The translations under genes and the position numbers were made by a program. 64,000 bases of DNA, from the NCBI GenBank assembly GCA_002753335.1, contig PEAD01000011.1, positions 1-64,000 on the forward strand, written 5' to 3'. How positions within the stretch are numbered: the stretch's first letter is position 1; every line of letters begins with the position of its first letter. This document shows positions 1 to 64,000 of the stretch, piece after piece. The stretch is from Nitrospirae bacterium MYbin3. Lineage in GTDB: Bacteria; Nitrospirota; Thermodesulfovibrionia; Thermodesulfovibrionales; Dissulfurispiraceae. The notes under the pieces were generated by a model. That model was given only the letters and a program-made list of their open reading frames with translations, did not search any database and had not been told where the DNA came from.

Positions 1-110
1 AAAATCGAGGTGAAAAATGTTGACTTAAAAATGCGGAAGAAATAAGATAAATAAAATGGTGGTCTCGATTATCTGGGATTGAATTGGTCTCGGTTACTTG
101 GGACGTGACA
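1..110. mobile_element. Putative insertion-sequence end (IS21-like) with internal repeats
   Basis: Two near-identical 18-base direct repeats lie 25 bases apart (61-78 and 86-103, 15 of 18 positions equal), and the segment stops at 110 with TGTCAC read inward from the minus strand. A TG start and repeated internal blocks are typical of IS21-family ends, so I infer the end of an element whose body lies left of the window. A short plus-strand reading frame ends in TAA at 43-45 and could be the tail of its last gene. The family call is a guess; no transposase is visible. Confidence 0.35.
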
Positions 111-359
111 AATACATATGTAATGAAAAAGAACGACCAAAAGCAAAGAAACTTTTCTGCATAAATTTCTTATAAATAGTCATACTATTCGATCTCAGCA
201 AATCACAAGAAAAATATGACACTCTCTGGCTGAAGGCAGGAGTTATCTGAAAAACTGGCCGACTCCAGGAATACCGCTCTTCGCTCTGCGACATTCATCC
301 CCATTCTTAAAAGACTTGGAATTTTCTGACGCTCTTGATAAATTAAAATGAGGATAACT
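111..359. other. Unassigned spacer between IS end and group II intron
   Basis: No convincing gene or site. It is the downstream flank of the group II intron. A 66-codon minus-strand frame exists here but has no ribosome binding site and no recognisable motif. Confidence 0.3.
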
Positions 360-2320
360 GTAGAGTAGAGGGCTGGCGCGGTAGTATAGCACCCCGTTTC
401 CAGTCCCCCCTCATCAATTCCGTACGTTCGGTTTTCCCGAATACGGCTTTCCGATTATCTTCTTCCAGAAGTCTTCGCAGACTGAATCCATGGAGGTGTC
501 GTCGGTACTTCATAGACGCCTAAAGTTTCGAAGTAATACTTGTTCGGATAAGCCGAATATCCAAAACTTCGATAGTGGTGTTTCCGACGCAAGTATACCC
601 GAATCCTATAGACCAGATAGCTTCTCAAAGATGACAAGGCTTTTGTACAGTTTCCATATCGAAAGTAACATACCCATCCCCTGGCGACTTCATTGGCTCT
701 CCGGATTACCTCTTCGGTCGGCACTGTACTGTATCGCTCAGATGTCAGTTGTTTGATTTTTGAGCGTACATTCTTCAGTGCCTTTTTCGATGGCTCGGTG
801 AGAGGAAATGGACGTCCGCTATTCATTCCCCTGCGCATTTTTATGCTGAACCCCAAAAAGGCAAAGCTCTCTTGCCATGCATCCACGACTCGAGTCTTCT
901 CCTCATTCAGGGATAGCCCAAGCTCATTGAGAACCGTAGTCATCCCTTTCAGTATCCTCTCGGCATTGCCTTTGCACAGTACTACAGCATCATCGGCATA
1001 GCGCACGAGTCTCGCCCCCAGTCTTTCCTGTACTTTTTTGACCGCCCACAGCGTATCAAGTACGTTCAGATATATGTTGGCAAGCAACGGAGATATTACC
1101 CCGCCCTGCGGTGTTCCCTTGTCGTTCCCCTTGTATTCCGTCTTCCCATCCTCACGCTCTTCAACAATCGGAGCTCTCAGCCACATTTTGATAAGATTCA
1201 ATATCTGCTTATCCACAATGCGTTTGGCTACCAGTTGCATCAGCTTGTCATGAGGTATTGTGTCGAAGTACTTTGAGATGTCGGCATCAATTACATCTGT
1301 TTTGCCTTTATTAAGGTGCTTTGTTACATCGGCCACCGCCTGATGGGCGCTCCGCTTCGGTCTGAATCCGTAAGAGTTGTCCTGAAAGTCAGCTTCAAAT
1401 ATAGGTTCGATTACAATCTTTACGGCCATCTGTACTACCCTGTCCTTGATTACCGGAATCCCCAGCGGCCTTTTACCTCCGTTTGCCTTCGGGATATATA
1501 CCCTTCGGACTGCTTGAGGCTTGTAGCATTTTCGCTTCAGTTCTTCCGCAATCTCTTGAAGATACTTCTGGACTCCTCCGTCTCGTTCCTCTATGCTCTC
1601 AAAGGTCTCTCCGTCTATTCCCGGCGCCCCTTTGTTCGCTTTGACAAGTCCATAGGCATGGCTCAGGATGTCCTGCCTGTATACCTTGTCATACAGAAGA
1701 TAGAAACGATACTCTTTTTCCTGCTTGGCTTTCCGGTATAGTTTCCTCTGAAGTTCCCGAATCTTTTCTGGAGTTTTCAGCACTATGTGCAATCCCCTTT
1801 CCTTTGCTTCTTCGAAAACATGATAAAAGTATTGCCCCTTCCCTCTCCCGAGGTTATGTTGTCCTTTGGGGATTATATCGGTACTATGGGCAAATCCGAC
1901 TCCCTTTCCGACCCCGTGGACTTTCGTTTCCTTATATCCACCGGTTTGTCTTTCCTGTAAGACATCGGCAAGGGTCTCCCGTGCTCATCGTCGTATGGCT
2001 GCCCCTGCGTGTCACCCCTGATACCCCGGAAGTTCATCTATCGGTTACGGTAGTTATGGTCAGGATAGATGCGGCGGTCTTCCCCTTTGTAGAACAGGGT
2101 CGACAACTCCATTTTATGTTTCGAGGCTACATCTGGGTTCGCGCTCGCTGCGACCCGCAGGCTTGCTCAGCTCCCTATAGAAGCCTTTGTCAGAAAACTT
2201 AGCGCTTCAGGTTGCCCCTTGCACCTTCCTCAAGCTACGTGGGTGAGCTACCGAACTCCCACGGTCGGACTTCAACCGACTAGTCATACGTTTTGCACGG
2301 CATACTCTACAAATTCGCAC
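360..2320 (-). mobile_element. Group II intron (retrotransposable), full length
   Basis: The 5' end reads GTGCG from 2320 on the minus strand, the usual group II start. The reverse transcriptase sits in domain IV. Downstream of it, a domain V hairpin covers about 416-450: arms AGCCGTATTCGG and CCGAACGTACGG around a GAAAA-type loop. A domain VI-like stem follows (GGGGGGACTGG pairing with CCAGCCCTC), ending near 360 in CTCTAC. All expected parts are present and the gene is open, so it may be active. The exact 3' boundary is uncertain by a few bases. It lies 55 bases past an attC-like site; some group IIC introns are known to target attC sites, but the subclass here is not established. Confidence 0.75.
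455..1783 (-). CDS. ltrA: Group II intron reverse transcriptase/maturase
   Basis: Intron-encoded protein that promotes splicing of its host intron and reverse-transcribes it during retrohoming. About 442 residues. The N-terminal RT-0 region has [10 protein letters not shown], followed by finger/palm motifs including [32 protein letters not shown] and the catalytic YADD. The C-terminal maturase (GIIM) domain has WVCYFRYGN. The protein ends soon after domain X with no visible HNH endonuclease, so mobility probably relies on another primer source. I prefer the GTG at 1783, ten bases after an AAGGGG Shine-Dalgarno; a TTG three codons upstream is the alternative. No frameshift or stop interrupts it, which supports a functional element. 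Confidence 0.93.
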
Positions 2321-2375
2321 TATTAGCCCATATTCAATTATTAGAATTACCGAAGGAAAGTGAGATAACGAAGAC

Positions 2376-2440
2376 GGGCAACCTGCCGCCGCCACTGAAC
2401 TATGATCGAAGAACGCAGCTCCCGGCGATCATGTTGACCC
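2376..2440 (-). other. Probable integron attC recombination site
   Basis: Read on the minus strand it opens with GGGTCAAC and closes with GTTGCCC, complementary outer core boxes with the obligatory AAC and GTT triplets. The next inner bases (ATG-ATCGCCG against CGGCGGCAG) also pair imperfectly. It starts 14 bases after the stop of the CTP-synthase-like gene, exactly where a cassette attC belongs. An alternative TGATCG/CGATCA hairpin also forms inside. The core boxes fit the consensus only partly, so it is weaker than the site at 3170. Confidence 0.45.
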
Positions 2441-2453
2441 GTTTTTTTGTGTA

Positions 2454-3152
2454 TTATTTCTTTATGCTTGCTTGAACAAAAGATTTTATTATTGGATGTG
2501 GCAAATCAGGTGTTGAATTTACCTGCGGAACAAATAGGGTCGCCAGAAAAAATTTATTCTTTGAAATTTCAATAATTCTTATTTCTCCATCAGAATCAAC
2601 CCCTGAAACAAGTAGATCAGGGTGCATTATATTTCCTTTGAATTCTGGATTTATCCCAAAATTACAGTAATAATTTTCTTCAGTCTCGTTTGCTCCGTAA
2701 CAGCGTGCAGCTAATGAACCAGATTGCAAACGAACTTTCATTCGTAAGCCAGCAAGGGAACATGCAAGCCGATTAATGAAAAGCTGTGAAGACGTTGGCC
2801 CGTATTCTTCATGTTGTGCATTGGTAAATCCAAGGACATTGCGTGCAAATTCCACCACAGTATGCTGAAATCCAGCACACGTGCCAAGATGTGGAATATT
2901 GTTTACGCGGGCAAATTTAATTGCCTTTATCGCTCCGTCCAAGCTTTTAAAAGGACTTCCGGGAGCAGACCAAATTCCCGCAAATTTTTTCAATAATTCT
3001 TCACTTTCCTTTTTGATTCTCTCCGTTTCAATCCATTCATAATCGAAGTCGAGTCCAGCCCTATCCCGAACATGCTCAAGAGCCTCATTAAGAGCTATAT
3101 GCGGCTTGAAATCGGGATAATATTCTCCAATTATTCCTAAATGTTTCATCAT
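2454..3152 (-). CDS. CTP synthase C-terminal region-related protein (degenerate class I glutaminase)
   Basis: A 232-residue free-standing relative of the glutaminase domain of CTP synthase, known in databases as the CTP synthase C-terminal region-related (seleno)protein; function unknown. The nucleophile region is retained as GTCAGFQHTVVEFARNVLG, with Cys where some relatives carry selenocysteine. The C-terminal catalytic stretch, FHPEF in the genuine PyrG of this window, reads FVPQV here, so both triad His and Glu are gone. Glutamine hydrolysis is therefore unlikely (inference); a thiol-based or binding role remains possible. The gene is followed by an attC-like site and preceded by another, so it looks like an integron cassette. 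No synthetase domain is present. Confidence 0.8.
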   Translation of the reverse strand: MMKHLGIIGEYYPDFKPHIALNEALEHVRDRAGLDFDYEWIETERIKKESEELLKKFAGIWSAPGSPFKSLDGAIKAIKFARVNNIPHLGTCAGFQHTVVEFARNVLGFTNAQHEEYGPTSSQLFINRLACSLAGLRMKVRLQSGSLAARCYGANETEENYYCNFGINPEFKGNIMHPDLLVSGVDSDGEIRIIEISKNKFFLATLFVPQVNSTPDLPHPIIKSFVQASIKK

Positions 3153-3169
3153 GTCTTCCGGTTATTGAA

Positions 3170-3237
3170 GCACAACGCTTGAGGTCATGGGGATGTGGCA
3201 CAGTTTGCCACCGATCCCGTGGAGCGAATTGTTATAA
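3170..3237 (-). other. Integron attC recombination site
   Basis: On the minus strand the site opens TTATAACAATTCGCTCC and closes CCTCAAGCGTTGTGC. This gives R''/L'' and L'/R' boxes closely resembling classical cassette attC sites (TAACAATTCG ... GCGTTG). The centre folds into a strong stem, GGGAT-GGTGGCA against TGCCAC-ATCCC, with loop AACTG. It overlaps the stop codon of the upstream thioesterase-like gene, as cassette attC sites often do. No integrase gene or attI is in view, so this is part of an integron array or a cluster of attC sites lacking an integrase. Confidence 0.72.
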
Positions 3238-3660
3238 ACCTTTTTTTGTAAGTTTGTTTCTCATTTTTGAATCAAATTTCTCTTTATTTATCACAAATCG
3301 CTCATGTCTTCCACTTGTGATCAAATCCAAACCGTCATGAGCTTCCACCTCAAATAGTAGACGCCGTCCGTCAACCTCGATCAGTCGTACTTTTGCGGTT
3401 ACTTCAAAACCTGGTGGAGTCGCAGCTATATGACTCACATCAATATGTGTGCCGACAGTCTGTTCATGCGGCCAATCAAGATGGGGATTTATTGACTTTA
3501 TGCATGCCCACTCAAGAAGGCCTACCAGGTATCCGGTAGCAAACACTTCTGGCATTTCCTGAAATTCTTCTGATTCAGGATAGAGAGCAGGAACAATTTT
3601 GGATTCAGGAATATGAAAGGTAAATTCTGATTCGATGCCAGGCTTTATTGTAGCTTTCAT
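3232..3660 (-). CDS. FlK-like hot-dog thioesterase (cassette gene)
   Basis: A 142-residue single hot-dog-fold protein similar to FlK, the fluoroacetyl-CoA thioesterase of Streptomyces cattleya, and its many relatives of unknown substrate. The three FlK catalytic residues have counterparts: Thr42 and Glu50 in ATGYLVGLLEWAC, and His77 in THIDVSHIAATPPG. The family hallmark EVDGRRLLFEVEAHDG is also intact. It likely hydrolyses a small acyl-CoA; fluoroacetate resistance is possible but not shown by sequence. The ATG at 3660 follows AAAGGA by seven bases, and a TTG one codon upstream is less likely. It is a cassette-like gene ending inside an attC site. Confidence 0.82.
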   Translation of the reverse strand: MKATIKPGIESEFTFHIPESKIVPALYPESEEFQEMPEVFATGYLVGLLEWACIKSINPHLDWPHEQTVGTHIDVSHIAATPPGFEVTAKVRLIEVDGRRLLFEVEAHDGLDLITSGRHERFVINKEKFDSKMRNKLTKKGL

Positions 3661-3862
3661 CAATATGTCCTTTTACTCATAATAGGTATTTTAATATTTC
3701 TTCTACATTTGCATTTTGCATAATTCTATCCAGACTTACAAGAATTATCAATACCGTTTACACACAAAAAATAGATACAACTAAACTATCAAGCAACTTT
3801 TTGTTTGACCTTTACTCTTCGGTATAATTTAGAGCATAGTTTATTACCGCTCGAAACTCTCA

Positions 3863-3939
3863 GCGTATTGTGTTACTGAGTCGGTAGGAGGAAGACATCG
3901 ATTTGTCGCTAACCTTAACTCTGTAACAGTTTTATACGC
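3863..3939. repeat. Large imperfect inverted repeat downstream of the toxin-antitoxin pair
   Basis: The outer arms GCGTAT/ATACGC are perfect. Inside them GTTAC/GTAAC, GAGT/ACTC and GGT/ACC also pair, giving a hairpin of about 77 bases with bulges. It sits where a cassette attC would be expected behind the antitoxin gene, but its ends lack the AAC/GTT core triplets, so I do not call it attC. The rest of the 300-base gap up to the thioesterase gene shows nothing else I can name. Confidence 0.45.
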
Positions 3940-3962
3940 ACTATCACCTCTCAGCAAATATT

Positions 3963-4319
3963 TCACGCTGAAAAAGCTTTCTTAGAGTTAGGCTTTTCGC
4001 CAGAAGACAGCGCATTCAGTCGCTCAATAGTGTCCGGATATTTTCTAACTAGCAGAATTAATGCCGCTGCCTGCATATTGGGTCTTGAAATGCCCTGTTC
4101 CCATTTTTCCAGCGTGCGTGGAGATACGCAGAGTTGATGAGCAAAAACTGTACGCGAGAGATTCAACCTATCACGTACTGCCCGTATAATTTTAGGTGTC
4201 ACGGACGGGGTGAATTGCCCTTCAATCTTGTATGTGCGTAGAGTGACCTTTCCCTTGCCGTGCTGCTTAATCTCTTCTATACCCTGCTTCAGTTCCATAA
4301 ATAAATTTCTCTTGTTCAT
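3963..4319 (-). CDS. HigA-type antitoxin, XRE-family helix-turn-helix protein
   Basis: A 118-residue DNA-binding antitoxin, expected to neutralise the RelE-fold toxin encoded just upstream and to repress the shared promoter. Residues about 44-100 form a XRE/Cro HTH: IIRAVRDRLNLSRTVFA, then SPRTLEKWEQGISRPN, which is typical of HigA/MqsA-like antitoxins. The N-terminal 40 residues probably bind the toxin (inference). The ATG overlaps the toxin stop codon in ATGA and follows GGAGGAG by eight bases, implying coupled translation. A GTG three codons earlier is too close to that Shine-Dalgarno. The toxin-first order is that of higBA. Confidence 0.85.
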   Translation of the reverse strand: MNKRNLFMELKQGIEEIKQHGKGKVTLRTYKIEGQFTPSVTPKIIRAVRDRLNLSRTVFAHQLCVSPRTLEKWEQGISRPNMQAAALILLVRKYPDTIERLNALSSGEKPNSKKAFSA

Positions 4320-4633
4320 ATGTTCCACTCCTCCACTAATTTCCTAAGGGCCTTGCATTCTTCAGGCCCCAAACTTGTGACTTCATTCTTAGCGTAAAGG
4401 GTAAGCAGGTAAATCCGGTCAACTGCAGAGTGAAAATAATAGATGATTCTCACTCCTGACCGCTTGCCCTTGCCTTTGGACTTCCATCGCGCTTTTCTTA
4501 ATCCGCCTGTCCCCTGCATAATATTTCCATCGACTGGGTTAGCAGCAAGATACGTTTGAAAATCCTTGTACTCCTCGTCCGACAAGTAATCAGGAAGTAG
4601 GCGAGTGAATATTTTTGTTTCGACGAAGAGCAT
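4316..4633 (-). CDS. HigB/RelE-family toxin
   Basis: A 105-residue toxin of the RelE/HigB superfamily; members cleave mRNA on the ribosome. The family features are ETKIFTRLLPDYLSDEEY at the start, then GTGGLRKARWKSKGKGKRSG and the core strand VRIIYYFHSAVDRIYLLTLYAKNE, which fits the RelE-like pattern of basic residues followed by a YY strand. The consensus N-terminus begins at this ATG, yet there is no Shine-Dalgarno and a -10 element ends only five bases upstream. Translation from a leaderless mRNA is therefore likely. It forms a two-gene operon with the HTH antitoxin. Confidence 0.85.
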   Translation of the reverse strand: MLFVETKIFTRLLPDYLSDEEYKDFQTYLAANPVDGNIMQGTGGLRKARWKSKGKGKRSGVRIIYYFHSAVDRIYLLTLYAKNEVTSLGPEECKALRKLVEEWNI

Positions 4634-4638
4634 ACACT

Positions 4639-4667
4639 AGTATACCCAAATAGCGTATAGTTTGCAA
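4639..4667 (-). promoter_or_regulatory. Promoter of the toxin-antitoxin operon
   Basis: TTGCAA at 4667-4662, a 17-base spacer and TATACT at 4644-4639. Only five bases separate the -10 from the ATG, so transcription should begin at or next to the start codon. An imperfect palindrome around CTAG overlaps the -10 and start codon and could be the antitoxin operator (inference). Confidence 0.65.
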
Positions 4668-4917
4668 GTCGCTATCAATATCGAGGTGGCGACGAAACGC
4701 TTGCAGGTCATTTATTCCGAGTATAAACCTTGATAACTGGTGATCGTTATGCCGATGAAAATTGCAGGAAGAAATTTTTAGCAAAAAAATGGGCCGGGTC
4801 TATTTTATTGTTTAGGCCATTTTGTGTCATTCAGAGTGAAGAGAAAAATCTCATCTTAAGGATATACTGGCGACACAATTCAGCGCGATGGGGATAAGTT
4901 CCTGTAGTGAATGCGGA
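4668..4917. other. Intergenic spacer, no gene seen
   Basis: No supported gene. One weak hairpin pairs 4786-4795 (AAAATGGGCC) with 4815-4823 (GGCCATTTT). Read on the minus strand its second arm runs into seven T's, so it could act as a weak terminator in that direction. Nothing else stands out. Confidence 0.3.
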
Positions 4918-5027
4918 GTTTGAGTAAAAGTTCTTTGCGAAGAGACGCGTAAAACAGCCGTGAGTGTTTGAGGCTGCAGGCCGAGTTTCACGGCTGTAGC
5001 GGAGCGAGCATTTAGAACTTTCCAAAC
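4918..5027. repeat. Large imperfect inverted repeat upstream of lipA
   Basis: Nested arms pair in order: GTTTG (4918) with CAAAC (5023), AAAGTTCT (4927) with AGAACTTT (5014), and CAGCCGTGA (4955) with TCACGGCTG (4988). A small GGC/GCC stem lies in the middle. The result is a 110-base foldback at the boundary between the accessory island and the housekeeping genes. It may be a non-autonomous mobile unit (REP or MITE type) or a structured RNA; no coding potential is evident. Confidence 0.5.
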
Positions 5028-5076
5028 GCAGCGTGAATAATGAAGGGCGGTTGGCTCACGCAGTATCACATCGTTC

Positions 5077-5106
5077 TTGTACAACTTCTTTATTTTTTTG
5101 TATCTT
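5077..5106 (+). promoter_or_regulatory. Possible leaderless promoter of lipA
   Basis: TTGTAC, an 18-base spacer and TATCTT, followed after seven bases by the lipA ATG. No Shine-Dalgarno precedes that ATG. The hexamers match the consensus only moderately. Confidence 0.35.
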
Positions 5107-5113
5107 TAAACCT

Positions 5114-5965
5114 ATGCGTATTCCTGAATGGATTAAAACCGATTATAGCGGACAGCATTCCATAAAAAACTTTATGCGCGGCAAGCGCCTTACGACAGTA
5201 TGCGAAGAGGCGCGCTGTCCCAACCGGGGCTACTGCTTTTCTAAACCGACAGCTACCTTTATGATACTCGGCGATGTCTGCACGCGGAACTGCGGCTTTT
5301 GCGCTGTTGCTCATGGGACACCGAACACTCCGGACAAAGAAGAGCCGCAGAGGGTTGCCGAGGCTGTTTCTGAAATGGGACTGAAGTTTGTCGTAATCAC
5401 TTCAGTAACAAGGGATGACCTGCAGGATGGTGGTGCAAGCCACTTTGCAGAGACGATAAAGACAGTGAGAAAGCAGTGTCCTGATGTTAAAATCGAGGTG
5501 CTGACCCCTGACTTCAACGGCAGCGAAGCAGCGCTCCAAACAGTTCTTAATGCAAGGCCGGATGTTTTTAATCACAATATAGAAACCGTAAAAAGGCTTT
5601 ATTTCAAGGTTCGGCCGCAGGCCTATTATGAGCGTTCGCTTAAGTTTCTGAAAACAGTAAAACAGCTTGCGCTGCAGACTAAGACCAAATCAGGCTTTAT
5701 GGTTGGGCTGGGTGAAACGCGCGATGAAATATCCGGACTTCTGCGGGATTTAAGAGCGGCGCAATGTGATTTTCTGACAGTCGGACAGTATCTAAGGCCT
5801 GCAAAAAAAAATCTGGCTGTTGTAGAATACTTAAAACCGGGGGTCTTCGAAAGCATAAAAGAAGAGGCCCTTTTGCTCGGTTTTGAGTTTGCGGCTTCAG
5901 GCCCGCTGGTCAGAAGTTCTATGAACGCCGAAGAAATGTATGAAGGAGGATTCAAAAATGTTTGA
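5114..5965 (+). CDS. lipA: Lipoyl synthase LipA
   Basis: Radical-SAM enzyme that inserts two sulfur atoms into protein-bound octanoyl groups to form lipoyl cofactors of 2-oxoacid dehydrogenases and the glycine cleavage system. It has 284 residues, a normal length. The auxiliary cluster cysteines are Cys30, Cys35 and Cys41 ([12 protein letters not shown]). The radical-SAM cluster cysteines are Cys56, Cys60 and Cys63 (CTRNCGFC). The C-terminal GPLVRSS supplies the family Ser ligand. The start chosen is the ATG that gives the usual N-terminus; an ATG 27 codons earlier adds unrelated residues. The 3' end overlaps the aminotransferase start by eight bases. No lipB is in this window. Confidence 0.96.
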
Positions 5966-7139
5966 ATTTAACAGAATAAAAAGGCTGCCTCCCTATGTGT
6001 TTGCGATAGTGAACACCTTAAAGATGGAATATCGCAGAAAGGGTGAAGACATCATAGACCTCGGCATGGGCAATCCTGACATGCCTACACCCAAGCATAT
6101 CGTTGACAAGCTGACAGAGGCGGCGAACAATCCCAAAAACCACCGCTACTCAGCATCTAAAGGTATTACCCAGCTTCGCGTTGCGATAACCGAATGGTAC
6201 AAACGCCGCTATGACGTTGACCTTGACCCTGAAACAGAGGCGGTTGTCACTATCGGTTCAAAGGAAGGCTTGTCGCACCTTGCTCTGGCGACCATACAGC
6301 CCGGAGATGTAGTAATTACGCCTACTCCGGCATATCCTATACATCCCTACAGCGTTATAATCGCGGGCGGCGAAGTAACGAGCGTGCCGATAGGACCCGG
6401 AATAGATTTTTTCAGCGAGCTTGACAGGGCGCTTAAAAAGACATGGCCTAGACCCAAGATGCTGATACTCAACTTCCCGCACAACCCAACTACGACTGTG
6501 GTCCACGGCCTCGATTTTTTTACAAAGATTGTTGACTTTGCGAGAGAAAACAACATTATCGTACTTCAAGATTTTGCTTACGCTGACCTGACCTTTGACG
6601 AATACAAGGCGCCAAGCATACTTCAGGTGCCGGGCGCAAAGGATGTGGCTGTAGAGTTTTTTTCGCTCACAAAAAGCTATTCGATGGCTGGATGGCGCGT
6701 AGGCTTCTGCTGCGGCAACAAAGAGGTGGTGGGCGCGCTTATAAAAATTAAAAGTTATCTGGACTATGGGATGTTCCAGCCTATACAGATAGCGAGCATC
6801 GTGGCTCTGCGCGGCCCGCAGGACTGCGTTCAGGATATACGAAAAACATACGAATCGCGCAGGAATGTCCTCATAAAAGGTTTGAACCAGGCTGGATGGA
6901 ATGTTCCGCCTCCGCAGGCAACCATGTTCGTCTGGGCCGAGATACCGGAGCAGTTCAAAAAAATGGGTTCGCTTGAATTCGCCAAATTCCTTATCGCAGA
7001 GGCTGGCGTGGCGGTTGCGCCCGGCATAGGCTTTGGTGAGGACGGCGACAGCTTTGTAAGGTTCGCGCTGGTCGAAAACGAACACAGGATAAAGCAGGCG
7101 GCAAAGGGAATTAAAAAAGCACTGAACAAAGGAGCTTAG
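5958..7139 (+). CDS. Class I/II aminotransferase, AlaC/alanine transaminase-like
   Basis: PLP enzyme of fold type I, 393 residues, resembling AlaC and the alanine/LL-diaminopimelate aminotransferase group. N-terminal [13 protein letters not shown], substrate-binding [11 protein letters not shown] and the PLP-lysine motif [15 protein letters not shown] are all visible. It probably makes alanine from pyruvate and glutamate; a role in lysine or aspartate-family synthesis is possible because homoserine dehydrogenase follows. A perfect AAGGAGG lies ten bases before the ATG, inside the end of lipA, so the two are co-transcribed. Substrate specificity cannot be settled from sequence alone. Confidence 0.9.
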
Positions 7140-7143
7140 AGTA

Positions 7144-8454
7144 ATGGCTAAAAACAAAATTAATGTTGGCATAATCGGTTTCGGCACGGTAGGCACCGGC
7201 ACCGCAAAAATTCTGCTCGAAAACGCATCGATAATAAAAATGCGGACAGGCTTTGACATAGTCCTGAAAAAGATTGCTGATCTCGATATTACAAGGGACA
7301 GGGGAATAAAGGTGCCAGAAGGTGTATTGACAACCGATGCAAAAGCCCTGTTAAACGACCCTGAAATTGACATAGTGGTCGAGTTGATGGGCGGCATAAG
7401 GCCGGCAAAAGATTTTATGCTTCAGGCGATAAAAAACAAAAAGCATGTGGTGACCGCAAACAAAGCTTTGCTTGCAACCGAAGGCAGAGATATTTTTGCT
7501 GAAGCGGCCAATAATGGCGTAGAGATAGGGTTTGAGGCCTCTGTGGCCGGAGGAATCCCTATTATCAAGGTTGTGCGTGAAGGGCTGACCGCGAATAATA
7601 TAACCGCGGTTTACGGCATCATAAACGGAACCTGCAACTATATCCTGACCAAGATGACGAACGAAAAGGCCGAATTTTCGGACACGCTTAAAGAAGCTCA
7701 GAAACTAGGATACGCCGAGGCTGACCCAACTTTTGACATAGAAGGAATAGACACGGCGCACAAACTCACAATTTTGGCGTCTCTCGCATACGGAATCCCG
7801 CTTTCCTTCGCCAAGGTTTATACCGAAGGCATAACAAAGATAACCGCTCAGGACATCGAATTCGCATCCGAACTCGGATACAAAATAAAACTGCTCGCTA
7901 TCGCAAAAATATCGGACGGAGGCATAGAACTGCGCGTACACCCTACGATGCTTCCGGAAGACTACATGATAGCGAAAGTTGAAGGAGTATTCAATGCGGT
8001 ATTCGTAGAAGGCGACGCCGTGGGTTCAACACTGTACTACGGCCGGGGGGCTGGAGACCTGCCCACAGGAAGCGCGGTTGTTGCCGACATTATCGACATA
8101 GCCCGCAACATCGTAAATGGAGGAGTCTTGAGGGTGCGCGGCATCTCTCCTGACTCAAAAGATGCGGGAGTAATAAAAAAGATTGAAGATATCGAAAGCT
8201 CTTACTACTTCAGGTTCTCGGCTTTTGACCAGCCGGGCGTTCTTTCAAAAATAGCCGGAGTTTTCGGAGGCTACAACATCAGTATAAAATCGGTAATACA
8301 AAAAGGCCGGAGAATCGGCGGTTCGGTGCCGCTTGTGGTGCTTACCCACACCGCAAAGGAAAAGGATGTTTTAAGCGCTTTAAAAGAGATTGAGTCTCTT
8401 AATGCTGTTTCTGATAAAACAATTGTTATAAGAGTTGAAGGCAAAGAGGGATGA
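7144..8454 (+). CDS. hom: Homoserine dehydrogenase
   Basis: NAD(P)H-dependent reduction of aspartate semialdehyde to homoserine, the branch point to threonine and methionine. It has 436 residues. The Rossmann motif GFGTVGTGTAKIL is at the N-terminus, then NAD-domain TANKALLA. The catalytic domain has GGIPIIKVVREGL and GTCNYILTKM, with GYAEADPTFDIEG in the active site. An ACT domain in the last 80 residues (AFDQPGVLSKIAGVFG) points to feedback control by threonine, known for the family. A clear AAAGGAG precedes the ATG. The stop overlaps the following gene in ATGA. Its substrate is supplied by Asd, encoded 40 kb away in this window. Confidence 0.96.
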   Translation: MAKNKINVGIIGFGTVGTGTAKILLENASIIKMRTGFDIVLKKIADLDITRDRGIKVPEGVLTTDAKALLNDPEIDIVVELMGGIRPAKDFMLQAIKNKKHVVTANKALLATEGRDIFAEAANNGVEIGFEASVAGGIPIIKVVREGLTANNITAVYGIINGTCNYILTKMTNEKAEFSDTLKEAQKLGYAEADPTFDIEGIDTAHKLTILASLAYGIPLSFAKVYTEGITKITAQDIEFASELGYKIKLLAIAKISDGGIELRVHPTMLPEDYMIAKVEGVFNAVFVEGDAVGSTLYYGRGAGDLPTGSAVVADIIDIARNIVNGGVLRVRGISPDSKDAGVIKKIEDIESSYYFRFSAFDQPGVLSKIAGVFGGYNISIKSVIQKGRRIGGSVPLVVLTHTAKEKDVLSALKEIESLNAVSDKTIVIRVEGKEG

Positions 8455-9254
8455 ACAGCTTCACCGAGGAACAGCTCCACCGCTACAACCGGCATATAAT
8501 ACTGCCTGAGGTCGGAGCAAAGGGGCAGCTTAAACTTCTTAACACCAAAGTGTTCATTGTAGGAGCGGGAGGGCTTGGATGTCCTGTAGGATATTACCTT
8601 GCTGCAGCCGGAGTTGGAACAATCGCTCTTATGGACAACGACACCGTAGAGATAAGCAACCTTCAAAGACAGATAGCTCACAGTACCAAGACTATAGGCA
8701 TGCATAAAGTGGATTCTGCCAAAGCAACTTTTGAGTCCCTCAATCCGGATGTAAAAATCATCGGCATAAAAGAGAGAATCAACAAAGATAATATTTTAGA
8801 CCTCTTCCGCGATTATGATATCGTTGTTGACGGAAGCGATAATTTTCCAACCCGATACTTAATCAATGACGCCTGCGTTATGCTGAAAAAAACTCTTGTA
8901 AGCGGCGCCATACTTAGGTTTGAAGGACAGGTCACAACGATTGTTCCGGGCGAAGGGCATTGCTACCGCTGTTTGTTTGAGGAGATGCCGCCTGCCGGAT
9001 TGGTGCCTACTTGCCAAGAAGCAGGTGTCATAGGAGCGATTCCGGGAGTTGTAGGAGCGCTTCAGGCGATGGAAGTAACAAAAGCTATTCTTGGAAAAGG
9101 CGATTTACTGAAAAACGAACTCCTGATTTATGATGCTCTTAAGGCCAGTTTTAGGAAGGTCAAAATCCCTAAAAATCCTGACTGCCCTGTTTGCGGTCAT
9201 AATCCGACAATAACCAAGTTAACCGACGGGCCTGCCGAAGTCTGTAGAATCTGA
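8451..9254 (+). CDS. MoeB/ThiF/HesA-family adenylyltransferase (E1-like)
   Basis: E1-like enzyme that adenylates the C-terminal glycine of a ubiquitin-fold sulfur carrier (MoaD, ThiS or a relative). It has 267 residues. It shows FIVGAGGLGCPVGYYL (nucleotide loop, residues 38-43), the conserved DNDTVEISNLQRQ, and two Cys pairs, CYRC and CPVC, that bind structural zinc. The CQEAGVIGAIPG segment carries the family cysteine. It could serve molybdopterin, thiamine or cysteine synthesis; no sulfur carrier lies beside it. A JAMM metalloprotease of the type often paired with such systems is 21 kb away. Translation is coupled to hom by a four-base overlap. Confidence 0.9.
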   Translation: MNSFTEEQLHRYNRHIILPEVGAKGQLKLLNTKVFIVGAGGLGCPVGYYLAAAGVGTIALMDNDTVEISNLQRQIAHSTKTIGMHKVDSAKATFESLNPDVKIIGIKERINKDNILDLFRDYDIVVDGSDNFPTRYLINDACVMLKKTLVSGAILRFEGQVTTIVPGEGHCYRCLFEEMPPAGLVPTCQEAGVIGAIPGVVGALQAMEVTKAILGKGDLLKNELLIYDALKASFRKVKIPKNPDCPVCGHNPTITKLTDGPAEVCRI

Positions 9255-9287
9255 ACTCGTCGGCTCGATGCCTGTTTCTGTATCTTA

Positions 9288-11426
9288 TCAATGAACCCCG
9301 TTGCGGTTGAGAAACGGGGCGTACTTTTTATCCTCACGCAGGATATGATTTATAAGCCAGTCCTTTAGAAAACTCATGACATCATTTGTTATAGCAGCCT
9401 CTCCGCTGTCAAACTTTTGTTTTAGCGCCACAACCTTAGAAACAAGGTCGTCATGAATCTTTTTATGCGCACCCTTAGCCGGATAATCGTATTTCTGGAA
9501 AAAATCTTCTTCATGTTTAAAATGCATTGCTGCATATCCAGCAAGTCTGTTAAGAATGTCACCTAAAATATCCCTTGATTTTCCTGTCTTTAGGGCTTCG
9601 TGCATTTCGTTTATCATTATGACAAGCTGTTTATGGTGCTCGTCTATCGAACCTATATTCATGGAGAAGTTGTTGCTCCATTGTATAAACTCTTTTTTGC
9701 CTTGCCTGCCTGCCTGATCCGCATCAATCGTGAATCCGGCGGTTGATACACGCAGCGATTCGCCGACGCTAGAAAGCAAATTGACCGCATCTATGACCTC
9801 TTCTGACATCTTTTCCATATCGCGGGCAATCGCCGATGTTTTATCTATAGTCTTGGTCACCTCTTCAGAAGCTATTGCCTGTTGATCAACAGCCCTCGCT
9901 ATATAAACTATCTGGTCTTTTGCCTTTTGCACCGAATCGACGATCTGCTTTAAGGAATCGCCCACTCCATGAATATATTGTGTTGCCGACTCAACTTTTT
10001 GCGAGGCGTCATTCATCGATTTTGAAGTGTATTCTGTTTCTTCCTGAACAGAATGGATTTTTGCCGTAATTTCTGTCGTTGCCTTTATGGTCCTTTCTGC
10101 CAGCTTTCTGACCTCATCCGCAACAACCGCAAAGCCTCTGCCTTGCTCTCCTGCGCGGGCAGCCTCAATAGCAGCATTCAAAGCAAGCAGATTTGTCTGA
10201 TCTGCAATATCTTTTATTACCGTTACTATTTCACCTATCTCTGATGCACTGCTGCTAAGTTTGTTGACCATGCCCGAAAGCTCCACAGTTGCGGTGCGAA
10301 CCTCGTTCACCGTAGTAACAGCATTCATCGCAACCTGATTGCCGCCTTCGGCTGTGGACATAGCCTCAACCGATGTGTCCGAGGCAGCAGAAGCATTTCG
10401 TGCTATATCAGCTATGGTTTGCGTCATTTCTTCCGCTGCCGCCGCAATCTGCGAGGCCTGCGACGACTGACTTCTGGCGCCCTCGGATGCCTTGATAGAG
10501 CTTGCATTCAAGGTTTGAATTGATGAGAGCACATCTGAGGAAGAAGATAGTATGCTTTTAAGCGCATGCCTGAATGATGCAACCATTCTGTTCATGTTTT
10601 CGGACAAAACTCCTATTTCATCTCTGCTTACATAATTCATCTTTACGGTCAGATCGCCGTCAGACATTTTTATGACATCTCGTGTCAGCTCTTTTAAAGG
10701 CTTTATAATCATGTTGGCAACCAGCCAGCCGAGAAATGCGATAAAAGAAATAATGACAGCAACGCCAAGCCCGACCAACTGCGCCCTCTGCCAAACAATA
10801 GCATCTATGTCATCAATATAAACACCGCTACCCACAATCCAGCCCCAAGAAGCGAATTTTTTTACAAAAGAAAGTTTAGGGTAAAGCTCTGTGGAGGTTC
10901 CGCCACCGGATAGGGGCTTGGGCCAGTTGTATGTAACATAGCCTTCATTGGCAGTATCTGTTACCTCAACAAAGGATTGGAAAAGATTTTTCTTGCCGTC
11001 TGTTTTTACAACGTTTCCATCTCGGCCTGCCTGCAGGCTTGTCGAGCAATTAAACTTGGTATCATCCAAAACTTTGCCATCCAAAGCCGGTACAGTCGGA
11101 TGCATTATCATCTTTGGAAACGGTTTGTCGGTGTTGTTTATCCAGAAATATTCCTTGCTGTCATACCTTAATGCTTTAATTGCGGCCAAGGATGCTGCTT
11201 TGGCTTCATCTTCGGGCATAGTGCCTTTTTGGGCAAGCTCACTATAATGAGCAATTATTCCATACGCGGTGTCAACCACAACCCTTATAGCATTTCTTTT
11301 CTCTTCATAAAGCGCATTCTTTAATGACATCAAAAAGCCTATAGACATAACAGTGACCGAAAAAATAGTTATTGCGGTTATCAGCGCAAGTTTGGCCTTT
11401 GTGTTCAGATTAATCAGAATTTGCAT
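9288..11426 (-). CDS. Methyl-accepting chemotaxis protein with C-terminal bacteriohemerythrin domain
   Basis: Membrane chemoreceptor of 712 residues. TM1 spans about 10-32 and is followed by a periplasmic single-Cache domain ([28 protein letters not shown]). TM2 is near 215-240, then HAMP, then the signalling hairpin with [31 protein letters not shown] split across its tip. The last 130 residues are a hemerythrin domain with a full set of di-iron ligands: [24 protein letters not shown] and [12 protein letters not shown]. It is expected to report O2 (or another diatomic ligand) as well as a Cache ligand to CheA. DcrH of Desulfovibrio is the known precedent. AAGGAGA precedes the ATG. Monocistronic. 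Confidence 0.93.
9296..9329 (+). terminator. Possible intrinsic terminator for the lipA-hom-moeB operon
   Basis: CCCCGTT (9296-9302) pairs with AACGGGG (9313-9319), and five T's follow at 9325-9329. It lies inside the 3' end of the convergent chemoreceptor gene, so the last codons of one gene would double as the terminator of the other. Confidence 0.4.
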
Positions 11427-11481
11427 TTAAGGTCTCCTTGAAGTTCGCATTTAGCTGCGTTATACAGTTTATAGTGTACTT

Positions 11482-11511
11482 AGTTTATCCCGTTTTGGGG
11501 GCAGGTGTCAA
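11482..11511 (-). promoter_or_regulatory. Promoter of the chemoreceptor gene
   Basis: Perfect TTGACA (11511-11506), an 18-base spacer and TAAACT (11487-11482) upstream of the minus-strand chemoreceptor gene. No flagellar sigma-28 motif was seen. Confidence 0.5.
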
Positions 11512-11578
11512 GCTGTAATTATCCGTTTTTTATATAATTATTGCTTCAAAAATGTAGTTTCCCGGCCGCTTTTGCTGT

Positions 11579-11608
11579 TTGACTAAAACCGAACCTTAAG
11601 GGTAAAAT
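11579..11608 (+). promoter_or_regulatory. Promoter of dnaE, probably leaderless
   Basis: TTGACT, an 18-base spacer and TAAAAT. Only six bases separate the -10 from the dnaE ATG, so the transcript should begin at about the start codon. The nearest purine run, AAGGG, would be upstream of the transcript start. Confidence 0.55.
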
Positions 11609-11614
11609 TTTCAA

Positions 11615-14600
11615 ATGCAGTACGCCGATTTTGTCCCCCTCCATCTGCATTCTGAGTACAGCCTGCTTGATGGCGCTATAAAGATTAATGAGCTTGTGGA
11701 TATGGCGGTTCAGTACAATATGCCGGCCGTAGCTGTCACAGACCACGGTAATATATTCGGCGCTGTCGAGTTTTATAAAAAGGCGGTAAAGGCTGGCATC
11801 AAGCCTATTATAGGATGCGAAGTTTATGTTGCACCCAAAAGCCGCTTCGACAAGTCAAAAGAAAGCCTAGAGGCAGGTCTTTCGGAAGAGGCTGCTTTTC
11901 ATCTTGTGCTGCTTGCACGCAACCATCAGGGATATAAAAACCTTACAACCCTCGCATCAAAGGCTTATATCGACGGATTTTATTATAAACCGAGAATAGA
12001 CAAAGAGCTTCTCGAGCAGTACAGCGGGGGATTGATCGGTCTCTCGGCCTGCCTGAAAGGAGAGGTGCCCTATCTTCTGCAGTGCGGCATGTACGATAAA
12101 GCAAGAGAGACCGCGTTGAAATACAAGCATATCTTGGGCCCCGAAAATTTTTACCTCGAAGTGCAACACAATGGCCTGCCTGAACAGGAAGAGGCGAATA
12201 AAAAACTGGTCGAACTTTCGGAGGACCTCCATATCCCGCTTGTTGCAACAAATGACTGCCACTATTTAAGAAAAGAGGACGCTAAAGCCCATAATATCCT
12301 GCTGTGCATCCAAACCGGTAAAACGGTAAAGGATGAAAAAAGGATGAAGTTTACAACCGAAGAGTTTTATTTCAAATCTCCGGATGAGATGAAGGCGGCG
12401 TTCCAAGATCTTCCGGAGGCGATTAAAAACACTCGCGTTATTGCAGAACGCTGCAACGTGGATTTTAAACTCGGCCAATCCCTTCTGCCTAAATATACGC
12501 CTGAGGATGAAAGCAGGCCCGAAGATTTTCTCGAAAAACTTGCGAAGCAGGGGCTTAAAGATATGTTCGGCCAAAATCCTCCTGAGACTTACAAAAAAAG
12601 GCTTATGCACGAGCTGCATGTGATAAAGGCGATGGGGTTTGCGTCTTACTTCCTTATTGTGTGGGACTTTATAGACCATGCAAAAAAACTCGGCATACCG
12701 GTCGGCCCCGGAAGGGGTTCTGCCGCAGGAAGCTTGGTGGCGTACTGTTTAGGAATCACAGAGATAGACCCTCTAAAGTATGGCCTGTTGTTTGAGCGAT
12801 TCCTGAATCCTGAAAGAATAAGCATGCCTGACATAGATGTTGATTTTTGTCAGGACAGGCGGACCGAAGTCATAGCGTATGTCGCAGAGAAGTACGGCAA
12901 AGATAAAGTATCACAGATAATAACCTTCGGCACGATGAAGGCCAAGGCAGCAATCCGCGATGTTGGAAGGGCTCTGGCCATACCATATTCTGAGGTGGAT
13001 AAAATAGCCAAGCTAGTTCCGGATGAACTGAAAATCACGATTAAAGATGCGCTGGAGAAAGAACCCCAGCTTAAAGAAATTTATGAGACCAATCCGGATA
13101 TCAAAGAGCTGATAGATATTGCACAGAGGCTTGAAGGCCTTTCACGCCATGCATCAACACACGCTGCAGGGGTTGTAATCGCGCCGGAGCTTCTAACAGA
13201 ATACACCGCTCTCTACAAGCAGCAGGGTGAAGATATTCCTGCCACACAGTTTGACATGGGTTCGATAGAAAGCATAGGTCTTTTAAAATTTGACTTCCTC
13301 GGCCTTAAAACCCTGACCATAATACATAAGACTGTCGAGTTCCTTTTGAAAAAAGAGAGCGGCTTTAGTCTTGCGCATATTCCCCTCGATGATAAAGACA
13401 CATACAACTTGCTGAGCTCAGGTGAGACCACCGGCATATTTCAGCTCGAAAGCAGCGGCATGAGAGACATTCTCGTGAGGCTGCAGCCCGACCGCTTTGA
13501 AGACATTATTGCTCTCGTTGCACTCTACAGGCCCGGCCCGATGGCAAATATCGATGACTTCATCAAGAGAAAAAAAGGAAACATCGCGGTCGAATATTCG
13601 ATTCCGGAGCTGAAAGAAATACTGGACGAAACTTACGGCATCATCCTGTATCAAGAACAGGTTATGCTGATCGCAAACAGAATCGCAAACTTCACCCTCG
13701 GACAGGCTGACCTGCTGCGAAGGGCTATGGGCAAAAAGAAAAAGGAAGAGATGGACCAGCAGAAAGAGATATTCGTAAAAGGAGCTGTCGAAAACAACCT
13801 AGCTGAAGGAAAGGCGATAAGGCTATTTGAAGATGTTGAACCTTTTGCAGGATATGGTTTTAACAAATCCCATGCAGCCGCTTATGCTCTGCTAGCGTAT
13901 CAGACCGCATATCTCAAGGCGCATTACCCGGTTGAGTTCATGACCGCATATCTGACAGCCGACATGGGCGATACTGACAAGCTCGTAAAGCTGATCAACG
14001 AATGCAGAAATATGACGATAGATATTCTGCCGCCCGATATAAATCTAAGCGGAAGAATTTTCACTATTGTTGGCAGTTCTATACGCTTCGGGCTTGAAGC
14101 TGTAAAGGGCGTGGGCGGTGCTGCCATCGAGGTTGTTATGCAGGAGCGAGCAGCCAATCCGTTTAAAAGTTTTGAAGATTTTGCCGAACGAGTTGAGAAC
14201 AAAAAGGTTAATAAAAAAGTGATCGAAAGCCTTATTAAAGCAGGCGCGTTCGATTCGCTGTTTCAAGACCCTCCCCTCTTTGCGAGGCCAAAGGCTTTTG
14301 CCTTGTTCTCATCCGCAGGAAAAGGCCGCTCTCTGGGTCCCGGACTTTTCGGTGACAGCCAAGAAGATGACCAAACAAAGCCCTGGGATGATGCGGAGCT
14401 TTTAAAGTTCGAAAAAGAAGCACTCGGGTTTTATATATCCGGACATCCTCTTTCACGCTATCGCCGCACACTTTCATCTATGGGGATTGTTCAGATAGAG
14501 CAGATAGAAGATCTTGCGGAAGGCATAGAAATTTCTGCAGCAGGAATTGTAGCAGCAATCAAAACGATAATAAAGGAGCGCGGAACCACCGTCATAGTAA

Positions 14601-15010
14601 CCTTGGAGGACGAGACCGGCACGATTGATGTGCTCTCTTTCTCTAAGAACGGCAAAAAAGCTGATGCTTTTTTAAAAAAAGGCGCGTTAGTTATGACAAG
14701 GGCTACGGTTTTAAAAGAAGAAAAGGGTGCCAAGCTGAAATCATGGGAATTTACAGACATATCAGGCATGCAGATAACCATAAAATATGAGATAAGCCTT
14801 GATTGCAGCGATGAGGAGCAGGCGCTCTCTAACATCAAAAAAATAAGAGGGCTTCTGTCCGAATCTTCAACAGGCAATGATAATACGATGCTGTCGTTCA
14901 GGTTTAATATCCCCGACTATTGTGTTATCATAGCAACTCAGCTCAAGCCCGGCAACAACTTTATGGCCGGAATGAAAAATATAATCGGAGGCTCTGTAAA
15001 ACTTATATGA
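11615..15010 (+). CDS. dnaE: DNA polymerase III alpha subunit
   Basis: Replicative polymerase catalytic subunit, 1131 residues, a normal DnaE length. The N-terminal PHP domain begins at residue 6 ([16 protein letters not shown]). The palm carries the catalytic pair in PDIDVDF near residue 405 and the third aspartate in [10 protein letters not shown] near 558. [10 protein letters not shown] precedes the palm. The helix-hairpin-helix, OB-fold (about 970-1050) and short C-terminal tau-binding region follow. It acts with the sliding clamp DnaN, encoded at the right end of this window. No Shine-Dalgarno is well placed; a -10 hexamer six bases upstream suggests a leaderless message. The stop overlaps the accA start in ATGA. 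Confidence 0.97.
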
Positions 15011-15982
15011 GCATATATCTTGATTTTGAAAAGCCGCTCGAAGAGCTCGAGGGAAATATCGAAGAGCTTAAAAAGCTCTCGGACGGCAAAGAGTTGGATA
15101 TAGCCGGAGATTAAAAAACTAGAAAAAAAGGCGCGCGACCTGCGGCAGGATATTTTTTCGAACATAACACCATGGCAGAAGACCCTTATAGCCCGGCACC
15201 CTGACAGACCATATACCCTAGATCTGGTGAATATTATCGCAAAAGATTTCATCGAACTTCACGGCGACCGCAGGTTTGCGGACGATCCTGCAATAGTGGG
15301 TGGAGTCGGCAACATAGACGGGCAGCCGATGATGATAATAGGCCACCAAAAAGGCAGGGGCACCAAAGAGAGGATTGTCAGAAACTTCGGCCAGCCCAAC
15401 CCTGACGGATACAGAAAGGCCCTAAGACTTATGAAACTTGCAGAGAGGTTTAAAATACCTATAGTAACCTTCATAGATACCCCAGGAGCATATCCCGGCA
15501 TAGGCGCGGAGGAAAGAGGACAGGGAGAGGCCATAGCCACGAATCTGATGGAGATGTCTAAAATCAGGACACCGATAGTTTCGATAGTGATAGGCGAAGG
15601 CGGGAGCGGCGGAGCTCTTGCACTGAGCGTTGCTGACAAACTTTACATGCTTGAGCATTCTGTTTATTCGGTCATATCTCCGGAAGGGTGTGCCGCGATT
15701 TTATGGCGTAAAAATGGAACAGACCTCAATGCGGAAGATTTCTCAAGAGCTGCCGAGGCGCTCAAGCTTACTGCGCAGGACTTGAAAGAATTCAAGATCA
15801 TCGACGATATTATTCTAGAGCCTCTCGGAGGAGCCCACAGAGACCCTGAGGCAGTTGCCGCCAGTATTGCGGCCCAAATAATTAAAGCTCTGGAACCGCT
15901 AAAAACCAAGAATCATGCGAAGCTAATAGATGAAAGATACAAAAAAATACGGCGTATAGGAAACCTTACCCAAGCAGCTTAA
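15007..15982 (+). CDS. accA: Acetyl-CoA carboxylase carboxyltransferase alpha subunit, frame interrupted
   Basis: With AccD it transfers carboxybiotin's carboxyl group to acetyl-CoA, the first step of fatty acid synthesis. The N-terminal piece ([20 protein letters not shown] onward) runs in one frame from the ATG overlapping the dnaE stop, and ends at TAA 15112-15114. The rest continues without interruption in the +1 frame: [23 protein letters not shown], then the body with [41 protein letters not shown] and [10 protein letters not shown]. Together they make a complete AccA of about 324 residues. The likely ancestral GGA GAG ATT reads GGA GAT TAA, as if two bases were lost. It is a sequencing error, a real mutation, or a +1 recoding site. 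The gene is normally essential. Confidence 0.88.
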
Positions 15983-16011
15983 AAATCAGGCTCCTGCTAC
16001 ATTGACAGACT

Positions 16012-17607
16012 CTACTTAGCCTTTGTAAGTATTTTTATAAACAGAGTCAGAATATCTGGGTCATAATAGGCTGAATCTTTCTTTATCACCGATAATGCCT
16101 CAAAAGGTGTGTGACGCTCTTTGTATGGGCGGTTGGGAGCCAGCAGGTCATATGCATCCGCAATTGCAATAATCCTTGCGAATAGAGATATGGCGCTCCC
16201 TGACAGTCCAGCGGGGTAGCCTGTGCCATCAATATTTTCATGATGGTGAAGAACTGCTGACTGTGATTCCGGAGAAATGCCATGATGACCTCGAATTATT
16301 TTTACGCCTTCTGCAACATGGGTCTTGAAAACCTCATATTCAAGCTTGTTCAGTTTGCCCTGTTTGTTTACTATCTCGTCGTTTATAACGCTAAGACCTA
16401 TGTCATGCAGAAGCGCCCCTACACAAAGCCTGACCACAACCTCGTACGGTAAATTCATGGCAAAACCCACTGCCGCAGACATTACCGCGACATTGAGGGA
16501 ATGCACGTAAAGATAGAAATCATTACAGTTTAGTGAAACCAGTATATAGACAGAACTCGGATTTCTGAGAATGCATTCTACGATTCTTTCGGCAATACCG
16601 ACAGCCTCTGCCATGTTGTCTCTGCTTGACGGATCAGCAAAAAGCTCACGCATAATAATTTTTGTATGTTCCTTTAGGATAATAATTTTCAGATAATCCG
16701 CTTCCGCCTTTACGTCAGGCATGTCAAGAGAATTCAGGTAAGTGCGGTAAAGCTGCAAATCAAATTTTTTGATAAATACGCCCCCTTCAAGCTTGCGAAT
16801 GGTTTCGTCAAGTGTTACAGGCTCTTCATAAGATGCATTTACAACCGCTTTAAACACGTAATCGTTTTCTACAAAAAGGCTGAAATTTATTTCTGTATAA
16901 GGAATAAGTACACCTTGGTTTATATAATGGTAATACCCCTTATTAAACGAATAATCCTTAAAAGAGACCAAGCTCTCGCGGTCGAACAACTTAGGTTTAG
17001 GCTTGAATCGTGAGAGATAATTATCAAATAAGGGCTTGTCCTCGTATCGTATAAGAAGAGAGCTTATCTGCCTTTCCTCAAAAAACTCCTGGGTTGCACT
17101 GTTAAAAGGCAGCCCCTCTCTAAATAAATATTTTATTTCGCCTCTGTCCTTTATGTATATTTCAAAAGGCAGCACAGTGTCCAAAATTAGCCTGCTGATC
17201 GGAACCTCGCTTAGGTTTACCTTCTGTATTTTTTCGGTGTTTATCAGCATTTTCCTTTGCCACTGAAAAATATAGGTCTCGATGGTTTCACTTATTTTAT
17301 CGGTCATGTTTATAAATTCTGCAAGAATATGATAATGATCTCCTTTGGTTTTGACGATCTTCAGAATTTCTCCATAAACACAAATGGTGGCCTCAGTAGG
17401 TATAGGTATCTTAAGTATGATTTCAAGCACATCGCCCTGAGCATATTTTTTATGTGATCTGAAGCTGATATCTGCAGCGCTGATATTTACGATCTTAGGC
17501 TTGAGTCCTGATTCTTTGATCAGGTGTGATTTGAGTCCCTTGCGCATTAAGGCAGATACAACATTTATCTTGATCGGTAAAAATGTATCCAGTCTGAAAA
17601 ATTTCAT
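16012..17607 (-). CDS. PilZ-HD-GYP domain protein, probable c-di-GMP phosphodiesterase
   Basis: A 531-residue cytoplasmic protein. An N-terminal PilZ-like beta-barrel (about 1-130, with ISAADISFRSHKKYAQGD) may bind c-di-GMP, though the RxxxR motif is not clear. A middle region of unknown fold follows. The C-terminal third is an HD-GYP phosphodiesterase: GALLHDIGLSVI supplies the HD pair, and HHHENIDGTGYPAGLSG the GYP motif. It probably degrades c-di-GMP to control surface behaviour; a GGDEF cyclase lies 20 kb away. The ATG at 17607 follows GGGGAGAGG by eight bases, and an ATG ten codons earlier lacks a site. Last gene of the leftward ftsY operon. Confidence 0.88.
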   Translation of the reverse strand: MKFFRLDTFLPIKINVVSALMRKGLKSHLIKESGLKPKIVNISAADISFRSHKKYAQGDVLEIILKIPIPTEATICVYGEILKIVKTKGDHYHILAEFINMTDKISETIETYIFQWQRKMLINTEKIQKVNLSEVPISRLILDTVLPFEIYIKDRGEIKYLFREGLPFNSATQEFFEERQISSLLIRYEDKPLFDNYLSRFKPKPKLFDRESLVSFKDYSFNKGYYHYINQGVLIPYTEINFSLFVENDYVFKAVVNASYEEPVTLDETIRKLEGGVFIKKFDLQLYRTYLNSLDMPDVKAEADYLKIIILKEHTKIIMRELFADPSSRDNMAEAVGIAERIVECILRNPSSVYILVSLNCNDFYLYVHSLNVAVMSAAVGFAMNLPYEVVVRLCVGALLHDIGLSVINDEIVNKQGKLNKLEYEVFKTHVAEGVKIIRGHHGISPESQSAVLHHHENIDGTGYPAGLSGSAISLFARIIAIADAYDLLAPNRPYKERHTPFEALSVIKKDSAYYDPDILTLFIKILTKAK

Positions 17608-17657
17608 TGCTGTAGCCTCTCCCCACACTTTATGCACATCAATCCGAGCATTTGCAG

Positions 17658-18566
17658 CTATTGCCCAAACAATGCGGCAGAGAACTCCCGTGGGTCAAAA
17701 TCTTTTAAATCCTCCACACCCTCGCCGATTCCGATAAGCCTGACAGGAATCCCCAACTCTTTTGCGATAGCAAAAACAATGCCGCCTTTAGCTGTTCCGT
17801 CCAATTTTGTGAGAGCGATGCCGGTAACACCTATAGCCTCTTTGAATATTTCTGCCTGCCTCAAAGCGTTCTGTCCTGTAGTTGCATCAACAACCAGAAG
17901 AATCTCCTGCGGTGCATCAGGCATAGATTTCTTTATAACGCGGCTGACCTTCTTAAGCTCTTCCATAAGTTGAGCTTTGTTGTGCAGACGTCCGGCAGTG
18001 TCTATTATAACCAGGTCCGCTCCTCTGTGCTTTGCAGCCTCAACAGCGTCAAAAGCCACTGCGGCAGGGTCAGAGCCGCTCTGGTGCTTTATTATATCTG
18101 CTCCGGCGCGGTCGGCCCATATATCAAGCTGCTCAATAGCCGCAGCCCTGAAAGTGTCTCCGGCAGCGATAATCACCGAGTTCCCCTCAGAAACAAAGCG
18201 GGATGCCAATTTGCCGATAGTGGTTGTTTTTCCAACACCGTTTACGCCCACGGTTAAAATAACAAATGGTTTTTCGCCGAAAAGCACGATGGGATGAGGA
18301 TTTCCGAGCATCAAAGACATCTCTGTTTTGATGCATTCTTTAACATCCTCAGATGTCTTAACCTCTCCGCTTTTTACTTTTTCCCGGAGCAGGCTGATTA
18401 TTTCGTCTGTTGCTGCAGCGCCGACATCAGAAGTTATAAGAACCTCTTCTATATCATCAATGACCGAGTCGTCAACTTTTCTCTGTAAAAGAACAGCCTC
18501 GACTCTTTCGACAATAGAGTTGCGGGTCTTAGAAAGACCTGTTTTGAGCCTGTCGAAAAAGCCCAC
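17658..18566 (-). CDS. ftsY: Signal recognition particle receptor FtsY
   Basis: SRP GTPase docking partner of Ffh that delivers ribosome-nascent chains to SecYEG. It has 302 residues and a short N-terminal extension rather than the long acidic domain of E. coli. The N domain helical bundle spans roughly 1-90. The G domain has [15 protein letters not shown] (P-loop), [16 protein letters not shown] and [10 protein letters not shown], and ends in [15 protein letters not shown]. It starts with GTG, six bases after the stop of the secreted Ig-repeat gene, with only weak ribosome binding. Co-transcription with that gene and the downstream PilZ-HD-GYP gene is likely. Confidence 0.97.
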
Positions 18567-18571
18567 TTATA

Positions 18572-20383
18572 TCAGCGATTGAGCGTGACGTTAAGCGCGT
18601 TTTTTTCCTTTGTCACGTGAAAGCGGGATGGTTTGAGCATTTCTATCTTGATGGACAGCGCATGTTTTTCTTTTTTGTCTTCTTCTATCTTAATGTCGCC
18701 AACATACGCTGACTCGAACTTCACAGGCTTTTCGAGCTTGTTTACGGCAGGTTTAATTTTGAGAATTATGTAGTTCTTCTCTCCGGCAGATTCTTTGACC
18801 GCACTGTATTTAACAGTTCCGTCCAAATTCGGCATATGAATCGAAAGCGTGGATTTTTTCTTGGGTTCTACGAGCGATATGCTCGTAACTTCAAGAGGAT
18901 TTTTTAGGGGCTTTGCCTCTGCTTTTTTTTTACCCGAATCTTTTTCCTTATCTTTATCTTTTTCTTTTGCCTTGCCTTTCTTTTCTTTCTTTGAAGACGC
19001 CTTCACTGCAACAGGCGCATCAGGAGACGGTTTGTAGCTGGTCATAACCTTTCTTGCAGCCTCAGCCTTGTACGCTCCAGAATCTATTGTGGTGGCGATT
19101 ATAGAAAAAGCCTCGGACTTGTTGTACTGCACCTCGACTATTGCGGTGCCATTAACGAACTCCGATGCAGGTATTATCTTTGGAATGAGGGTTCCAGAAC
19201 CTGTTGAGTTCAGCTCAACATCAGGCCCAACCTGATTATAGTTCCTGATAACATGCCCCAGCTGATTATAAACCGTGATCTTTATCTTGAACTTCTGTCC
19301 TGCCACTTCAGAATCAGGTGTGGTTATCTCGAAACGCTCAAAAACAGGAGCGGTAAATTTTATAACCTCACTGACGCTTTTAAACCTGCCGTTTGTGTCC
19401 TGAATGTTCAGAGTAATGTTTTCGGCAAGATCGTACCGCAGGCTGACCTTCGCCTGACCGTTCACAAAGTCGTAGGCCGGCAGCGCAGATGGGAACGGCT
19501 TAATTTTACCCGAAGAAGATATTTCAACACCGTACCCTGTAAGCGGATAGTTTGTAACAACATTGCCGAAACGGTCCAACGCAACCATCGTAAAATCAAA
19601 CGGCTCGCCAGAAATCACTTCTTTGGGGGTGAAAAGCTTAAAAGAGTTTACCGGACCGTTCACGATCTCGATTTTTTCGCTTACTCCCGAACTGCCCGAA
19701 ATAAGGTCTTTAACTTCCATTTCGAATATGCCCGCTTTTTCTGACATCAGGGATACTGAACCTACGCCATCTTTCAAATCAGGTATCGAAGCAGAAACCG
19801 CCTTGGGTTCGGCCTCGCCTTTAAAAATCAGGTTCAGGTTTTTGCCCGGTATTAAATCGGCCAGCTTGTTTCCGAAGGCATCCTTCGCCATTATCTTTAC
19901 GTTGAAAATTTCTCCTGCGAGAGCTATCGGCCTTTCTACAGAAACCGCGAATGAAGCAAGTTTATTAGGAACAACCGACAGGTCTTTCGTTAGTACAGGA
20001 ATAGGCTTGTATATCTCTCGGATTGATATGGTGACGGTTTCGACCGTCTTGTCAGAAAAGGCAAAAGAGAAGGCTCCGTTGACAAAAGAGGTGCTTTTAA
20101 AGCTCCCGGGCGCTACCACGGCCGAACCGCTTACGCTTATCTGGAACTCCTTGCCGCTTTCGTTGAAGTTTGCGATCAGGTTGTTGAGGGAGTCCACAGC
20201 CTGAATGCTTATCTGAACACTTTCTCCGGTTGTGATTTTCTCCGGAACCGTGATATTGAAGTGGCTGAACTTGCCGGGCTTAATTTTTATCTCGCCTGCG
20301 GCCGCATTAAACGGGATAGTCCCCGCGAGAACAAGAAGCGTAAGCAACGCAAGTAAAAATACTCCTCTCCTCGACTGTATCAT
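18572..20383 (-). CDS. Secreted Ig-like repeat protein with lysine-rich linker and AMIN-like C-terminus
   Basis: A 603-residue exported protein of unknown function. A signal peptide covers residues 1-29 (GVFLLALLTLLVLAGTIPFN, then AAAG). About four Ig-like repeats of roughly 100 residues follow, each with a line such as SGEPFDFTMVALDRFGNVVT or AGEIFNVKIMAKDAFGNKLA, the pattern of bacterial invasin/filamin-like domains. A linker of alternating Lys, Glu and Asp (about 455-490) leads to a C-terminal beta-rich domain that resembles AMIN domains of secretin and amidase systems (inference). AGGAGGGGG precedes the ATG. It is the first gene of the ftsY operon, an unusual neighbour. A periplasmic or cell-surface structural role is likely. 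Confidence 0.72.
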   Translation of the reverse strand: MIQSRRGVFLLALLTLLVLAGTIPFNAAAGEIKIKPGKFSHFNITVPEKITTGESVQISIQAVDSLNNLIANFNESGKEFQISVSGSAVVAPGSFKSTSFVNGAFSFAFSDKTVETVTISIREIYKPIPVLTKDLSVVPNKLASFAVSVERPIALAGEIFNVKIMAKDAFGNKLADLIPGKNLNLIFKGEAEPKAVSASIPDLKDGVGSVSLMSEKAGIFEMEVKDLISGSSGVSEKIEIVNGPVNSFKLFTPKEVISGEPFDFTMVALDRFGNVVTNYPLTGYGVEISSSGKIKPFPSALPAYDFVNGQAKVSLRYDLAENITLNIQDTNGRFKSVSEVIKFTAPVFERFEITTPDSEVAGQKFKIKITVYNQLGHVIRNYNQVGPDVELNSTGSGTLIPKIIPASEFVNGTAIVEVQYNKSEAFSIIATTIDSGAYKAEAARKVMTSYKPSPDAPVAVKASSKKEKKGKAKEKDKDKEKDSGKKKAEAKPLKNPLEVTSISLVEPKKKSTLSIHMPNLDGTVKYSAVKESAGEKNYIILKIKPAVNKLEKPVKFESAYVGDIKIEEDKKEKHALSIKIEMLKPSRFHVTKEKNALNVTLNR

Positions 20384-20573
20384 ATTAAAACCCCCTCCTG
20401 ATTTTTGGTTGATTTTTTAAAGAAGTATATCATAAAGCAACTTAATTTGTGCATTATCATAACACGCAGTATAGTAGCACATCGACCCGAAAAAAACTAC
20501 ATTAGCTTTGCCTTTGCGCCTTGTTTCTGTTAAACTCATAACTTGATTTCTGGCGCAATCCGGAGGGATACAA

Positions 20574-20996
20574 ATGTCCACAAAACAGGTTTTCGTATGC
20601 GTAAAAAAAGACATTCAGCACCCAATAGGCTGGGCGCTAAAAGAGCTTGACAAACTTTTAGCCGTAAAATACTTTGATACCACAAAGCTTCTCGGCACCG
20701 CTTTAGCAAACAAACAGGACTGTGATGTTGTGATCCTCGATTCTATAATGGGGGATGAATCTACGCTTGGTTTTGCCAAAGAACTCAAAACTGGTATGCC
20801 CTCGCTTAAAATCCTGCTGATAGCTTCCTCCGGCACAACCAAGCAGGAGTTGGTAAGCATAATTCAGGAGAAGACCGCAAACGGCGTTCTTATGCGGCCT
20901 TTCACTACGGAGCAGGTGAGCGATTATATGTACAAACTCTGCGGGCTTCAGAAACCTTCAGAGACGCCTTGGTACATGCAGACCGGACTAAAATAA
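20574..20996 (+). CDS. Response-regulator receiver-like protein, degenerate
   Basis: A stand-alone protein of 140 residues with the alternating beta-alpha pattern of a CheY-type receiver: QVFVCVKKD, CDVVILDSIMGDES, LKILLIASSGTTKQE and ANGVLMRPFTTEQV. The central Asp in ILDSIMG is in the phosphorylation position. The conserved Lys before Pro-Phe is replaced by Arg-Pro-Phe, and the N-terminal acidic pair is missing (VCVKKD), so normal Mg2+-dependent phosphorylation is doubtful. It may work as a protein-interaction module. CCGGAGGG precedes the ATG. No histidine kinase is adjacent. Confidence 0.6.
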   Translation: MSTKQVFVCVKKDIQHPIGWALKELDKLLAVKYFDTTKLLGTALANKQDCDVVILDSIMGDESTLGFAKELKTGMPSLKILLIASSGTTKQELVSIIQEKTANGVLMRPFTTEQVSDYMYKLCGLQKPSETPWYMQTGLK

Positions 20997-21014
20997 GCAT
21001 TTGCGATAAGGCTG

Positions 21015-22544
21015 ATGAAAGTCGTCACCTCCAGCGAAATAGCCGAAATAGACAGGCTCACAATCCAAAAGCTCGGAGTTTCTCAGCAGGTTCTTATGGA
21101 GCGGGCCGGATTAGCCATAGCAAATAAGGTCAAAGAAATTGCGCCTTCCAAAAAAATCGTTGTCTTGTGCGGAAGCGGCAACAACGGCGGTGATGGACTG
21201 GTCGCTGCAAGAGAGCTTAACAGCCTAGGGTTCAAAATCAGTGCACTTGTATTCGCAGGCAAAACAAAGCTGGGCCAGGCCTGTAAACTACAAATTAAAA
21301 TAGCAGAAAGTTTCGGCGTGGCTGTTGAATTCAGAACAAAACTGCAAAACAGCGACCTTCACGGAGCATTTGTAATTGATGCACTTTTCGGAACCGGACT
21401 AAGCAGACCGATTGCGGGTGGTTTTGCTGATGTTATTTCGCTGATAAATAAATCTTCGGCTCCGGTTTTGTCGGTTGATATACCTTCAGGCATTTCGGCC
21501 GATACAGGACAGATTTTAGGCAGCGCGATTGCTGCCGATTATACTGTAACTTTCGGGCTTCCTAAACGGGGGCACCTGCTTTACCCGGGTGCAGAATATA
21601 CAGGAAAGCTTTTTGTCGAAAATATCGGATTCCCTTCGAAACTGCTTATGTCACGTAGTCTTTTTGTTGAAACTGTTGAAGCCTGTTCAGTTAAAGATTT
21701 GCTGCCCGAAAGACCGCGCTGTTCTTATAAAAGCGATTACGGCAATATTTTAGTGGTTGCAGGATCAAAAGGCAAAACAGGCGCCGCATTACTCACTTCA
21801 GATGCCTGCCTCAGATCCGGTGCTGGACTGGTTACGCTTGGAGTACCCGAATCACTCATGCAGGTTTTTCAGCCTTCCGTAAAAGAGGCTATGACCTTAA
21901 GCCTTTCTGATAACGGGCAGGGAATGCTTTCATCGAAAACGCTGGACTCTATTCTTAATTTTGCTGCACACAAAGCTGATGTTCTGGCTATAGGCCCGGG
22001 AATCGGAATTTCGAAAAACACTAACAATATCCTGTCTGAACTGATAAAACGCTCTCCTGTTCCGATGGTTATAGACGCTGACGGACTTAACTCGATTATC
22101 TCTGCCGAAAGAGTTTTGAATAAAGCAAAATCCCCGATAATCCTGACACCGCATCCGGGTGAGATGGCAAGGCTTACAGAATCAAGCGTGGCGGCTATCG
22201 AAAAAAACAGGATAGATGTCGCTGTTTCATTTTCAAAAAAGACCGGCTCATACATTGTGCTTAAAGGTGTGCCTACGGTAGTTGCAACACCAGAAGGCAG
22301 GGCATACATAAACACAACCGGGAATGCAGGAATGGCAACTGCAGGCTCAGGTGATGTGCTCACAGGAATAATAGCTGCACTGCTTGGACAGACGATGAAC
22401 CCTGAAGATGCTTCTGTTCTTGGAGTGTTCCTGCATGGGCTCGCAGGCGATCTTGCAGCAGACAAACTAGGCGAGCATTCGCTCATAGCCTCCGACATAA
22501 TTTCTTTTATTCCAGATGCGTTTATTTCACTGAGCAAGCAATGA
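21015..22544 (+). CDS. nnr: Bifunctional NAD(P)H-hydrate epimerase / ADP-dependent dehydratase
   Basis: Repairs damaged NAD(P)H hydrates: the N-terminal YjeF_N domain epimerises R and S forms, and the C-terminal ribokinase-like domain dehydrates the S form using ADP. It has 509 residues, the standard fused length. The epimerase has VLCGSGNNGGDGLVAA near residue 50, DALFGTGLSRP and VDIPSGISADTG. The dehydratase (about 230-509) has VAGSKGKTGAALLTSDACLR, IGPGIG, LTPHPGEMARL and TAGSGDVLTGIIAALLGQ. It overlaps the next gene by four bases (ATGA), suggesting one damage-control operon with pgeF. Confidence 0.95.
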   Translation: MKVVTSSEIAEIDRLTIQKLGVSQQVLMERAGLAIANKVKEIAPSKKIVVLCGSGNNGGDGLVAARELNSLGFKISALVFAGKTKLGQACKLQIKIAESFGVAVEFRTKLQNSDLHGAFVIDALFGTGLSRPIAGGFADVISLINKSSAPVLSVDIPSGISADTGQILGSAIAADYTVTFGLPKRGHLLYPGAEYTGKLFVENIGFPSKLLMSRSLFVETVEACSVKDLLPERPRCSYKSDYGNILVVAGSKGKTGAALLTSDACLRSGAGLVTLGVPESLMQVFQPSVKEAMTLSLSDNGQGMLSSKTLDSILNFAAHKADVLAIGPGIGISKNTNNILSELIKRSPVPMVIDADGLNSIISAERVLNKAKSPIILTPHPGEMARLTESSVAAIEKNRIDVAVSFSKKTGSYIVLKGVPTVVATPEGRAYINTTGNAGMATAGSGDVLTGIIAALLGQTMNPEDASVLGVFLHGLAGDLAADKLGEHSLIASDIISFIPDAFISLSKQ

Positions 22545-23221
22545 GCCTTGAAGAACCTGTTATTCCGCCAAACTTCGGCGGACAAAATGTCTCGGCCTTT
22601 TTTACGACTAAATCATGCTCTAGCGATCTAAACATTTTTTTGAAAATAGCAGGAGCCGAGCAGTCCTATATACCGATACAAAAACACTCAGACAAAGTTG
22701 TTGTGCTTGACCATAATCTGGAGCCAAAAATAGCGGATGCCGTTATAACCAACAGGCAAAAATTGCTCATCGGCATTCAGGTTGCGGACTGTGTGCCGAT
22801 CCTCCTGTACGACAATAAAAAGAAGGTCGCAGCCGCAGTCCATGCCGGATGGCGCGGCACAGTAGCAGCCATACTCAAAAACACAGTAACAGCTATGACC
22901 GGCAGGTTTTATTCATCACCCGAAAATATTTTTATAGCCATCGGGCCGAGCATTAAGGGCTGCTGCTATCAGGTCGGGCCTGAAGTTGTTGAGGGTGTCA
23001 AAAGAGCATCCGGTGATGGTTCCTATATAATCGAAAAAAGCAGCAAACATTGCGTTGATCTGCCTGCCGCAAACAAACAGCAGGCGTTGTCATTAAACAT
23101 CCCCGAGCAAAACATATGGATTTCGTCAGAATGCACCTTCTGCATGCCCGAAAAATATTATTCATACCGCTTCGCAAAAAGCACCACAGGAAGACAGTAC
23201 GGGCTTATAGGGATTTTGTAA
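22541..23221 (+). CDS. pgeF: Polyphenol oxidase/laccase-domain family protein (YfiH/PgeF)
   Basis: A 226-residue member of the YfiH/YlmD (DUF152) family. In E. coli YfiH (PgeF) edits peptidoglycan precursors, and other members show laccase-like or purine nucleoside phosphorylase activity. The metal-binding signature is present: QKHSD, VQVADCVPILLYD-type (IQVADCVPILLYD here), AAVHAGWRGT and IGPSIKGCCYQVGPEV, with a C-terminal Cys-rich CTFCMPEKYYSYR. The exact activity is inferred from the family. The start overlaps the nnr stop, and it is followed two bases later by rlmN. Confidence 0.88.
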   Translation: MSLEEPVIPPNFGGQNVSAFFTTKSCSSDLNIFLKIAGAEQSYIPIQKHSDKVVVLDHNLEPKIADAVITNRQKLLIGIQVADCVPILLYDNKKKVAAAVHAGWRGTVAAILKNTVTAMTGRFYSSPENIFIAIGPSIKGCCYQVGPEVVEGVKRASGDGSYIIEKSSKHCVDLPAANKQQALSLNIPEQNIWISSECTFCMPEKYYSYRFAKSTTGRQYGLIGIL

Positions 23222-23222
23222 T

Positions 23223-24242
23223 ATGGAAACAAACCTCAAAACGCTTTCGGCAGATGAGTTTGCTTTATACATAGTTGATGCAGGACTCCCAAAATACCGA
23301 GCAAAGCAGCTCCTGCACTGGATTTACGAAAAACATGCCGCATCTATTCAGGACATTACCGAGCTTTCAAAAGATCTGAGAAAAAAACTTTCAGAAAACG
23401 CATACATCGGCAGCCTGTCTCCCATCGAAAGACTAAAATCAAAGGACGGCACCGAAAAGTTCCTGTTTGGGCTTGAGGACAATCAAACCATAGAGAGCGT
23501 TTTGATACCTGACGAAGATAGGCTAACGCTTTGCATTTCTTCGCAGGTGGGTTGTGCTATGGGATGCAGGTTTTGTCTTACAGGAAAACTCGGTTTAAAA
23601 AGAAACCTATTACCTCATGAAATATTCGATCAGATTATAAGTGTCAGCAGAAGCATAAAACCTAAGGTGATAACAAACATTGTTCTTATGGGCATGGGCG
23701 AGCCTCTTGCCAACTTCGAGAATGTGTGCGTTGCACTGCGGCGCATAGTTGACCTGATGAAAATTTCACCGAGAAAAATTACGCTTTCAACCTCAGGCAT
23801 TGCGCCCAAAATCCTTGAACTGCCGAAAAATGCACCTATGGTCAATCTTGCAATATCTCTTAACGCCACAACCGATGCGGTGCGGGACTATATAATGCCG
23901 GTGAACAAAACCTATCCCCTGAGAAATCTGCTCGATGCATGCCGCAGATTTCCGCTTCCTTCAAGAAGACGCATCTTTTTCGAATATGTGCTGCTGAAAG
24001 GCGTCAACGACTCGGAAGAAGACGCAAAGAGACTGGTAAAGCTGCTGAAGGGAATACCGTTGAAGCTCAACTTAATCCCCTTGAACCCTTTTGAGGGCTG
24101 CGCTTTCGAAAAACCGGCAGATGCAGATGTGCTGCGCTTTCAGGAAATTCTTACAGCAGCAAAATTTACCACACTGATACGAAAGAGCAAAGGACAGGAT
24201 ATATTAGCCGCCTGCGGCCAGTTAAAGGCAAAATACAAATAG
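23223..24242 (+). CDS. rlmN: 23S rRNA/tRNA adenine-C2 methyltransferase RlmN
   Basis: Radical-SAM methyltransferase that modifies A2503 of 23S rRNA and A37 of some tRNAs through two methyl equivalents. It has 339 residues. The cluster motif CAMGCRFC is followed by LTGKLGLKRNL, and GMGEPLANFENV and LSTSGIAP match RlmN. The methyl-carrying second cysteine is in AACGQL near the C-terminus. The N-terminal helical accessory domain has YRAKQLLHWIYEK. It starts two bases after the pgeF stop and ends the rightward operon, convergent with nadD. Confidence 0.96.
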   Translation: METNLKTLSADEFALYIVDAGLPKYRAKQLLHWIYEKHAASIQDITELSKDLRKKLSENAYIGSLSPIERLKSKDGTEKFLFGLEDNQTIESVLIPDEDRLTLCISSQVGCAMGCRFCLTGKLGLKRNLLPHEIFDQIISVSRSIKPKVITNIVLMGMGEPLANFENVCVALRRIVDLMKISPRKITLSTSGIAPKILELPKNAPMVNLAISLNATTDAVRDYIMPVNKTYPLRNLLDACRRFPLPSRRRIFFEYVLLKGVNDSEEDAKRLVKLLKGIPLKLNLIPLNPFEGCAFEKPADADVLRFQEILTAAKFTTLIRKSKGQDILAACGQLKAKYK

Positions 24243-24253
24243 GGTCTTCAGGT

Positions 24254-24895
24254 TTATTGGTACAGATTATTCTGCTTTATATATGCCGCAATTTTCAGGG
24301 GAACAAAATCTCTGATAGCTTTATTTTCTTTGATTCGTTTTCTTATTAGAGTAGAGGATATGGCATATGGCGTAACGCTGATTAGTTCAGCTGCCCCGCC
24401 ATTTTTTAGTTTCAACTCAAAATGCTCCTGTCTTTTTACTCTATGCGCCATTGCTTCTAGCAGATATGGCGACTTGTTAATATCCGAAATATCCAAGCCG
24501 GGCCTTGTGATGACAATAATATTTATCGATGACAGGATTTTATCCGGATGCCGCCAAAGAGGCAGGTCTAAAAACGCATCTATTCCGAGTATTAAAAAAA
24601 GTTCGTCCTTCGGATAAAGCCGCATTAGTCGGCTGACAGTATCAACGGTGTATGATTTGCCGCTTCTCGCAGTCTCTATGTCCGATACTTCAAAATGGCT
24701 GTTTGATGAAACAGCTATGGCGGTCATCTCATAACGGAGTTTTGCTTCAACAAGATTCTGCGATTTTAAAGGAGGATTACCGGAAGGTACGAATAAGATT
24801 TTTTCGAGACCGCATTTTTTTCTGACCTCTTCGGCGGCCTTCAGATGCCCGTAATGAATGGGGTTGAAGGTTCCGCCGAAAATGCCCAACCGCAA
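24254..24895 (-). CDS. nadD: Nicotinate-nucleotide adenylyltransferase
   Basis: Forms deamido-NAD from nicotinate mononucleotide and ATP in NAD synthesis. It has 213 residues. The nucleotidyltransferase motif GGTFNPIHYGHL is at the N-terminus and ISSTLIRKRI at the C-terminus. LILGIDAFLDLPLWRHPDKI is the NaMN-specific segment. It lies downstream of the tandem-duplicated protein gene and proA, a common proA-nadD pairing in proteobacterial genomes. Its 3' end converges on rlmN with 11 bases between stops. Confidence 0.95.
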   Translation of the reverse strand: MRLGIFGGTFNPIHYGHLKAAEEVRKKCGLEKILFVPSGNPPLKSQNLVEAKLRYEMTAIAVSSNSHFEVSDIETARSGKSYTVDTVSRLMRLYPKDELFLILGIDAFLDLPLWRHPDKILSSINIIVITRPGLDISDINKSPYLLEAMAHRVKRQEHFELKLKNGGAAELISVTPYAISSTLIRKRIKENKAIRDFVPLKIAAYIKQNNLYQ

Positions 24896-24906
24896 AAAAA
24901 TATCCT

Positions 24907-25470
24907 TTAAGACTTTATGCCCATTTGCTGAAGCGCGTCATCGCCTCTCGATGTAAGTTTAGGCGCTTCTTCTGGAAGATACAGCATAACCCCGCCTTTG
25001 ACCGGCCTGATAACAATCTTTTTTTCGCTTTCAAGCGCGGTGGTAACCTTAATCGGGTCTTGGCCTTCAAAGCGTTTTTTGAAAGCTTCGTTGAAGCCGG
25101 AATAAACGGTGTGGATGCCTTTGTAGTTGCCTTTTCTGAGTGTAACTATCGCTTTTTTTATGAACTCTTCCGGTGTGATACTTACAGAAGGGTCCAGCTT
25201 CATCTGTTCGAGTGCATCATCGCCCCTTGATGTAAACGTGGGGGCTTCTTCAGGCAGATACAGCATTACGCCACCACGCACCGGCCTGATAACAACCTTG
25301 CCCTCGCTTGCAAGCTGCGTGGTTACTTTGATGGGGTCTTCGTTGGCAAAATGTTTTTTAAAAGCCTCGTTGAAGCCGGAATAAACGGTGTGGATGCCTT
25401 TGTAGCTGCCTTTTCTGAGCGTAACTATCGCCTTTCTGATAAACTCTTCCTTGGTAAGATTTTCTGCCAT
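24907..25470 (-). CDS. Protein of unknown function with two tandem ~85-residue repeats
   Basis: A 187-residue protein built from two nearly identical halves (residues 6-90 and 99-183). Each half reads EEFI.KAIVTLRKG.YKGIHT, VYSGFNEAFKK.F, D PIKVTT.L, then IRPV.GGVMLYLPEEAP and TSRGDDAL.QM. The DNA repeats are also very similar, so the duplication is recent or kept alike by conversion. The helix-helix-strand-turn-strand order with a basic wing (IRPVRGG) looks like a winged helix (inference), which would make a pseudo-dimeric nucleic-acid binder. The ATG at 25470 follows AAAGGGGGAG. It sits between proA and nadD and is probably co-transcribed with them. I do not recognise a named family. Confidence 0.8.
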   Translation of the reverse strand: MAENLTKEEFIRKAIVTLRKGSYKGIHTVYSGFNEAFKKHFANEDPIKVTTQLASEGKVVIRPVRGGVMLYLPEEAPTFTSRGDDALEQMKLDPSVSITPEEFIKKAIVTLRKGNYKGIHTVYSGFNEAFKKRFEGQDPIKVTTALESEKKIVIRPVKGGVMLYLPEEAPKLTSRGDDALQQMGIKS

Positions 25471-25495
25471 AACTCCCCCTTTAAGTTGGTCTGAT

Positions 25496-26752
25496 TTATT
25501 CTCTAAGCTGGCCGCTTCCGAACACAATAAACTTGGTGCAGGTCAGTTCTTCAAGTCCCATAGGTCCACGCGCATGAATCTTGTCTGTGGATATTCCGAT
25601 TTCGGCGCCGAGTCCGAACTGAAAACCGTCATTTAGCCTTGTGGATGCATTCACAAGAACTGCCGAAGAATCCACCTCTTTTAAAAAACGCATAGCTTTT
25701 TCGTAATTTGCAGTGACTATAGAATCGGAATGAGCAGAGCTGTAGGTCGAGATATGCTCTATCGCCTCGTCTATATCAGCCACAATTTTCAGATTCATAA
25801 CAAGCGTCAAATATTCGTTGTGGAAATCTTCTTCAGAGGCTTTCTTCAGGTCAGGATATTTTGCGGTGGTTTTTGCACAGCCCCTAAGCTCAACCCCTGC
25901 ATCCTTAAACCGTTTGATAGCAGCAGGCAGAAATTTATCAGCAATCGCCTCGTCAACAAGCATAGTTTCCATGGCATTGCAGGTGCCGGGCCGCTGCACC
26001 TTTGAGTTAAAGCAGATATCTTCTGCCATCTTCATATCAGCATCTCTGTCAACAAACACATGACAAACACCCTTGTAATGTTTAAGCACAGGAATCCGCG
26101 AGTTTTCTGTGACTGTCCTTATCAGTCCTTCCCCGCCGCGCGGAATTATCAGGTCTATGATGCCTTCAAGTTTTAGCATCTCGTTGACAGCTTCCCTGTC
26201 CGGAATGTCGATAAAAGTTATAGCACCTTCATGGATTCCGTGGGCTTTTGAAACTTCCCGAAGTATGGCAACTATAGCTTTATTCGAATTTATGGCTTCT
26301 GAGCCGCCGCGCAGTATCACAGAATTGCCCGCTTTCAGGCAAAGGCTTGTAGCATCAGCTGTCACATTAGGACGAGCTTCGTATATTATGCCTATTGTTC
26401 CAATCGGCACACGCATTTTGCCTACGGTCATGCCGTTAGGACGCTGCCACATCTTAAGCACTTCGCCCACCGGGTCAGGAAGCTGCGCAACTTCCAAAAG
26501 CCCTTGTGACATCTCTGCCACACGCTTATCATTCAGCGTAAGCCTGTCTATCATTGCTGCTGATAGACCTTTAGCCTTGGCGTATTCTATATCTTTTTGG
26601 TTTGCAGCTATAAGCTCTGCCGATTTATCTCTAAGCGCTTCGGCCATTTTTGCAAGAACAAGATTTTTTTGTGCGGACGATGCTTTGGCAAGGCTTTTTG
26701 CTCCAAGCTTAGCTTCCTTAGCTTTATTAAGTATTAACTGCTTTATCTCCAC
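25496..26752 (-). CDS. proA: Gamma-glutamyl phosphate reductase
   Basis: NADPH-dependent reduction of glutamyl-5-phosphate to glutamate semialdehyde in proline synthesis. It has 418 residues, the normal length, of the aldehyde dehydrogenase fold. The catalytic Cys lies in QRPGTCNAMET, and GTIGIIYEARPNVTAD and LIIPRGGEGLIR are family signatures. The start is GTG, close behind GGAGGAG. The upstream region is shared with divergent def. No proB is in the window. It is followed by the tandem-repeat protein and nadD. Confidence 0.96.
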   Translation of the reverse strand: MEIKQLILNKAKEAKLGAKSLAKASSAQKNLVLAKMAEALRDKSAELIAANQKDIEYAKAKGLSAAMIDRLTLNDKRVAEMSQGLLEVAQLPDPVGEVLKMWQRPNGMTVGKMRVPIGTIGIIYEARPNVTADATSLCLKAGNSVILRGGSEAINSNKAIVAILREVSKAHGIHEGAITFIDIPDREAVNEMLKLEGIIDLIIPRGGEGLIRTVTENSRIPVLKHYKGVCHVFVDRDADMKMAEDICFNSKVQRPGTCNAMETMLVDEAIADKFLPAAIKRFKDAGVELRGCAKTTAKYPDLKKASEEDFHNEYLTLVMNLKIVADIDEAIEHISTYSSAHSDSIVTANYEKAMRFLKEVDSSAVLVNASTRLNDGFQFGLGAEIGISTDKIHARGPMGLEELTCTKFIVFGSGQLRE

Positions 26753-26850
26753 TACTCCTCCATATCTTTATCATATAAATTATCCTTAAAATGCACTTGA
26801 AAAGCAACACTTTTTTTATTCGTGATGTTTTTGGGCCCCGAACCCTGTGT

Positions 26851-26856
26851 TATAAT
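26851..26856 (+). promoter_or_regulatory. -10 element of def, placing the transcript start at the ATG
   Basis: A perfect TATAAT ends seven bases before the def ATG, and there is no Shine-Dalgarno. No good -35 lies at 16-18 bases; TTGGGC is at 14. A leaderless def transcript is inferred. Confidence 0.45.
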
Positions 26857-26863
26857 TACTGCC

Positions 26864-27379
26864 ATGGCTATCCTCGAAATCAGAAAATATCCTGACGAAG
26901 TGCTTAAGAAAAAGGCTCTGCCTGTCGAAAAAGTGACCGACAAAATACGCACGCTTATCGATGACATGATAGAGACGATGCATGCAGCGCCGGGTGTGGG
27001 GCTTGCTGCACCGCAAGTTGGGGTTTCGAAAAAAATTATCGTTATCGATATCAGCTCAAAGGAAGAGCAGTACCCTCTTATTGCCCTTATCAACCCCGAG
27101 ATCATAGATACTGATGGACTGGTAAGCTCTGATGAAGGATGCCTTAGCCTGCCCAAATACACCACGGTAGTAAAAAGGGCTGAGCGGGTTGTGGTTAAAG
27201 GCATTGACAGAGAAGGCCGGGAAGTTGTTATAGAGGCTGACGGGCTCTTAGCAAGGGCGCTGCAGCACGAAATGGACCACCTTGACGGGCTGCTGCTTAT
27301 AGACAGAATAAGCTCCATCAAAAGAGAATTTTTCAAGAAACGCTATCAGAAAGCTTTGGCTAACGCAGCCAAAGAATAG
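26864..27379 (+). CDS. def: Peptide deformylase
   Basis: Metalloenzyme that removes the N-formyl group from nascent proteins. It has 171 residues. All three motifs are intact: GVGLAAPQVG, EGCLSLP (metal-binding Cys) and HEMDHLDG (HExxH). The ATG giving MAILEIRKYPDEVL matches the family N-terminus; an ATG 14 codons earlier lies upstream of the -10 and adds unrelated residues. Its partner fmt, which adds the formyl group to initiator tRNA, begins nine bases after the stop, forming the classical def-fmt operon. Confidence 0.96.
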   Translation: MAILEIRKYPDEVLKKKALPVEKVTDKIRTLIDDMIETMHAAPGVGLAAPQVGVSKKIIVIDISSKEEQYPLIALINPEIIDTDGLVSSDEGCLSLPKYTTVVKRAERVVVKGIDREGREVVIEADGLLARALQHEMDHLDGLLLIDRISSIKREFFKKRYQKALANAAKE

Positions 27380-27388
27380 GCTGTTCAG

Positions 27389-28324
27389 ATGTCCATAATT
27401 TTCTTTGGCACTCCTGATTTTGCGGTTCCTTCTTTTCAGGCTCTTCTCGATGCAGGTGAAGACGTAAGGCTTGTCATAACTCAGCCGAATAAGCTGAAAG
27501 GCAGGGGCCATAAACTTTCGATTCCACCTGTCAAACAGGCTGCGCTTGCAAACAGCATCGAAGTTGAGCAGCCCACAAACATTAGGACCGATGAGTTCGC
27601 CGAAAAGATTTCTTTGCTCGAGCCTGAGTTCATCATTGTTGTTGCTTATGGAAAAATTCTGCCGCGCAGAATACTTGATATTCCACAGAGGGGCTGCGTT
27701 AATGTGCATGCCTCGCTTTTGCCCCAATATCGTGGCGCAGCACCTATACAATGGGCGCTGATAAACGGTGAGAGTTTTACAGGCGTAACTACTATGCTTA
27801 TGAACGAAGGCCTCGACAGCGGAGATATTCTTTTGCAGAGAGAAGAAAAGATATTGGATGACGACAATGCCATGACTCTTTTTGAAAGACTGTCGCACCT
27901 AGGAGGACAGCTTATAATTGAAACCGTTAACGGGATGCGAAAGGGAATAGTGAAGCCTGTCCCACAAACCGGAGAGCCTACCTATGCGCCTCCGCTAAAA
28001 AAAGAAAACGGCAGGATTAACTGGAACATGCCTGCTAAAAAAATTGAAGCGTTCATCAGGGGTGTGACTCCTTGGCCTTCAGCCTTCTGTTTTTTTTATC
28101 AGGAGAGGATAAAGATTCTAAAAGCAAGTCAGCAGTCAGCAGTCGGCAGTCGGCAGTCGGCAGTCCTAGGCAGAATTCAGCAAACGCCTTCCGGAGAATT
28201 AGTTGTTGAAACAGGAGAAGGCATGCTTCTTATCGAAGAGCTTCAGCCCGAAGGCAAAAAGACTATGTCAGGAAAAGCTTTTGCGGCCGGCCGAAGAATA
28301 ACCGAAGAAAGCTTTCTCTCATAG
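27389..28324 (+). CDS. fmt: Methionyl-tRNA formyltransferase
   Basis: Formylates initiator Met-tRNA using 10-formyltetrahydrofolate. It has 311 residues. The N-terminal Rossmann domain starts IIFFGTPDFAVPSF, and the folate/catalytic segment is NVHASLLPQYRGAAPIQWAL, with GVTTM following. A C-terminal tRNA-binding OB-like domain begins near residue 205. At about residues 246-259 the OB region is interrupted by a low-complexity insert (QQSAVGSRQSAV) encoded by a heptanucleotide tandem repeat of 39 bases, which keeps the frame. The rest of the domain resumes normally (GELVVETGEGMLLIEELQPEGKK split by this insert only). Confidence 0.95.
   Translation: MSIIFFGTPDFAVPSFQALLDAGEDVRLVITQPNKLKGRGHKLSIPPVKQAALANSIEVEQPTNIRTDEFAEKISLLEPEFIIVVAYGKILPRRILDIPQRGCVNVHASLLPQYRGAAPIQWALINGESFTGVTTMLMNEGLDSGDILLQREEKILDDDNAMTLFERLSHLGGQLIIETVNGMRKGIVKPVPQTGEPTYAPPLKKENGRINWNMPAKKIEAFIRGVTPWPSAFCFFYQERIKILKASQQSAVGSRQSAVLGRIQQTPSGELVVETGEGMLLIEELQPEGKKTMSGKAFAAGRRITEESFLS
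28127..28165 (+). repeat. Heptanucleotide tandem repeat inside fmt
   Basis: Five full copies of AGTCRGC (two AGTCAGC, three AGTCGGC) plus a partial AGTC: 39 bases, a multiple of three, inside the fmt coding sequence. A change of one copy (7 bases) would shift the frame, so copy number must be held or changed in threes. Similar heptamers are known as dispersed short tandem repeats in some bacterial genomes. Confidence 0.85.
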
Positions 28325-28411
28325 CCGTCCCTGCACTTTTTCGTTCAAAAAAGATGATTATGTTAACGATGATAAATTATAATACTGAAATTCATTTTAG
28401 GAGAAAACGTG

Positions 28412-29755
28412 ATGGATAAGATATTAAAAAAAGTTGAAGATCTGGCTTTGCTGCATGACAAGATAAGTCCGAAAACCATCAAAGAAAAAAATATAAAGCT
28501 GGGGCTCAGAAATGAAGATGGCACAGGCGTATTCGTGGGCATCACCAGCAAAGGTCAGGTGATCGGTTACGAGAAAATAATAAGCGGCGACGGCTCAGAA
28601 AAGGTGCAGCCGATACATGGCAAGCTCTACTACTGCGGATATGATGTTGCAGACCTTGTAGAAGGAAAACATGGACAGAACCGATTTGGCTTTGAAGAGA
28701 CCATCTACCTTCTTTTGACAGGAGAGCTTCCGTCGCAGGAAGATCTGTACGGTTTTTCGAAAGCGCTGGGCAAAAGACGTGGTCTTCCAAAAGAAGCAAA
28801 GGAAATGATCCTGAACAGGCCTATGCATGACGACCAGATGGGCTCGTTGCATACAATAGTTTCTGCTATGCATCTTTTCGACACGAATCCGAACTCCACA
28901 GATATAAAAGATGTTACAAGACAATGCATAGATTTGATAGCAAAATTTCCGACAATCATAGCCTACAACTATCTGACTTCGGTTATGCAAAAAAAGGATC
29001 TGAAAAAATTCAAGGATCCTGACCCAGCTCTTAGCATCGCAGAAAATTTTCTGTATATGCTCTCAGGCAAGAAGCCCGAAAAATTTGTGGCTGATTTATT
29101 TGACACAATGCTTATATTCCATGCCGAACACGGCGGCGGCAACAACTCCACTTTCTCAACAAGATGTGTTTCTTCTTCCGGCGCCAACACTTACATGGCG
29201 ATATGCGCCGGGATCGGTTCTCTTTCGGGCCATCTGCACGGGGGGGCAAACGAAGCCGTTGTAAGGATGATTACCGATGTGAAAAACAAGGTCAGAGATT
29301 GGACAAATGACGATGAGATCGCCTCTTATCTGAAGCTGATGCTTGATAAGAAAGCAGGGGACAAAACAGGAAAAATTTACGGCTTGGGGCATGCTGTTTA
29401 TACAATGTCTGACCCGCGGGCGGTTTTCCTTGAAGAAAAAGCTGCAGAGCTTGCAAAAACAGCCGGAAAAGAAAAAGAGTTCTTGCTTTATAAGAAAATT
29501 GCCGCTATAGCGCCTCAGCTTGTCAAAGACAAAAAAGGCAAAGTGGTCTGCACAAACGTTGATTTTTATTCCGGCTTTGTTTATCAATGCATGGGAATAC
29601 CGCAGGAGCTCTTCACACCAATATTTGCGATGGCAAGAGTGTCAGGCTGGTCGGCCCACAGAATTGAAGAAATAGTGCAGGGAAGAATTATAAGGCCTTC
29701 ATTCATCTCTTCATTAAAAGGGAAAAAGAATTATATTGCGCTGTCCGATAGGTAA
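28412..29755 (+). CDS. Citrate synthase family protein
   Basis: Condenses acetyl-CoA with oxaloacetate at the entry to the TCA cycle; methylcitrate synthase activity cannot be excluded. It has 447 residues. The catalytic His regions are FHAEHGGGNNS, GHLHGGANEAV and GLGHAVYTMSDPRAVFL, and the Asp is in TNVDFYSGFVYQCMGIP, which argues for the Si-type fold. An N-terminal extension of about 60 residues (DKISPKTIKEKNIKLGL) precedes the usual start and matches a longer subfamily. The ATG is seven bases after TAGGAGA; a GTG one codon upstream is less well spaced. A TATAAT at 28378 is a likely -10. It is transcribed alone and converges with the JAMM gene. Confidence 0.9.
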   Translation: MDKILKKVEDLALLHDKISPKTIKEKNIKLGLRNEDGTGVFVGITSKGQVIGYEKIISGDGSEKVQPIHGKLYYCGYDVADLVEGKHGQNRFGFEETIYLLLTGELPSQEDLYGFSKALGKRRGLPKEAKEMILNRPMHDDQMGSLHTIVSAMHLFDTNPNSTDIKDVTRQCIDLIAKFPTIIAYNYLTSVMQKKDLKKFKDPDPALSIAENFLYMLSGKKPEKFVADLFDTMLIFHAEHGGGNNSTFSTRCVSSSGANTYMAICAGIGSLSGHLHGGANEAVVRMITDVKNKVRDWTNDDEIASYLKLMLDKKAGDKTGKIYGLGHAVYTMSDPRAVFLEEKAAELAKTAGKEKEFLLYKKIAAIAPQLVKDKKGKVVCTNVDFYSGFVYQCMGIPQELFTPIFAMARVSGWSAHRIEEIVQGRIIRPSFISSLKGKKNYIALSDR

Positions 29756-29759
29756 ACGG

Positions 29760-30155
29760 TTAACGTATATCAAGCTCTATTTCTTTAACCTTGCCATCTT
29801 TGATAGAAAACGCTTTAACTGCAGGCGCTTCTCGCAGAAGACTGACTATCACATAAACAGCGTCGTCATAAAACGCAAGGCTAACATCTTTTGCTGAGGG
29901 AAAGGCCTCCGATGCAGGATGAGAATGGAATATAGCAAGCATCGAAAGGCCGTTGTTTCGGATATCCTTTATCGCTTTAAACTGCTCTGAAGGTTCCATA
30001 AAATAGCTCACAGGCGAAGGCTCTGTATTAGTCATCGTATATAGTTTCGATACATTCGAGTCGCTTCCGGCCAGCATCCCGCAAACCTCATTAGGCAGTC
30101 CTGCCCTACAGTAGCCTACCATTTGGTCAAAGATTGAAGAGGATATCGTCAGCAT
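29760..30155 (-). CDS. JAMM/MPN+ (M67 family) metalloprotease
   Basis: A 131-residue zinc metalloprotease of the JAB1/MPN+ family. The JAMM residues are visible: Glu in PNEVCGML, then FHSHPASEAFPSAKD (His-x-His, seven residues, Ser, Asp). Prokaryotic members process ubiquitin-like sulfur carriers, for example trimming C-terminal residues so that MoeB/ThiF-type E1 enzymes can adenylate them. An E1 of that type lies 21 kb upstream, so a partner role is plausible but inferred. It begins behind a weak AAGGT. Its stop is five bases from that of citrate synthase. tRNA-Leu is encoded divergently 50 bases upstream. Confidence 0.85.
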   Translation of the reverse strand: MLTISSSIFDQMVGYCRAGLPNEVCGMLAGSDSNVSKLYTMTNTEPSPVSYFMEPSEQFKAIKDIRNNGLSMLAIFHSHPASEAFPSAKDVSLAFYDDAVYVIVSLLREAPAVKAFSIKDGKVKEIELDIR

Positions 30156-30208
30156 TGCTCAGAGACCTTGAAAAGCGGTCATACTTCCTGTTAGTATATT
30201 CATCTTAA

Positions 30209-30293
30209 GCCGAAGTGGTGGAACTGGCAGACACGCACGTTTGAGGGGCGTGTGGGGAAACCCATGCGGGTTCGAGTCCCGCCTTCGGCACCA
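30209..30293 (+). tRNA. tRNA-Leu (anticodon GAG)
   Basis: An 85-base tRNA with acceptor arms GCCGAAG and CTTCGGC, then A and an encoded CCA. The D arm is GTGGAACTGGCAGAC. The anticodon stem CACGT/GCGTG holds the loop TTGAGGG, giving anticodon GAG. A long class II variable arm (TGGGGAAACCCA) and the T arm GCGGGTTCGAGTCCCGC follow. It decodes CUC and CUU. Confidence 0.96.
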
Positions 30294-30468
30294 TTATTTA
30301 AGATTTTCTTGTTTTTCATTAAACACCTGAAAGTTTACCGCATTGAAAAACTTGTCTATTGTAAAAACCATTGGATTTGGATATAGATTCTGCATTTTTC
30401 ATGAAAAAACCACAGCAACATTTATATAATCAATCACTCCGCGTGTGCGGAAATGTATCTTGTAATCT

Positions 30469-31629
30469 TTACGCTGCTGTCTTCTTTTTCTTTTCTGCTG
30501 CGAGTCTGTGAACTTCGACCACGTTGAAGGTGCCATCAATCGCCTGAACAGGGCACTTGGCGGTGCAGATGCCGCAGCCGATACACTTAGACTGATTGAC
30601 TTCGTGCTTCTTTTTCGGCTCCCCGCTGATGGCATCCATCGGACAGACTTTTTTGCAGGACTGGCAGCCGATGCATTTGTCTGTGATAACAGCCTTCGGC
30701 CTTGCAGGGATTAGATCAACTATCGCTTTTGTGGGGCATTTGGATACGCAGAGTCCGCAAACCCTGCATTTATCAAGGTCTATGCGCGAAAGATTTTTAT
30801 CGACTTTAGGTGCGTCGAACGGGCATACCTTTACACAGATGCCGCAGGCAATACAGCCTATCTGGCAGTTCTTCTTTGTATCAACACCTTTGTCTTTTGA
30901 ATGGCACGACACAAGCACCGCCTTGGATCCCGGAAGCACCTCAATAACTTTTTTCGGACAGGCTGCCTCGCACTTGCGGCAGCCTGTGCATTTAGTGATA
31001 TCAACAACAGGAAGCTTATTCGCATTCATCGCTATAGCGCCGAAAGGACATACTTTTTCGCAGGTGCCATATCCCAAGCATCCATAAATGCAGGACTTGT
31101 CGCCGCCTCCGGCAAGCACCGCTGCACGGCAATCCTGCACGCCTTCATAGTTAAACCTTCTTTGCGAAAGATTATGGCCGCCCTGACACATTATTCGTGC
31201 AAACTGTGGTTCTCTTATTTCCGCTTTTTTGCCGGTTATCAACGCAACCGCTTCGGCACCTTTCGCGCCGGCAGGAGTGCAAAGATTTGGCGCCACATCC
31301 GGATTATTCACAACAGCCTCAGCGTACTGCTCGCAGCCGGCGTATCCACAGGCTCCGCAGTGAGCGTGGGCAAGCACATCCTTCACCTGCTCGACCCTCG
31401 GGTCTATTTGAACAGAGAACCTCTTTGCCGCAAACGCAAGCCCTATCCCGAATACCGCGCCTACTCCGGCAAGAAATACGAGAGTCCATTTTACGAGAGG
31501 AACAATATCGATAGTCTCGCGCGCCTCAACACCGCCGCCAACGCCGCCAAGAGGAATCAAGAACTGGGTTAAGTCCATTCCCTGCAACAGGCCGATTATG
31601 TCTAAAATCAGCTTTTGAATCTCGTACAT
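30469..31629 (-). CDS. rnfB: Rnf complex subunit RnfB, extended ferredoxin form
   Basis: Membrane-attached iron-sulfur subunit that takes electrons from reduced ferredoxin and passes them into the Rnf ion pump. It has 386 residues. An unusual 45-residue N-terminal stretch precedes the TM helix (about 45-65). The Fe-S domain follows (CGACGYAGC at 91-99). Six further [4Fe-4S] motifs start near residues 180, 214, 255, 288, 319 and 349. E. coli RsxB is much shorter with fewer clusters; long RnfB forms are known in anaerobes such as Acetobacterium. The protein ends in a lysine-rich tail. TTGGAGG precedes the ATG. Last gene of rnfCDGEAB. Confidence 0.94.
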   Translation of the reverse strand: MYEIQKLILDIIGLLQGMDLTQFLIPLGGVGGGVEARETIDIVPLVKWTLVFLAGVGAVFGIGLAFAAKRFSVQIDPRVEQVKDVLAHAHCGACGYAGCEQYAEAVVNNPDVAPNLCTPAGAKGAEAVALITGKKAEIREPQFARIMCQGGHNLSQRRFNYEGVQDCRAAVLAGGGDKSCIYGCLGYGTCEKVCPFGAIAMNANKLPVVDITKCTGCRKCEAACPKKVIEVLPGSKAVLVSCHSKDKGVDTKKNCQIGCIACGICVKVCPFDAPKVDKNLSRIDLDKCRVCGLCVSKCPTKAIVDLIPARPKAVITDKCIGCQSCKKVCPMDAISGEPKKKHEVNQSKCIGCGICTAKCPVQAIDGTFNVVEVHRLAAEKKKKTAA

Positions 31630-31660
31630 TTAGTTAAACCTCCAAAAACGGAAGAAAGTT

Positions 31661-32254
31661 TTAAAGTGTTATCAGACCCGAAAAACCTGTAAAAGCAAGA
31701 GCTATCAACCCCGAAACGATAAACGCCATCGGCAGTCCTCTGAACGGGGCCGGAATATCCGCAAGCTCCAGTTTTTCGCGGATGCTCGCCATGATTATCA
31801 GTGCCAACGCAAATCCAATGCCGGAGCCGAGTCCAAAGGCAAGGCTCTCTATAAAATTATAATGCTCACCCGCATTTATGAGCGGAACCGCAAGTATAAT
31901 ACAGTTGGTCGAGATCAGCGCAAGGTATATGCCAAGCTTGTAATAAAGGGCTGGAGCAACTTTTCTCATTATAGTGTCCGATGCCTGAACAAAAGCGGCT
32001 ATAACGCCGATAAAAACAATAATCTTCAGAAAGGTTATATCCAGCGGCACCATAACAAAATTGAATATCACCCAACTTAAGGCGGCGCTTATCATCATGA
32101 CCGCGGTAAAGGTGACACTCATGCCGACAGCGGTTTCCATTTTCTTGGAAACACCGAAGAATATGCAGAGTCCAAGGAACCGGGTGAACACGAAGTTGTT
32201 TATCAGCGAGGCTGCGACTATCAGCTCAAAAAGTTTTGTAAAATCCATCGTCAT
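31661..32254 (-). CDS. rnfA: Rnf complex subunit RnfA
   Basis: Integral membrane subunit of the ferredoxin:NAD+ oxidoreductase (Rnf), 197 residues with about six TM helices. Characteristic RnfA lines include LINNFVFTRFLGLCIFFGVSKK and TNCIILAVPLI, whose Cys residues belong to the RnfA/RnfE pair that holds a membrane-embedded iron-sulfur centre. It pairs with RnfE as an inverted-topology dimer. AAGGGGG precedes the ATG by eight bases. It lies 13 bases after rnfE. Confidence 0.96.
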   Translation of the reverse strand: MTMDFTKLFELIVAASLINNFVFTRFLGLCIFFGVSKKMETAVGMSVTFTAVMMISAALSWVIFNFVMVPLDITFLKIIVFIGVIAAFVQASDTIMRKVAPALYYKLGIYLALISTNCIILAVPLINAGEHYNFIESLAFGLGSGIGFALALIIMASIREKLELADIPAPFRGLPMAFIVSGLIALAFTGFSGLITL

Positions 32255-32267
32255 TTAAGTTGCCCCC

Positions 32268-32900
32268 TTAGTGCGATGCTGTAGCGCTCTTTTTTAAATA
32301 CCGGATGTCTATCCAGTTGAAAAGAGCCATCAGGATGCCGACCGCAAAGAATCCGCCTGCAGGCAAGATCATTATAAGAAGCGGTTTTGCGTTTATAATT
32401 GCATAGCCCCAAACAGAGCCTTTGCCGATCAGCTCCCTGAAGAAGCTGATGACCGTAAGCGCAAACAGAAAGCCAAGCCCCATGCCTATGCCGTCCACCA
32501 TCGAAGGCGCTATCTTGTTCTTGCTCGCAAACATCTCGGCGCGGGCAAGGATTGATGCAAAGGCAACTATAAGCTGAATATAAAGCCCCATCTGCTTGTA
32601 GATGTCCGGCACAAAAGCGGCCATTGACATGTCTGCAATAGTGACCCAACCCGAAATTACGAGCATGAATATCGGAAGCCTTACTTTAGGATGTATGAAT
32701 TTTCTCAAAACCGAAATCGTTATATTGACCATAGTCTGAACAAATAAGACCGCAACACCCATAAGAACGCCGTTTTTCAGGTTATTGGTAACCGCAATGG
32801 AAGGGCACAAGCTCAGCGCAAGCTTGAATATCGTATTTTCTTTTATAATACCGTTCTTTATTAAATCGAGGTAATTAACGGTGTCCGCTGTGTTCGCCAT
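32268..32900 (-). CDS. rnfE: Rnf complex subunit RnfE
   Basis: Integral membrane Rnf subunit, 210 residues, about six TM helices, homologous to RnfA. IFKLALSLCPSIAVTNNLKNG contains the conserved Cys, and GLGFLFALTVISFFRELIG the second half. The ATG at 32900 follows AAGGAGG by eight bases; an ATG three codons earlier is less likely. It overlaps the 3' end of rnfG by 26 bases, implying coupled translation. Confidence 0.95.
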   Translation of the reverse strand: MANTADTVNYLDLIKNGIIKENTIFKLALSLCPSIAVTNNLKNGVLMGVAVLFVQTMVNITISVLRKFIHPKVRLPIFMLVISGWVTIADMSMAAFVPDIYKQMGLYIQLIVAFASILARAEMFASKNKIAPSMVDGIGMGLGFLFALTVISFFRELIGKGSVWGYAIINAKPLLIMILPAGGFFAVGILMALFNWIDIRYLKKSATASH

Positions 32901-33471
32901 TGCCGGCACCTCCTTCGGTCATCTGCTTTTTCAAAAACTCCACGCCCTTCTTTACTGCATCATCGCAGACAGCGCGGCTCGAAATCGTTGCACCAGAAAT
33001 AGCCTGAACAAATTCTGTGGTTTCGGTTTTAAGAACTTTTAAATGTTCAGCATCTTTGCCTTTGAACTGGTCTTTGAAGCTGTCGGCCTCTATCTCATCG
33101 CCGAGGCCGGGTGTTTCGGCATGGCTCAAAACATTTATCTTTTTGACCTTGAAATCTTTGTCAACCGCAATAAGCGTATTTATGTAGCTAGAATATCCTT
33201 TTCCGAAGGACTGAATTACATACCCGATCACCTCATCGTCTTTTTTCGCAACAAAATATTCTGCATGTTTTTCGTGTATGGTCCAATCGCCCGCCTTTTC
33301 GATCTTGTCCGCCTCGGGCACAAGTTCTTTTAATGCCGCTTCTTTTGCGATCTTTGCGTTTTGAAACATTATCGGAGAAGTCTTTGCATAAACCCCGGCA
33401 AGTATAAGCCCGCCCGCAAGGTAAACCAAAACGAGATTCAAGGTTATTTTTAAAATGTCTTTGCCGGTCAT
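32875..33471 (-). CDS. rnfG: Rnf complex subunit RnfG
   Basis: FMN-binding Rnf subunit, 198 residues, anchored by one N-terminal TM helix (ITLNLVLVYLAGGLILAGVYA) with the bulk outside the cytoplasm. The flavinylation motif SGATISSRAV carries the threonine that accepts FMN through a phosphoester. HAETPGLGDEI is the family signature. A short His-rich C-terminal tail (GEHSGHR) is unusual but minor. The start overlaps the rnfD stop by four bases. Flavinylation needs ApbE, which is not in this window. Confidence 0.95.
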   Translation of the reverse strand: MTGKDILKITLNLVLVYLAGGLILAGVYAKTSPIMFQNAKIAKEAALKELVPEADKIEKAGDWTIHEKHAEYFVAKKDDEVIGYVIQSFGKGYSSYINTLIAVDKDFKVKKINVLSHAETPGLGDEIEADSFKDQFKGKDAEHLKVLKTETTEFVQAISGATISSRAVCDDAVKKGVEFLKKQMTEGGAGNGEHSGHR

Positions 33472-34478
33472 TTCTTAACCTCTTTCTTGGCGCCGAAAAC
33501 CTTAGTTTTAAAACCCCTGTCGATCAGCGGCGAGAAGCAGTTCATTATAAGAATCGCGAACATCACGCCTTCAGGATATCCGCCTTTCAGTCTTATAAGC
33601 ATCGTCAGAAAACCGCAGCCCGCACCAAAAAGGATTTGTCCGGCTTTAACCGACGGACAGGTGACATAATCTGTCGCCATAAAGAATGCTCCCAAAAGCA
33701 TACCGCCGCTCAGAAGATGCACTATCGGGTCGCCCGCAAAAAAAGCGCCTTTTGCTCCAAAGGCCCAAGCCATAAGACCGGCTGTTCCCAAAAACGAAAC
33801 CGGTATGTGCCATGTAATATATCCGCGGTAAAAAAGAAATGCTGCGCCCAAAAGCAAAGCTATCGCGGATGTTTCACCGATAGAGCCTGCCCTGTGGCCC
33901 GAAAGCAGCTGTAGATATAAATTCGAGTTGTCGCCGAACATTTCTAAAAGCTTTGCAACCCCTTCTTCCTTCAGAATTCCGAGCGGGGTAGCTGTGGTCT
34001 TTGCATCGAGTTTTATGAATGCGGCTGTAGGCTCCGCCCAGATGGTCATTAGCTTAGGAAATGATATTAAAAGAAACGCCCTGCCTATCAGTGCGGGGTT
34101 GAAAACATTGTATCCTAGTCCGCCAAAAAGCTGTTTTGTAATTACGACCGCAACGACAGAGCCGACTATCGGTATATAAAAAGGAACAGTGGGCGGCAGG
34201 TTTAATCCCAAAAGCAGTCCGGTCAAAAACGCGCTGCCGTCATTAACTGTAATTTTTCTATCGGTCCCTTTTTGATATAAAAATTCTGAAAGAATCGAGG
34301 CGATTATACAGAGCGCAACATTTAAAACAGCCTTAGGACCGAAAAAGTATGCGCCCATAACCGTTGCAGGCAAAAGAGAAGCTGATACGCTCCACATAAT
34401 CCGGCTTGTGGTCTCTTCACTCCGCACATGCGGGCTTACAGAAAGAGTCAACTGGTGGTCTTTTTTCAATTTCTCCAT
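33468..34478 (-). CDS. rnfD: Rnf complex subunit RnfD
   Basis: Integral membrane, flavinylated Rnf subunit related to NqrB, 336 residues with about nine TM helices. AGSIGETSAIALLLG contains the Thr that carries covalent FMN. DGSAFLTGLLLGLNLPP and FNPALIGRAFLL are family motifs. The ATG at 34478 lies ten bases after the rnfC stop behind CGGAG. An ATG twelve codons earlier would overlap rnfC and adds residues not usual for the family. Confidence 0.95.
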   Translation of the reverse strand: MEKLKKDHQLTLSVSPHVRSEETTSRIMWSVSASLLPATVMGAYFFGPKAVLNVALCIIASILSEFLYQKGTDRKITVNDGSAFLTGLLLGLNLPPTVPFYIPIVGSVVAVVITKQLFGGLGYNVFNPALIGRAFLLISFPKLMTIWAEPTAAFIKLDAKTTATPLGILKEEGVAKLLEMFGDNSNLYLQLLSGHRAGSIGETSAIALLLGAAFLFYRGYITWHIPVSFLGTAGLMAWAFGAKGAFFAGDPIVHLLSGGMLLGAFFMATDYVTCPSVKAGQILFGAGCGFLTMLIRLKGGYPEGVMFAILIMNCFSPLIDRGFKTKVFGAKKEVKK

Positions 34479-34488
34479 CAATGCTCCG

Positions 34489-35796
34489 TTAGGGTTTAAC
34501 CATTGTTTTTGCAAGTCTCACAAACTGTACTATCGGCCTTTTGGATGGACAGACAAAGGTGCATGAGCCGCACTCAAAGCAGTCAAAAAGATTATATGCC
34601 TTTGCATCTTCATAAAAGCCTTTTTCTGAATAAACGCTCAGCATCGAAGGTATCAGGCCCATAGGGCATGCGTCAATACATCTGCCGCAACGAATGCAGG
34701 GGCCGAACTCATCGAGGTGAAAGGCCTCTGATTCAGGAAGCACCAGCACACCCGAAGTTCCTTTGGTAACCGGCGTTTCTGTCGAATAAACAGCAAAGCC
34801 CATCATCGGGCCGCCCGATATCACCTTTGCTGCTTCGGAGCTATATCCGCCGCAATCTTCTATGAGTTCAGAAACGAGAGTTCCGATTTTTACAAGAAGG
34901 TTCCTTGGCTCTTTAATGCCCTCTCCTGTAACCGTAACAACCCGCTCAACAAGCGGCTTTCCATACCTTGCGGCTTCATATACCGCAATTGCGGTGCCTA
35001 TATTCTGCACCACAACGCCCACATCCATCGGAAGAGCCCTCGGAGGAACCTCACGGTCAGCGCAGGCCTTTATCAGCATTTTTTCTGCTCCTTGAGGATA
35101 TTTGACCTCAAGTGCGCAGACCTGAATATTCTGTTCTCCTGAAACAGCATTTTTCATTATCTCTATAGCGTCAGGCTTGTTGTTCTCTATGCCGATAAAT
35201 CCTTTATTAACACCAATAATCTTCATCAAAACCTTCAGGCCTTCGATTATATCCTTAGGCCTTTCTATCATTAACCGGTAATCTGCGGTTAGATACGGCT
35301 CACACTCCGCACCGTTTATTATGACCACATCAATAGGCTTTTCCTTTGGCGGCGAGAGTTTGACATGCGCAGGAAATGCTGCCCCCCCCATGCCTACAAT
35401 TCCGGCATCTTTAACCTTTGTTTTGAGTTCGTCGGGAGAGAGGTTCATATAATCCGAGTTGTCTTTCAATGCAGTCCATTCGTCTGTTCCGGAGTTTTCG
35501 ATAACCACAGAGGGTACTAAGCGGCCTGTTGCAACAGGGAAATCGGCAATAGCGACAACCTTGCCCGAAACAGAAGAATGCACAGGCGACGAAACAAAGC
35601 CTTCGGGCGTGCCCACCACCTCGCCCCTTTTCACTTCCTGCCCTATGCTAACCGCAAGCTTGCAGGGCGCACCGATATGCTGGGATAAAGGAATGACAAC
35701 CCTTTTAGGAGAACGGGCAGGGGTTATCTCTTTGCCTTTTGAAAGCTCTTTTTTATCAGGAGGATGTATTCCCCCCTTAAATGTTGCCAAAGCCAT
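34489..35796 (-). CDS. rnfC: Rnf complex subunit RnfC
   Basis: Peripheral NADH-binding Rnf subunit, 435 residues, homologous to the 51-kDa subunit of complex I. N-terminal FKGGIHPPDKK is typical. VGMGGAAFPAHVK forms the nucleotide/FMN loop and INGAECEPYLTADYRLM is the signature. Two [4Fe-4S] motifs are at the C-terminus (CIRCGRCIDACP and CFECGSCTFVCP). First gene of the operon, behind CCGGAGGAG. It reduces NAD+ with electrons from RnfB, coupled to Na+ or H+ export. Confidence 0.96.
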   Translation of the reverse strand: MALATFKGGIHPPDKKELSKGKEITPARSPKRVVIPLSQHIGAPCKLAVSIGQEVKRGEVVGTPEGFVSSPVHSSVSGKVVAIADFPVATGRLVPSVVIENSGTDEWTALKDNSDYMNLSPDELKTKVKDAGIVGMGGAAFPAHVKLSPPKEKPIDVVIINGAECEPYLTADYRLMIERPKDIIEGLKVLMKIIGVNKGFIGIENNKPDAIEIMKNAVSGEQNIQVCALEVKYPQGAEKMLIKACADREVPPRALPMDVGVVVQNIGTAIAVYEAARYGKPLVERVVTVTGEGIKEPRNLLVKIGTLVSELIEDCGGYSSEAAKVISGGPMMGFAVYSTETPVTKGTSGVLVLPESEAFHLDEFGPCIRCGRCIDACPMGLIPSMLSVYSEKGFYEDAKAYNLFDCFECGSCTFVCPSKRPIVQFVRLAKTMVKP

Positions 35797-35843
35797 TTAA
35801 TGCTCCTCCGGATTCGAACATAAAACCGCAAAAAAGTCTTTAA

Positions 35844-35873
35844 GTAATAACATTACAATCTTGAAGATGTCAA
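35844..35873 (-). promoter_or_regulatory. Promoter of the rnf operon
   Basis: Perfect TTGACA (35873-35868), an 18-base spacer and TATTAC (35849-35844). It leaves a leader of about 40 bases with a good Shine-Dalgarno before rnfC. Confidence 0.5.
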
Positions 35874-35917
35874 GAATTTTTGATACTGAATGAAGATTGG
35901 TTATTAACACATAAACA

Positions 35918-36433
35918 TCAAAGCTTGGCCAATGCTTTTTTTATCAGTTTATCTTTTTTAGAGGGTTGGTAAGCGCTGCCTTTATAATCGGGTAGGCATT
36001 CATCATCTTCGTCTTTAAAATATCGGGGGGAATTTTCTGCAGTCTTATCAGACAAATCTTTTTTCACTATACCCAAAACTCTTTCATAAAATTTTTCTGA
36101 AGATACAGGAATCGAATTAACATGCCATGCATGATTTGCTATATCCCGGTCCGAACTGACCACAATCCACTCTTTTCTCTGCGCCGATACAATGCGCTTT
36201 ATCACATCGTCTGCGCGCTCGCCGAGCTTTGAATATATTATTTTTACGCCGCCTCTTGCCGAGACATTTTCTGCCGCAGCCCCGCTTTTGTGGCCGTCAA
36301 AAACTACGGTTATATCATGGCTTCTTTTCAGTTTGTATTCTATAAGAATTTCTATAAGACCGTGCCGTGCCTTTTCCATGTCTCTGTGAAAAATGCCGAT
36401 GACATTGTAGCCGTCTATAATTATAGGCGCGAT
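35918..36433 (-). CDS. YacP-like NYN-domain ribonuclease, apparent ATC start
   Basis: NYN/PIN-fold nuclease of the YacP (Rae1) family, about 172 residues; relatives cut RNA, in Bacillus on the ribosome. Metal-binding acidic residues sit in APIIIDGYNVIG (residues 2-13), TVVFDGHKSG, GERADDVIKRI and VVSSDRDIA. The first Asp motif lies upstream of the first in-frame ATG (36379), and the frame is closed by a stop before any ATG, GTG or TTG. The sequence aligns with the usual Met at an ATC codon (36433) placed seven bases after a perfect AGGAGG. I infer initiation at ATC, or an ATG misread as ATC. It is coupled to the zinc-ribbon gene just upstream. Confidence 0.78.
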   Translation of the reverse strand: MAPIIIDGYNVIGIFHRDMEKARHGLIEILIEYKLKRSHDITVVFDGHKSGAAAENVSARGGVKIIYSKLGERADDVIKRIVSAQRKEWIVVSSDRDIANHAWHVNSIPVSSEKFYERVLGIVKKDLSDKTAENSPRYFKDEDDECLPDYKGSAYQPSKKDKLIKKALAKL

Positions 36434-36455
36434 GTTAGAGCCTCCTGCGACATTT

Positions 36456-36626
36456 TCATGCCCTATTGCATGGCCTTGCCGCTATACGGTTCCATGTAAT
36501 TTCGTCTATCTCCTCAAGGCAATCAGAAATCCTGAATTCTCTGCCGCATGCCACGCACCGGAAGAAAACGGTCTTTCAGGTTGACGCTAAATCGAGTCTT
36601 GCCCCGCAAATCCTGCATTTCATCAT
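36456..36626 (-). CDS. Small zinc-ribbon protein with in-frame UGA
   Basis: A 56-codon frame that reads as one protein if codon 17 (TGA at 36578-36576) is translated. Before it come MMKCRICGARLDLAST; after it, in the same frame, come KTVFFRCVACGREF, then ISDCLEEIDEITWNRIAARP. The two CxxC pairs flanking the UGA make a typical treble-clef/zinc-ribbon, so both halves belong together. The UGA could be a sequencing error, a nonsense mutation, readthrough, or selenocysteine. A small stem-loop (CCGGTGC/GCAT-CGG, loop GTG) starts 14 bases after the UGA. The stop lies ten bases before the Shine-Dalgarno of the NYN nuclease gene, so the two are one operon. Confidence 0.6.
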
Positions 36627-36672
36627 AATAAATACTCTGGCAAAAACATAATTTTTACTATACCATACAGCG

Positions 36673-37191
36673 GTGGAGCTGCTGAATCTGTTGAACAAGA
36701 ACCTCTCATTCAAAAATAAGGCGAATTGGGATAAAACGCTTTTGCTTCTTGAAAATGCGTTTAAAGCCCCCGAAATGCTCAGGCTTAAAGGAGTTGCGCT
36801 ATCATTGGTTGAAGCTGTACGTCTAATGGACGGCTTTATACAGGAAAACAGCGCGCAAGTCTGCCCCGACTGCGTCAAGGTTTGCTGCAAAAACACCCAC
36901 TCTTATTACGACCACGAAGACCTTATTTTTATCTATTCTTTGGGCAGAAAAGCACCTGAGTATGCACCCGAAATCGATGATGAAGATGCCTGTCAGTTCA
37001 TTTCCGAAAAAGGATGCACAATCGAAAGAGCGTTCAGGCCGTTCAGGTGCAACTGGTATTTTTGTGATCCTCTAATCAAGCATATGGAAGAGGGGCCTCA
37101 AAAAGCTTACCGAAAATTTATCGCGATATTTCACGATGCGATAGACTTAAGGCGCAGGCTTGTCGAGGATTTTTTTATGCTTCAAAAATAG
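36673..37191 (+). CDS. YkgJ-family cysteine cluster protein
   Basis: A 172-residue protein with the metal-chelating cysteine pattern of the YkgJ (CxxCxxxCC) family: CPDCVKVCC, then DACQFISEKGCTIERAFRPFRCNWYFC. Members are thought to bind zinc or iron-sulfur; cellular role unknown. The N-terminal 60 residues are helical. It starts with GTG and has no Shine-Dalgarno. A TATACC hexamer ends eight bases upstream, so it too may be leaderless. It is divergent from the zinc-ribbon/NYN nuclease pair. Confidence 0.78.
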   Translation: MELLNLLNKNLSFKNKANWDKTLLLLENAFKAPEMLRLKGVALSLVEAVRLMDGFIQENSAQVCPDCVKVCCKNTHSYYDHEDLIFIYSLGRKAPEYAPEIDDEDACQFISEKGCTIERAFRPFRCNWYFCDPLIKHMEEGPQKAYRKFIAIFHDAIDLRRRLVEDFFMLQK

Positions 37192-37255
37192 AGTTGAAGC
37201 TTTAGCCTGTTGCTGTGGTATTATTATCGAATAAAACGCCTAAGGAGAGAGAACC

Positions 37256-38155
37256 ATGCTTAATGATGAGCAACTTTACAGGCACCTTCTTGATGAGATG
37301 CATGACGGCATCTACATTGTTGATAAAGATAAAAACATAACCTACTGGAACAAGTCGGCCGAGAGGCTGACCGGCTACAAAGCTACCGATACAATAGGTT
37401 CGCACTGTTCAGGCGATATATTAATGCATTGCGACAAAGGCGGCGCCACCCTCTGCAAAAAGTTCTGTCCCGTAAACGAATCTATAACAAACGGCAAAAG
37501 ATTTGAAGCTGAGGTCTATCTACAACACAGGGAAGGCCACAGGGTTCCTGTGCTTATGTGCATATCCCCGCTCATCGATAAAGAGGGCAAAATTACCGGT
37601 GCGGTCGAAATATTCAGCGACCACTCTTGGAGCGTTGCGGCGGTTGACAGAATAGAAGAGCTTCGCAAAATAGCGCTTCTGGACGCCCTTACTGAAGTCG
37701 CAAACAGACGGTTCATAGAGATAAGCATCTCGAATCTTTTATCCGGCATGAAGCGTTATAACTTCCCGTTCGGCTTGCTTTTCGTAGATGTTGATCATTT
37801 CAAAAAAATTAATGACACTTACGGACATGAAATTGGGGACAGGATTTTAAAGATAATAGCAAAATCATTAAGCAGTACTTTAAGGCCTCTTGATGTAATC
37901 GGCCGGTGGGGCGGAGAGGAATTCGTGGTTTTGCTTCTTCATGCTACACACGAAAATCTGACCGCAGTAGCAACCCGTTTGCGCCTGCTCGTTGAAAATT
38001 CTTTCCTCAACACAGAAAATGGCGTAATACGCACAACCGTTTCTATTGGCGGCACCGTTGCAACCGCTGATGACACTATAGAAACAGTAATCAAGCGTGC
38101 AGATGAGCTTATGTACCAGAGCAAACAAAAAGGCAGGAACTGTGTAACTATTTAG
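37256..38155 (+). CDS. PAS-GGDEF diguanylate cyclase
   Basis: Makes c-di-GMP from two GTP. It has 299 residues and no TM helix. An N-terminal PAS domain (about 1-120: DGIYIVDKDKNITYWNKSAERLTGY) includes several Cys (CSGDILMHCDKGGATLCKKFC), which could hold a redox-sensitive or metal site (inference). The GGDEF domain (about 135-299) has FVDVDHFKKINDTYGHEIGD and the active-site GRWGGEEF. RPLD five residues earlier is the inhibitory I-site. AAGGAGAG precedes the ATG. Its last eight bases overlap the 3' end of lpxK on the other strand. It would oppose the HD-GYP protein in this window. Confidence 0.93.
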   Translation: MLNDEQLYRHLLDEMHDGIYIVDKDKNITYWNKSAERLTGYKATDTIGSHCSGDILMHCDKGGATLCKKFCPVNESITNGKRFEAEVYLQHREGHRVPVLMCISPLIDKEGKITGAVEIFSDHSWSVAAVDRIEELRKIALLDALTEVANRRFIEISISNLLSGMKRYNFPFGLLFVDVDHFKKINDTYGHEIGDRILKIIAKSLSSTLRPLDVIGRWGGEEFVVLLLHATHENLTAVATRLRLLVENSFLNTENGVIRTTVSIGGTVATADDTIETVIKRADELMYQSKQKGRNCVTI

Positions 38156-39194
38156 GCTCTGGGTTGTCGTTTAGTTTTTGTTCTATAAAAGACAAGACAT
38201 CATCATTCAATTTTAGTTTGGCGCGCGCAAACAAAATATTTTTACGAAGGTTAAGCGCCCTAATCTTAACCCCGTCTTTTTCGGTAGCGAGTATATATTC
38301 GGCATCGGCTTTCTCTGCACGGCCGCAAACAAAATCGATATCCGCCTGCCGGTATCTATAGTGGTCCCTAAACGAAACGAAATCGCAAACCTCAATTCCT
38401 ATAGAAATAAGCGTGTTCTTGAATGATTCGGGCCGGGCTATGCCGCAGAAGGCGATTGCCTTTTTGCCTTTTAGCGATTCTTGGGCAAAATCCCTGCCAC
38501 CTATATCTATAAATGAATCAACAGCATATTCTGCGAATGAAACCCTTGCGCCAGAATTCAAGGCTTTAATCTCTTCTAAAAGCCCGCTGTTTCTTGTTTT
38601 TGTCACAAGTATAGCATCAGCCCGCTTAAGCTCTTCAAGCGGCTCACGCAGAATGCCTAACGGCAGCAACCGCCTGTTGCCAAAAGGGCTAGCGCCATCC
38701 AAAAGAACGACATCAACATCCCTGTAAAGCTTCCAGTGCTGAAAACCGTCATCGAGAATAAAAACCAACTTGTTCCTATGCTCGCCAGAAAGATAACTTA
38801 TTGCAAAATTGCCGCCTTCATGTCTATCCGCACATTTCACAACCGGCATATTTTTAAGCTTTTCTGCCATCAGCAAAGGCTCGTCTCCGGCTTCCTCTAC
38901 AGACTCGCAAAACTGAGGATTGCCGGACAATTCTAATGTGTTAATATTTTTTTTACTGCCTACAAAACAGGGGCCTGCAGCCTTTCCCATGTAGCCACGT
39001 GTTAATATTACCGGTGCGTAGCCCTTGATCCTTAGCCCTTCGGCAAGAGCAATAGCAGCAGGGGTTTTGCCTGTGCCTCCGGTTGTGATATTGCCGATGC
39101 TTATGACCTTGAACGGAAGATGTTTTTGATGTTTAAACCAGTAATTTTTTTTAATGCTGCATCCGAACGAATAAATTGCTTCAAGAAATGTCAT
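38148..39194 (-). CDS. lpxK: Tetraacyldisaccharide 4'-kinase
   Basis: Adds the 4'-phosphate of lipid A at the inner membrane. It has 348 residues. N-terminal membrane-associated helix, then the P-loop variant VISIGNITTGGTGKTP, ILTRGYMGK, GDEPLLMAEKL, and FILDDGFQHWKLYRDVDVVLLD with the catalytic DDGFQH. Last gene of the leftward envelope operon. Its ATG overlaps the waaA stop by four bases. Confidence 0.96.
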   Translation of the reverse strand: MTFLEAIYSFGCSIKKNYWFKHQKHLPFKVISIGNITTGGTGKTPAAIALAEGLRIKGYAPVILTRGYMGKAAGPCFVGSKKNINTLELSGNPQFCESVEEAGDEPLLMAEKLKNMPVVKCADRHEGGNFAISYLSGEHRNKLVFILDDGFQHWKLYRDVDVVLLDGASPFGNRRLLPLGILREPLEELKRADAILVTKTRNSGLLEEIKALNSGARVSFAEYAVDSFIDIGGRDFAQESLKGKKAIAFCGIARPESFKNTLISIGIEVCDFVSFRDHYRYRQADIDFVCGRAEKADAEYILATEKDGVKIRALNLRKNILFARAKLKLNDDVLSFIEQKLNDNPEPK

Positions 39195-40444
39195 AGGTAT
39201 CGTCCGACAATTTCAAGCGCTTTTTCTGAAACACCGGCGTTCTGTTCATAAAGTTCTTGTGCCTTGCGCCCCATCGCGTCTTTTATATCCTGAGAATCTA
39301 AAATTTTCTTAAGTGTAAACACAAGCTCTTCTTGCTGTGTTTGCATTGCCGCGCCTGATTCATAAAAGTCTTTCATAAACGGAAAGTTTTCCATATGCGG
39401 CCCGCAAACAACCGCCTTGCCCCAGCATGCCGGTTCAAGCGGGTTCTGACCGCCATGGGGGATAAAACTTCCGCCCATAACCGCAATGTCCACAGCTCCA
39501 TATACAGACGAAAGCTCCCCTATCACATCAAGCAAGACAACTGTTCCTGATAGAGAATTGGCAGCATACAACAGCTTAAGCTCCGACCGTTTAGTCATCT
39601 GCAATCCCTTCTTTTCAACAAGCTCCTCCACCTCTTTAAACCTCTCGGGGTGTCGCGGCGCAAGTATAAGGTTTAGATTGTCGAACCGCTGTTTCAGCTC
39701 TGCATATGCATCAAGCAAAATCTCTTCTTCTCGCCTGTGAGTGCTTCCGCCTATAATTATCTGGCCCTTTAAAACAGCGGTCCACTCCGGTGTTGATGCA
39801 GGCCTCGGGGTGTCAAACTTCAGATTGCCTAACGCGACAACCTTTCTGGGTTCTGCTCCAAGAGCGATCATTCTTTCGGCATAGATTTTATTTTGCATAC
39901 AAAAAAGGCTTATATTGCTGAGCACATCTTTTAGAAAAAACTTCAGCTTTAAATATCCTGAAAAAGACTTCTCTGAAATCCTTCCGTTTAAAAGAAGAAC
40001 CGGAACTCCCGCCCTTTCTGCTTCGCCTATCATATTTGGCCAGAGCTCGGTCTCCATTATTACGAGCAAAGAGGGGGCCAGGCTTTTTATCGCACTGCGA
40101 ACTGTACTGCCTAAATCAAATGGAACATAGATAACATTTGCTATACTGCCGAGCCGTTCATTTGCAACTTTTTGGCCGGTATCGGTAACTGTTGAAAGGA
40201 CTATTTCTGTTTGCGGATATTTTTCTTTTATCTTTTTTATAAAAGGCGCAACAGCAATCGTCTCTCCGACAGAGACCGCATGTATCCATATAGTCTTTTG
40301 ATGCCGGTTGTTTTGTGATGGGCCAATAAAGCCCAATCTTTCTTTAAGCCAGCGTTTTCTAAGGTCTTTAGGCCGCTTCAGATATTCGAAAGGCAGGATA
40401 AAACAAAGCGCAGCAAAATAAATTATAGTGTATATAAAACGCAT
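39191..40444 (-). CDS. waaA: Kdo transferase WaaA
   Basis: Transfers Kdo from CMP-Kdo to lipid IVA. It has 417 residues. A membrane anchor lies at the N-terminus (IYTIIYFAALCFILPFEYL). IWIHAVSVGETIAVAPFI has the catalytic Glu, PSLLVIMETELWPNMI follows, and the C-terminal glycosyltransferase domain has GGSTHRREEEILLDAY and GGSFIPHGGQNPLEPACWGK. The Kdo donor path is supported by kdsB elsewhere in the window. It lies six bases downstream of msbA. The number of Kdo residues added cannot be read from sequence. Confidence 0.96.
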   Translation of the reverse strand: MRFIYTIIYFAALCFILPFEYLKRPKDLRKRWLKERLGFIGPSQNNRHQKTIWIHAVSVGETIAVAPFIKKIKEKYPQTEIVLSTVTDTGQKVANERLGSIANVIYVPFDLGSTVRSAIKSLAPSLLVIMETELWPNMIGEAERAGVPVLLLNGRISEKSFSGYLKLKFFLKDVLSNISLFCMQNKIYAERMIALGAEPRKVVALGNLKFDTPRPASTPEWTAVLKGQIIIGGSTHRREEEILLDAYAELKQRFDNLNLILAPRHPERFKEVEELVEKKGLQMTKRSELKLLYAANSLSGTVVLLDVIGELSSVYGAVDIAVMGGSFIPHGGQNPLEPACWGKAVVCGPHMENFPFMKDFYESGAAMQTQQEELVFTLKKILDSQDIKDAMGRKAQELYEQNAGVSEKALEIVGRYL

Positions 40445-40450
40445 TCCGCG

Positions 40451-42178
40451 TTATAAATTGTCCGTTTCTCCGGCCGAAAGTTGGAGATCATAAAGCCTTC
40501 TGTATGTGCCGCCGCTTTTCATAAGCTCTTCGTGGGAGCCTGTCTCGACTATTCTGCCTTTTTCCAGAACCACAATTCTATCAGCCTTTTTAACAGTCGA
40601 AAGCCTGTGGGCTATAACAAAAGTGGTCCGGTTCTGCATTAGAGTATCGAGCGCCATCTGCACCTTCATTTCGGATTCTGTATCGAGCGACGAAGTTGCC
40701 TCATCAAGAATAAGGATTGGCGGATTTTTAAGAATAGCGCGGGCTATCGAAAGTCTTTGTCTCTGCCCGCCGGACACCATTACTCCGCGCTCGCCGATTA
40801 TAGTATCGTAGCCGTTCGGAAGTTCTAGTATGAACTCATGCGCGTAGGCAGCTTTTGCGGCCGCAATAATTTCGTCTTCCGAAGCGCCTGGATTACCAAA
40901 AAGTATGTTGGCCTTAGCCGTATCGTTAAAGAGTATGATGTCCTGACTTACAAGCCCTATCTGTTCACGAAGCGATGCTAGTTTTGCGTTTTTTATATCG
41001 ACCCCATCGATAAATATTCCACCCGAAACAGTATCGTAAAATCTCGGCACCAAATCCGCAAGGCTCGTCTTTCCTGCCCCGCTCCTGCCCACTATCGCTA
41101 TTATCTCGCCTCTTTTCACTTCAAGGTTTATGTTGCTGAGAACATCATTCTTGGAAAGAGGATACCTGAAGGAGACATCTTTAAACTCGATTGAGCATTG
41201 CATAGGCGCAAGCTCTTCATTGCCGTCAGCCTCACATGTTTTTGCAAACAGATCGTCGAGTCTTTCAAGCGCCGCCCTCGACTTTTGAATCCCGTTGTTT
41301 GCCGAAGCAAGCCGTTTGGCCGGAGTGTAAACCATAAATATCGCGGCAAGAAACGAAAAGAAATCACCTGGGCTTATGCTCTCTGCAATTACAAGCCTGC
41401 CGCCGTACCACAGCACAAATGCTATGCCGACCCCCCCCACAACTTCCATAAGCAGCGAGGTGAACTCCATCAACCTTGTTGAACGCATCAGGTCCCGATA
41501 GAAATCCTGATTTTTCCCCGAAAAAATATCCATAAGAGCCTGTTCGCGCCTGAACACCTTTACCATTTTTATGCCGCCAAAGGTTTCTGCCAAGAACTCT
41601 GTGATAATCGATATTTTTTTGTGCGCTTCTATGCTTACCGTCTTTAATCTCTTCCCAAGCTTTTGTACTCCATAAAAAGCGGCCGGAAAAACCGTAATAG
41701 CAAGAATCGCAAGCTCCCACTTTCTGTAAAAGGCCACGCCGAGAAGAACCACAAGGGTGGCTCCTTCAACAAATATATCTTTTACAGCCCCGGCCATAAA
41801 AGACTGGAGCTGCCCGGCATCGTTGATTACTCTCGATAGAATCGAACTTGTTGACTCTTTTTTAAATTCGTTCACAGGCAAAAATAAAAGATGTCTATAA
41901 AGATGATTCCATATATCCCGCATCACCTTCGCGCCGGTTGACCTCATCAGGTAAGCCTGACAGAACGAAAAAACCCCTCGAAGCAGAAAAACAACAAGCA
42001 CTCCAAAAGGAAGCAGCGCAAGGAGAGCAGCATCTTTCTTCAAGAAAATGCCGTCGAGAGCCGGCTTTACAAGCCACGCCAATGCCCCGTTCATTCCGGA
42101 TATGAGAAGGCTAAGAACAATTGCAAGCAGCATGCGGCCCCAGTATGGCTTGACCAGCATAAGCATCCGTTTAAACAT
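40451..42178 (-). CDS. msbA: Lipid A export ABC transporter MsbA
   Basis: Flips core-lipid A across the inner membrane. A half-transporter of 575 residues: six TM helices in the first 320, then a nucleotide-binding domain with Walker A GRSGAGKTSLADL, signature VSGGQRQRLSIARAIL, Walker B ILILDEATSSLD and switch His in VIAHRLST. The ATG at 42178 follows GGAGG by nine bases and overlaps the lpxB stop by eight bases; a start eight codons earlier is less likely. The context between lpxB and waaA supports lipid A as substrate. Confidence 0.95.
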   Translation of the reverse strand: MFKRMLMLVKPYWGRMLLAIVLSLLISGMNGALAWLVKPALDGIFLKKDAALLALLPFGVLVVFLLRGVFSFCQAYLMRSTGAKVMRDIWNHLYRHLLFLPVNEFKKESTSSILSRVINDAGQLQSFMAGAVKDIFVEGATLVVLLGVAFYRKWELAILAITVFPAAFYGVQKLGKRLKTVSIEAHKKISIITEFLAETFGGIKMVKVFRREQALMDIFSGKNQDFYRDLMRSTRLMEFTSLLMEVVGGVGIAFVLWYGGRLVIAESISPGDFFSFLAAIFMVYTPAKRLASANNGIQKSRAALERLDDLFAKTCEADGNEELAPMQCSIEFKDVSFRYPLSKNDVLSNINLEVKRGEIIAIVGRSGAGKTSLADLVPRFYDTVSGGIFIDGVDIKNAKLASLREQIGLVSQDIILFNDTAKANILFGNPGASEDEIIAAAKAAYAHEFILELPNGYDTIIGERGVMVSGGQRQRLSIARAILKNPPILILDEATSSLDTESEMKVQMALDTLMQNRTTFVIAHRLSTVKKADRIVVLEKGRIVETGSHEELMKSGGTYRRLYDLQLSAGETDNL

Positions 42179-43376
42179 AGTTTCTCGCCTCCAGCTCTTC
42201 AACCATCAGAGCAACTTTTCCGGATGCGCTTTTATCAATAAAATAATCAGCAACCACCTTAAATTGAGCCTGCAGTTCGTTCTCATAAGCTTTGTCATCT
42301 AAGATTCTGCTTAATTCGGCGCAAACATTTTCGCTGGACGCATCAGCCTGCAGAAGTTCCTTTATCCTGATCCCATCTTTTTGCATAAAATCGAGTATTA
42401 CATTTGCAAGGGAGAAATGTTGGATCTTGACCACCAGCCTGCCCACAAAATAGCTGAATGCCGAAACTTTATACATCACCACCATCGGCACCCTAAGAAC
42501 CGCAGCCTGCAAAGTAGAGGTGCCTGATGCTATAACCGAAGCATCTGCAGATAAAAGCGCTTCTATAGAGTTTTCGACGATTATCAGCTGCCCCGCAGAA
42601 AATAATTTCAGCATGCCAAGCATCTCAGCACGAACCTCCGGATTTAAATTGGGAGCGACCGGCATCACAAACTGAAATCCACGATCCCTGATTCTGGCAT
42701 CATTCATCGAATCTATTATAACCGGCATTAGCTTCAATATCTCATGCCGGCGGCTTCCGGGCATAAGAGCCATCGTTGCTTTTGCTGGATCAAGGCCGAG
42801 TTTTTTACGGAATGTCTGTTTTAGCTCCTCAGAACCGATTTGCGGAACCGCAAACCCGGCGCCGGCAAGAACTTCTGTTATCTCGTCTATTATAGGATGG
42901 CCTACAAATTCGCACTCAACCCCTGCATCATGATACAGTTTTTCCTCAAAGGGAAGTATAAGCGCCATTTTATGAATGATTCTCTTGAGGGTATTTATTC
43001 TGTTCTTGCGCCACGCCCAGACCTGCGGGCTCACATAATAAAGTATTGCTGCTCCCTGCCCCTTTACGGCTTGGGCAATGCGCATATTGAAATCAGGATA
43101 ATCTATGAGAACAAGAACCTGCGGCCTGAGAGTTTTTATGGCGGTCAATATTTTTTGAAAAGTTTTTTGTGTTTCTAAGAGCGTTTTAAACACCTCTGTC
43201 AACCCAAATGAAGCGGTTATCCCAGAAATCAGCTCCACACCGGCTGCAGCCATCTTCTCCCCGCCCATTCCTGTTATGCTTATTTCGCGGTGCCTCTTCT
43301 TAAGCTCTCGGGCAAGCAGCGCGCCGTACAACTCGCCGGAGCTTTCCCCGGCGATTATCATCACCCTTTCAAGCAT
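42171..43376 (-). CDS. lpxB: Lipid A disaccharide synthase
   Basis: Joins UDP-2,3-diacylglucosamine and lipid X. It has 401 residues of the GT-B (GT19) fold. N-terminal IIAGESSGELYGALLARELK, ISGITASFGLTEV, DYPDFNMRIAQAVKG, and the donor-site segments YYVSPQVWAWRKNRI, LPFEEKLYHDAGVECEFVGHP and LMPGSRRHEI are all typical. It starts within the aminotransferase 3' end (16-base overlap). Position behind the GnnA/GnnB pair suggests its substrates may carry 3-amino sugars. Confidence 0.96.
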   Translation of the reverse strand: MLERVMIIAGESSGELYGALLARELKKRHREISITGMGGEKMAAAGVELISGITASFGLTEVFKTLLETQKTFQKILTAIKTLRPQVLVLIDYPDFNMRIAQAVKGQGAAILYYVSPQVWAWRKNRINTLKRIIHKMALILPFEEKLYHDAGVECEFVGHPIIDEITEVLAGAGFAVPQIGSEELKQTFRKKLGLDPAKATMALMPGSRRHEILKLMPVIIDSMNDARIRDRGFQFVMPVAPNLNPEVRAEMLGMLKLFSAGQLIIVENSIEALLSADASVIASGTSTLQAAVLRVPMVVMYKVSAFSYFVGRLVVKIQHFSLANVILDFMQKDGIRIKELLQADASSENVCAELSRILDDKAYENELQAQFKVVADYFIDKSASGKVALMVEELEARNYV

Positions 43377-44458
43377 TGCAGAATAACTGCGGCCGTCTCC
43401 TGAATGTCGCTCTCTTGGAGCTCCGGATACATCGGCAAAGAAAGCACCTCAAGCGCAGCCTTTTCTGCTTCAGGAAACGTGCCTTTTTTGTGGCCCATAA
43501 AATTCAATGCTTCCTGAAGATGGAGGGGAATCGGATAATAGACTACCGATGATATGCCCTTTTCTTTTAGCCGCTGCTGTATTGCATCCCGTTTGGGGCT
43601 TCTTATTGTGTATTGATGATAGACATGGTATGCGCCCGGCATTTCAATAGGGCAGTCCACAGTCCCGGAGAGCAGCCCGCAATAAGCAGATGCTTTTCCC
43701 CTGCGCATTCTGTTGTACTCGTCTATTCTTTTCAGTTTGACAAGCAGCACTCCCGCCTGTATTTCATCCAGCCTGCTGTTGTATCCGAGACTCTCATGCC
43801 TGTAGCCTCCTGCTGAACCATGATTTCTAAGTTTTTTTATCTCTTCGGCAGCAGCCATATTGTTTAGCACAATCATGCCGCCGTCGCCGTATGCGCCCAA
43901 ATTCTTGCTCGGATAAAAGCTGAAACATCCGGCATCGCCAAAACTTCCGGTCTTTTGACCTTTTAAAGATGCGCCGAAAGACTGGGCGCAGTCTTCAACA
44001 ATACGCAGATTGTATTTTTTTGCGATCTCTATTATGCGTTCCATATCTGCCGGATGGCCGAACATATGCACCGGAACTATTGCGCGGGTCTTGTCCGTTA
44101 TCTTTTCCTCTATCCTGGCTGCGTCTATGTTGTAGGTTTCACCGTCTATGTCAACAAAAACAGGCTTTGCGCCAACATAAAGTATCGCTTCAACCGTGGC
44201 AAAAAATGTAAACGGCGTTGTAATAACCTCATCGCCCTCGCCGATACCCAGCGCTTTCAATGCAAGATGAAGAGCATCCGTTCCTGAAGCCACGCCTACG
44301 GCATTGCTTGCGCCATGATAGGCCATTATCCGCTTTTCGAGCTCAAGAACATTCTTGCCCAATACATATTGGGAGCTTTCGAGTATTTCATTTAATGCCT
44401 CAAAGATTTCATCCTTGATCGACAAATACTGTTTTTTTAGATCTATCATCGGTTTCAT
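43361..44458 (-). CDS. gnnB: DegT/DnrJ/EryC1 aminotransferase, probable GnnB
   Basis: PLP-dependent sugar aminotransferase, 365 residues. N-terminal MIDLKKQYLSIKDEI, SGTDALHLALKALGIGEGDEV, VEDCAQSFGA, and the PLP-lysine motif FSFYPSKNLGAYGDGG are clear. With the NAD-dependent oxidoreductase upstream it matches the GnnA/GnnB pair of Acidithiobacillus and Leptospira. That pair converts UDP-GlcNAc to UDP-GlcNAc3N, giving amide-linked acyl chains in lipid A. The alternative is a WbpE-like O-antigen enzyme. Direct overlap with lpxB and co-transcription with msbA, waaA and lpxK favour the lipid A role; the assignment is contextual. Confidence 0.75.
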   Translation of the reverse strand: MKPMIDLKKQYLSIKDEIFEALNEILESSQYVLGKNVLELEKRIMAYHGASNAVGVASGTDALHLALKALGIGEGDEVITTPFTFFATVEAILYVGAKPVFVDIDGETYNIDAARIEEKITDKTRAIVPVHMFGHPADMERIIEIAKKYNLRIVEDCAQSFGASLKGQKTGSFGDAGCFSFYPSKNLGAYGDGGMIVLNNMAAAEEIKKLRNHGSAGGYRHESLGYNSRLDEIQAGVLLVKLKRIDEYNRMRRGKASAYCGLLSGTVDCPIEMPGAYHVYHQYTIRSPKRDAIQQRLKEKGISSVVYYPIPLHLQEALNFMGHKKGTFPEAEKAALEVLSLPMYPELQESDIQETAAVILQCLKG

Positions 44459-44463
44459 ATTTT

Positions 44464-45420
44464 TTATGCTCCTTGCCGGTTATTCTTTATCATCTGGCTT
44501 ATCCGCAAAACAAGCTCCAACGCCTCTCTTCCGTCCAAAGCCGAAACAAGAGGCCGCTTTTTTTGAACAATGCAGCGAATGAAATCCTGCAGTTCTTCCT
44601 TAAGCGGCTCTTTTTTTTCTACAAATATTTCTTCTGCTCCGTAAACGCCGTCTTTACGGGTAAAGCGTTTTATCGCCATAGCCTGATAGTCGAGCGACAA
44701 ACAAGCCCCCTTCTGCAGCATAAGCATCCTGCGTGATTTTGCTTCGGATATTCTGCTTGCGGTCAACGAAGCGCAGCAGCCGTCGTCAAACTCGAGCCAG
44801 GCCTTGGCAAAATCTATATTTTCGGTCAGCATCATTGCGCCGGAGCCCCTTATCTCTTTTACCTTTGCACCATCGCGTTTTTTCAGAGCCAGAAGAATAT
44901 CAACATCATGGATCATCAAATCGAGAGTTATGTCTATATCAAGACTTCTGCCCAAAAACGGCGAGAGACGCTCTGTTTCTATATATGTCAAATGCGACGA
45001 CAAATCGAATGCCTTGACAACAACCGGATTGAATCTTTCGAGCAATCCGACCTGAACAATCAAGCCGGCCTTATCGGCAGCCTCAATAAGGCGGTCAGCC
45101 TCTTCAAGCGTTGCGGTCAATGGCTTTTCGATCAACAGATGCTTGCCTTTTGAAATACAGGTTGCGGCAGCTTCATAGTGCGCTATCGTAGGGGTTGCGA
45201 TGCTTAGCGCATCCGTTTTGTCGATTATGTCGTTGATTTCGGCAAATGCCTCGCATCCGTATTTTGCAGCTATTTCTTTTGCCCTTTCCAAATCAGCATC
45301 AACAACACCAACAAGCCGAGCCCCTTCAATTTCGGAAAAAATCCGTGCATGATGCTGCCCTAGATAACCAACCCCTATAACACCAACATTAACCAACTTT
45401 GTTTCTCCGCAGTGCATCAA
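44464..45420 (-). CDS. gnnA: Gfo/Idh/MocA oxidoreductase, probable GnnA
   Basis: NAD-dependent sugar dehydrogenase, up to 318 residues. Rossmann GVIGVGYLGQHHARIF, the family motif LLIEKPLTATLEEAD, and DLMIHDVDILLAL with the catalytic His region are present. GnnA oxidises the 3-OH of UDP-GlcNAc so that GnnB can aminate it. It ends five bases before gnnB. The start is uncertain: the ATG overlaps the siroheme gene by 32 bases, while a TTG at 45396, eight bases after GGAG, would give the more usual N-terminus and an eight-base overlap. Confidence 0.75.
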   Translation of the reverse strand: MMHCGETKLVNVGVIGVGYLGQHHARIFSEIEGARLVGVVDADLERAKEIAAKYGCEAFAEINDIIDKTDALSIATPTIAHYEAAATCISKGKHLLIEKPLTATLEEADRLIEAADKAGLIVQVGLLERFNPVVVKAFDLSSHLTYIETERLSPFLGRSLDIDITLDLMIHDVDILLALKKRDGAKVKEIRGSGAMMLTENIDFAKAWLEFDDGCCASLTASRISEAKSRRMLMLQKGACLSLDYQAMAIKRFTRKDGVYGAEEIFVEKKEPLKEELQDFIRCIVQKKRPLVSALDGREALELVLRISQMIKNNRQGA

Positions 45421-46033
45421 ACGATTTTTCTATTTCATTTTTCACTATAGTAAAGCCTTTTGACCGAAGCTTTTCTAATGTTTGTTTTGATGCTGTTGTT
45501 TTTAAAAATTTTTCCCTATCACACTTATTCAAAAGCTCTTTCAACGCCTTTTCTCTCATCTTTTTCATAAACCGGAGAAACCTGCCGATGTCCGACGGAT
45601 AAAGCTGTTCAAGCTCTTCTCTTATCGTTTTAGAAAAGGCCGGGCTAGCGCCTGAGGTGGAAACCGCAATTGCAAGCGGCTCTCTCGATATGACAGCCGG
45701 GGCTATAAAATTAGCTAATTCGGGCTGGTCAATAACATTGACAAGATATTCTGCATCGGCCGACACAGAATTATTAACCTCTTTGTCAGAAGATGCGGCG
45801 ATAACCAGAAAAGCACCCCTTAGGTCGCCTTTCTGGTATCGCCGCTCAATATGAATAATTTTTCTTTTTGCTTTATGTTTTCTCAGCCCCTCGGTAATTA
45901 CAGGACTGATAACCTTTATAACCCCGCCGGCGCTTACAAGCTGTGAAACTTTTCTCTCCGCAACCCTGCCGCCGCCCACAACAACACATTTCTTCCCCTT
46001 CAAACTTATGAAGGCGGGATAATAAAGGCTCAC
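45389..46033 (-). CDS. Precorrin-2 dehydrogenase/sirohydrochlorin ferrochelatase (Met8/CysG N-terminal type)
   Basis: NAD-dependent oxidation of precorrin-2 to sirohydrochlorin, and possibly iron insertion, toward siroheme or heme d1. It has 214 residues, the length of the CysG N-terminal module without the methyltransferase. YYPAFISLKGKKCVVVGGGRVAERKV is the signature start (here split), followed by FLVIAASSDKEVNN and ANFIAPAVISREPLAIAVSTSGASPAFSK, which contains the conserved Asp/Ser area. Its place between bamD and the lipid A genes is odd; hemA usually follows such genes. Start and stop overlap both neighbours, so it is firmly in this operon. Confidence 0.9.
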   Translation of the reverse strand: MSLYYPAFISLKGKKCVVVGGGRVAERKVSQLVSAGGVIKVISPVITEGLRKHKAKRKIIHIERRYQKGDLRGAFLVIAASSDKEVNNSVSADAEYLVNVIDQPELANFIAPAVISREPLAIAVSTSGASPAFSKTIREELEQLYPSDIGRFLRFMKKMREKALKELLNKCDREKFLKTTASKQTLEKLRSKGFTIVKNEIEKSFDALRRNKVG

Positions 46034-46794
46034 AACTGTTTCTTTGCCTCTGCGGCCGATTTGCTCTTAGGGTAGGTCTCTATGAGTTTTTGGAAAATTT
46101 CTTTAGCTTTAGCGGTATTTTTTAACGCCTTATATGATTTGCCGAGCAAAAGCAGGGCTTCGTCGGTTTCTTTGTAGTCCGGGAATTTTTTAAGCAGCCC
46201 TTCTATCCTTTGAATCGCCGCAAAATAAGATTCCTTCTTGTGATAAAACTGCGCAACAATAAATTCTCCTTCAGCAATTATGTTTCTGCATTTCTCTATG
46301 CGAAGCTCTACCGCTTCACGATAAGGATTTCTCGGATAAAGCTCCTTCAGCCTTCGGAATTCATGCAGCGCTTTTTGTGCTGCTCCGGATCCCCTGTCGG
46401 CCGCCTCTATCTGTGCAAAATATGCCATCGCTATCTGGTACTGGGCATACGGCGCATTCTGATTATCCGGATAAAGTTCAAGGAATTTGCGGTATTCTTC
46501 AACACCAAGATCTATATCATTATCCTTGATGTAGGAGTCCGCTATCTTAAGCTGTGCCATCGGAGCGAATTTTTTTGATGTCTCCCTGTTCTTGACTTCG
46601 AGCAGGGTTTTTCTGGCCTCTTCGTACTCTTGATCCCTAACCTGCTTGTCCGCAAGTAAAAGCTGCTTTTCAGGGTCAAAAACCTCTTCCTTTACAGGCT
46701 TCTTGCCTCCGCAGGATGTTATTAAAAAAGCGGTCAAGCAAAAAATGAAAAATGCGAACAACGTATTATTCTTTGATTTTCCGGAAAAATTCAT
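46030..46794 (-). CDS. bamD: Outer membrane assembly lipoprotein BamD
   Basis: Lipoprotein of the BAM complex that inserts beta-barrel proteins into the outer membrane. It has 254 residues. A signal peptide with lipobox LITSC (FFIFCLTAFLITSCGG) gives Cys28 as the lipid-modified residue. TPR-like repeats follow: KFLELYPDNQNAPYAQYQIAM, EFRRLKELYPRNPYREAVE, and SYFAAIQRIEGLLKKFPDY. An extra TPR at the C-terminus (AKEIFQKLIETYPKS) resembles BamD/YfiO relatives outside gamma-proteobacteria. First gene of the envelope operon; its stop overlaps the next start by four bases. Confidence 0.88.
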   Translation of the reverse strand: MNFSGKSKNNTLFAFFIFCLTAFLITSCGGKKPVKEEVFDPEKQLLLADKQVRDQEYEEARKTLLEVKNRETSKKFAPMAQLKIADSYIKDNDIDLGVEEYRKFLELYPDNQNAPYAQYQIAMAYFAQIEAADRGSGAAQKALHEFRRLKELYPRNPYREAVELRIEKCRNIIAEGEFIVAQFYHKKESYFAAIQRIEGLLKKFPDYKETDEALLLLGKSYKALKNTAKAKEIFQKLIETYPKSKSAAEAKKQL

Positions 46795-46845
46795 AGCATA
46801 TATTTAAGCCTTTATTTTCCACTTTAGTCAAGCCGCTCTATTTTT

Positions 46846-46874
46846 TTGCTGGAAAAAAATCATCCGTATATTTA
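46846..46874 (+). promoter_or_regulatory. Possible promoter of the leuD operon
   Basis: TTGCTG, a 17-base spacer and TATTTA; a TATAAT four bases further on (46873-46878) is an alternative -10. The leader before leuD is about 45 bases and ends in AGGAGGAT. Confidence 0.35.
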
Positions 46875-46923
46875 TAATAAAAATCTTGCTAAATTTTGGG
46901 CTGTTTTTCATAGGAGGATATAG

Positions 46924-47424
46924 ATGCATCTCAAAGGAAAGGTCTGGAAATTCGGCAACGATATAGATACCGATGCAATAATCCCGGCAAGGTATCTGAA
47001 CACCTCAGACCCGAAAGAGCTTGCCAAACATGTGATGGAAGATGCTGATAAGGATTTTCCTAGCAAGATGCAGGCGGGAGACATTATTGTGGCGGGTAAA
47101 AATTTTGGCTGCGGTTCTTCAAGAGAACATGCGCCGATTGCATTAAAAGCTGCAGGAATCAATGCGGTGATCGCAAGAAGTTTTGCCAGAATCTTTTACA
47201 GAAATGCCTTCAACATAGGGCTTCCGATCTTTGAATCAACAGATGCATCAGAACATATTCAGGAAGGGGATGCAATAGAGATAGATGCCGGGAACGGCAC
47301 TGTAAAAAATCTTTCTGCTGGCAAAGAATATTCGGCAAAACCTATTCCGCCTTTTATGCGGGAATTAATTTCTGCAGGCGGATTGATCGAATGGACAAAA
47401 AACAAGATGAAGGGAGCCGCTTAA
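46924..47424 (+). CDS. leuD: 3-isopropylmalate dehydratase small subunit
   Basis: With LeuC isomerises isopropylmalate in leucine synthesis. It has 166 residues, the short archaeal/thermophile-like form. GKVWKFGNDIDTDAIIPARYL is the start (split here), and NFGCGSSREHAPIALKAAG and AVIARSFARIFYRNAFNIGLP are the substrate-binding motifs. AGGAGGAT precedes the ATG. The TAA overlaps the leuB ATG. No leuC is in the window, so it lies elsewhere or left out of this operon. Homoaconitase-type activity is possible but less likely beside leuB. Confidence 0.94.
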   Translation: MHLKGKVWKFGNDIDTDAIIPARYLNTSDPKELAKHVMEDADKDFPSKMQAGDIIVAGKNFGCGSSREHAPIALKAAGINAVIARSFARIFYRNAFNIGLPIFESTDASEHIQEGDAIEIDAGNGTVKNLSAGKEYSAKPIPPFMRELISAGGLIEWTKNKMKGAA

Positions 47425-48497
47425 TGGGCAAAACCTACAATATCGCAGTAATAGGCGGAGACGGCACCGGCCCTGAGGTTGTGGCAGAGGGCCTTAAAGT
47501 TATCAACGCCGCCGCAGAAAAATTTGGGTTCAAGCTTAATCTTCAGGACTACGACTTTGGCGGGGACAGGTATCTCAAAACCGGCGAGGTTCTGCCTGAC
47601 AGCGCAACTAACGAACTAAAAAAACATGATGCGATATTTCTTGGAGCAATAGGACACCCTGATGTAAAACCCGGAATACTTGAAAAAGGCATTCTGTTAA
47701 GGCTTCGCTTTGAGCTTGACCTTTATGTGAATCTAAGACCGGTTAAGCTTTACCCGGGAGTTGAGTGTCCGTTGAAAGACAAGGGACCGGAACATATAGA
47801 TTTCGTTGTTGTCCGTGAAAATACCGAAGGCCTCTATGCCGGTGCAGGCGGCGTTTTGAAAAAGGGTACTCAGGACGAGATCGCGGTTCAGGAATCTATA
47901 AACACAAGAAAAGGCGTAGAACGCTGCATCCGTTATGCATTTGAATACTGCAAAAAAAGAAATAAAGAAAATAAGCTTACGCTCTGCGGAAAAACCAATG
48001 TTCTGACCTTTGCCTTTGATCTTTGGGAGAGAGCATTTTACGAAGTTGCCAGAGAATATCCGCAGATAAAAGCGGACTATGCCCATGTTGACGCAATCAC
48101 AATGTGGTTTGTTAAAAACCCGGAATGGTTTGATGTGATAGTAACCGACAATATGTTCGGCGACATCATAACCGACCTCGGAGCGATGATTCAGGGCGGC
48201 ATGGGGATTGCGGCCGGAGGCAATATAAATCCGACCGGTGTTTCTATGTTCGAGCCTATTGGTGGTTCAGCGCCTAAATACAAAGGCCAAAACATCATAA
48301 ATCCGCTTGCAGCGATTTGCGCCGGAGCAATGATGCTTGACCACCTTGGCGAAAGCAAGGCGGCTGCTGCAATAGAAAAAGCTGTAATGATTGTGACAGG
48401 ACAAAAACTTAAAAGCCTTGCTGCCGGCAAAATGGGATATTCAACGACCGAAGTCGGAGACCTAACGGTAAAATACATGCAGGACATAAAGGAGTAG
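47424..48497 (+). CDS. leuB: 3-isopropylmalate dehydrogenase (isocitrate/isopropylmalate dehydrogenase family)
   Basis: NAD-dependent oxidative decarboxylation of 3-isopropylmalate. It has 357 residues. N-terminal [18 protein letters not shown], substrate arginines in [38 protein letters not shown], and the metal-binding [18 protein letters not shown] are visible, with [15 protein letters not shown] closing the NAD site. NTEGLYAG and the LRP pattern fit an actinobacterial/delta-type LeuB; isocitrate specificity cannot be excluded. The ATG at 47424 follows AAGGGAG. Adjacent leuD and asd support leucine synthesis. Confidence 0.93.
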
Positions 48498-48501
48498 CAG
48501 C

Positions 48502-49515
48502 ATGCTCAAAAAGAAACAGAAATACATTGTGGCGGTTGTCGGCGCAACAGGAGCTGTCGGCAATGAGATGATAGAAACGCTTGAGAAAAGAAATTTTCCT
48601 ATAGAAAAGCTCCGGTTGTTCGCCTCAGAAAAGTCCGAGGGGAAAACACTACCGTACAAAGGCGCCGAGATTAAAGTTGAGGCGCTGAACGAGAGTTCGT
48701 TCAAAGGTATCGATATAGCGCTTTTTTCGGCCGGCGCCGAACGTTCCAAAATATGGGCACCCATAGCAGCAAAATCCGGTTGTGTCGTTATAGACAACTC
48801 CAGCGAATGGAGAATGGACCCGACCGTTCCGTTGGTTGTTCCTGAAGTAAACAGCCATGATCTTGCCTGGCATAAAGGCATAATCGCCAACCCAAACTGT
48901 TCCACTATACAGATGGTGGTTGTTTTGAAGCCTATCCACGATGCAGCTAAAATCAAACGGGTTATTGTAACCACCTTCCAAGCAGTATCCGGCACAGGTA
49001 AAAAAGCTATGGACGAACTGCTTTTGCAGACAACCGACATCTTGAACTTCAGGGAACCAAAGTGCACCGTATATCCTCACCAGATAGCCTTTAATGTGCT
49101 TCCTCATATAGACAAGTTTCTCGAAAACGGATACACAAAAGAAGAGATGAAAATGACCAATGAGACTAAGAAAATAATGGGTGATGATTCGGTAAAGGTC
49201 ACCGCAACAACTGTTAGAGTGCCTGTTTTCAGAGGGCATTCAGAGTCCCTGAACATCGAAACAGAAAAAAAGATAACCGCAAATGAGGTGCGTTCTGTGC
49301 TTGCTGCAGCTCCGGGAGTGGTTGTTTTTGATGCACCAGAAAAAAATGTTTATCCATTGCCAAAAGCAATAGAAGGACTTGACGATACTTATGTAGGCAG
49401 GATTAGGGAGGATGAAACCATCCCCAATGGAATAAATATGTGGATTGTGGCCGACAACCTGAAAAAAGGCGCGGCCCTTAATGCGGTTCAGATAGCGGAA
49501 GCGCTGATTAAATAA
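48502..49515 (+). CDS. asd: Aspartate-semialdehyde dehydrogenase
   Basis: NADPH-dependent reduction of aspartyl phosphate to the semialdehyde used for lysine, threonine and methionine. It has 337 residues. VAVVGATGAVGNEMIETLEKR binds NADP (split), and the active-site Cys is in IANPNCSTIQMV. QAVSGTGKKAMDEL and PVFRGHSESLNIE are family signatures. AGGAG precedes the ATG by seven bases. It feeds Hom in this window and, through methionine, MetK immediately downstream. Confidence 0.96.
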   Translation: MLKKKQKYIVAVVGATGAVGNEMIETLEKRNFPIEKLRLFASEKSEGKTLPYKGAEIKVEALNESSFKGIDIALFSAGAERSKIWAPIAAKSGCVVIDNSSEWRMDPTVPLVVPEVNSHDLAWHKGIIANPNCSTIQMVVVLKPIHDAAKIKRVIVTTFQAVSGTGKKAMDELLLQTTDILNFREPKCTVYPHQIAFNVLPHIDKFLENGYTKEEMKMTNETKKIMGDDSVKVTATTVRVPVFRGHSESLNIETEKKITANEVRSVLAAAPGVVVFDAPEKNVYPLPKAIEGLDDTYVGRIREDETIPNGINMWIVADNLKKGAALNAVQIAEALIK

Positions 49516-49538
49516 AACTATAAAACGGAGGTGGAATT

Positions 49539-50708
49539 ATGACAACAAGCAAAAAACAGGACAACAGAGACTATCTTTTCACATCGGAGTCTGTTACAGA
49601 AGGGCATCCGGATAAGATAGCCGATCAAATATCGGACGGAATCCTTGACGCGATCATAGCACAAGACCCTACCGCGAGGGTGGCATGCGAATGTCTTGTG
49701 ACAACAGGGCTTGCCTTTGTTGCAGGAGAAATTACAACCAACTGCTATGTGCATATACCCGAAATAGTAAGAGACACCATCAAAGAAATAGGCTATACAA
49801 GAGCTAAATATGGGTTTGATTATGAAACCTGCGCGGTGGTAACTTCCATAGACAAGCAATCTGGCGATATAGCGATGGGTGTTGATGTCGGCGGTGCAGG
49901 CGATCAGGGCCTCATGTTCGGCTTTGCGTGCGACGAAACTCCTGAATTAATGCCTATGACCATCATGCTTGCCCACAAGCTCACAAGAAAGCTTACCGAA
50001 GTAAGAAAACAGGATGTACTCGGCTATCTCAGGCCGGACGGCAAGTCTCAGGTTTCAATAGAGTATAAAGACGGGAAGCCGCATAAGGTTCGCACAGTTG
50101 TTATTTCTTCACAACACAGCCCTGACATAACACTCAAAGAGCTGCGGGAAGATGTCATAGAAAAAGTTATTAAGCCTGTTATTCCTAAAGAGCTTCTTGA
50201 TGAAGAATCGATCATTTATCACATTAACCCCACAGGCCGTTTCGTTGTAGGCGGGCCTCAGGGTGATACCGGCCTTACCGGCAGAAAAATAATAGTTGAC
50301 ACTTACGGCGGAGTCGGAAGCCACGGCGGCGGATGTTTCTCGGGCAAGGATCCGTCAAAGGTTGACCGTTCGGCTTCGTACATGGCGAGATACATAGCAA
50401 AAAACATCGTTGCCTCCGGTATAGCAGCAAGGTGTGAAATCCAGCTTGCATATGCCATCGGAGTACCTGAACCGGTATCTGTTTTTGTTGACACATTTGG
50501 TACTGGCAAGATAGCCGAAAAAGAGATATCAAAACTTATAGTTAAAAATTTCGATATGACACCAAAAGGCATCATCGAAAAGCTCGATCTCAGAAAGCCT
50601 GTTTACAAGAAAACCGCTGCCTACGGCCATTTTGGCAGGAACGAACCGGGCTTCACTTGGGAGGTTACCAACCTAGCCGAAACGCTTAAAAAGCAGGCGG
50701 GCGTCTAA
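49539..50708 (+). CDS. metK: S-adenosylmethionine synthetase
   Basis: Makes S-adenosylmethionine from methionine and ATP. It has 389 residues, the standard length. [20 protein letters not shown], the glycine-rich [11 protein letters not shown], and the metal/phosphate motif [19 protein letters not shown] are all intact; the more usual GGGAFSGKD has Ala where Cys stands here. GGAGGTGG lies before the ATG. Next comes ahcY, which recycles the product of SAM-dependent methylation, so the two make a methyl-cycle operon. Confidence 0.97.
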
Positions 50709-50726
50709 TTTTTCGAATTGCAAAAC

Positions 50727-50766
50727 AGTGTCAGTGGGAAGGTGATTTTCACCGCTCACTGACACT
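50727..50766 (+). promoter_or_regulatory. Strong hairpin between metK and ahcY
   Basis: AGTGTCAGTG and CACTGACACT form ten perfect base pairs. Inside, GGTGA and TCACC form a second five-pair stem around TTT. It ends 18 bases before the ahcY ATG and 10 before its GGAGG. No T run follows, so it is more likely a processing, attenuation or regulatory structure than a terminator. It does not match the SAH or SAM riboswitch consensus I know. Confidence 0.6.
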
Positions 50767-50784
50767 TTAAATTTTGGAGGATGA

Positions 50785-52044
<1,260 letters not shown>

Positions 52045-52053
52045 AAAAGTATA

Positions 52054-52089
52054 GGCAGGGCACGCACTGTTTTTAGTGCGTGCCCTGCC
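52054..52089. other. Perfect 15-bp hairpin before rsmG
   Basis: GGCAGGGCACGCACT and AGTGCGTGCCCTGCC pair over 15 bases around GTTTTT. On the minus strand it is followed, after TATAC, by six T's, so it could terminate leftward transcription. On the plus strand no T run follows. It ends eight bases before the rsmG ATG and would cover any ribosome binding site, so it may limit rsmG translation. Confidence 0.7.
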
Positions 52090-52097
52090 CCACCAAA

Positions 52098-52712
52098 ATG
52101 CACCCAACAATTTTTGCAGGACTGCAACAGCTTGGAATCGATTCCCCAAATCACGTTATATCTTCTTTTGAAACTTATCTCTCTGAACTCAAAAAATGGA
52201 ACAAGGCCTATAACCTTACAGCCCTCAAAAAAGATGACGAGATTATCACGAAGCATTTTTTAGATTCGCTGCTCTATCTGAAGCTGCTGCCTGAGAGAAA
52301 ATGCTCGGTTGCGGATGTCGGCAGCGGTGCGGGATTTCCGGGTCTTCCCATAGCAATTGTGAAGCCGGATATTGCCGTAACGCTTATAGAGCCTTCGAGA
52401 AAAAAATGCGCCTTTCTCCGCCACATAAAAAGAAGCCTGCAGCTTAACAATATTAAAATTCTTGAATCGAGGGTCGAGGATATAAAAGACATAGTATTTG
52501 ATGCGGCTGTCACGAGGGCGCTCTTCAGCATTAGCGATTTTGTGAAAACAACAAGGCATATCGTCAAAAAAAATGGTATTCTTATACTTAACAAAGGCCC
52601 GAAATTCGATTCCGAGATCAAACAATTGGGGGATTCAATAAAATATGCGATCACCGAAGCAGATCTGCCCTTTAGTACGGCAAAAAGGAATCTGATAAAA
52701 ATTTATTTATGA
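52098..52712 (+). CDS. rsmG: 16S rRNA (guanine-527-N7)-methyltransferase RsmG
   Basis: SAM-dependent methyltransferase of 16S rRNA G527. It has 204 residues. KWNKAYNLTALKKDDEI, HFLDSLLYLKLL, and the SAM-binding VADVGSGAGFPGLPIAI are the family signatures, with VTRALFSI later. The chosen ATG follows the perfect hairpin; a GTG six codons earlier would lie within it. There is no clear Shine-Dalgarno. The stop overlaps cysC in ATGA. Confidence 0.94.
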   Translation: MHPTIFAGLQQLGIDSPNHVISSFETYLSELKKWNKAYNLTALKKDDEIITKHFLDSLLYLKLLPERKCSVADVGSGAGFPGLPIAIVKPDIAVTLIEPSRKKCAFLRHIKRSLQLNNIKILESRVEDIKDIVFDAAVTRALFSISDFVKTTRHIVKKNGILILNKGPKFDSEIKQLGDSIKYAITEADLPFSTAKRNLIKIYL

Positions 52713-53248
52713 CCGGACTCGTAATCTGGATAACCGGCCTGCCCGGAAGCGGCAAAAGCACCATTGCAAACGGTATTAAAGACCGCTTCCAGAAATTCGT
52801 AGTGCTCCGAATGGATGAGCTCAGACGAGTTATTACGCCGCAGCCGACCTATTCAGAAACAGAGCGCGAAACTGTTTACAGGGCTATTGTGTATATGGCA
52901 AAAACCCTTTCGGAGCTCGGCCATCCTGTAATCATAGATGCGACCGGCAACCTCAAACGCTGGAGGGAGTTAGCACGCAGGCTTATTCCTCGATACATGG
53001 AGGTTTATCTAAAATGCAGCCTCAAAACCTGCATGGAGCGAGAAGCCTTGCGGATGAACAGTCATGGGGCTCCGAGAGACATTTACAAAAAGGGACTCTT
53101 CGGCCATCCTGTGCCCGGCCTCTCAGCGCCGTACGAGGAACCGGATAACCCCGAAGCCTTGATCGAAATAGACACAATGTCTCAAGGTGCCGCGCTTGCG
53201 GCTGTGATAGATAAGGTTGCGCATAGTTTTAACGAGTCCGTACAATAA
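52709..53248 (+). CDS. cysC: Adenylylsulfate kinase (CysC-type)
   Basis: Phosphorylates adenylylsulfate to PAPS; a 179-residue P-loop kinase. GLPGSGKSTIANGI is the Walker A at residues 9-17. ATGNLKRWRELARRLIPRY corresponds to the segment where APS kinases carry the APS-binding RxxxR, and GAPRDIYKKGLFGHPVPGLSAPYEEP the lid. CysC usually has FS(P/A) phosphoserine motifs that I do not see. No cysD, cysN or cysH is adjacent, so the kinase may serve sulfated products or another nucleotide. It starts inside the rsmG stop codon. Confidence 0.78.
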   Translation: MTGLVIWITGLPGSGKSTIANGIKDRFQKFVVLRMDELRRVITPQPTYSETERETVYRAIVYMAKTLSELGHPVIIDATGNLKRWRELARRLIPRYMEVYLKCSLKTCMEREALRMNSHGAPRDIYKKGLFGHPVPGLSAPYEEPDNPEALIEIDTMSQGAALAAVIDKVAHSFNESVQ

Positions 53249-53285
53249 AAGACCGTTCAATAAAAAATGAGGGTATCGCTTCTTT

Positions 53286-53876
53286 ATGGCCAGATGCTCA
53301 AACTGTAATGCTCCGCTGCCTGACGGATCCATTGTCTGCGCTTATTGTGGCGACCGCAATGATGTGGATCTGAAGGGGATACATTACTATACAACCCACG
53401 AAAGCGACGAATCCCGCACCTGCCCCCGCTGTAATAATACCATCCTGAAAACCATAGATCTAAAGCTAACCGGCAAGTTTTTGATAGAAAGGTGCGAGCA
53501 ATGTTTGGGATTCTTCTTTAATCCCGGAGAACTGGAAGCGCTCCTTGACGCAACAGTCAATAACGTATGGCTTATAGACAATATAGGCCTTGACAGCATC
53601 AATCTGCACCGAAAGCCCGATCCTTATCCTGTTGCCTATATCAAATGCCCTGTCTGTTCCAAATTGATGAACAGGGTAAACTATGGCGCCAAGAGCGGCG
53701 TAATCCTTGATAGCTGTAAAGCCCACGGCGTATGGCTTGACAGCGGTGAGCTGCGCCACCTATTTGAATGGGTTAAGCTTGGCGGCAGGCTCCTTGAAAA
53801 GGAGCGCCAAGAGCAGCGACGCATTGATGAAGAAAAAAAGTTGAATGAATTGAGGAAAGAAATAGAAGAGACGTGA
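53286..53876 (+). CDS. Multi zinc-ribbon protein (zf-TFIIB type)
   Basis: A 196-residue cytoplasmic protein of unknown function with three zinc-binding parts. They are CSNCNAPLPDGSIVCAYCG at residues 4-22, CPRCNNTI...CEQCLGFFFNPGEL, and CPVCSKLM...CKAHGVWLDSGEL. The latter two belong to the TFIIB-like zinc-finger family (DUF/zf-TFIIB). A charged, probably helical C-terminus (KERQEQRRIDEEKKLNEL) follows. It is likely a scaffold or regulator; nothing in the neighbourhood indicates a partner. It stands 37 bases after cysC without an obvious ribosome binding site. Its 3' end converges on the SGNH hydrolase gene. Confidence 0.82.
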   Translation: MARCSNCNAPLPDGSIVCAYCGDRNDVDLKGIHYYTTHESDESRTCPRCNNTILKTIDLKLTGKFLIERCEQCLGFFFNPGELEALLDATVNNVWLIDNIGLDSINLHRKPDPYPVAYIKCPVCSKLMNRVNYGAKSGVILDSCKAHGVWLDSGELRHLFEWVKLGGRLLEKERQEQRRIDEEKKLNELRKEIEET

Positions 53877-53888
53877 CAGCGCTATTCG

Positions 53889-54416
53889 TCACGGTTTCTT
53901 ATCGTTCAAAAACCGTTCTACAGAATCCGACCAGATTTCATATCCTTTGTCGCTAAGATGAACCCCGTCATCGAGCAGGCAGTCGGCGTTGACTGCTCCG
54001 GCAGCATCACAGAAGAGCGGATAAACATCAAGATATGCCGACATAAAGTCTGCGGCTGTATTTTCAAGGCTGGAATTGATTTCACGAATTGCTGCATTGT
54101 CTATCCACGAGAGATTAACCGGCAATATGCTCTGCACGACGATTGCAGATTTTTTGAATGCAGAAAAAAGCCTGTTTATAATCCGCCTATACGTGCCGAG
54201 TATCTCAAAATCTTCCATCGCGATATTATTGATTCCGGTCATAATGAAAATCATATCCGGTTCGTGAACACTCAGCAAAATTCTGTCGAGACGAGACTCA
54301 AGCCCCTCTACCGTTTCGCCTGACACTCCAAGATTCAGAACATTGTAATCAGAAAAGCGACGCTGCCAGTCAAAATATTCGGTGAGAGAATCACCGATAA
54401 AAACAAGCTGTTCCAT
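53889..54416 (-). CDS. SGNH/GDSL-family hydrolase
   Basis: A 175-residue esterase/lipase-like protein with no signal peptide. The SGNH blocks are complete: FIGDSLTEYF (Ser10), NLGVSGETVEG (Gly), MTGINNI (Asn) and DDGVHLSDKGYEIW (Asp and His). The form resembles the small platelet-activating-factor acetylhydrolase-like or TesA-like hydrolases; substrate unknown. It ends the leftward kdsB-pyrG operon, nine bases after pyrG. Confidence 0.88.
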   Translation of the reverse strand: MEQLVFIGDSLTEYFDWQRRFSDYNVLNLGVSGETVEGLESRLDRILLSVHEPDMIFIMTGINNIAMEDFEILGTYRRIINRLFSAFKKSAIVVQSILPVNLSWIDNAAIREINSSLENTAADFMSAYLDVYPLFCDAAGAVNADCLLDDGVHLSDKGYEIWSDSVERFLNDKKP

Positions 54417-54425
54417 TGCGACAGG

Positions 54426-56809
<2,384 letters not shown>

Positions 56810-56819
56810 AGCTTTTGTT

Positions 56820-56847
56820 ATGATAACATAAAAAGTTATATGGTCAA
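56820..56847 (-). promoter_or_regulatory. Promoter of kdsB-pyrG, nearly leaderless
   Basis: TTGACC (56847-56842), a 16-base spacer and TATCAT (56825-56820), ten bases before the kdsB ATG. The -35 lies within the first codons of divergent lnt, so the two transcription units may interfere. Confidence 0.5.
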
Positions 56848-58381
56848 AATATTTTCAGACTTTTTAAGTCGTTATGGATTTGCACTCCTTTCGGGCCTGC
56901 TTATTTTCCTATCGTTTCCAACTATCGACCTTTATCTGCTTGCCTGGGTCGGAGCAGTTCCTTTTCTTTATTCCCTATACGGGAAACCGGGAAAAGAGGC
57001 TTTTACTGCAGGTTTTCTATTGGGAGTGGTCTATTTTTTCGGCACCACTTTCTGGATTTACCATTCTATTAACAATTATGGTGGATTCTCATTTGCTTAC
57101 AGCATTTGTGTTGTTTTCCTGCTTTGCGCCTATCTTAGCCTCTATCCTTCTGTTTTTGCATTTTTATATGCAACAACCATAAGAAAAACTGATCTGCCTT
57201 CGATAATTGTAGCACCTGCGCTATGGACAAGTTTAGAGTATCTGCGCTCGTATGCATTTACAGGCTTTCCCTGGTCCAGCATTGGGTATAGCCAATACAA
57301 ATTTCTTCCGTTCATACAAATTTCGGATATTACCGGAGTTTACGGCATCTCTTTTCTTCTTATAGCTTTTAACGCAGGAATTGTTGATCTTCTTCTCTTT
57401 AAAAAGCGCAGAATAGAAAAACCGCTGTATTCGCGTCTGCCTAATGTTTTCGGATTTGTTTTTATCTCCTGTTTTTTAATATTCAGCTTTTCTTATGGCT
57501 TTTACAGGCTTTATGAAAACAGGGCTGGCCAGGAGATTAAAGCTGCTATTATTCAGGGAAATATTGAGCAGGATAGAAAATGGGATTTATCGTACCAGCA
57601 GTTTGTGCTTTCAACATACAAAGAGCTTACACTTCAGGCTGCCGAGCATAAACCGAATCTTATCATTTGGCCCGAAACATCTCTGCCCTTTTTTTTCGGC
57701 GGGGACAAAACCTTGACTGATGATCTTGTTTTTTTCCAGCAGCAACTGGATGCTTATCTGCTCTTCGGAAGCGTTATCGAGAAAAAAGAGCCAAAAGGAA
57801 TAGGCTATACTAATAGCGCTGTCTTGCTTAACAAAACAGGCAGTGTTTCTTATATTTATGACAAAATTCATCTTGTGCCCTTTGGGGAATATGTGCCTTT
57901 AAGAACCTTTTTGTTTTTTATTGACAAGCTTGTGTTCGGAATTGGCGATTACATTCCTGGAACTCATTACCTAAAAGCTATAACGCCTTTTGGATCTTTT
58001 GGTACAGCCATTTGCTATGAGGTTATCTTTCCGGGACTTGTCAGAAAGTTTTTCACTCGCGGTGGTGACTTTATTATTACCATAACCAATGATGCTTGGT
58101 TTGGAAACACCTCCGGACCTTATCAGCATTTCAGCATATCTGTGTTTCGCGCCATCGAAAATAGAAAACCATTATTGCGCGCTGCCAATAGCGGTATTTC
58201 TGGTTTTATCGACAGTAATGGCAAAATTATTAATAAAACACCCCTTTTTGAAAAGACCTTCTCTGTTTTTAGTTTTAAAACCGATCCTAAGCTTTCTTTT
58301 TACACAAAATATGGTGATTTGTTTTCTTATTTTTGCATAGTTTTCAGTCTGCTTTTTATTTCTAAGCGTTTGATAAAATAG
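56840..58381 (+). CDS. lnt: Apolipoprotein N-acyltransferase
   Basis: Adds the third acyl chain to the N-terminal cysteine of lipoproteins in the inner membrane; BamD would be a substrate. It has 513 residues. The first 200 form six to seven TM helices (FALLSGLLIFLSFPTIDLYLL, split). The C-terminal nitrilase-like domain has the E-K-C triad in IIWPETSLPFF, YDKIHLVPFGEYVP and GTAICYEVIFPG. A final TM helix closes the protein (LFSYFCIVFSLLFI). Base composition is more AT-rich than in the genes to the left. There is no clear Shine-Dalgarno. Confidence 0.95.
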   Translation: MVKIFSDFLSRYGFALLSGLLIFLSFPTIDLYLLAWVGAVPFLYSLYGKPGKEAFTAGFLLGVVYFFGTTFWIYHSINNYGGFSFAYSICVVFLLCAYLSLYPSVFAFLYATTIRKTDLPSIIVAPALWTSLEYLRSYAFTGFPWSSIGYSQYKFLPFIQISDITGVYGISFLLIAFNAGIVDLLLFKKRRIEKPLYSRLPNVFGFVFISCFLIFSFSYGFYRLYENRAGQEIKAAIIQGNIEQDRKWDLSYQQFVLSTYKELTLQAAEHKPNLIIWPETSLPFFFGGDKTLTDDLVFFQQQLDAYLLFGSVIEKKEPKGIGYTNSAVLLNKTGSVSYIYDKIHLVPFGEYVPLRTFLFFIDKLVFGIGDYIPGTHYLKAITPFGSFGTAICYEVIFPGLVRKFFTRGGDFIITITNDAWFGNTSGPYQHFSISVFRAIENRKPLLRAANSGISGFIDSNGKIINKTPLFEKTFSVFSFKTDPKLSFYTKYGDLFSYFCIVFSLLFISKRLIK

Positions 58382-58400
58382 ATATCTAGGAGGGTTGTAA

Positions 58401-59511
58401 ATGGCCGAAAAAAACTTAAAAGAGTATGTTGCAGAAACAAAACTGACAATACTAGAACTAAGAGGTTATCTTTGATGTCCCTAAACTGAAACAAGAAATA
58501 GAAAAAATAGATGCAGAATTATCTTCAGAACTTGTCTGGTCTGATCTTGATAAAGTAAAAGCTCTTCAGAAGTCTAAATCTGATATAAATGAACTCCTCG
58601 AACCTATAGAAAAAGCTTACGCGAATGTTGTTTATCTTGAAGAATCTGTTGATATTCTGGGTGAAGATGGGGGTGAAATTTTTGTTGATGATTTAAAGGC
58701 TGAAATACTGGCTTTAAAAAAAGATGTTGATCTAATAGAACTTAAACTTTTATTTTCTGGCGAAGTAGATAAAAATAATGCGATAGTTACTATTCATCCT
58801 GGTGCTGGTGGAACAGAGAGCCAGGATTGGGCACAGATGCTTATGCGCATGTATCTGCGTTGGGCAGAAACTCATGGTTTTAAAACAGAAATTCTGGATA
58901 TTCAAGCGGGTGATGAAGCAGGGATAAAAGATGTTACATTTTCTGTTAAAGGTTCCTATGCCTATGGTTATTTAAAAGCTGAAGCAGGTGTTCATAGGCT
59001 GGTAAGGATTTCACCGTTTGACGCCAATAAAAGAAGACATACCTCTTTCTCTGCTGTGCTTGCCTTTCCTGAAATAGAGGACGATATGATTATAGAAATA
59101 AAAGAGGATCAGATAAAAATGGACACTTTCAGGGCTTCCGGTGCGGGTGGTCAGCATGTAAATAAAGTTTCTTCTGCTGTGCGTCTTACTCATTTGCCCA
59201 CAGGAATCATAGTTTCATGTCAGAGTGAACGATCTCAGATACGAAATAGAGAACGGGCTATGAAAATACTCAAATCGAGACTTTATGATATTTCAATGAG
59301 TGAAAGAGAAAAAAAAATAGATACTATTGTTGGAGATAAAAGAGAAATATCGTGGGGAAGTCAAATTAGATCTTATGTACTGCAGCCTTATAGACTGGTA
59401 AAAGATCATAGAACAAACTTAGAGGTTGGAAACGTTGATGCAGTTCTTAATGGAGATATCGATTTATTTATTAAAGTTTATTTAAATAAATTAAAAGGCA
59501 GCGATAGTTGA
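58401..59511 (+). CDS. prfB: Peptide chain release factor 2, programmed +1 frameshift
   Basis: RF2 terminates translation at UGA and UAA. The gene starts with ATG behind AGGAGGG and reads 24 codons to TATCTTTGA, the classical slippery CTT followed by in-frame TGA at 58473. A +1 slip continues [13 protein letters not shown] and the rest of RF2, about 369 residues in all. The upstream purine stimulator is AGAGGT, weaker than the usual AGGGGG. The peptidyl-hydrolysis motif [10 protein letters not shown] is intact, and SPF-type recognition lies in [15 protein letters not shown]. Autoregulation by RF2 level is the established mechanism. Confidence 0.96.
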
Positions 59512-59547
59512 TTATATAAAAAAAGAACATACTACTTCTTTATTTTA

Positions 59548-59572
59548 TAGTTAGTTTAGTAGTAGATAGTAG
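59548..59572 (+). other. TAG-triplet array, candidate DnaA-trio element
   Basis: TAG occurs seven times in 25 bases (59548, 59552, 59557, 59560, 59563, 59567, 59570), with three contiguous copies at 59557-59565. It directly abuts an AT-rich block on the left. DnaA-trios, repeated 3'-GAT-5' triplets that help DnaA load on single strands, have this composition and placement. Confidence 0.45.
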
Positions 59573-59709
59573 TGCCTGTTTAATTGTTTAAAGGTATGTT
59601 TTGTTATGTTTTTTCAGTTGGTTATTTATTTTAAAAGTAGGTTGGGATAAAAATTATAAAAACGCAAATTTGTTTAAATAAAAATGCAAACACAATTACC
59701 GACAGTTTA

Positions 59710-59739
59710 TTGCCCTTGTTTTAACGTATAGGATATAAT
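59710..59739 (+). promoter_or_regulatory. Promoter of dnaA
   Basis: TTGCCC, an 18-base spacer and a perfect TATAAT, leaving a leader of about 85 bases before dnaA. The DnaA-box-like TTATCCATA lies inside that leader. Confidence 0.55.
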
Positions 59740-59784
59740 TACGGTGCACTAAAACAGGGAAGTTTTCAACTGGTGTTGGCAATC

Positions 59785-59793
59785 TATGGATAA
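59785..59793 (-). promoter_or_regulatory. DnaA box-like site (TTATCCATA)
   Basis: Matches the TTATCCACA consensus at eight of nine positions on the minus strand. It lies between the dnaA promoter and start codon, consistent with DnaA autorepression. Confidence 0.5.
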
Positions 59794-59831
59794 CTTTAAT
59801 AATTGACAAGAAAAATGACAGTGAGCGTTAG

Positions 59832-61175
59832 ATGACAATAAATGTGAATATAGAAGAAACATGGCTTAAAAGCCTTTCTGCGATAGCTCAAAAAGTCGGA
59901 GAGAATTCTTTTGACCTTTGGTTTAAGCCTATGAAAATGGTCCAGTTTAAAGATAAGAATCTTATTATAGAGATTCCAAACAGATTTTATAGAGAATGGG
60001 TTGATGATAATTACCCGCAATTATTGTCCGAAACTATAGAATCTCTTTTAGGGTATAAAATAACGGTAAAATTTAAGATTTCAGAAAAAGAAGATGCTGC
60101 GATAAAACGTATAGAAAATAAACATGAAAACAGAAGGAAAGAACTTGGGAAAAGAGGAATATACCTTAATCCCAAATATATATTTGAAAATTATGTTGTT
60201 GGAACATCAAACCAATTTGCACATGCCGCAGCTAAACGTGTAGCAGAAAATCCGGGAGGGTCTTATAACCCTTTGTTTATTTATGGAGGTGTCGGCTTAG
60301 GAAAAACCCATCTTATTAATGCCATCGGAAATTTTATTGTTGATAAACAGTCCACTACATCTGTTTGCTATATCTCTGCAGAACAGTTTACCAATGAGGT
60401 TATATCAGCAATGCGGCATGATAGGATGGCGGATTTTAAAAGCAAGTACAGAAACACAGAGGTGCTTTTAATAGATGATATTCAATTTATTGCAGGGAAA
60501 ACCGCAACTCAGGAAGAATTTTTTCATACTTTTAACGCTCTTTATGAAAAACAAAAACAGATAGTAATATCAAGCGATAGGGCCCCTATAGAAATTTCGG
60601 ATATAACCGACAGACTGCGCTCGAGATTTAGCATGGGGCTGATTGCTGATATTCAATCGCCGGATATTGAAACTAAGATGGCAATTATTTATAAAAAAGC
60701 GCTAACAGAAAAGATGAGCATATCTGAAGATGTTGCCCACTTTATTGCATCTAAGATTAAATCAAATATCAGAGATCTTGAAGGCTGTCTTATCAGGCTG
60801 GGTGCACATGCTTCGCTTACAGCTACGACTATAAATCTTGATTTGGCTAAAGCGGTGCTAAAAGATTTAATGCTGGATGACGATAAGCCGGTTACGGTGG
60901 AATTGATACAAAAAATTGTTTGCGAATATTTTGGCATAAAAATTCAGGATATAAAGGCAAAAAAGCGCACCAAGGAAATAGCAAATGCCCGACAGATAGC
61001 TATGTTTTTGGCAAAGCAATACACAGAACATTCTTTAAGTGAAATCGGACGTTTTTTTGGCGGGAAGGATCATGCAACCGTGATCTATGCTTGTAAACAG
61101 GTGGAGGAAAGAATGTTACAGGAAGAAAACTTCAGAAAGAACATCGAAAACTTAAGAAAAAGAATAGTACCGTAG
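59832..61175 (+). CDS. dnaA: Chromosomal replication initiator DnaA
   Basis: AAA+ initiator that opens the origin. It has 447 residues. Domain I (1-80) has the helical WFKPMK. Domain III has Walker A YGGVGLGKTHLINAIG, Walker B VLLIDDIQFIAGK, and box VII-type RLRSRFSMGL. Domain IV, the DNA-binding helix-turn-helix, ends in the signature GRFFGGKDHATVIYACKQVE. Domain II is short. The Shine-Dalgarno before the ATG is weak (GTGAG). It is AT-rich relative to the left half of the window. dnaN follows nine bases later. Confidence 0.97.
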   Translation: MTINVNIEETWLKSLSAIAQKVGENSFDLWFKPMKMVQFKDKNLIIEIPNRFYREWVDDNYPQLLSETIESLLGYKITVKFKISEKEDAAIKRIENKHENRRKELGKRGIYLNPKYIFENYVVGTSNQFAHAAAKRVAENPGGSYNPLFIYGGVGLGKTHLINAIGNFIVDKQSTTSVCYISAEQFTNEVISAMRHDRMADFKSKYRNTEVLLIDDIQFIAGKTATQEEFFHTFNALYEKQKQIVISSDRAPIEISDITDRLRSRFSMGLIADIQSPDIETKMAIIYKKALTEKMSISEDVAHFIASKIKSNIRDLEGCLIRLGAHASLTATTINLDLAKAVLKDLMLDDDKPVTVELIQKIVCEYFGIKIQDIKAKKRTKEIANARQIAMFLAKQYTEHSLSEIGRFFGGKDHATVIYACKQVEERMLQEENFRKNIENLRKRIVP

Positions 61176-61183
61176 GAGGAACG

Positions 61184-62287
61184 ATGAAAATAACAGTAGA
61201 AAAAGAAGAACTGCAAAAAAAACTTTCTGACATCCAGAATATTGTGGAAAAGAAAAATACGAGGCCTATACTAAGCCATTTTTTGCTTATAGCAGATAAA
61301 ACAGGCAACTACATTATGGCGACAGACCTTGAAACCGCATTTAAAGAGCCGATAGAGCTTACTGTCATAAATGAAGGCAGGGTCTGTCTTCCTGCAAAAA
61401 AACTGTTCGAGATAGTAAGGGAGCTTGAGGGCACCCTATCGCTTGAATCCACCGACAATCAGTGGTTTAAAGGAAAAGCGGGCAAAAGCAATTTTAGAAT
61501 AGCGTGCCTTTCTCCTGACGAATTCCCTGTATGGCCATCTTTGGAAGGAGCAGAAGGCATCGAGATTTCTTCACAAATGCTGCTTGAAATGATTGATAAA
61601 ACCTTGTACGCAGCCGGAGAATCCGAAACAAGATATGTTCTTAATGGTCTTTTGTTTCATCTGCAAAAAGAAGGACTTTTCACTGTGGTTGGAACCGACG
61701 GCCACAGGCTGGCTATTTCTATGAAGAAGGCCGGCACATCACTTAAAGACGAGATTAAGGTTATTGTTTCAAGAAAGTCGGTTTCGGAACTGCGCAGGTT
61801 TCTCAGCGATGACGATACAAAAACAGTAAAAATAGATATAGGGAAAAACCATATCTTATTCGGCATTGACCGGATACAGTTTTTAACTCGTCTCATAGAC
61901 GGCAACTATCCGAATTATGAGCAGGTGATTCCGGCTTCCAATGAGCACATTGTAAAGGTTGATAGAATTGCTCTAACAAAATCACTTAGAAGGGTTTCTA
62001 CCATGAGCAAGGAGAGAAGCAATGCCGTGAAGGTGGAGATAAATGCCGGCAACACTATCATCTCGGCATCAAATCCGGATATAGGCGAAATAAAGGACGA
62101 ATTTGATGTGGAGTATGCTGGGGAGCAGATGACATTCGCCTTTAATGCCCGGTATATGCTGGATGTTCTTAACGCGATGAATACCGAAAAAGTAATGTTC
62201 AAACTTAATGAAGCACTAAGCCCGGCGCTTATGCTTGAAGAGGGCAAAGAGGATTATAAATGTGTAATTATGCCGATGAGGCTTTGA
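61184..62287 (+). CDS. dnaN: DNA polymerase III beta subunit (sliding clamp)
   Basis: Ring-shaped processivity clamp for DnaE. It has 367 residues in three similar domains of about 120 residues each. N-terminal MKITVEKEELQKKLSDIQNI (split), NTRPILSHFLL, the middle YVLNGLLFHL, GTDGHRLAI and FLTRLIDGNYPNYEQVIP, and the C-terminal MPMRL are clamp signatures. TAGGAGG precedes the ATG, and it directly follows dnaA. Confidence 0.97.
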   Translation: MKITVEKEELQKKLSDIQNIVEKKNTRPILSHFLLIADKTGNYIMATDLETAFKEPIELTVINEGRVCLPAKKLFEIVRELEGTLSLESTDNQWFKGKAGKSNFRIACLSPDEFPVWPSLEGAEGIEISSQMLLEMIDKTLYAAGESETRYVLNGLLFHLQKEGLFTVVGTDGHRLAISMKKAGTSLKDEIKVIVSRKSVSELRRFLSDDDTKTVKIDIGKNHILFGIDRIQFLTRLIDGNYPNYEQVIPASNEHIVKVDRIALTKSLRRVSTMSKERSNAVKVEINAGNTIISASNPDIGEIKDEFDVEYAGEQMTFAFNARYMLDVLNAMNTEKVMFKLNEALSPALMLEEGKEDYKCVIMPMRL

Positions 62288-62298
62288 TTTTTGATTAA

Positions 62299-64000
<1,702 letters not shown>

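Follow-up and report, generated by a model that had tools for sequence, protein, structure and literature searches.

Two proteins, OS_HP3 and hypothetical protein DW, are both filed under the NCBIfam family NF041197 (CxxC_Se_CxxC, 'dual CXXC motif small (seleno)protein') in a 2026 review (PMC13188914), and DW is reported as a new selenoprotein in Desulfosarcina, with Cys homologues (PMC12013277). Among genes with unusual start codons, infC and pcnB of E. coli begin with AUU (PMC9410913). The window analyzed here is a stretch of 64,000 nucleotides from Nitrospirae bacterium MYbin3 (contig PEAD01000011.1, positions 1 to 64,000).

The window encodes a small protein that scores 41.2 bits against NF041197 with X at the selenocysteine (Sec) position, close to the cut-off of 40, and 49.2 bits with Cys at that position. 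OS_HP3, DW and the window protein are one family, already predicted and named. The initial annotation of this DNA had allowed, among other possibilities, for a 'new' short selenoprotein; the novelty is not supported.

The gene and its reading frame

The gene (36626..36456, minus strand) has 56 codons, with a TGA at codon 17. It translates in a single frame to MMKCRICGARLDLAST, the TGA, KTVFFRCVACGREFRISDCLEEIDEITWNRIAARPCNRA and a terminal stop codon (TGA, 36458..36456). The start is the ATG at 36626, or at 36623 by alignment. The in-frame TGA (36578..36576) lies between CRIC and CVAC, which are two predicted zinc knuckles of the CxxC type. In the numbering of the alignment these are C3 to C6 (36606..36617, minus) and C23 to C26 (36546..36557, minus), and the second is coded within the hairpin described below. 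The initial annotation, which named no strand, had likewise described two halves in one frame, each with a CxxC, and a UGA at codon 17 between the pairs; the translation confirms both.

Conservation and exchange with cysteine

The gene is found in 45 of 60 related genomes, with exactly one TGA each among the matches listed, and a consensus-sequence search of genome contigs yielded 25 loci. The named relatives are Nitrospirota, several of them labeled Thermodesulfovibrionales. The NF041197 model places this predicted selenoprotein family in 151 of the 379 surveyed genomes of the phylum Nitrospirota; the phylum matches listed have one TGA each, except for six full-length sequences and one fragment without a stop.

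When the loci are read with the profile, 62 distinct sequences have the TGA in the same column, between the CxxC pairs. The residue that homologues carry at this column had been proposed as a check on the annotation. All seven stop-free homologues that were read have Cys, and none has Trp, Gly or Arg. Conservation of the protein past the TGA reaches the motif RPCNRA, in an alignment that spans dozens of genera. The cysteine of this motif, the last conserved one, is replaced by Ser or Ala in several TGA forms. As a side observation, another genome has a diverged second copy of the family that also bears a TGA (G021:C157:40050-40208).

Selenocysteine machinery

The genome of the window contains selA (617.5 bits), selB (368.8 bits) and tRNA-Sec (71.3 bits; gathering score 47), the three components for which the initial annotation had suggested a search. 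It had also named two outcomes as arguing against a selenoprotein, namely a genome without selenocysteine genes and homologues that are all free of stops; the genome holds these genes, and TGA-bearing homologues are widespread.

The distribution of selB was surveyed in 41 genomes, comprising 19 with TGA forms, six with Cys forms and 16 with no match. All 19 TGA-form genomes have selB. It is absent from just three of the 41 genomes, and all three are among the six with Cys forms. The chance of this is 0.002 if loss of selB is independent of form, in a calculation that ignores shared ancestry. The clean Sec/Cys exchange, together with loss of the Sec machinery, constitutes a natural control.

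The hairpin downstream of the TGA

A putative bacterial SECIS hairpin follows the TGA (36536..36569, minus). In the folded window sequence its apical stem begins 14 bases past the TGA and carries a GTG loop (36554..36552), just as the initial annotation had described, and the structure continues into a lower stem of 7 bp, with a minimum free energy of -12.5 kcal/mol. The loop begins with G, as expected of SECIS-type hairpins, which have a G early in the apical loop. No Rfam SECIS family matches in the window at gathering thresholds.

Because the hairpin overlaps conserved codons, part of its conservation reflects constraint on the protein, and it was tested against that constraint. The null consists of resampled synonymous codons, with codon usage drawn from outside the hairpin; an earlier null that took its codon usage from within the hairpin region (mean z -0.90) was superseded by it. 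For the window hairpin, 4.5% of synonymous-codon shuffles are equally stable. Stability is above the null mean in all 62 TGA forms (mean z -1.44), and the difference is significant in the 34 TGA forms that are non-redundant at <75% identity (p = 6 × 10-11). The Cys forms, of which there are only seven, have a mean z of -0.49, and the TGA forms are lower (p = 0.002). Codon choice at C23 and C26 is also biased. In the TGA forms, TGC accounts for 119 of the 124 Cys codons in the hairpin, versus 75 of 124 upstream in the same genes (p = 3 × 10-12), and in the Cys forms the stem Cys codons are TGC in 7 of 14.

Pair counts reveal that the pairs vary little, with almost no compensatory change; therefore, there is little covariation evidence for the hairpin. 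RNAalifold gives no clean separation of the Sec from the Cys forms, so the SECIS argument rests on the codon-based tests.

The NYN_YacP neighbor and its start codon

A gene for an NYN_YacP ribonuclease (Pfam NYN_YacP, E = 2.9 × 10-25) lies directly downstream (35918..36433, minus), which agrees with the initial annotation in that the gene abuts a nuclease gene. Its likely first codon is 22 bases after the stop codon of the zinc-ribbon gene. ATG, GTG and TTG are all absent within reach of the start, and the likely start is an ATC (36433..36431, minus), 7 bases past AGGAGG (36446..36441).

In the 50 NYN loci listed, the codon at the aligned position is most often ATT and sometimes ATC, ATA or GTT, and is usually 4–9 bases past a Shine-Dalgarno-like stretch. 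About two dozen of the loci offer no canonical start anywhere from the in-frame stop upstream to the conserved core; other loci have ATG, GTG or TTG. As a control, a pattern search in the same genomes found AUA or AUC after GGAGG in 14 of 26 infC loci, and infC of the window's own genome starts with AUA. From these sequence patterns, initiation of the NYN gene at AUU or AUC looks widespread in the order, with AUU, AUC, AUA or GUU as the apparent start in most relatives, and this may be a further start that is sensitive to IF3, like those of infC and pcnB. This unusual start may be of more interest than the selenoprotein itself.

In most genomes of the window's own family that hold both genes, the NYN gene is tightly behind the selenoprotein gene on the same strand; in the rest of the order they usually lie at separate places. 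No universal partner gene was found in the neighborhoods: linkage to the NYN gene is a feature of the own family and is rare outside it. In some relatives the selenoprotein gene is followed downstream by a CxxCxxCC-like gene, which in several cases precedes the NYN gene, and in other families the neighbors are, by reading, argG-, rplM/rpsI- or purH-like.

Other features of the window may be recorded here. For the divergent Cys-rich ORF of 172 residues on the plus strand (36673..37191), Pfam gives no match at E ≤ 0.01; this ORF differs from the CxxCxxCC-like gene of the relatives. By eye, the ORFs downstream of the NYN gene (30469..35796, minus) look like a putative rnf operon (CDGEAB), and a Group II intron domain matches at 2143..2282 (minus; 84.5 bits).

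Interpretation of the in-frame UGA

Decoding of the UGA by an ordinary near-cognate tRNA (e.g., as Trp) is highly improbable, as is reassignment of the code. Nothing specific points in this direction apart from the reading frame, which is open before and after the UGA, whereas the sense-codon homologues all carry Cys rather than Trp, Gly or Arg, and genomes without selB carry Cys forms only. In a lone genome a stop codon could be an error, and truncation at the UGA, a pseudogene or a faulty assembly would then have to be considered. The TGA, however, recurs in dozens of independent genomes, and the sequencing error that the initial annotation had allowed for is thereby excluded; with the TGA itself conserved and the protein conserved beyond it to RPCNRA in dozens of genera, truncation, decay or misassembly can be given practically no weight.

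The relationship to the NYN gene raises another alternative, in which the gene is a selenium-sensing leader whose UGA readthrough controls NYN by translational coupling, the zinc-ribbon product being secondary. Such a role is very unlikely: the NYN start codon is weak, and several genomes of the own family have the NYN gene in the same orientation 18–29 bases further on, as a leader would have it, but in most other families of the order the genes are unlinked and the selenoprotein is kept, and the protein past the UGA is conserved. Another proposal, also unlikely, is that the selenoprotein of the own family and its YacP-type NYN ribonuclease are tied together at translation as a single unit, in which the selenol in the zinc-ribbon hairpin turn would act on the ribonuclease, or report the redox or selenium state to it, while synthesis of the ribonuclease would be limited by an AUU/AUC start of the infC kind.

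The reading preferred here is that the gene encodes Sec at the UGA and belongs to NF041197, which is very probable. The selenoprotein option of the initial annotation is upheld by the Sec/Cys exchange, the presence of selA, selB and tRNA-Sec, the constrained hairpin and the phylum-wide conservation. On the sequence evidence, Sec as the intended residue at the UGA is strongly supported, and the relatives in more than 100 Nitrospirota genomes apparently also read UGA as Sec. SelB with Sec-tRNA would decode the UGA, aided by the hairpin directly downstream, and the product would be a selenoprotein of 55–56 residues; if Sec were not inserted, translation would yield no more than a 16-residue peptide.

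Predicted structure and role of the selenol

An AlphaFold2 model of the window protein, computed with 20 relatives and with Sec entered as Cys, has a mean pLDDT of 87 and a pTM of 0.65, with strands at 9–14, 19–23 and 29–31 and two helices. Sec 16 sits in the turn that joins the first strand to the second. The CxxC pairs are conserved in the alignment and the modeled secondary structure is ribbon-like; the four cysteines are predicted to bind zinc as a zinc ribbon.

Located in the turn, away from both knuckles, Sec would be an accessible selenol. It is plausible, though somewhat less likely than not, that this reactive selenol on a zinc-ribbon scaffold has a redox-active or soft-metal-binding role. 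The C-terminal Cys of RPCNRA was considered as a universal resolving partner and rejected: with Ser or Ala at its position in several TGA forms, that Cys cannot be a required partner. The resolving thiol would then have to be supplied by one of the zinc cysteines, by a small thiol or by a partner protein. With a size of 55 residues, a direct test of the role of Sec in a zinc ribbon is feasible.

Comparison with known systems

A PDB sequence search returned generic zinc fingers and ribbons only. A Foldseek search with the window model gave no match at E ≤ 0.001, and the weaker matches are zinc ribbons. The top match, ZifS (TTHA0897, PDB 8yoz), a small zinc-finger protein of Thermus, has a probability of 0.95, but with E = 0.2, 14% identity and an rmsd of 5 Å it does not evidence homology.

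The C-terminal zinc ribbon of TFIIS (PF01096) and RPB9-type ribbons show a weak likeness in profile and fold, with a hairpin between two knuckles. The TFIIS ribbon scores below the Pfam cut-off for the window protein (17.4 versus 21). These ribbons are without Sec, whereas the window protein is bacterial and stand-alone. In TFIIS, functional residues are at the tip of the zinc-ribbon hairpin, which provides a lead, rather than a test, for the role of Sec.

The closest likeness is to NF041197 itself, whose members share with the window protein the size, the two CxxC pairs, the Sec between them and the C-terminal motif. The organism named in the published accounts consulted is Desulfosarcina, whereas the lineage of the window is Nitrospirota (Thermodesulfovibrionales). 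The selenoprotein finding is sound and mostly ordinary, and the Nitrospirota member is at most an extension of the range of NF041197.
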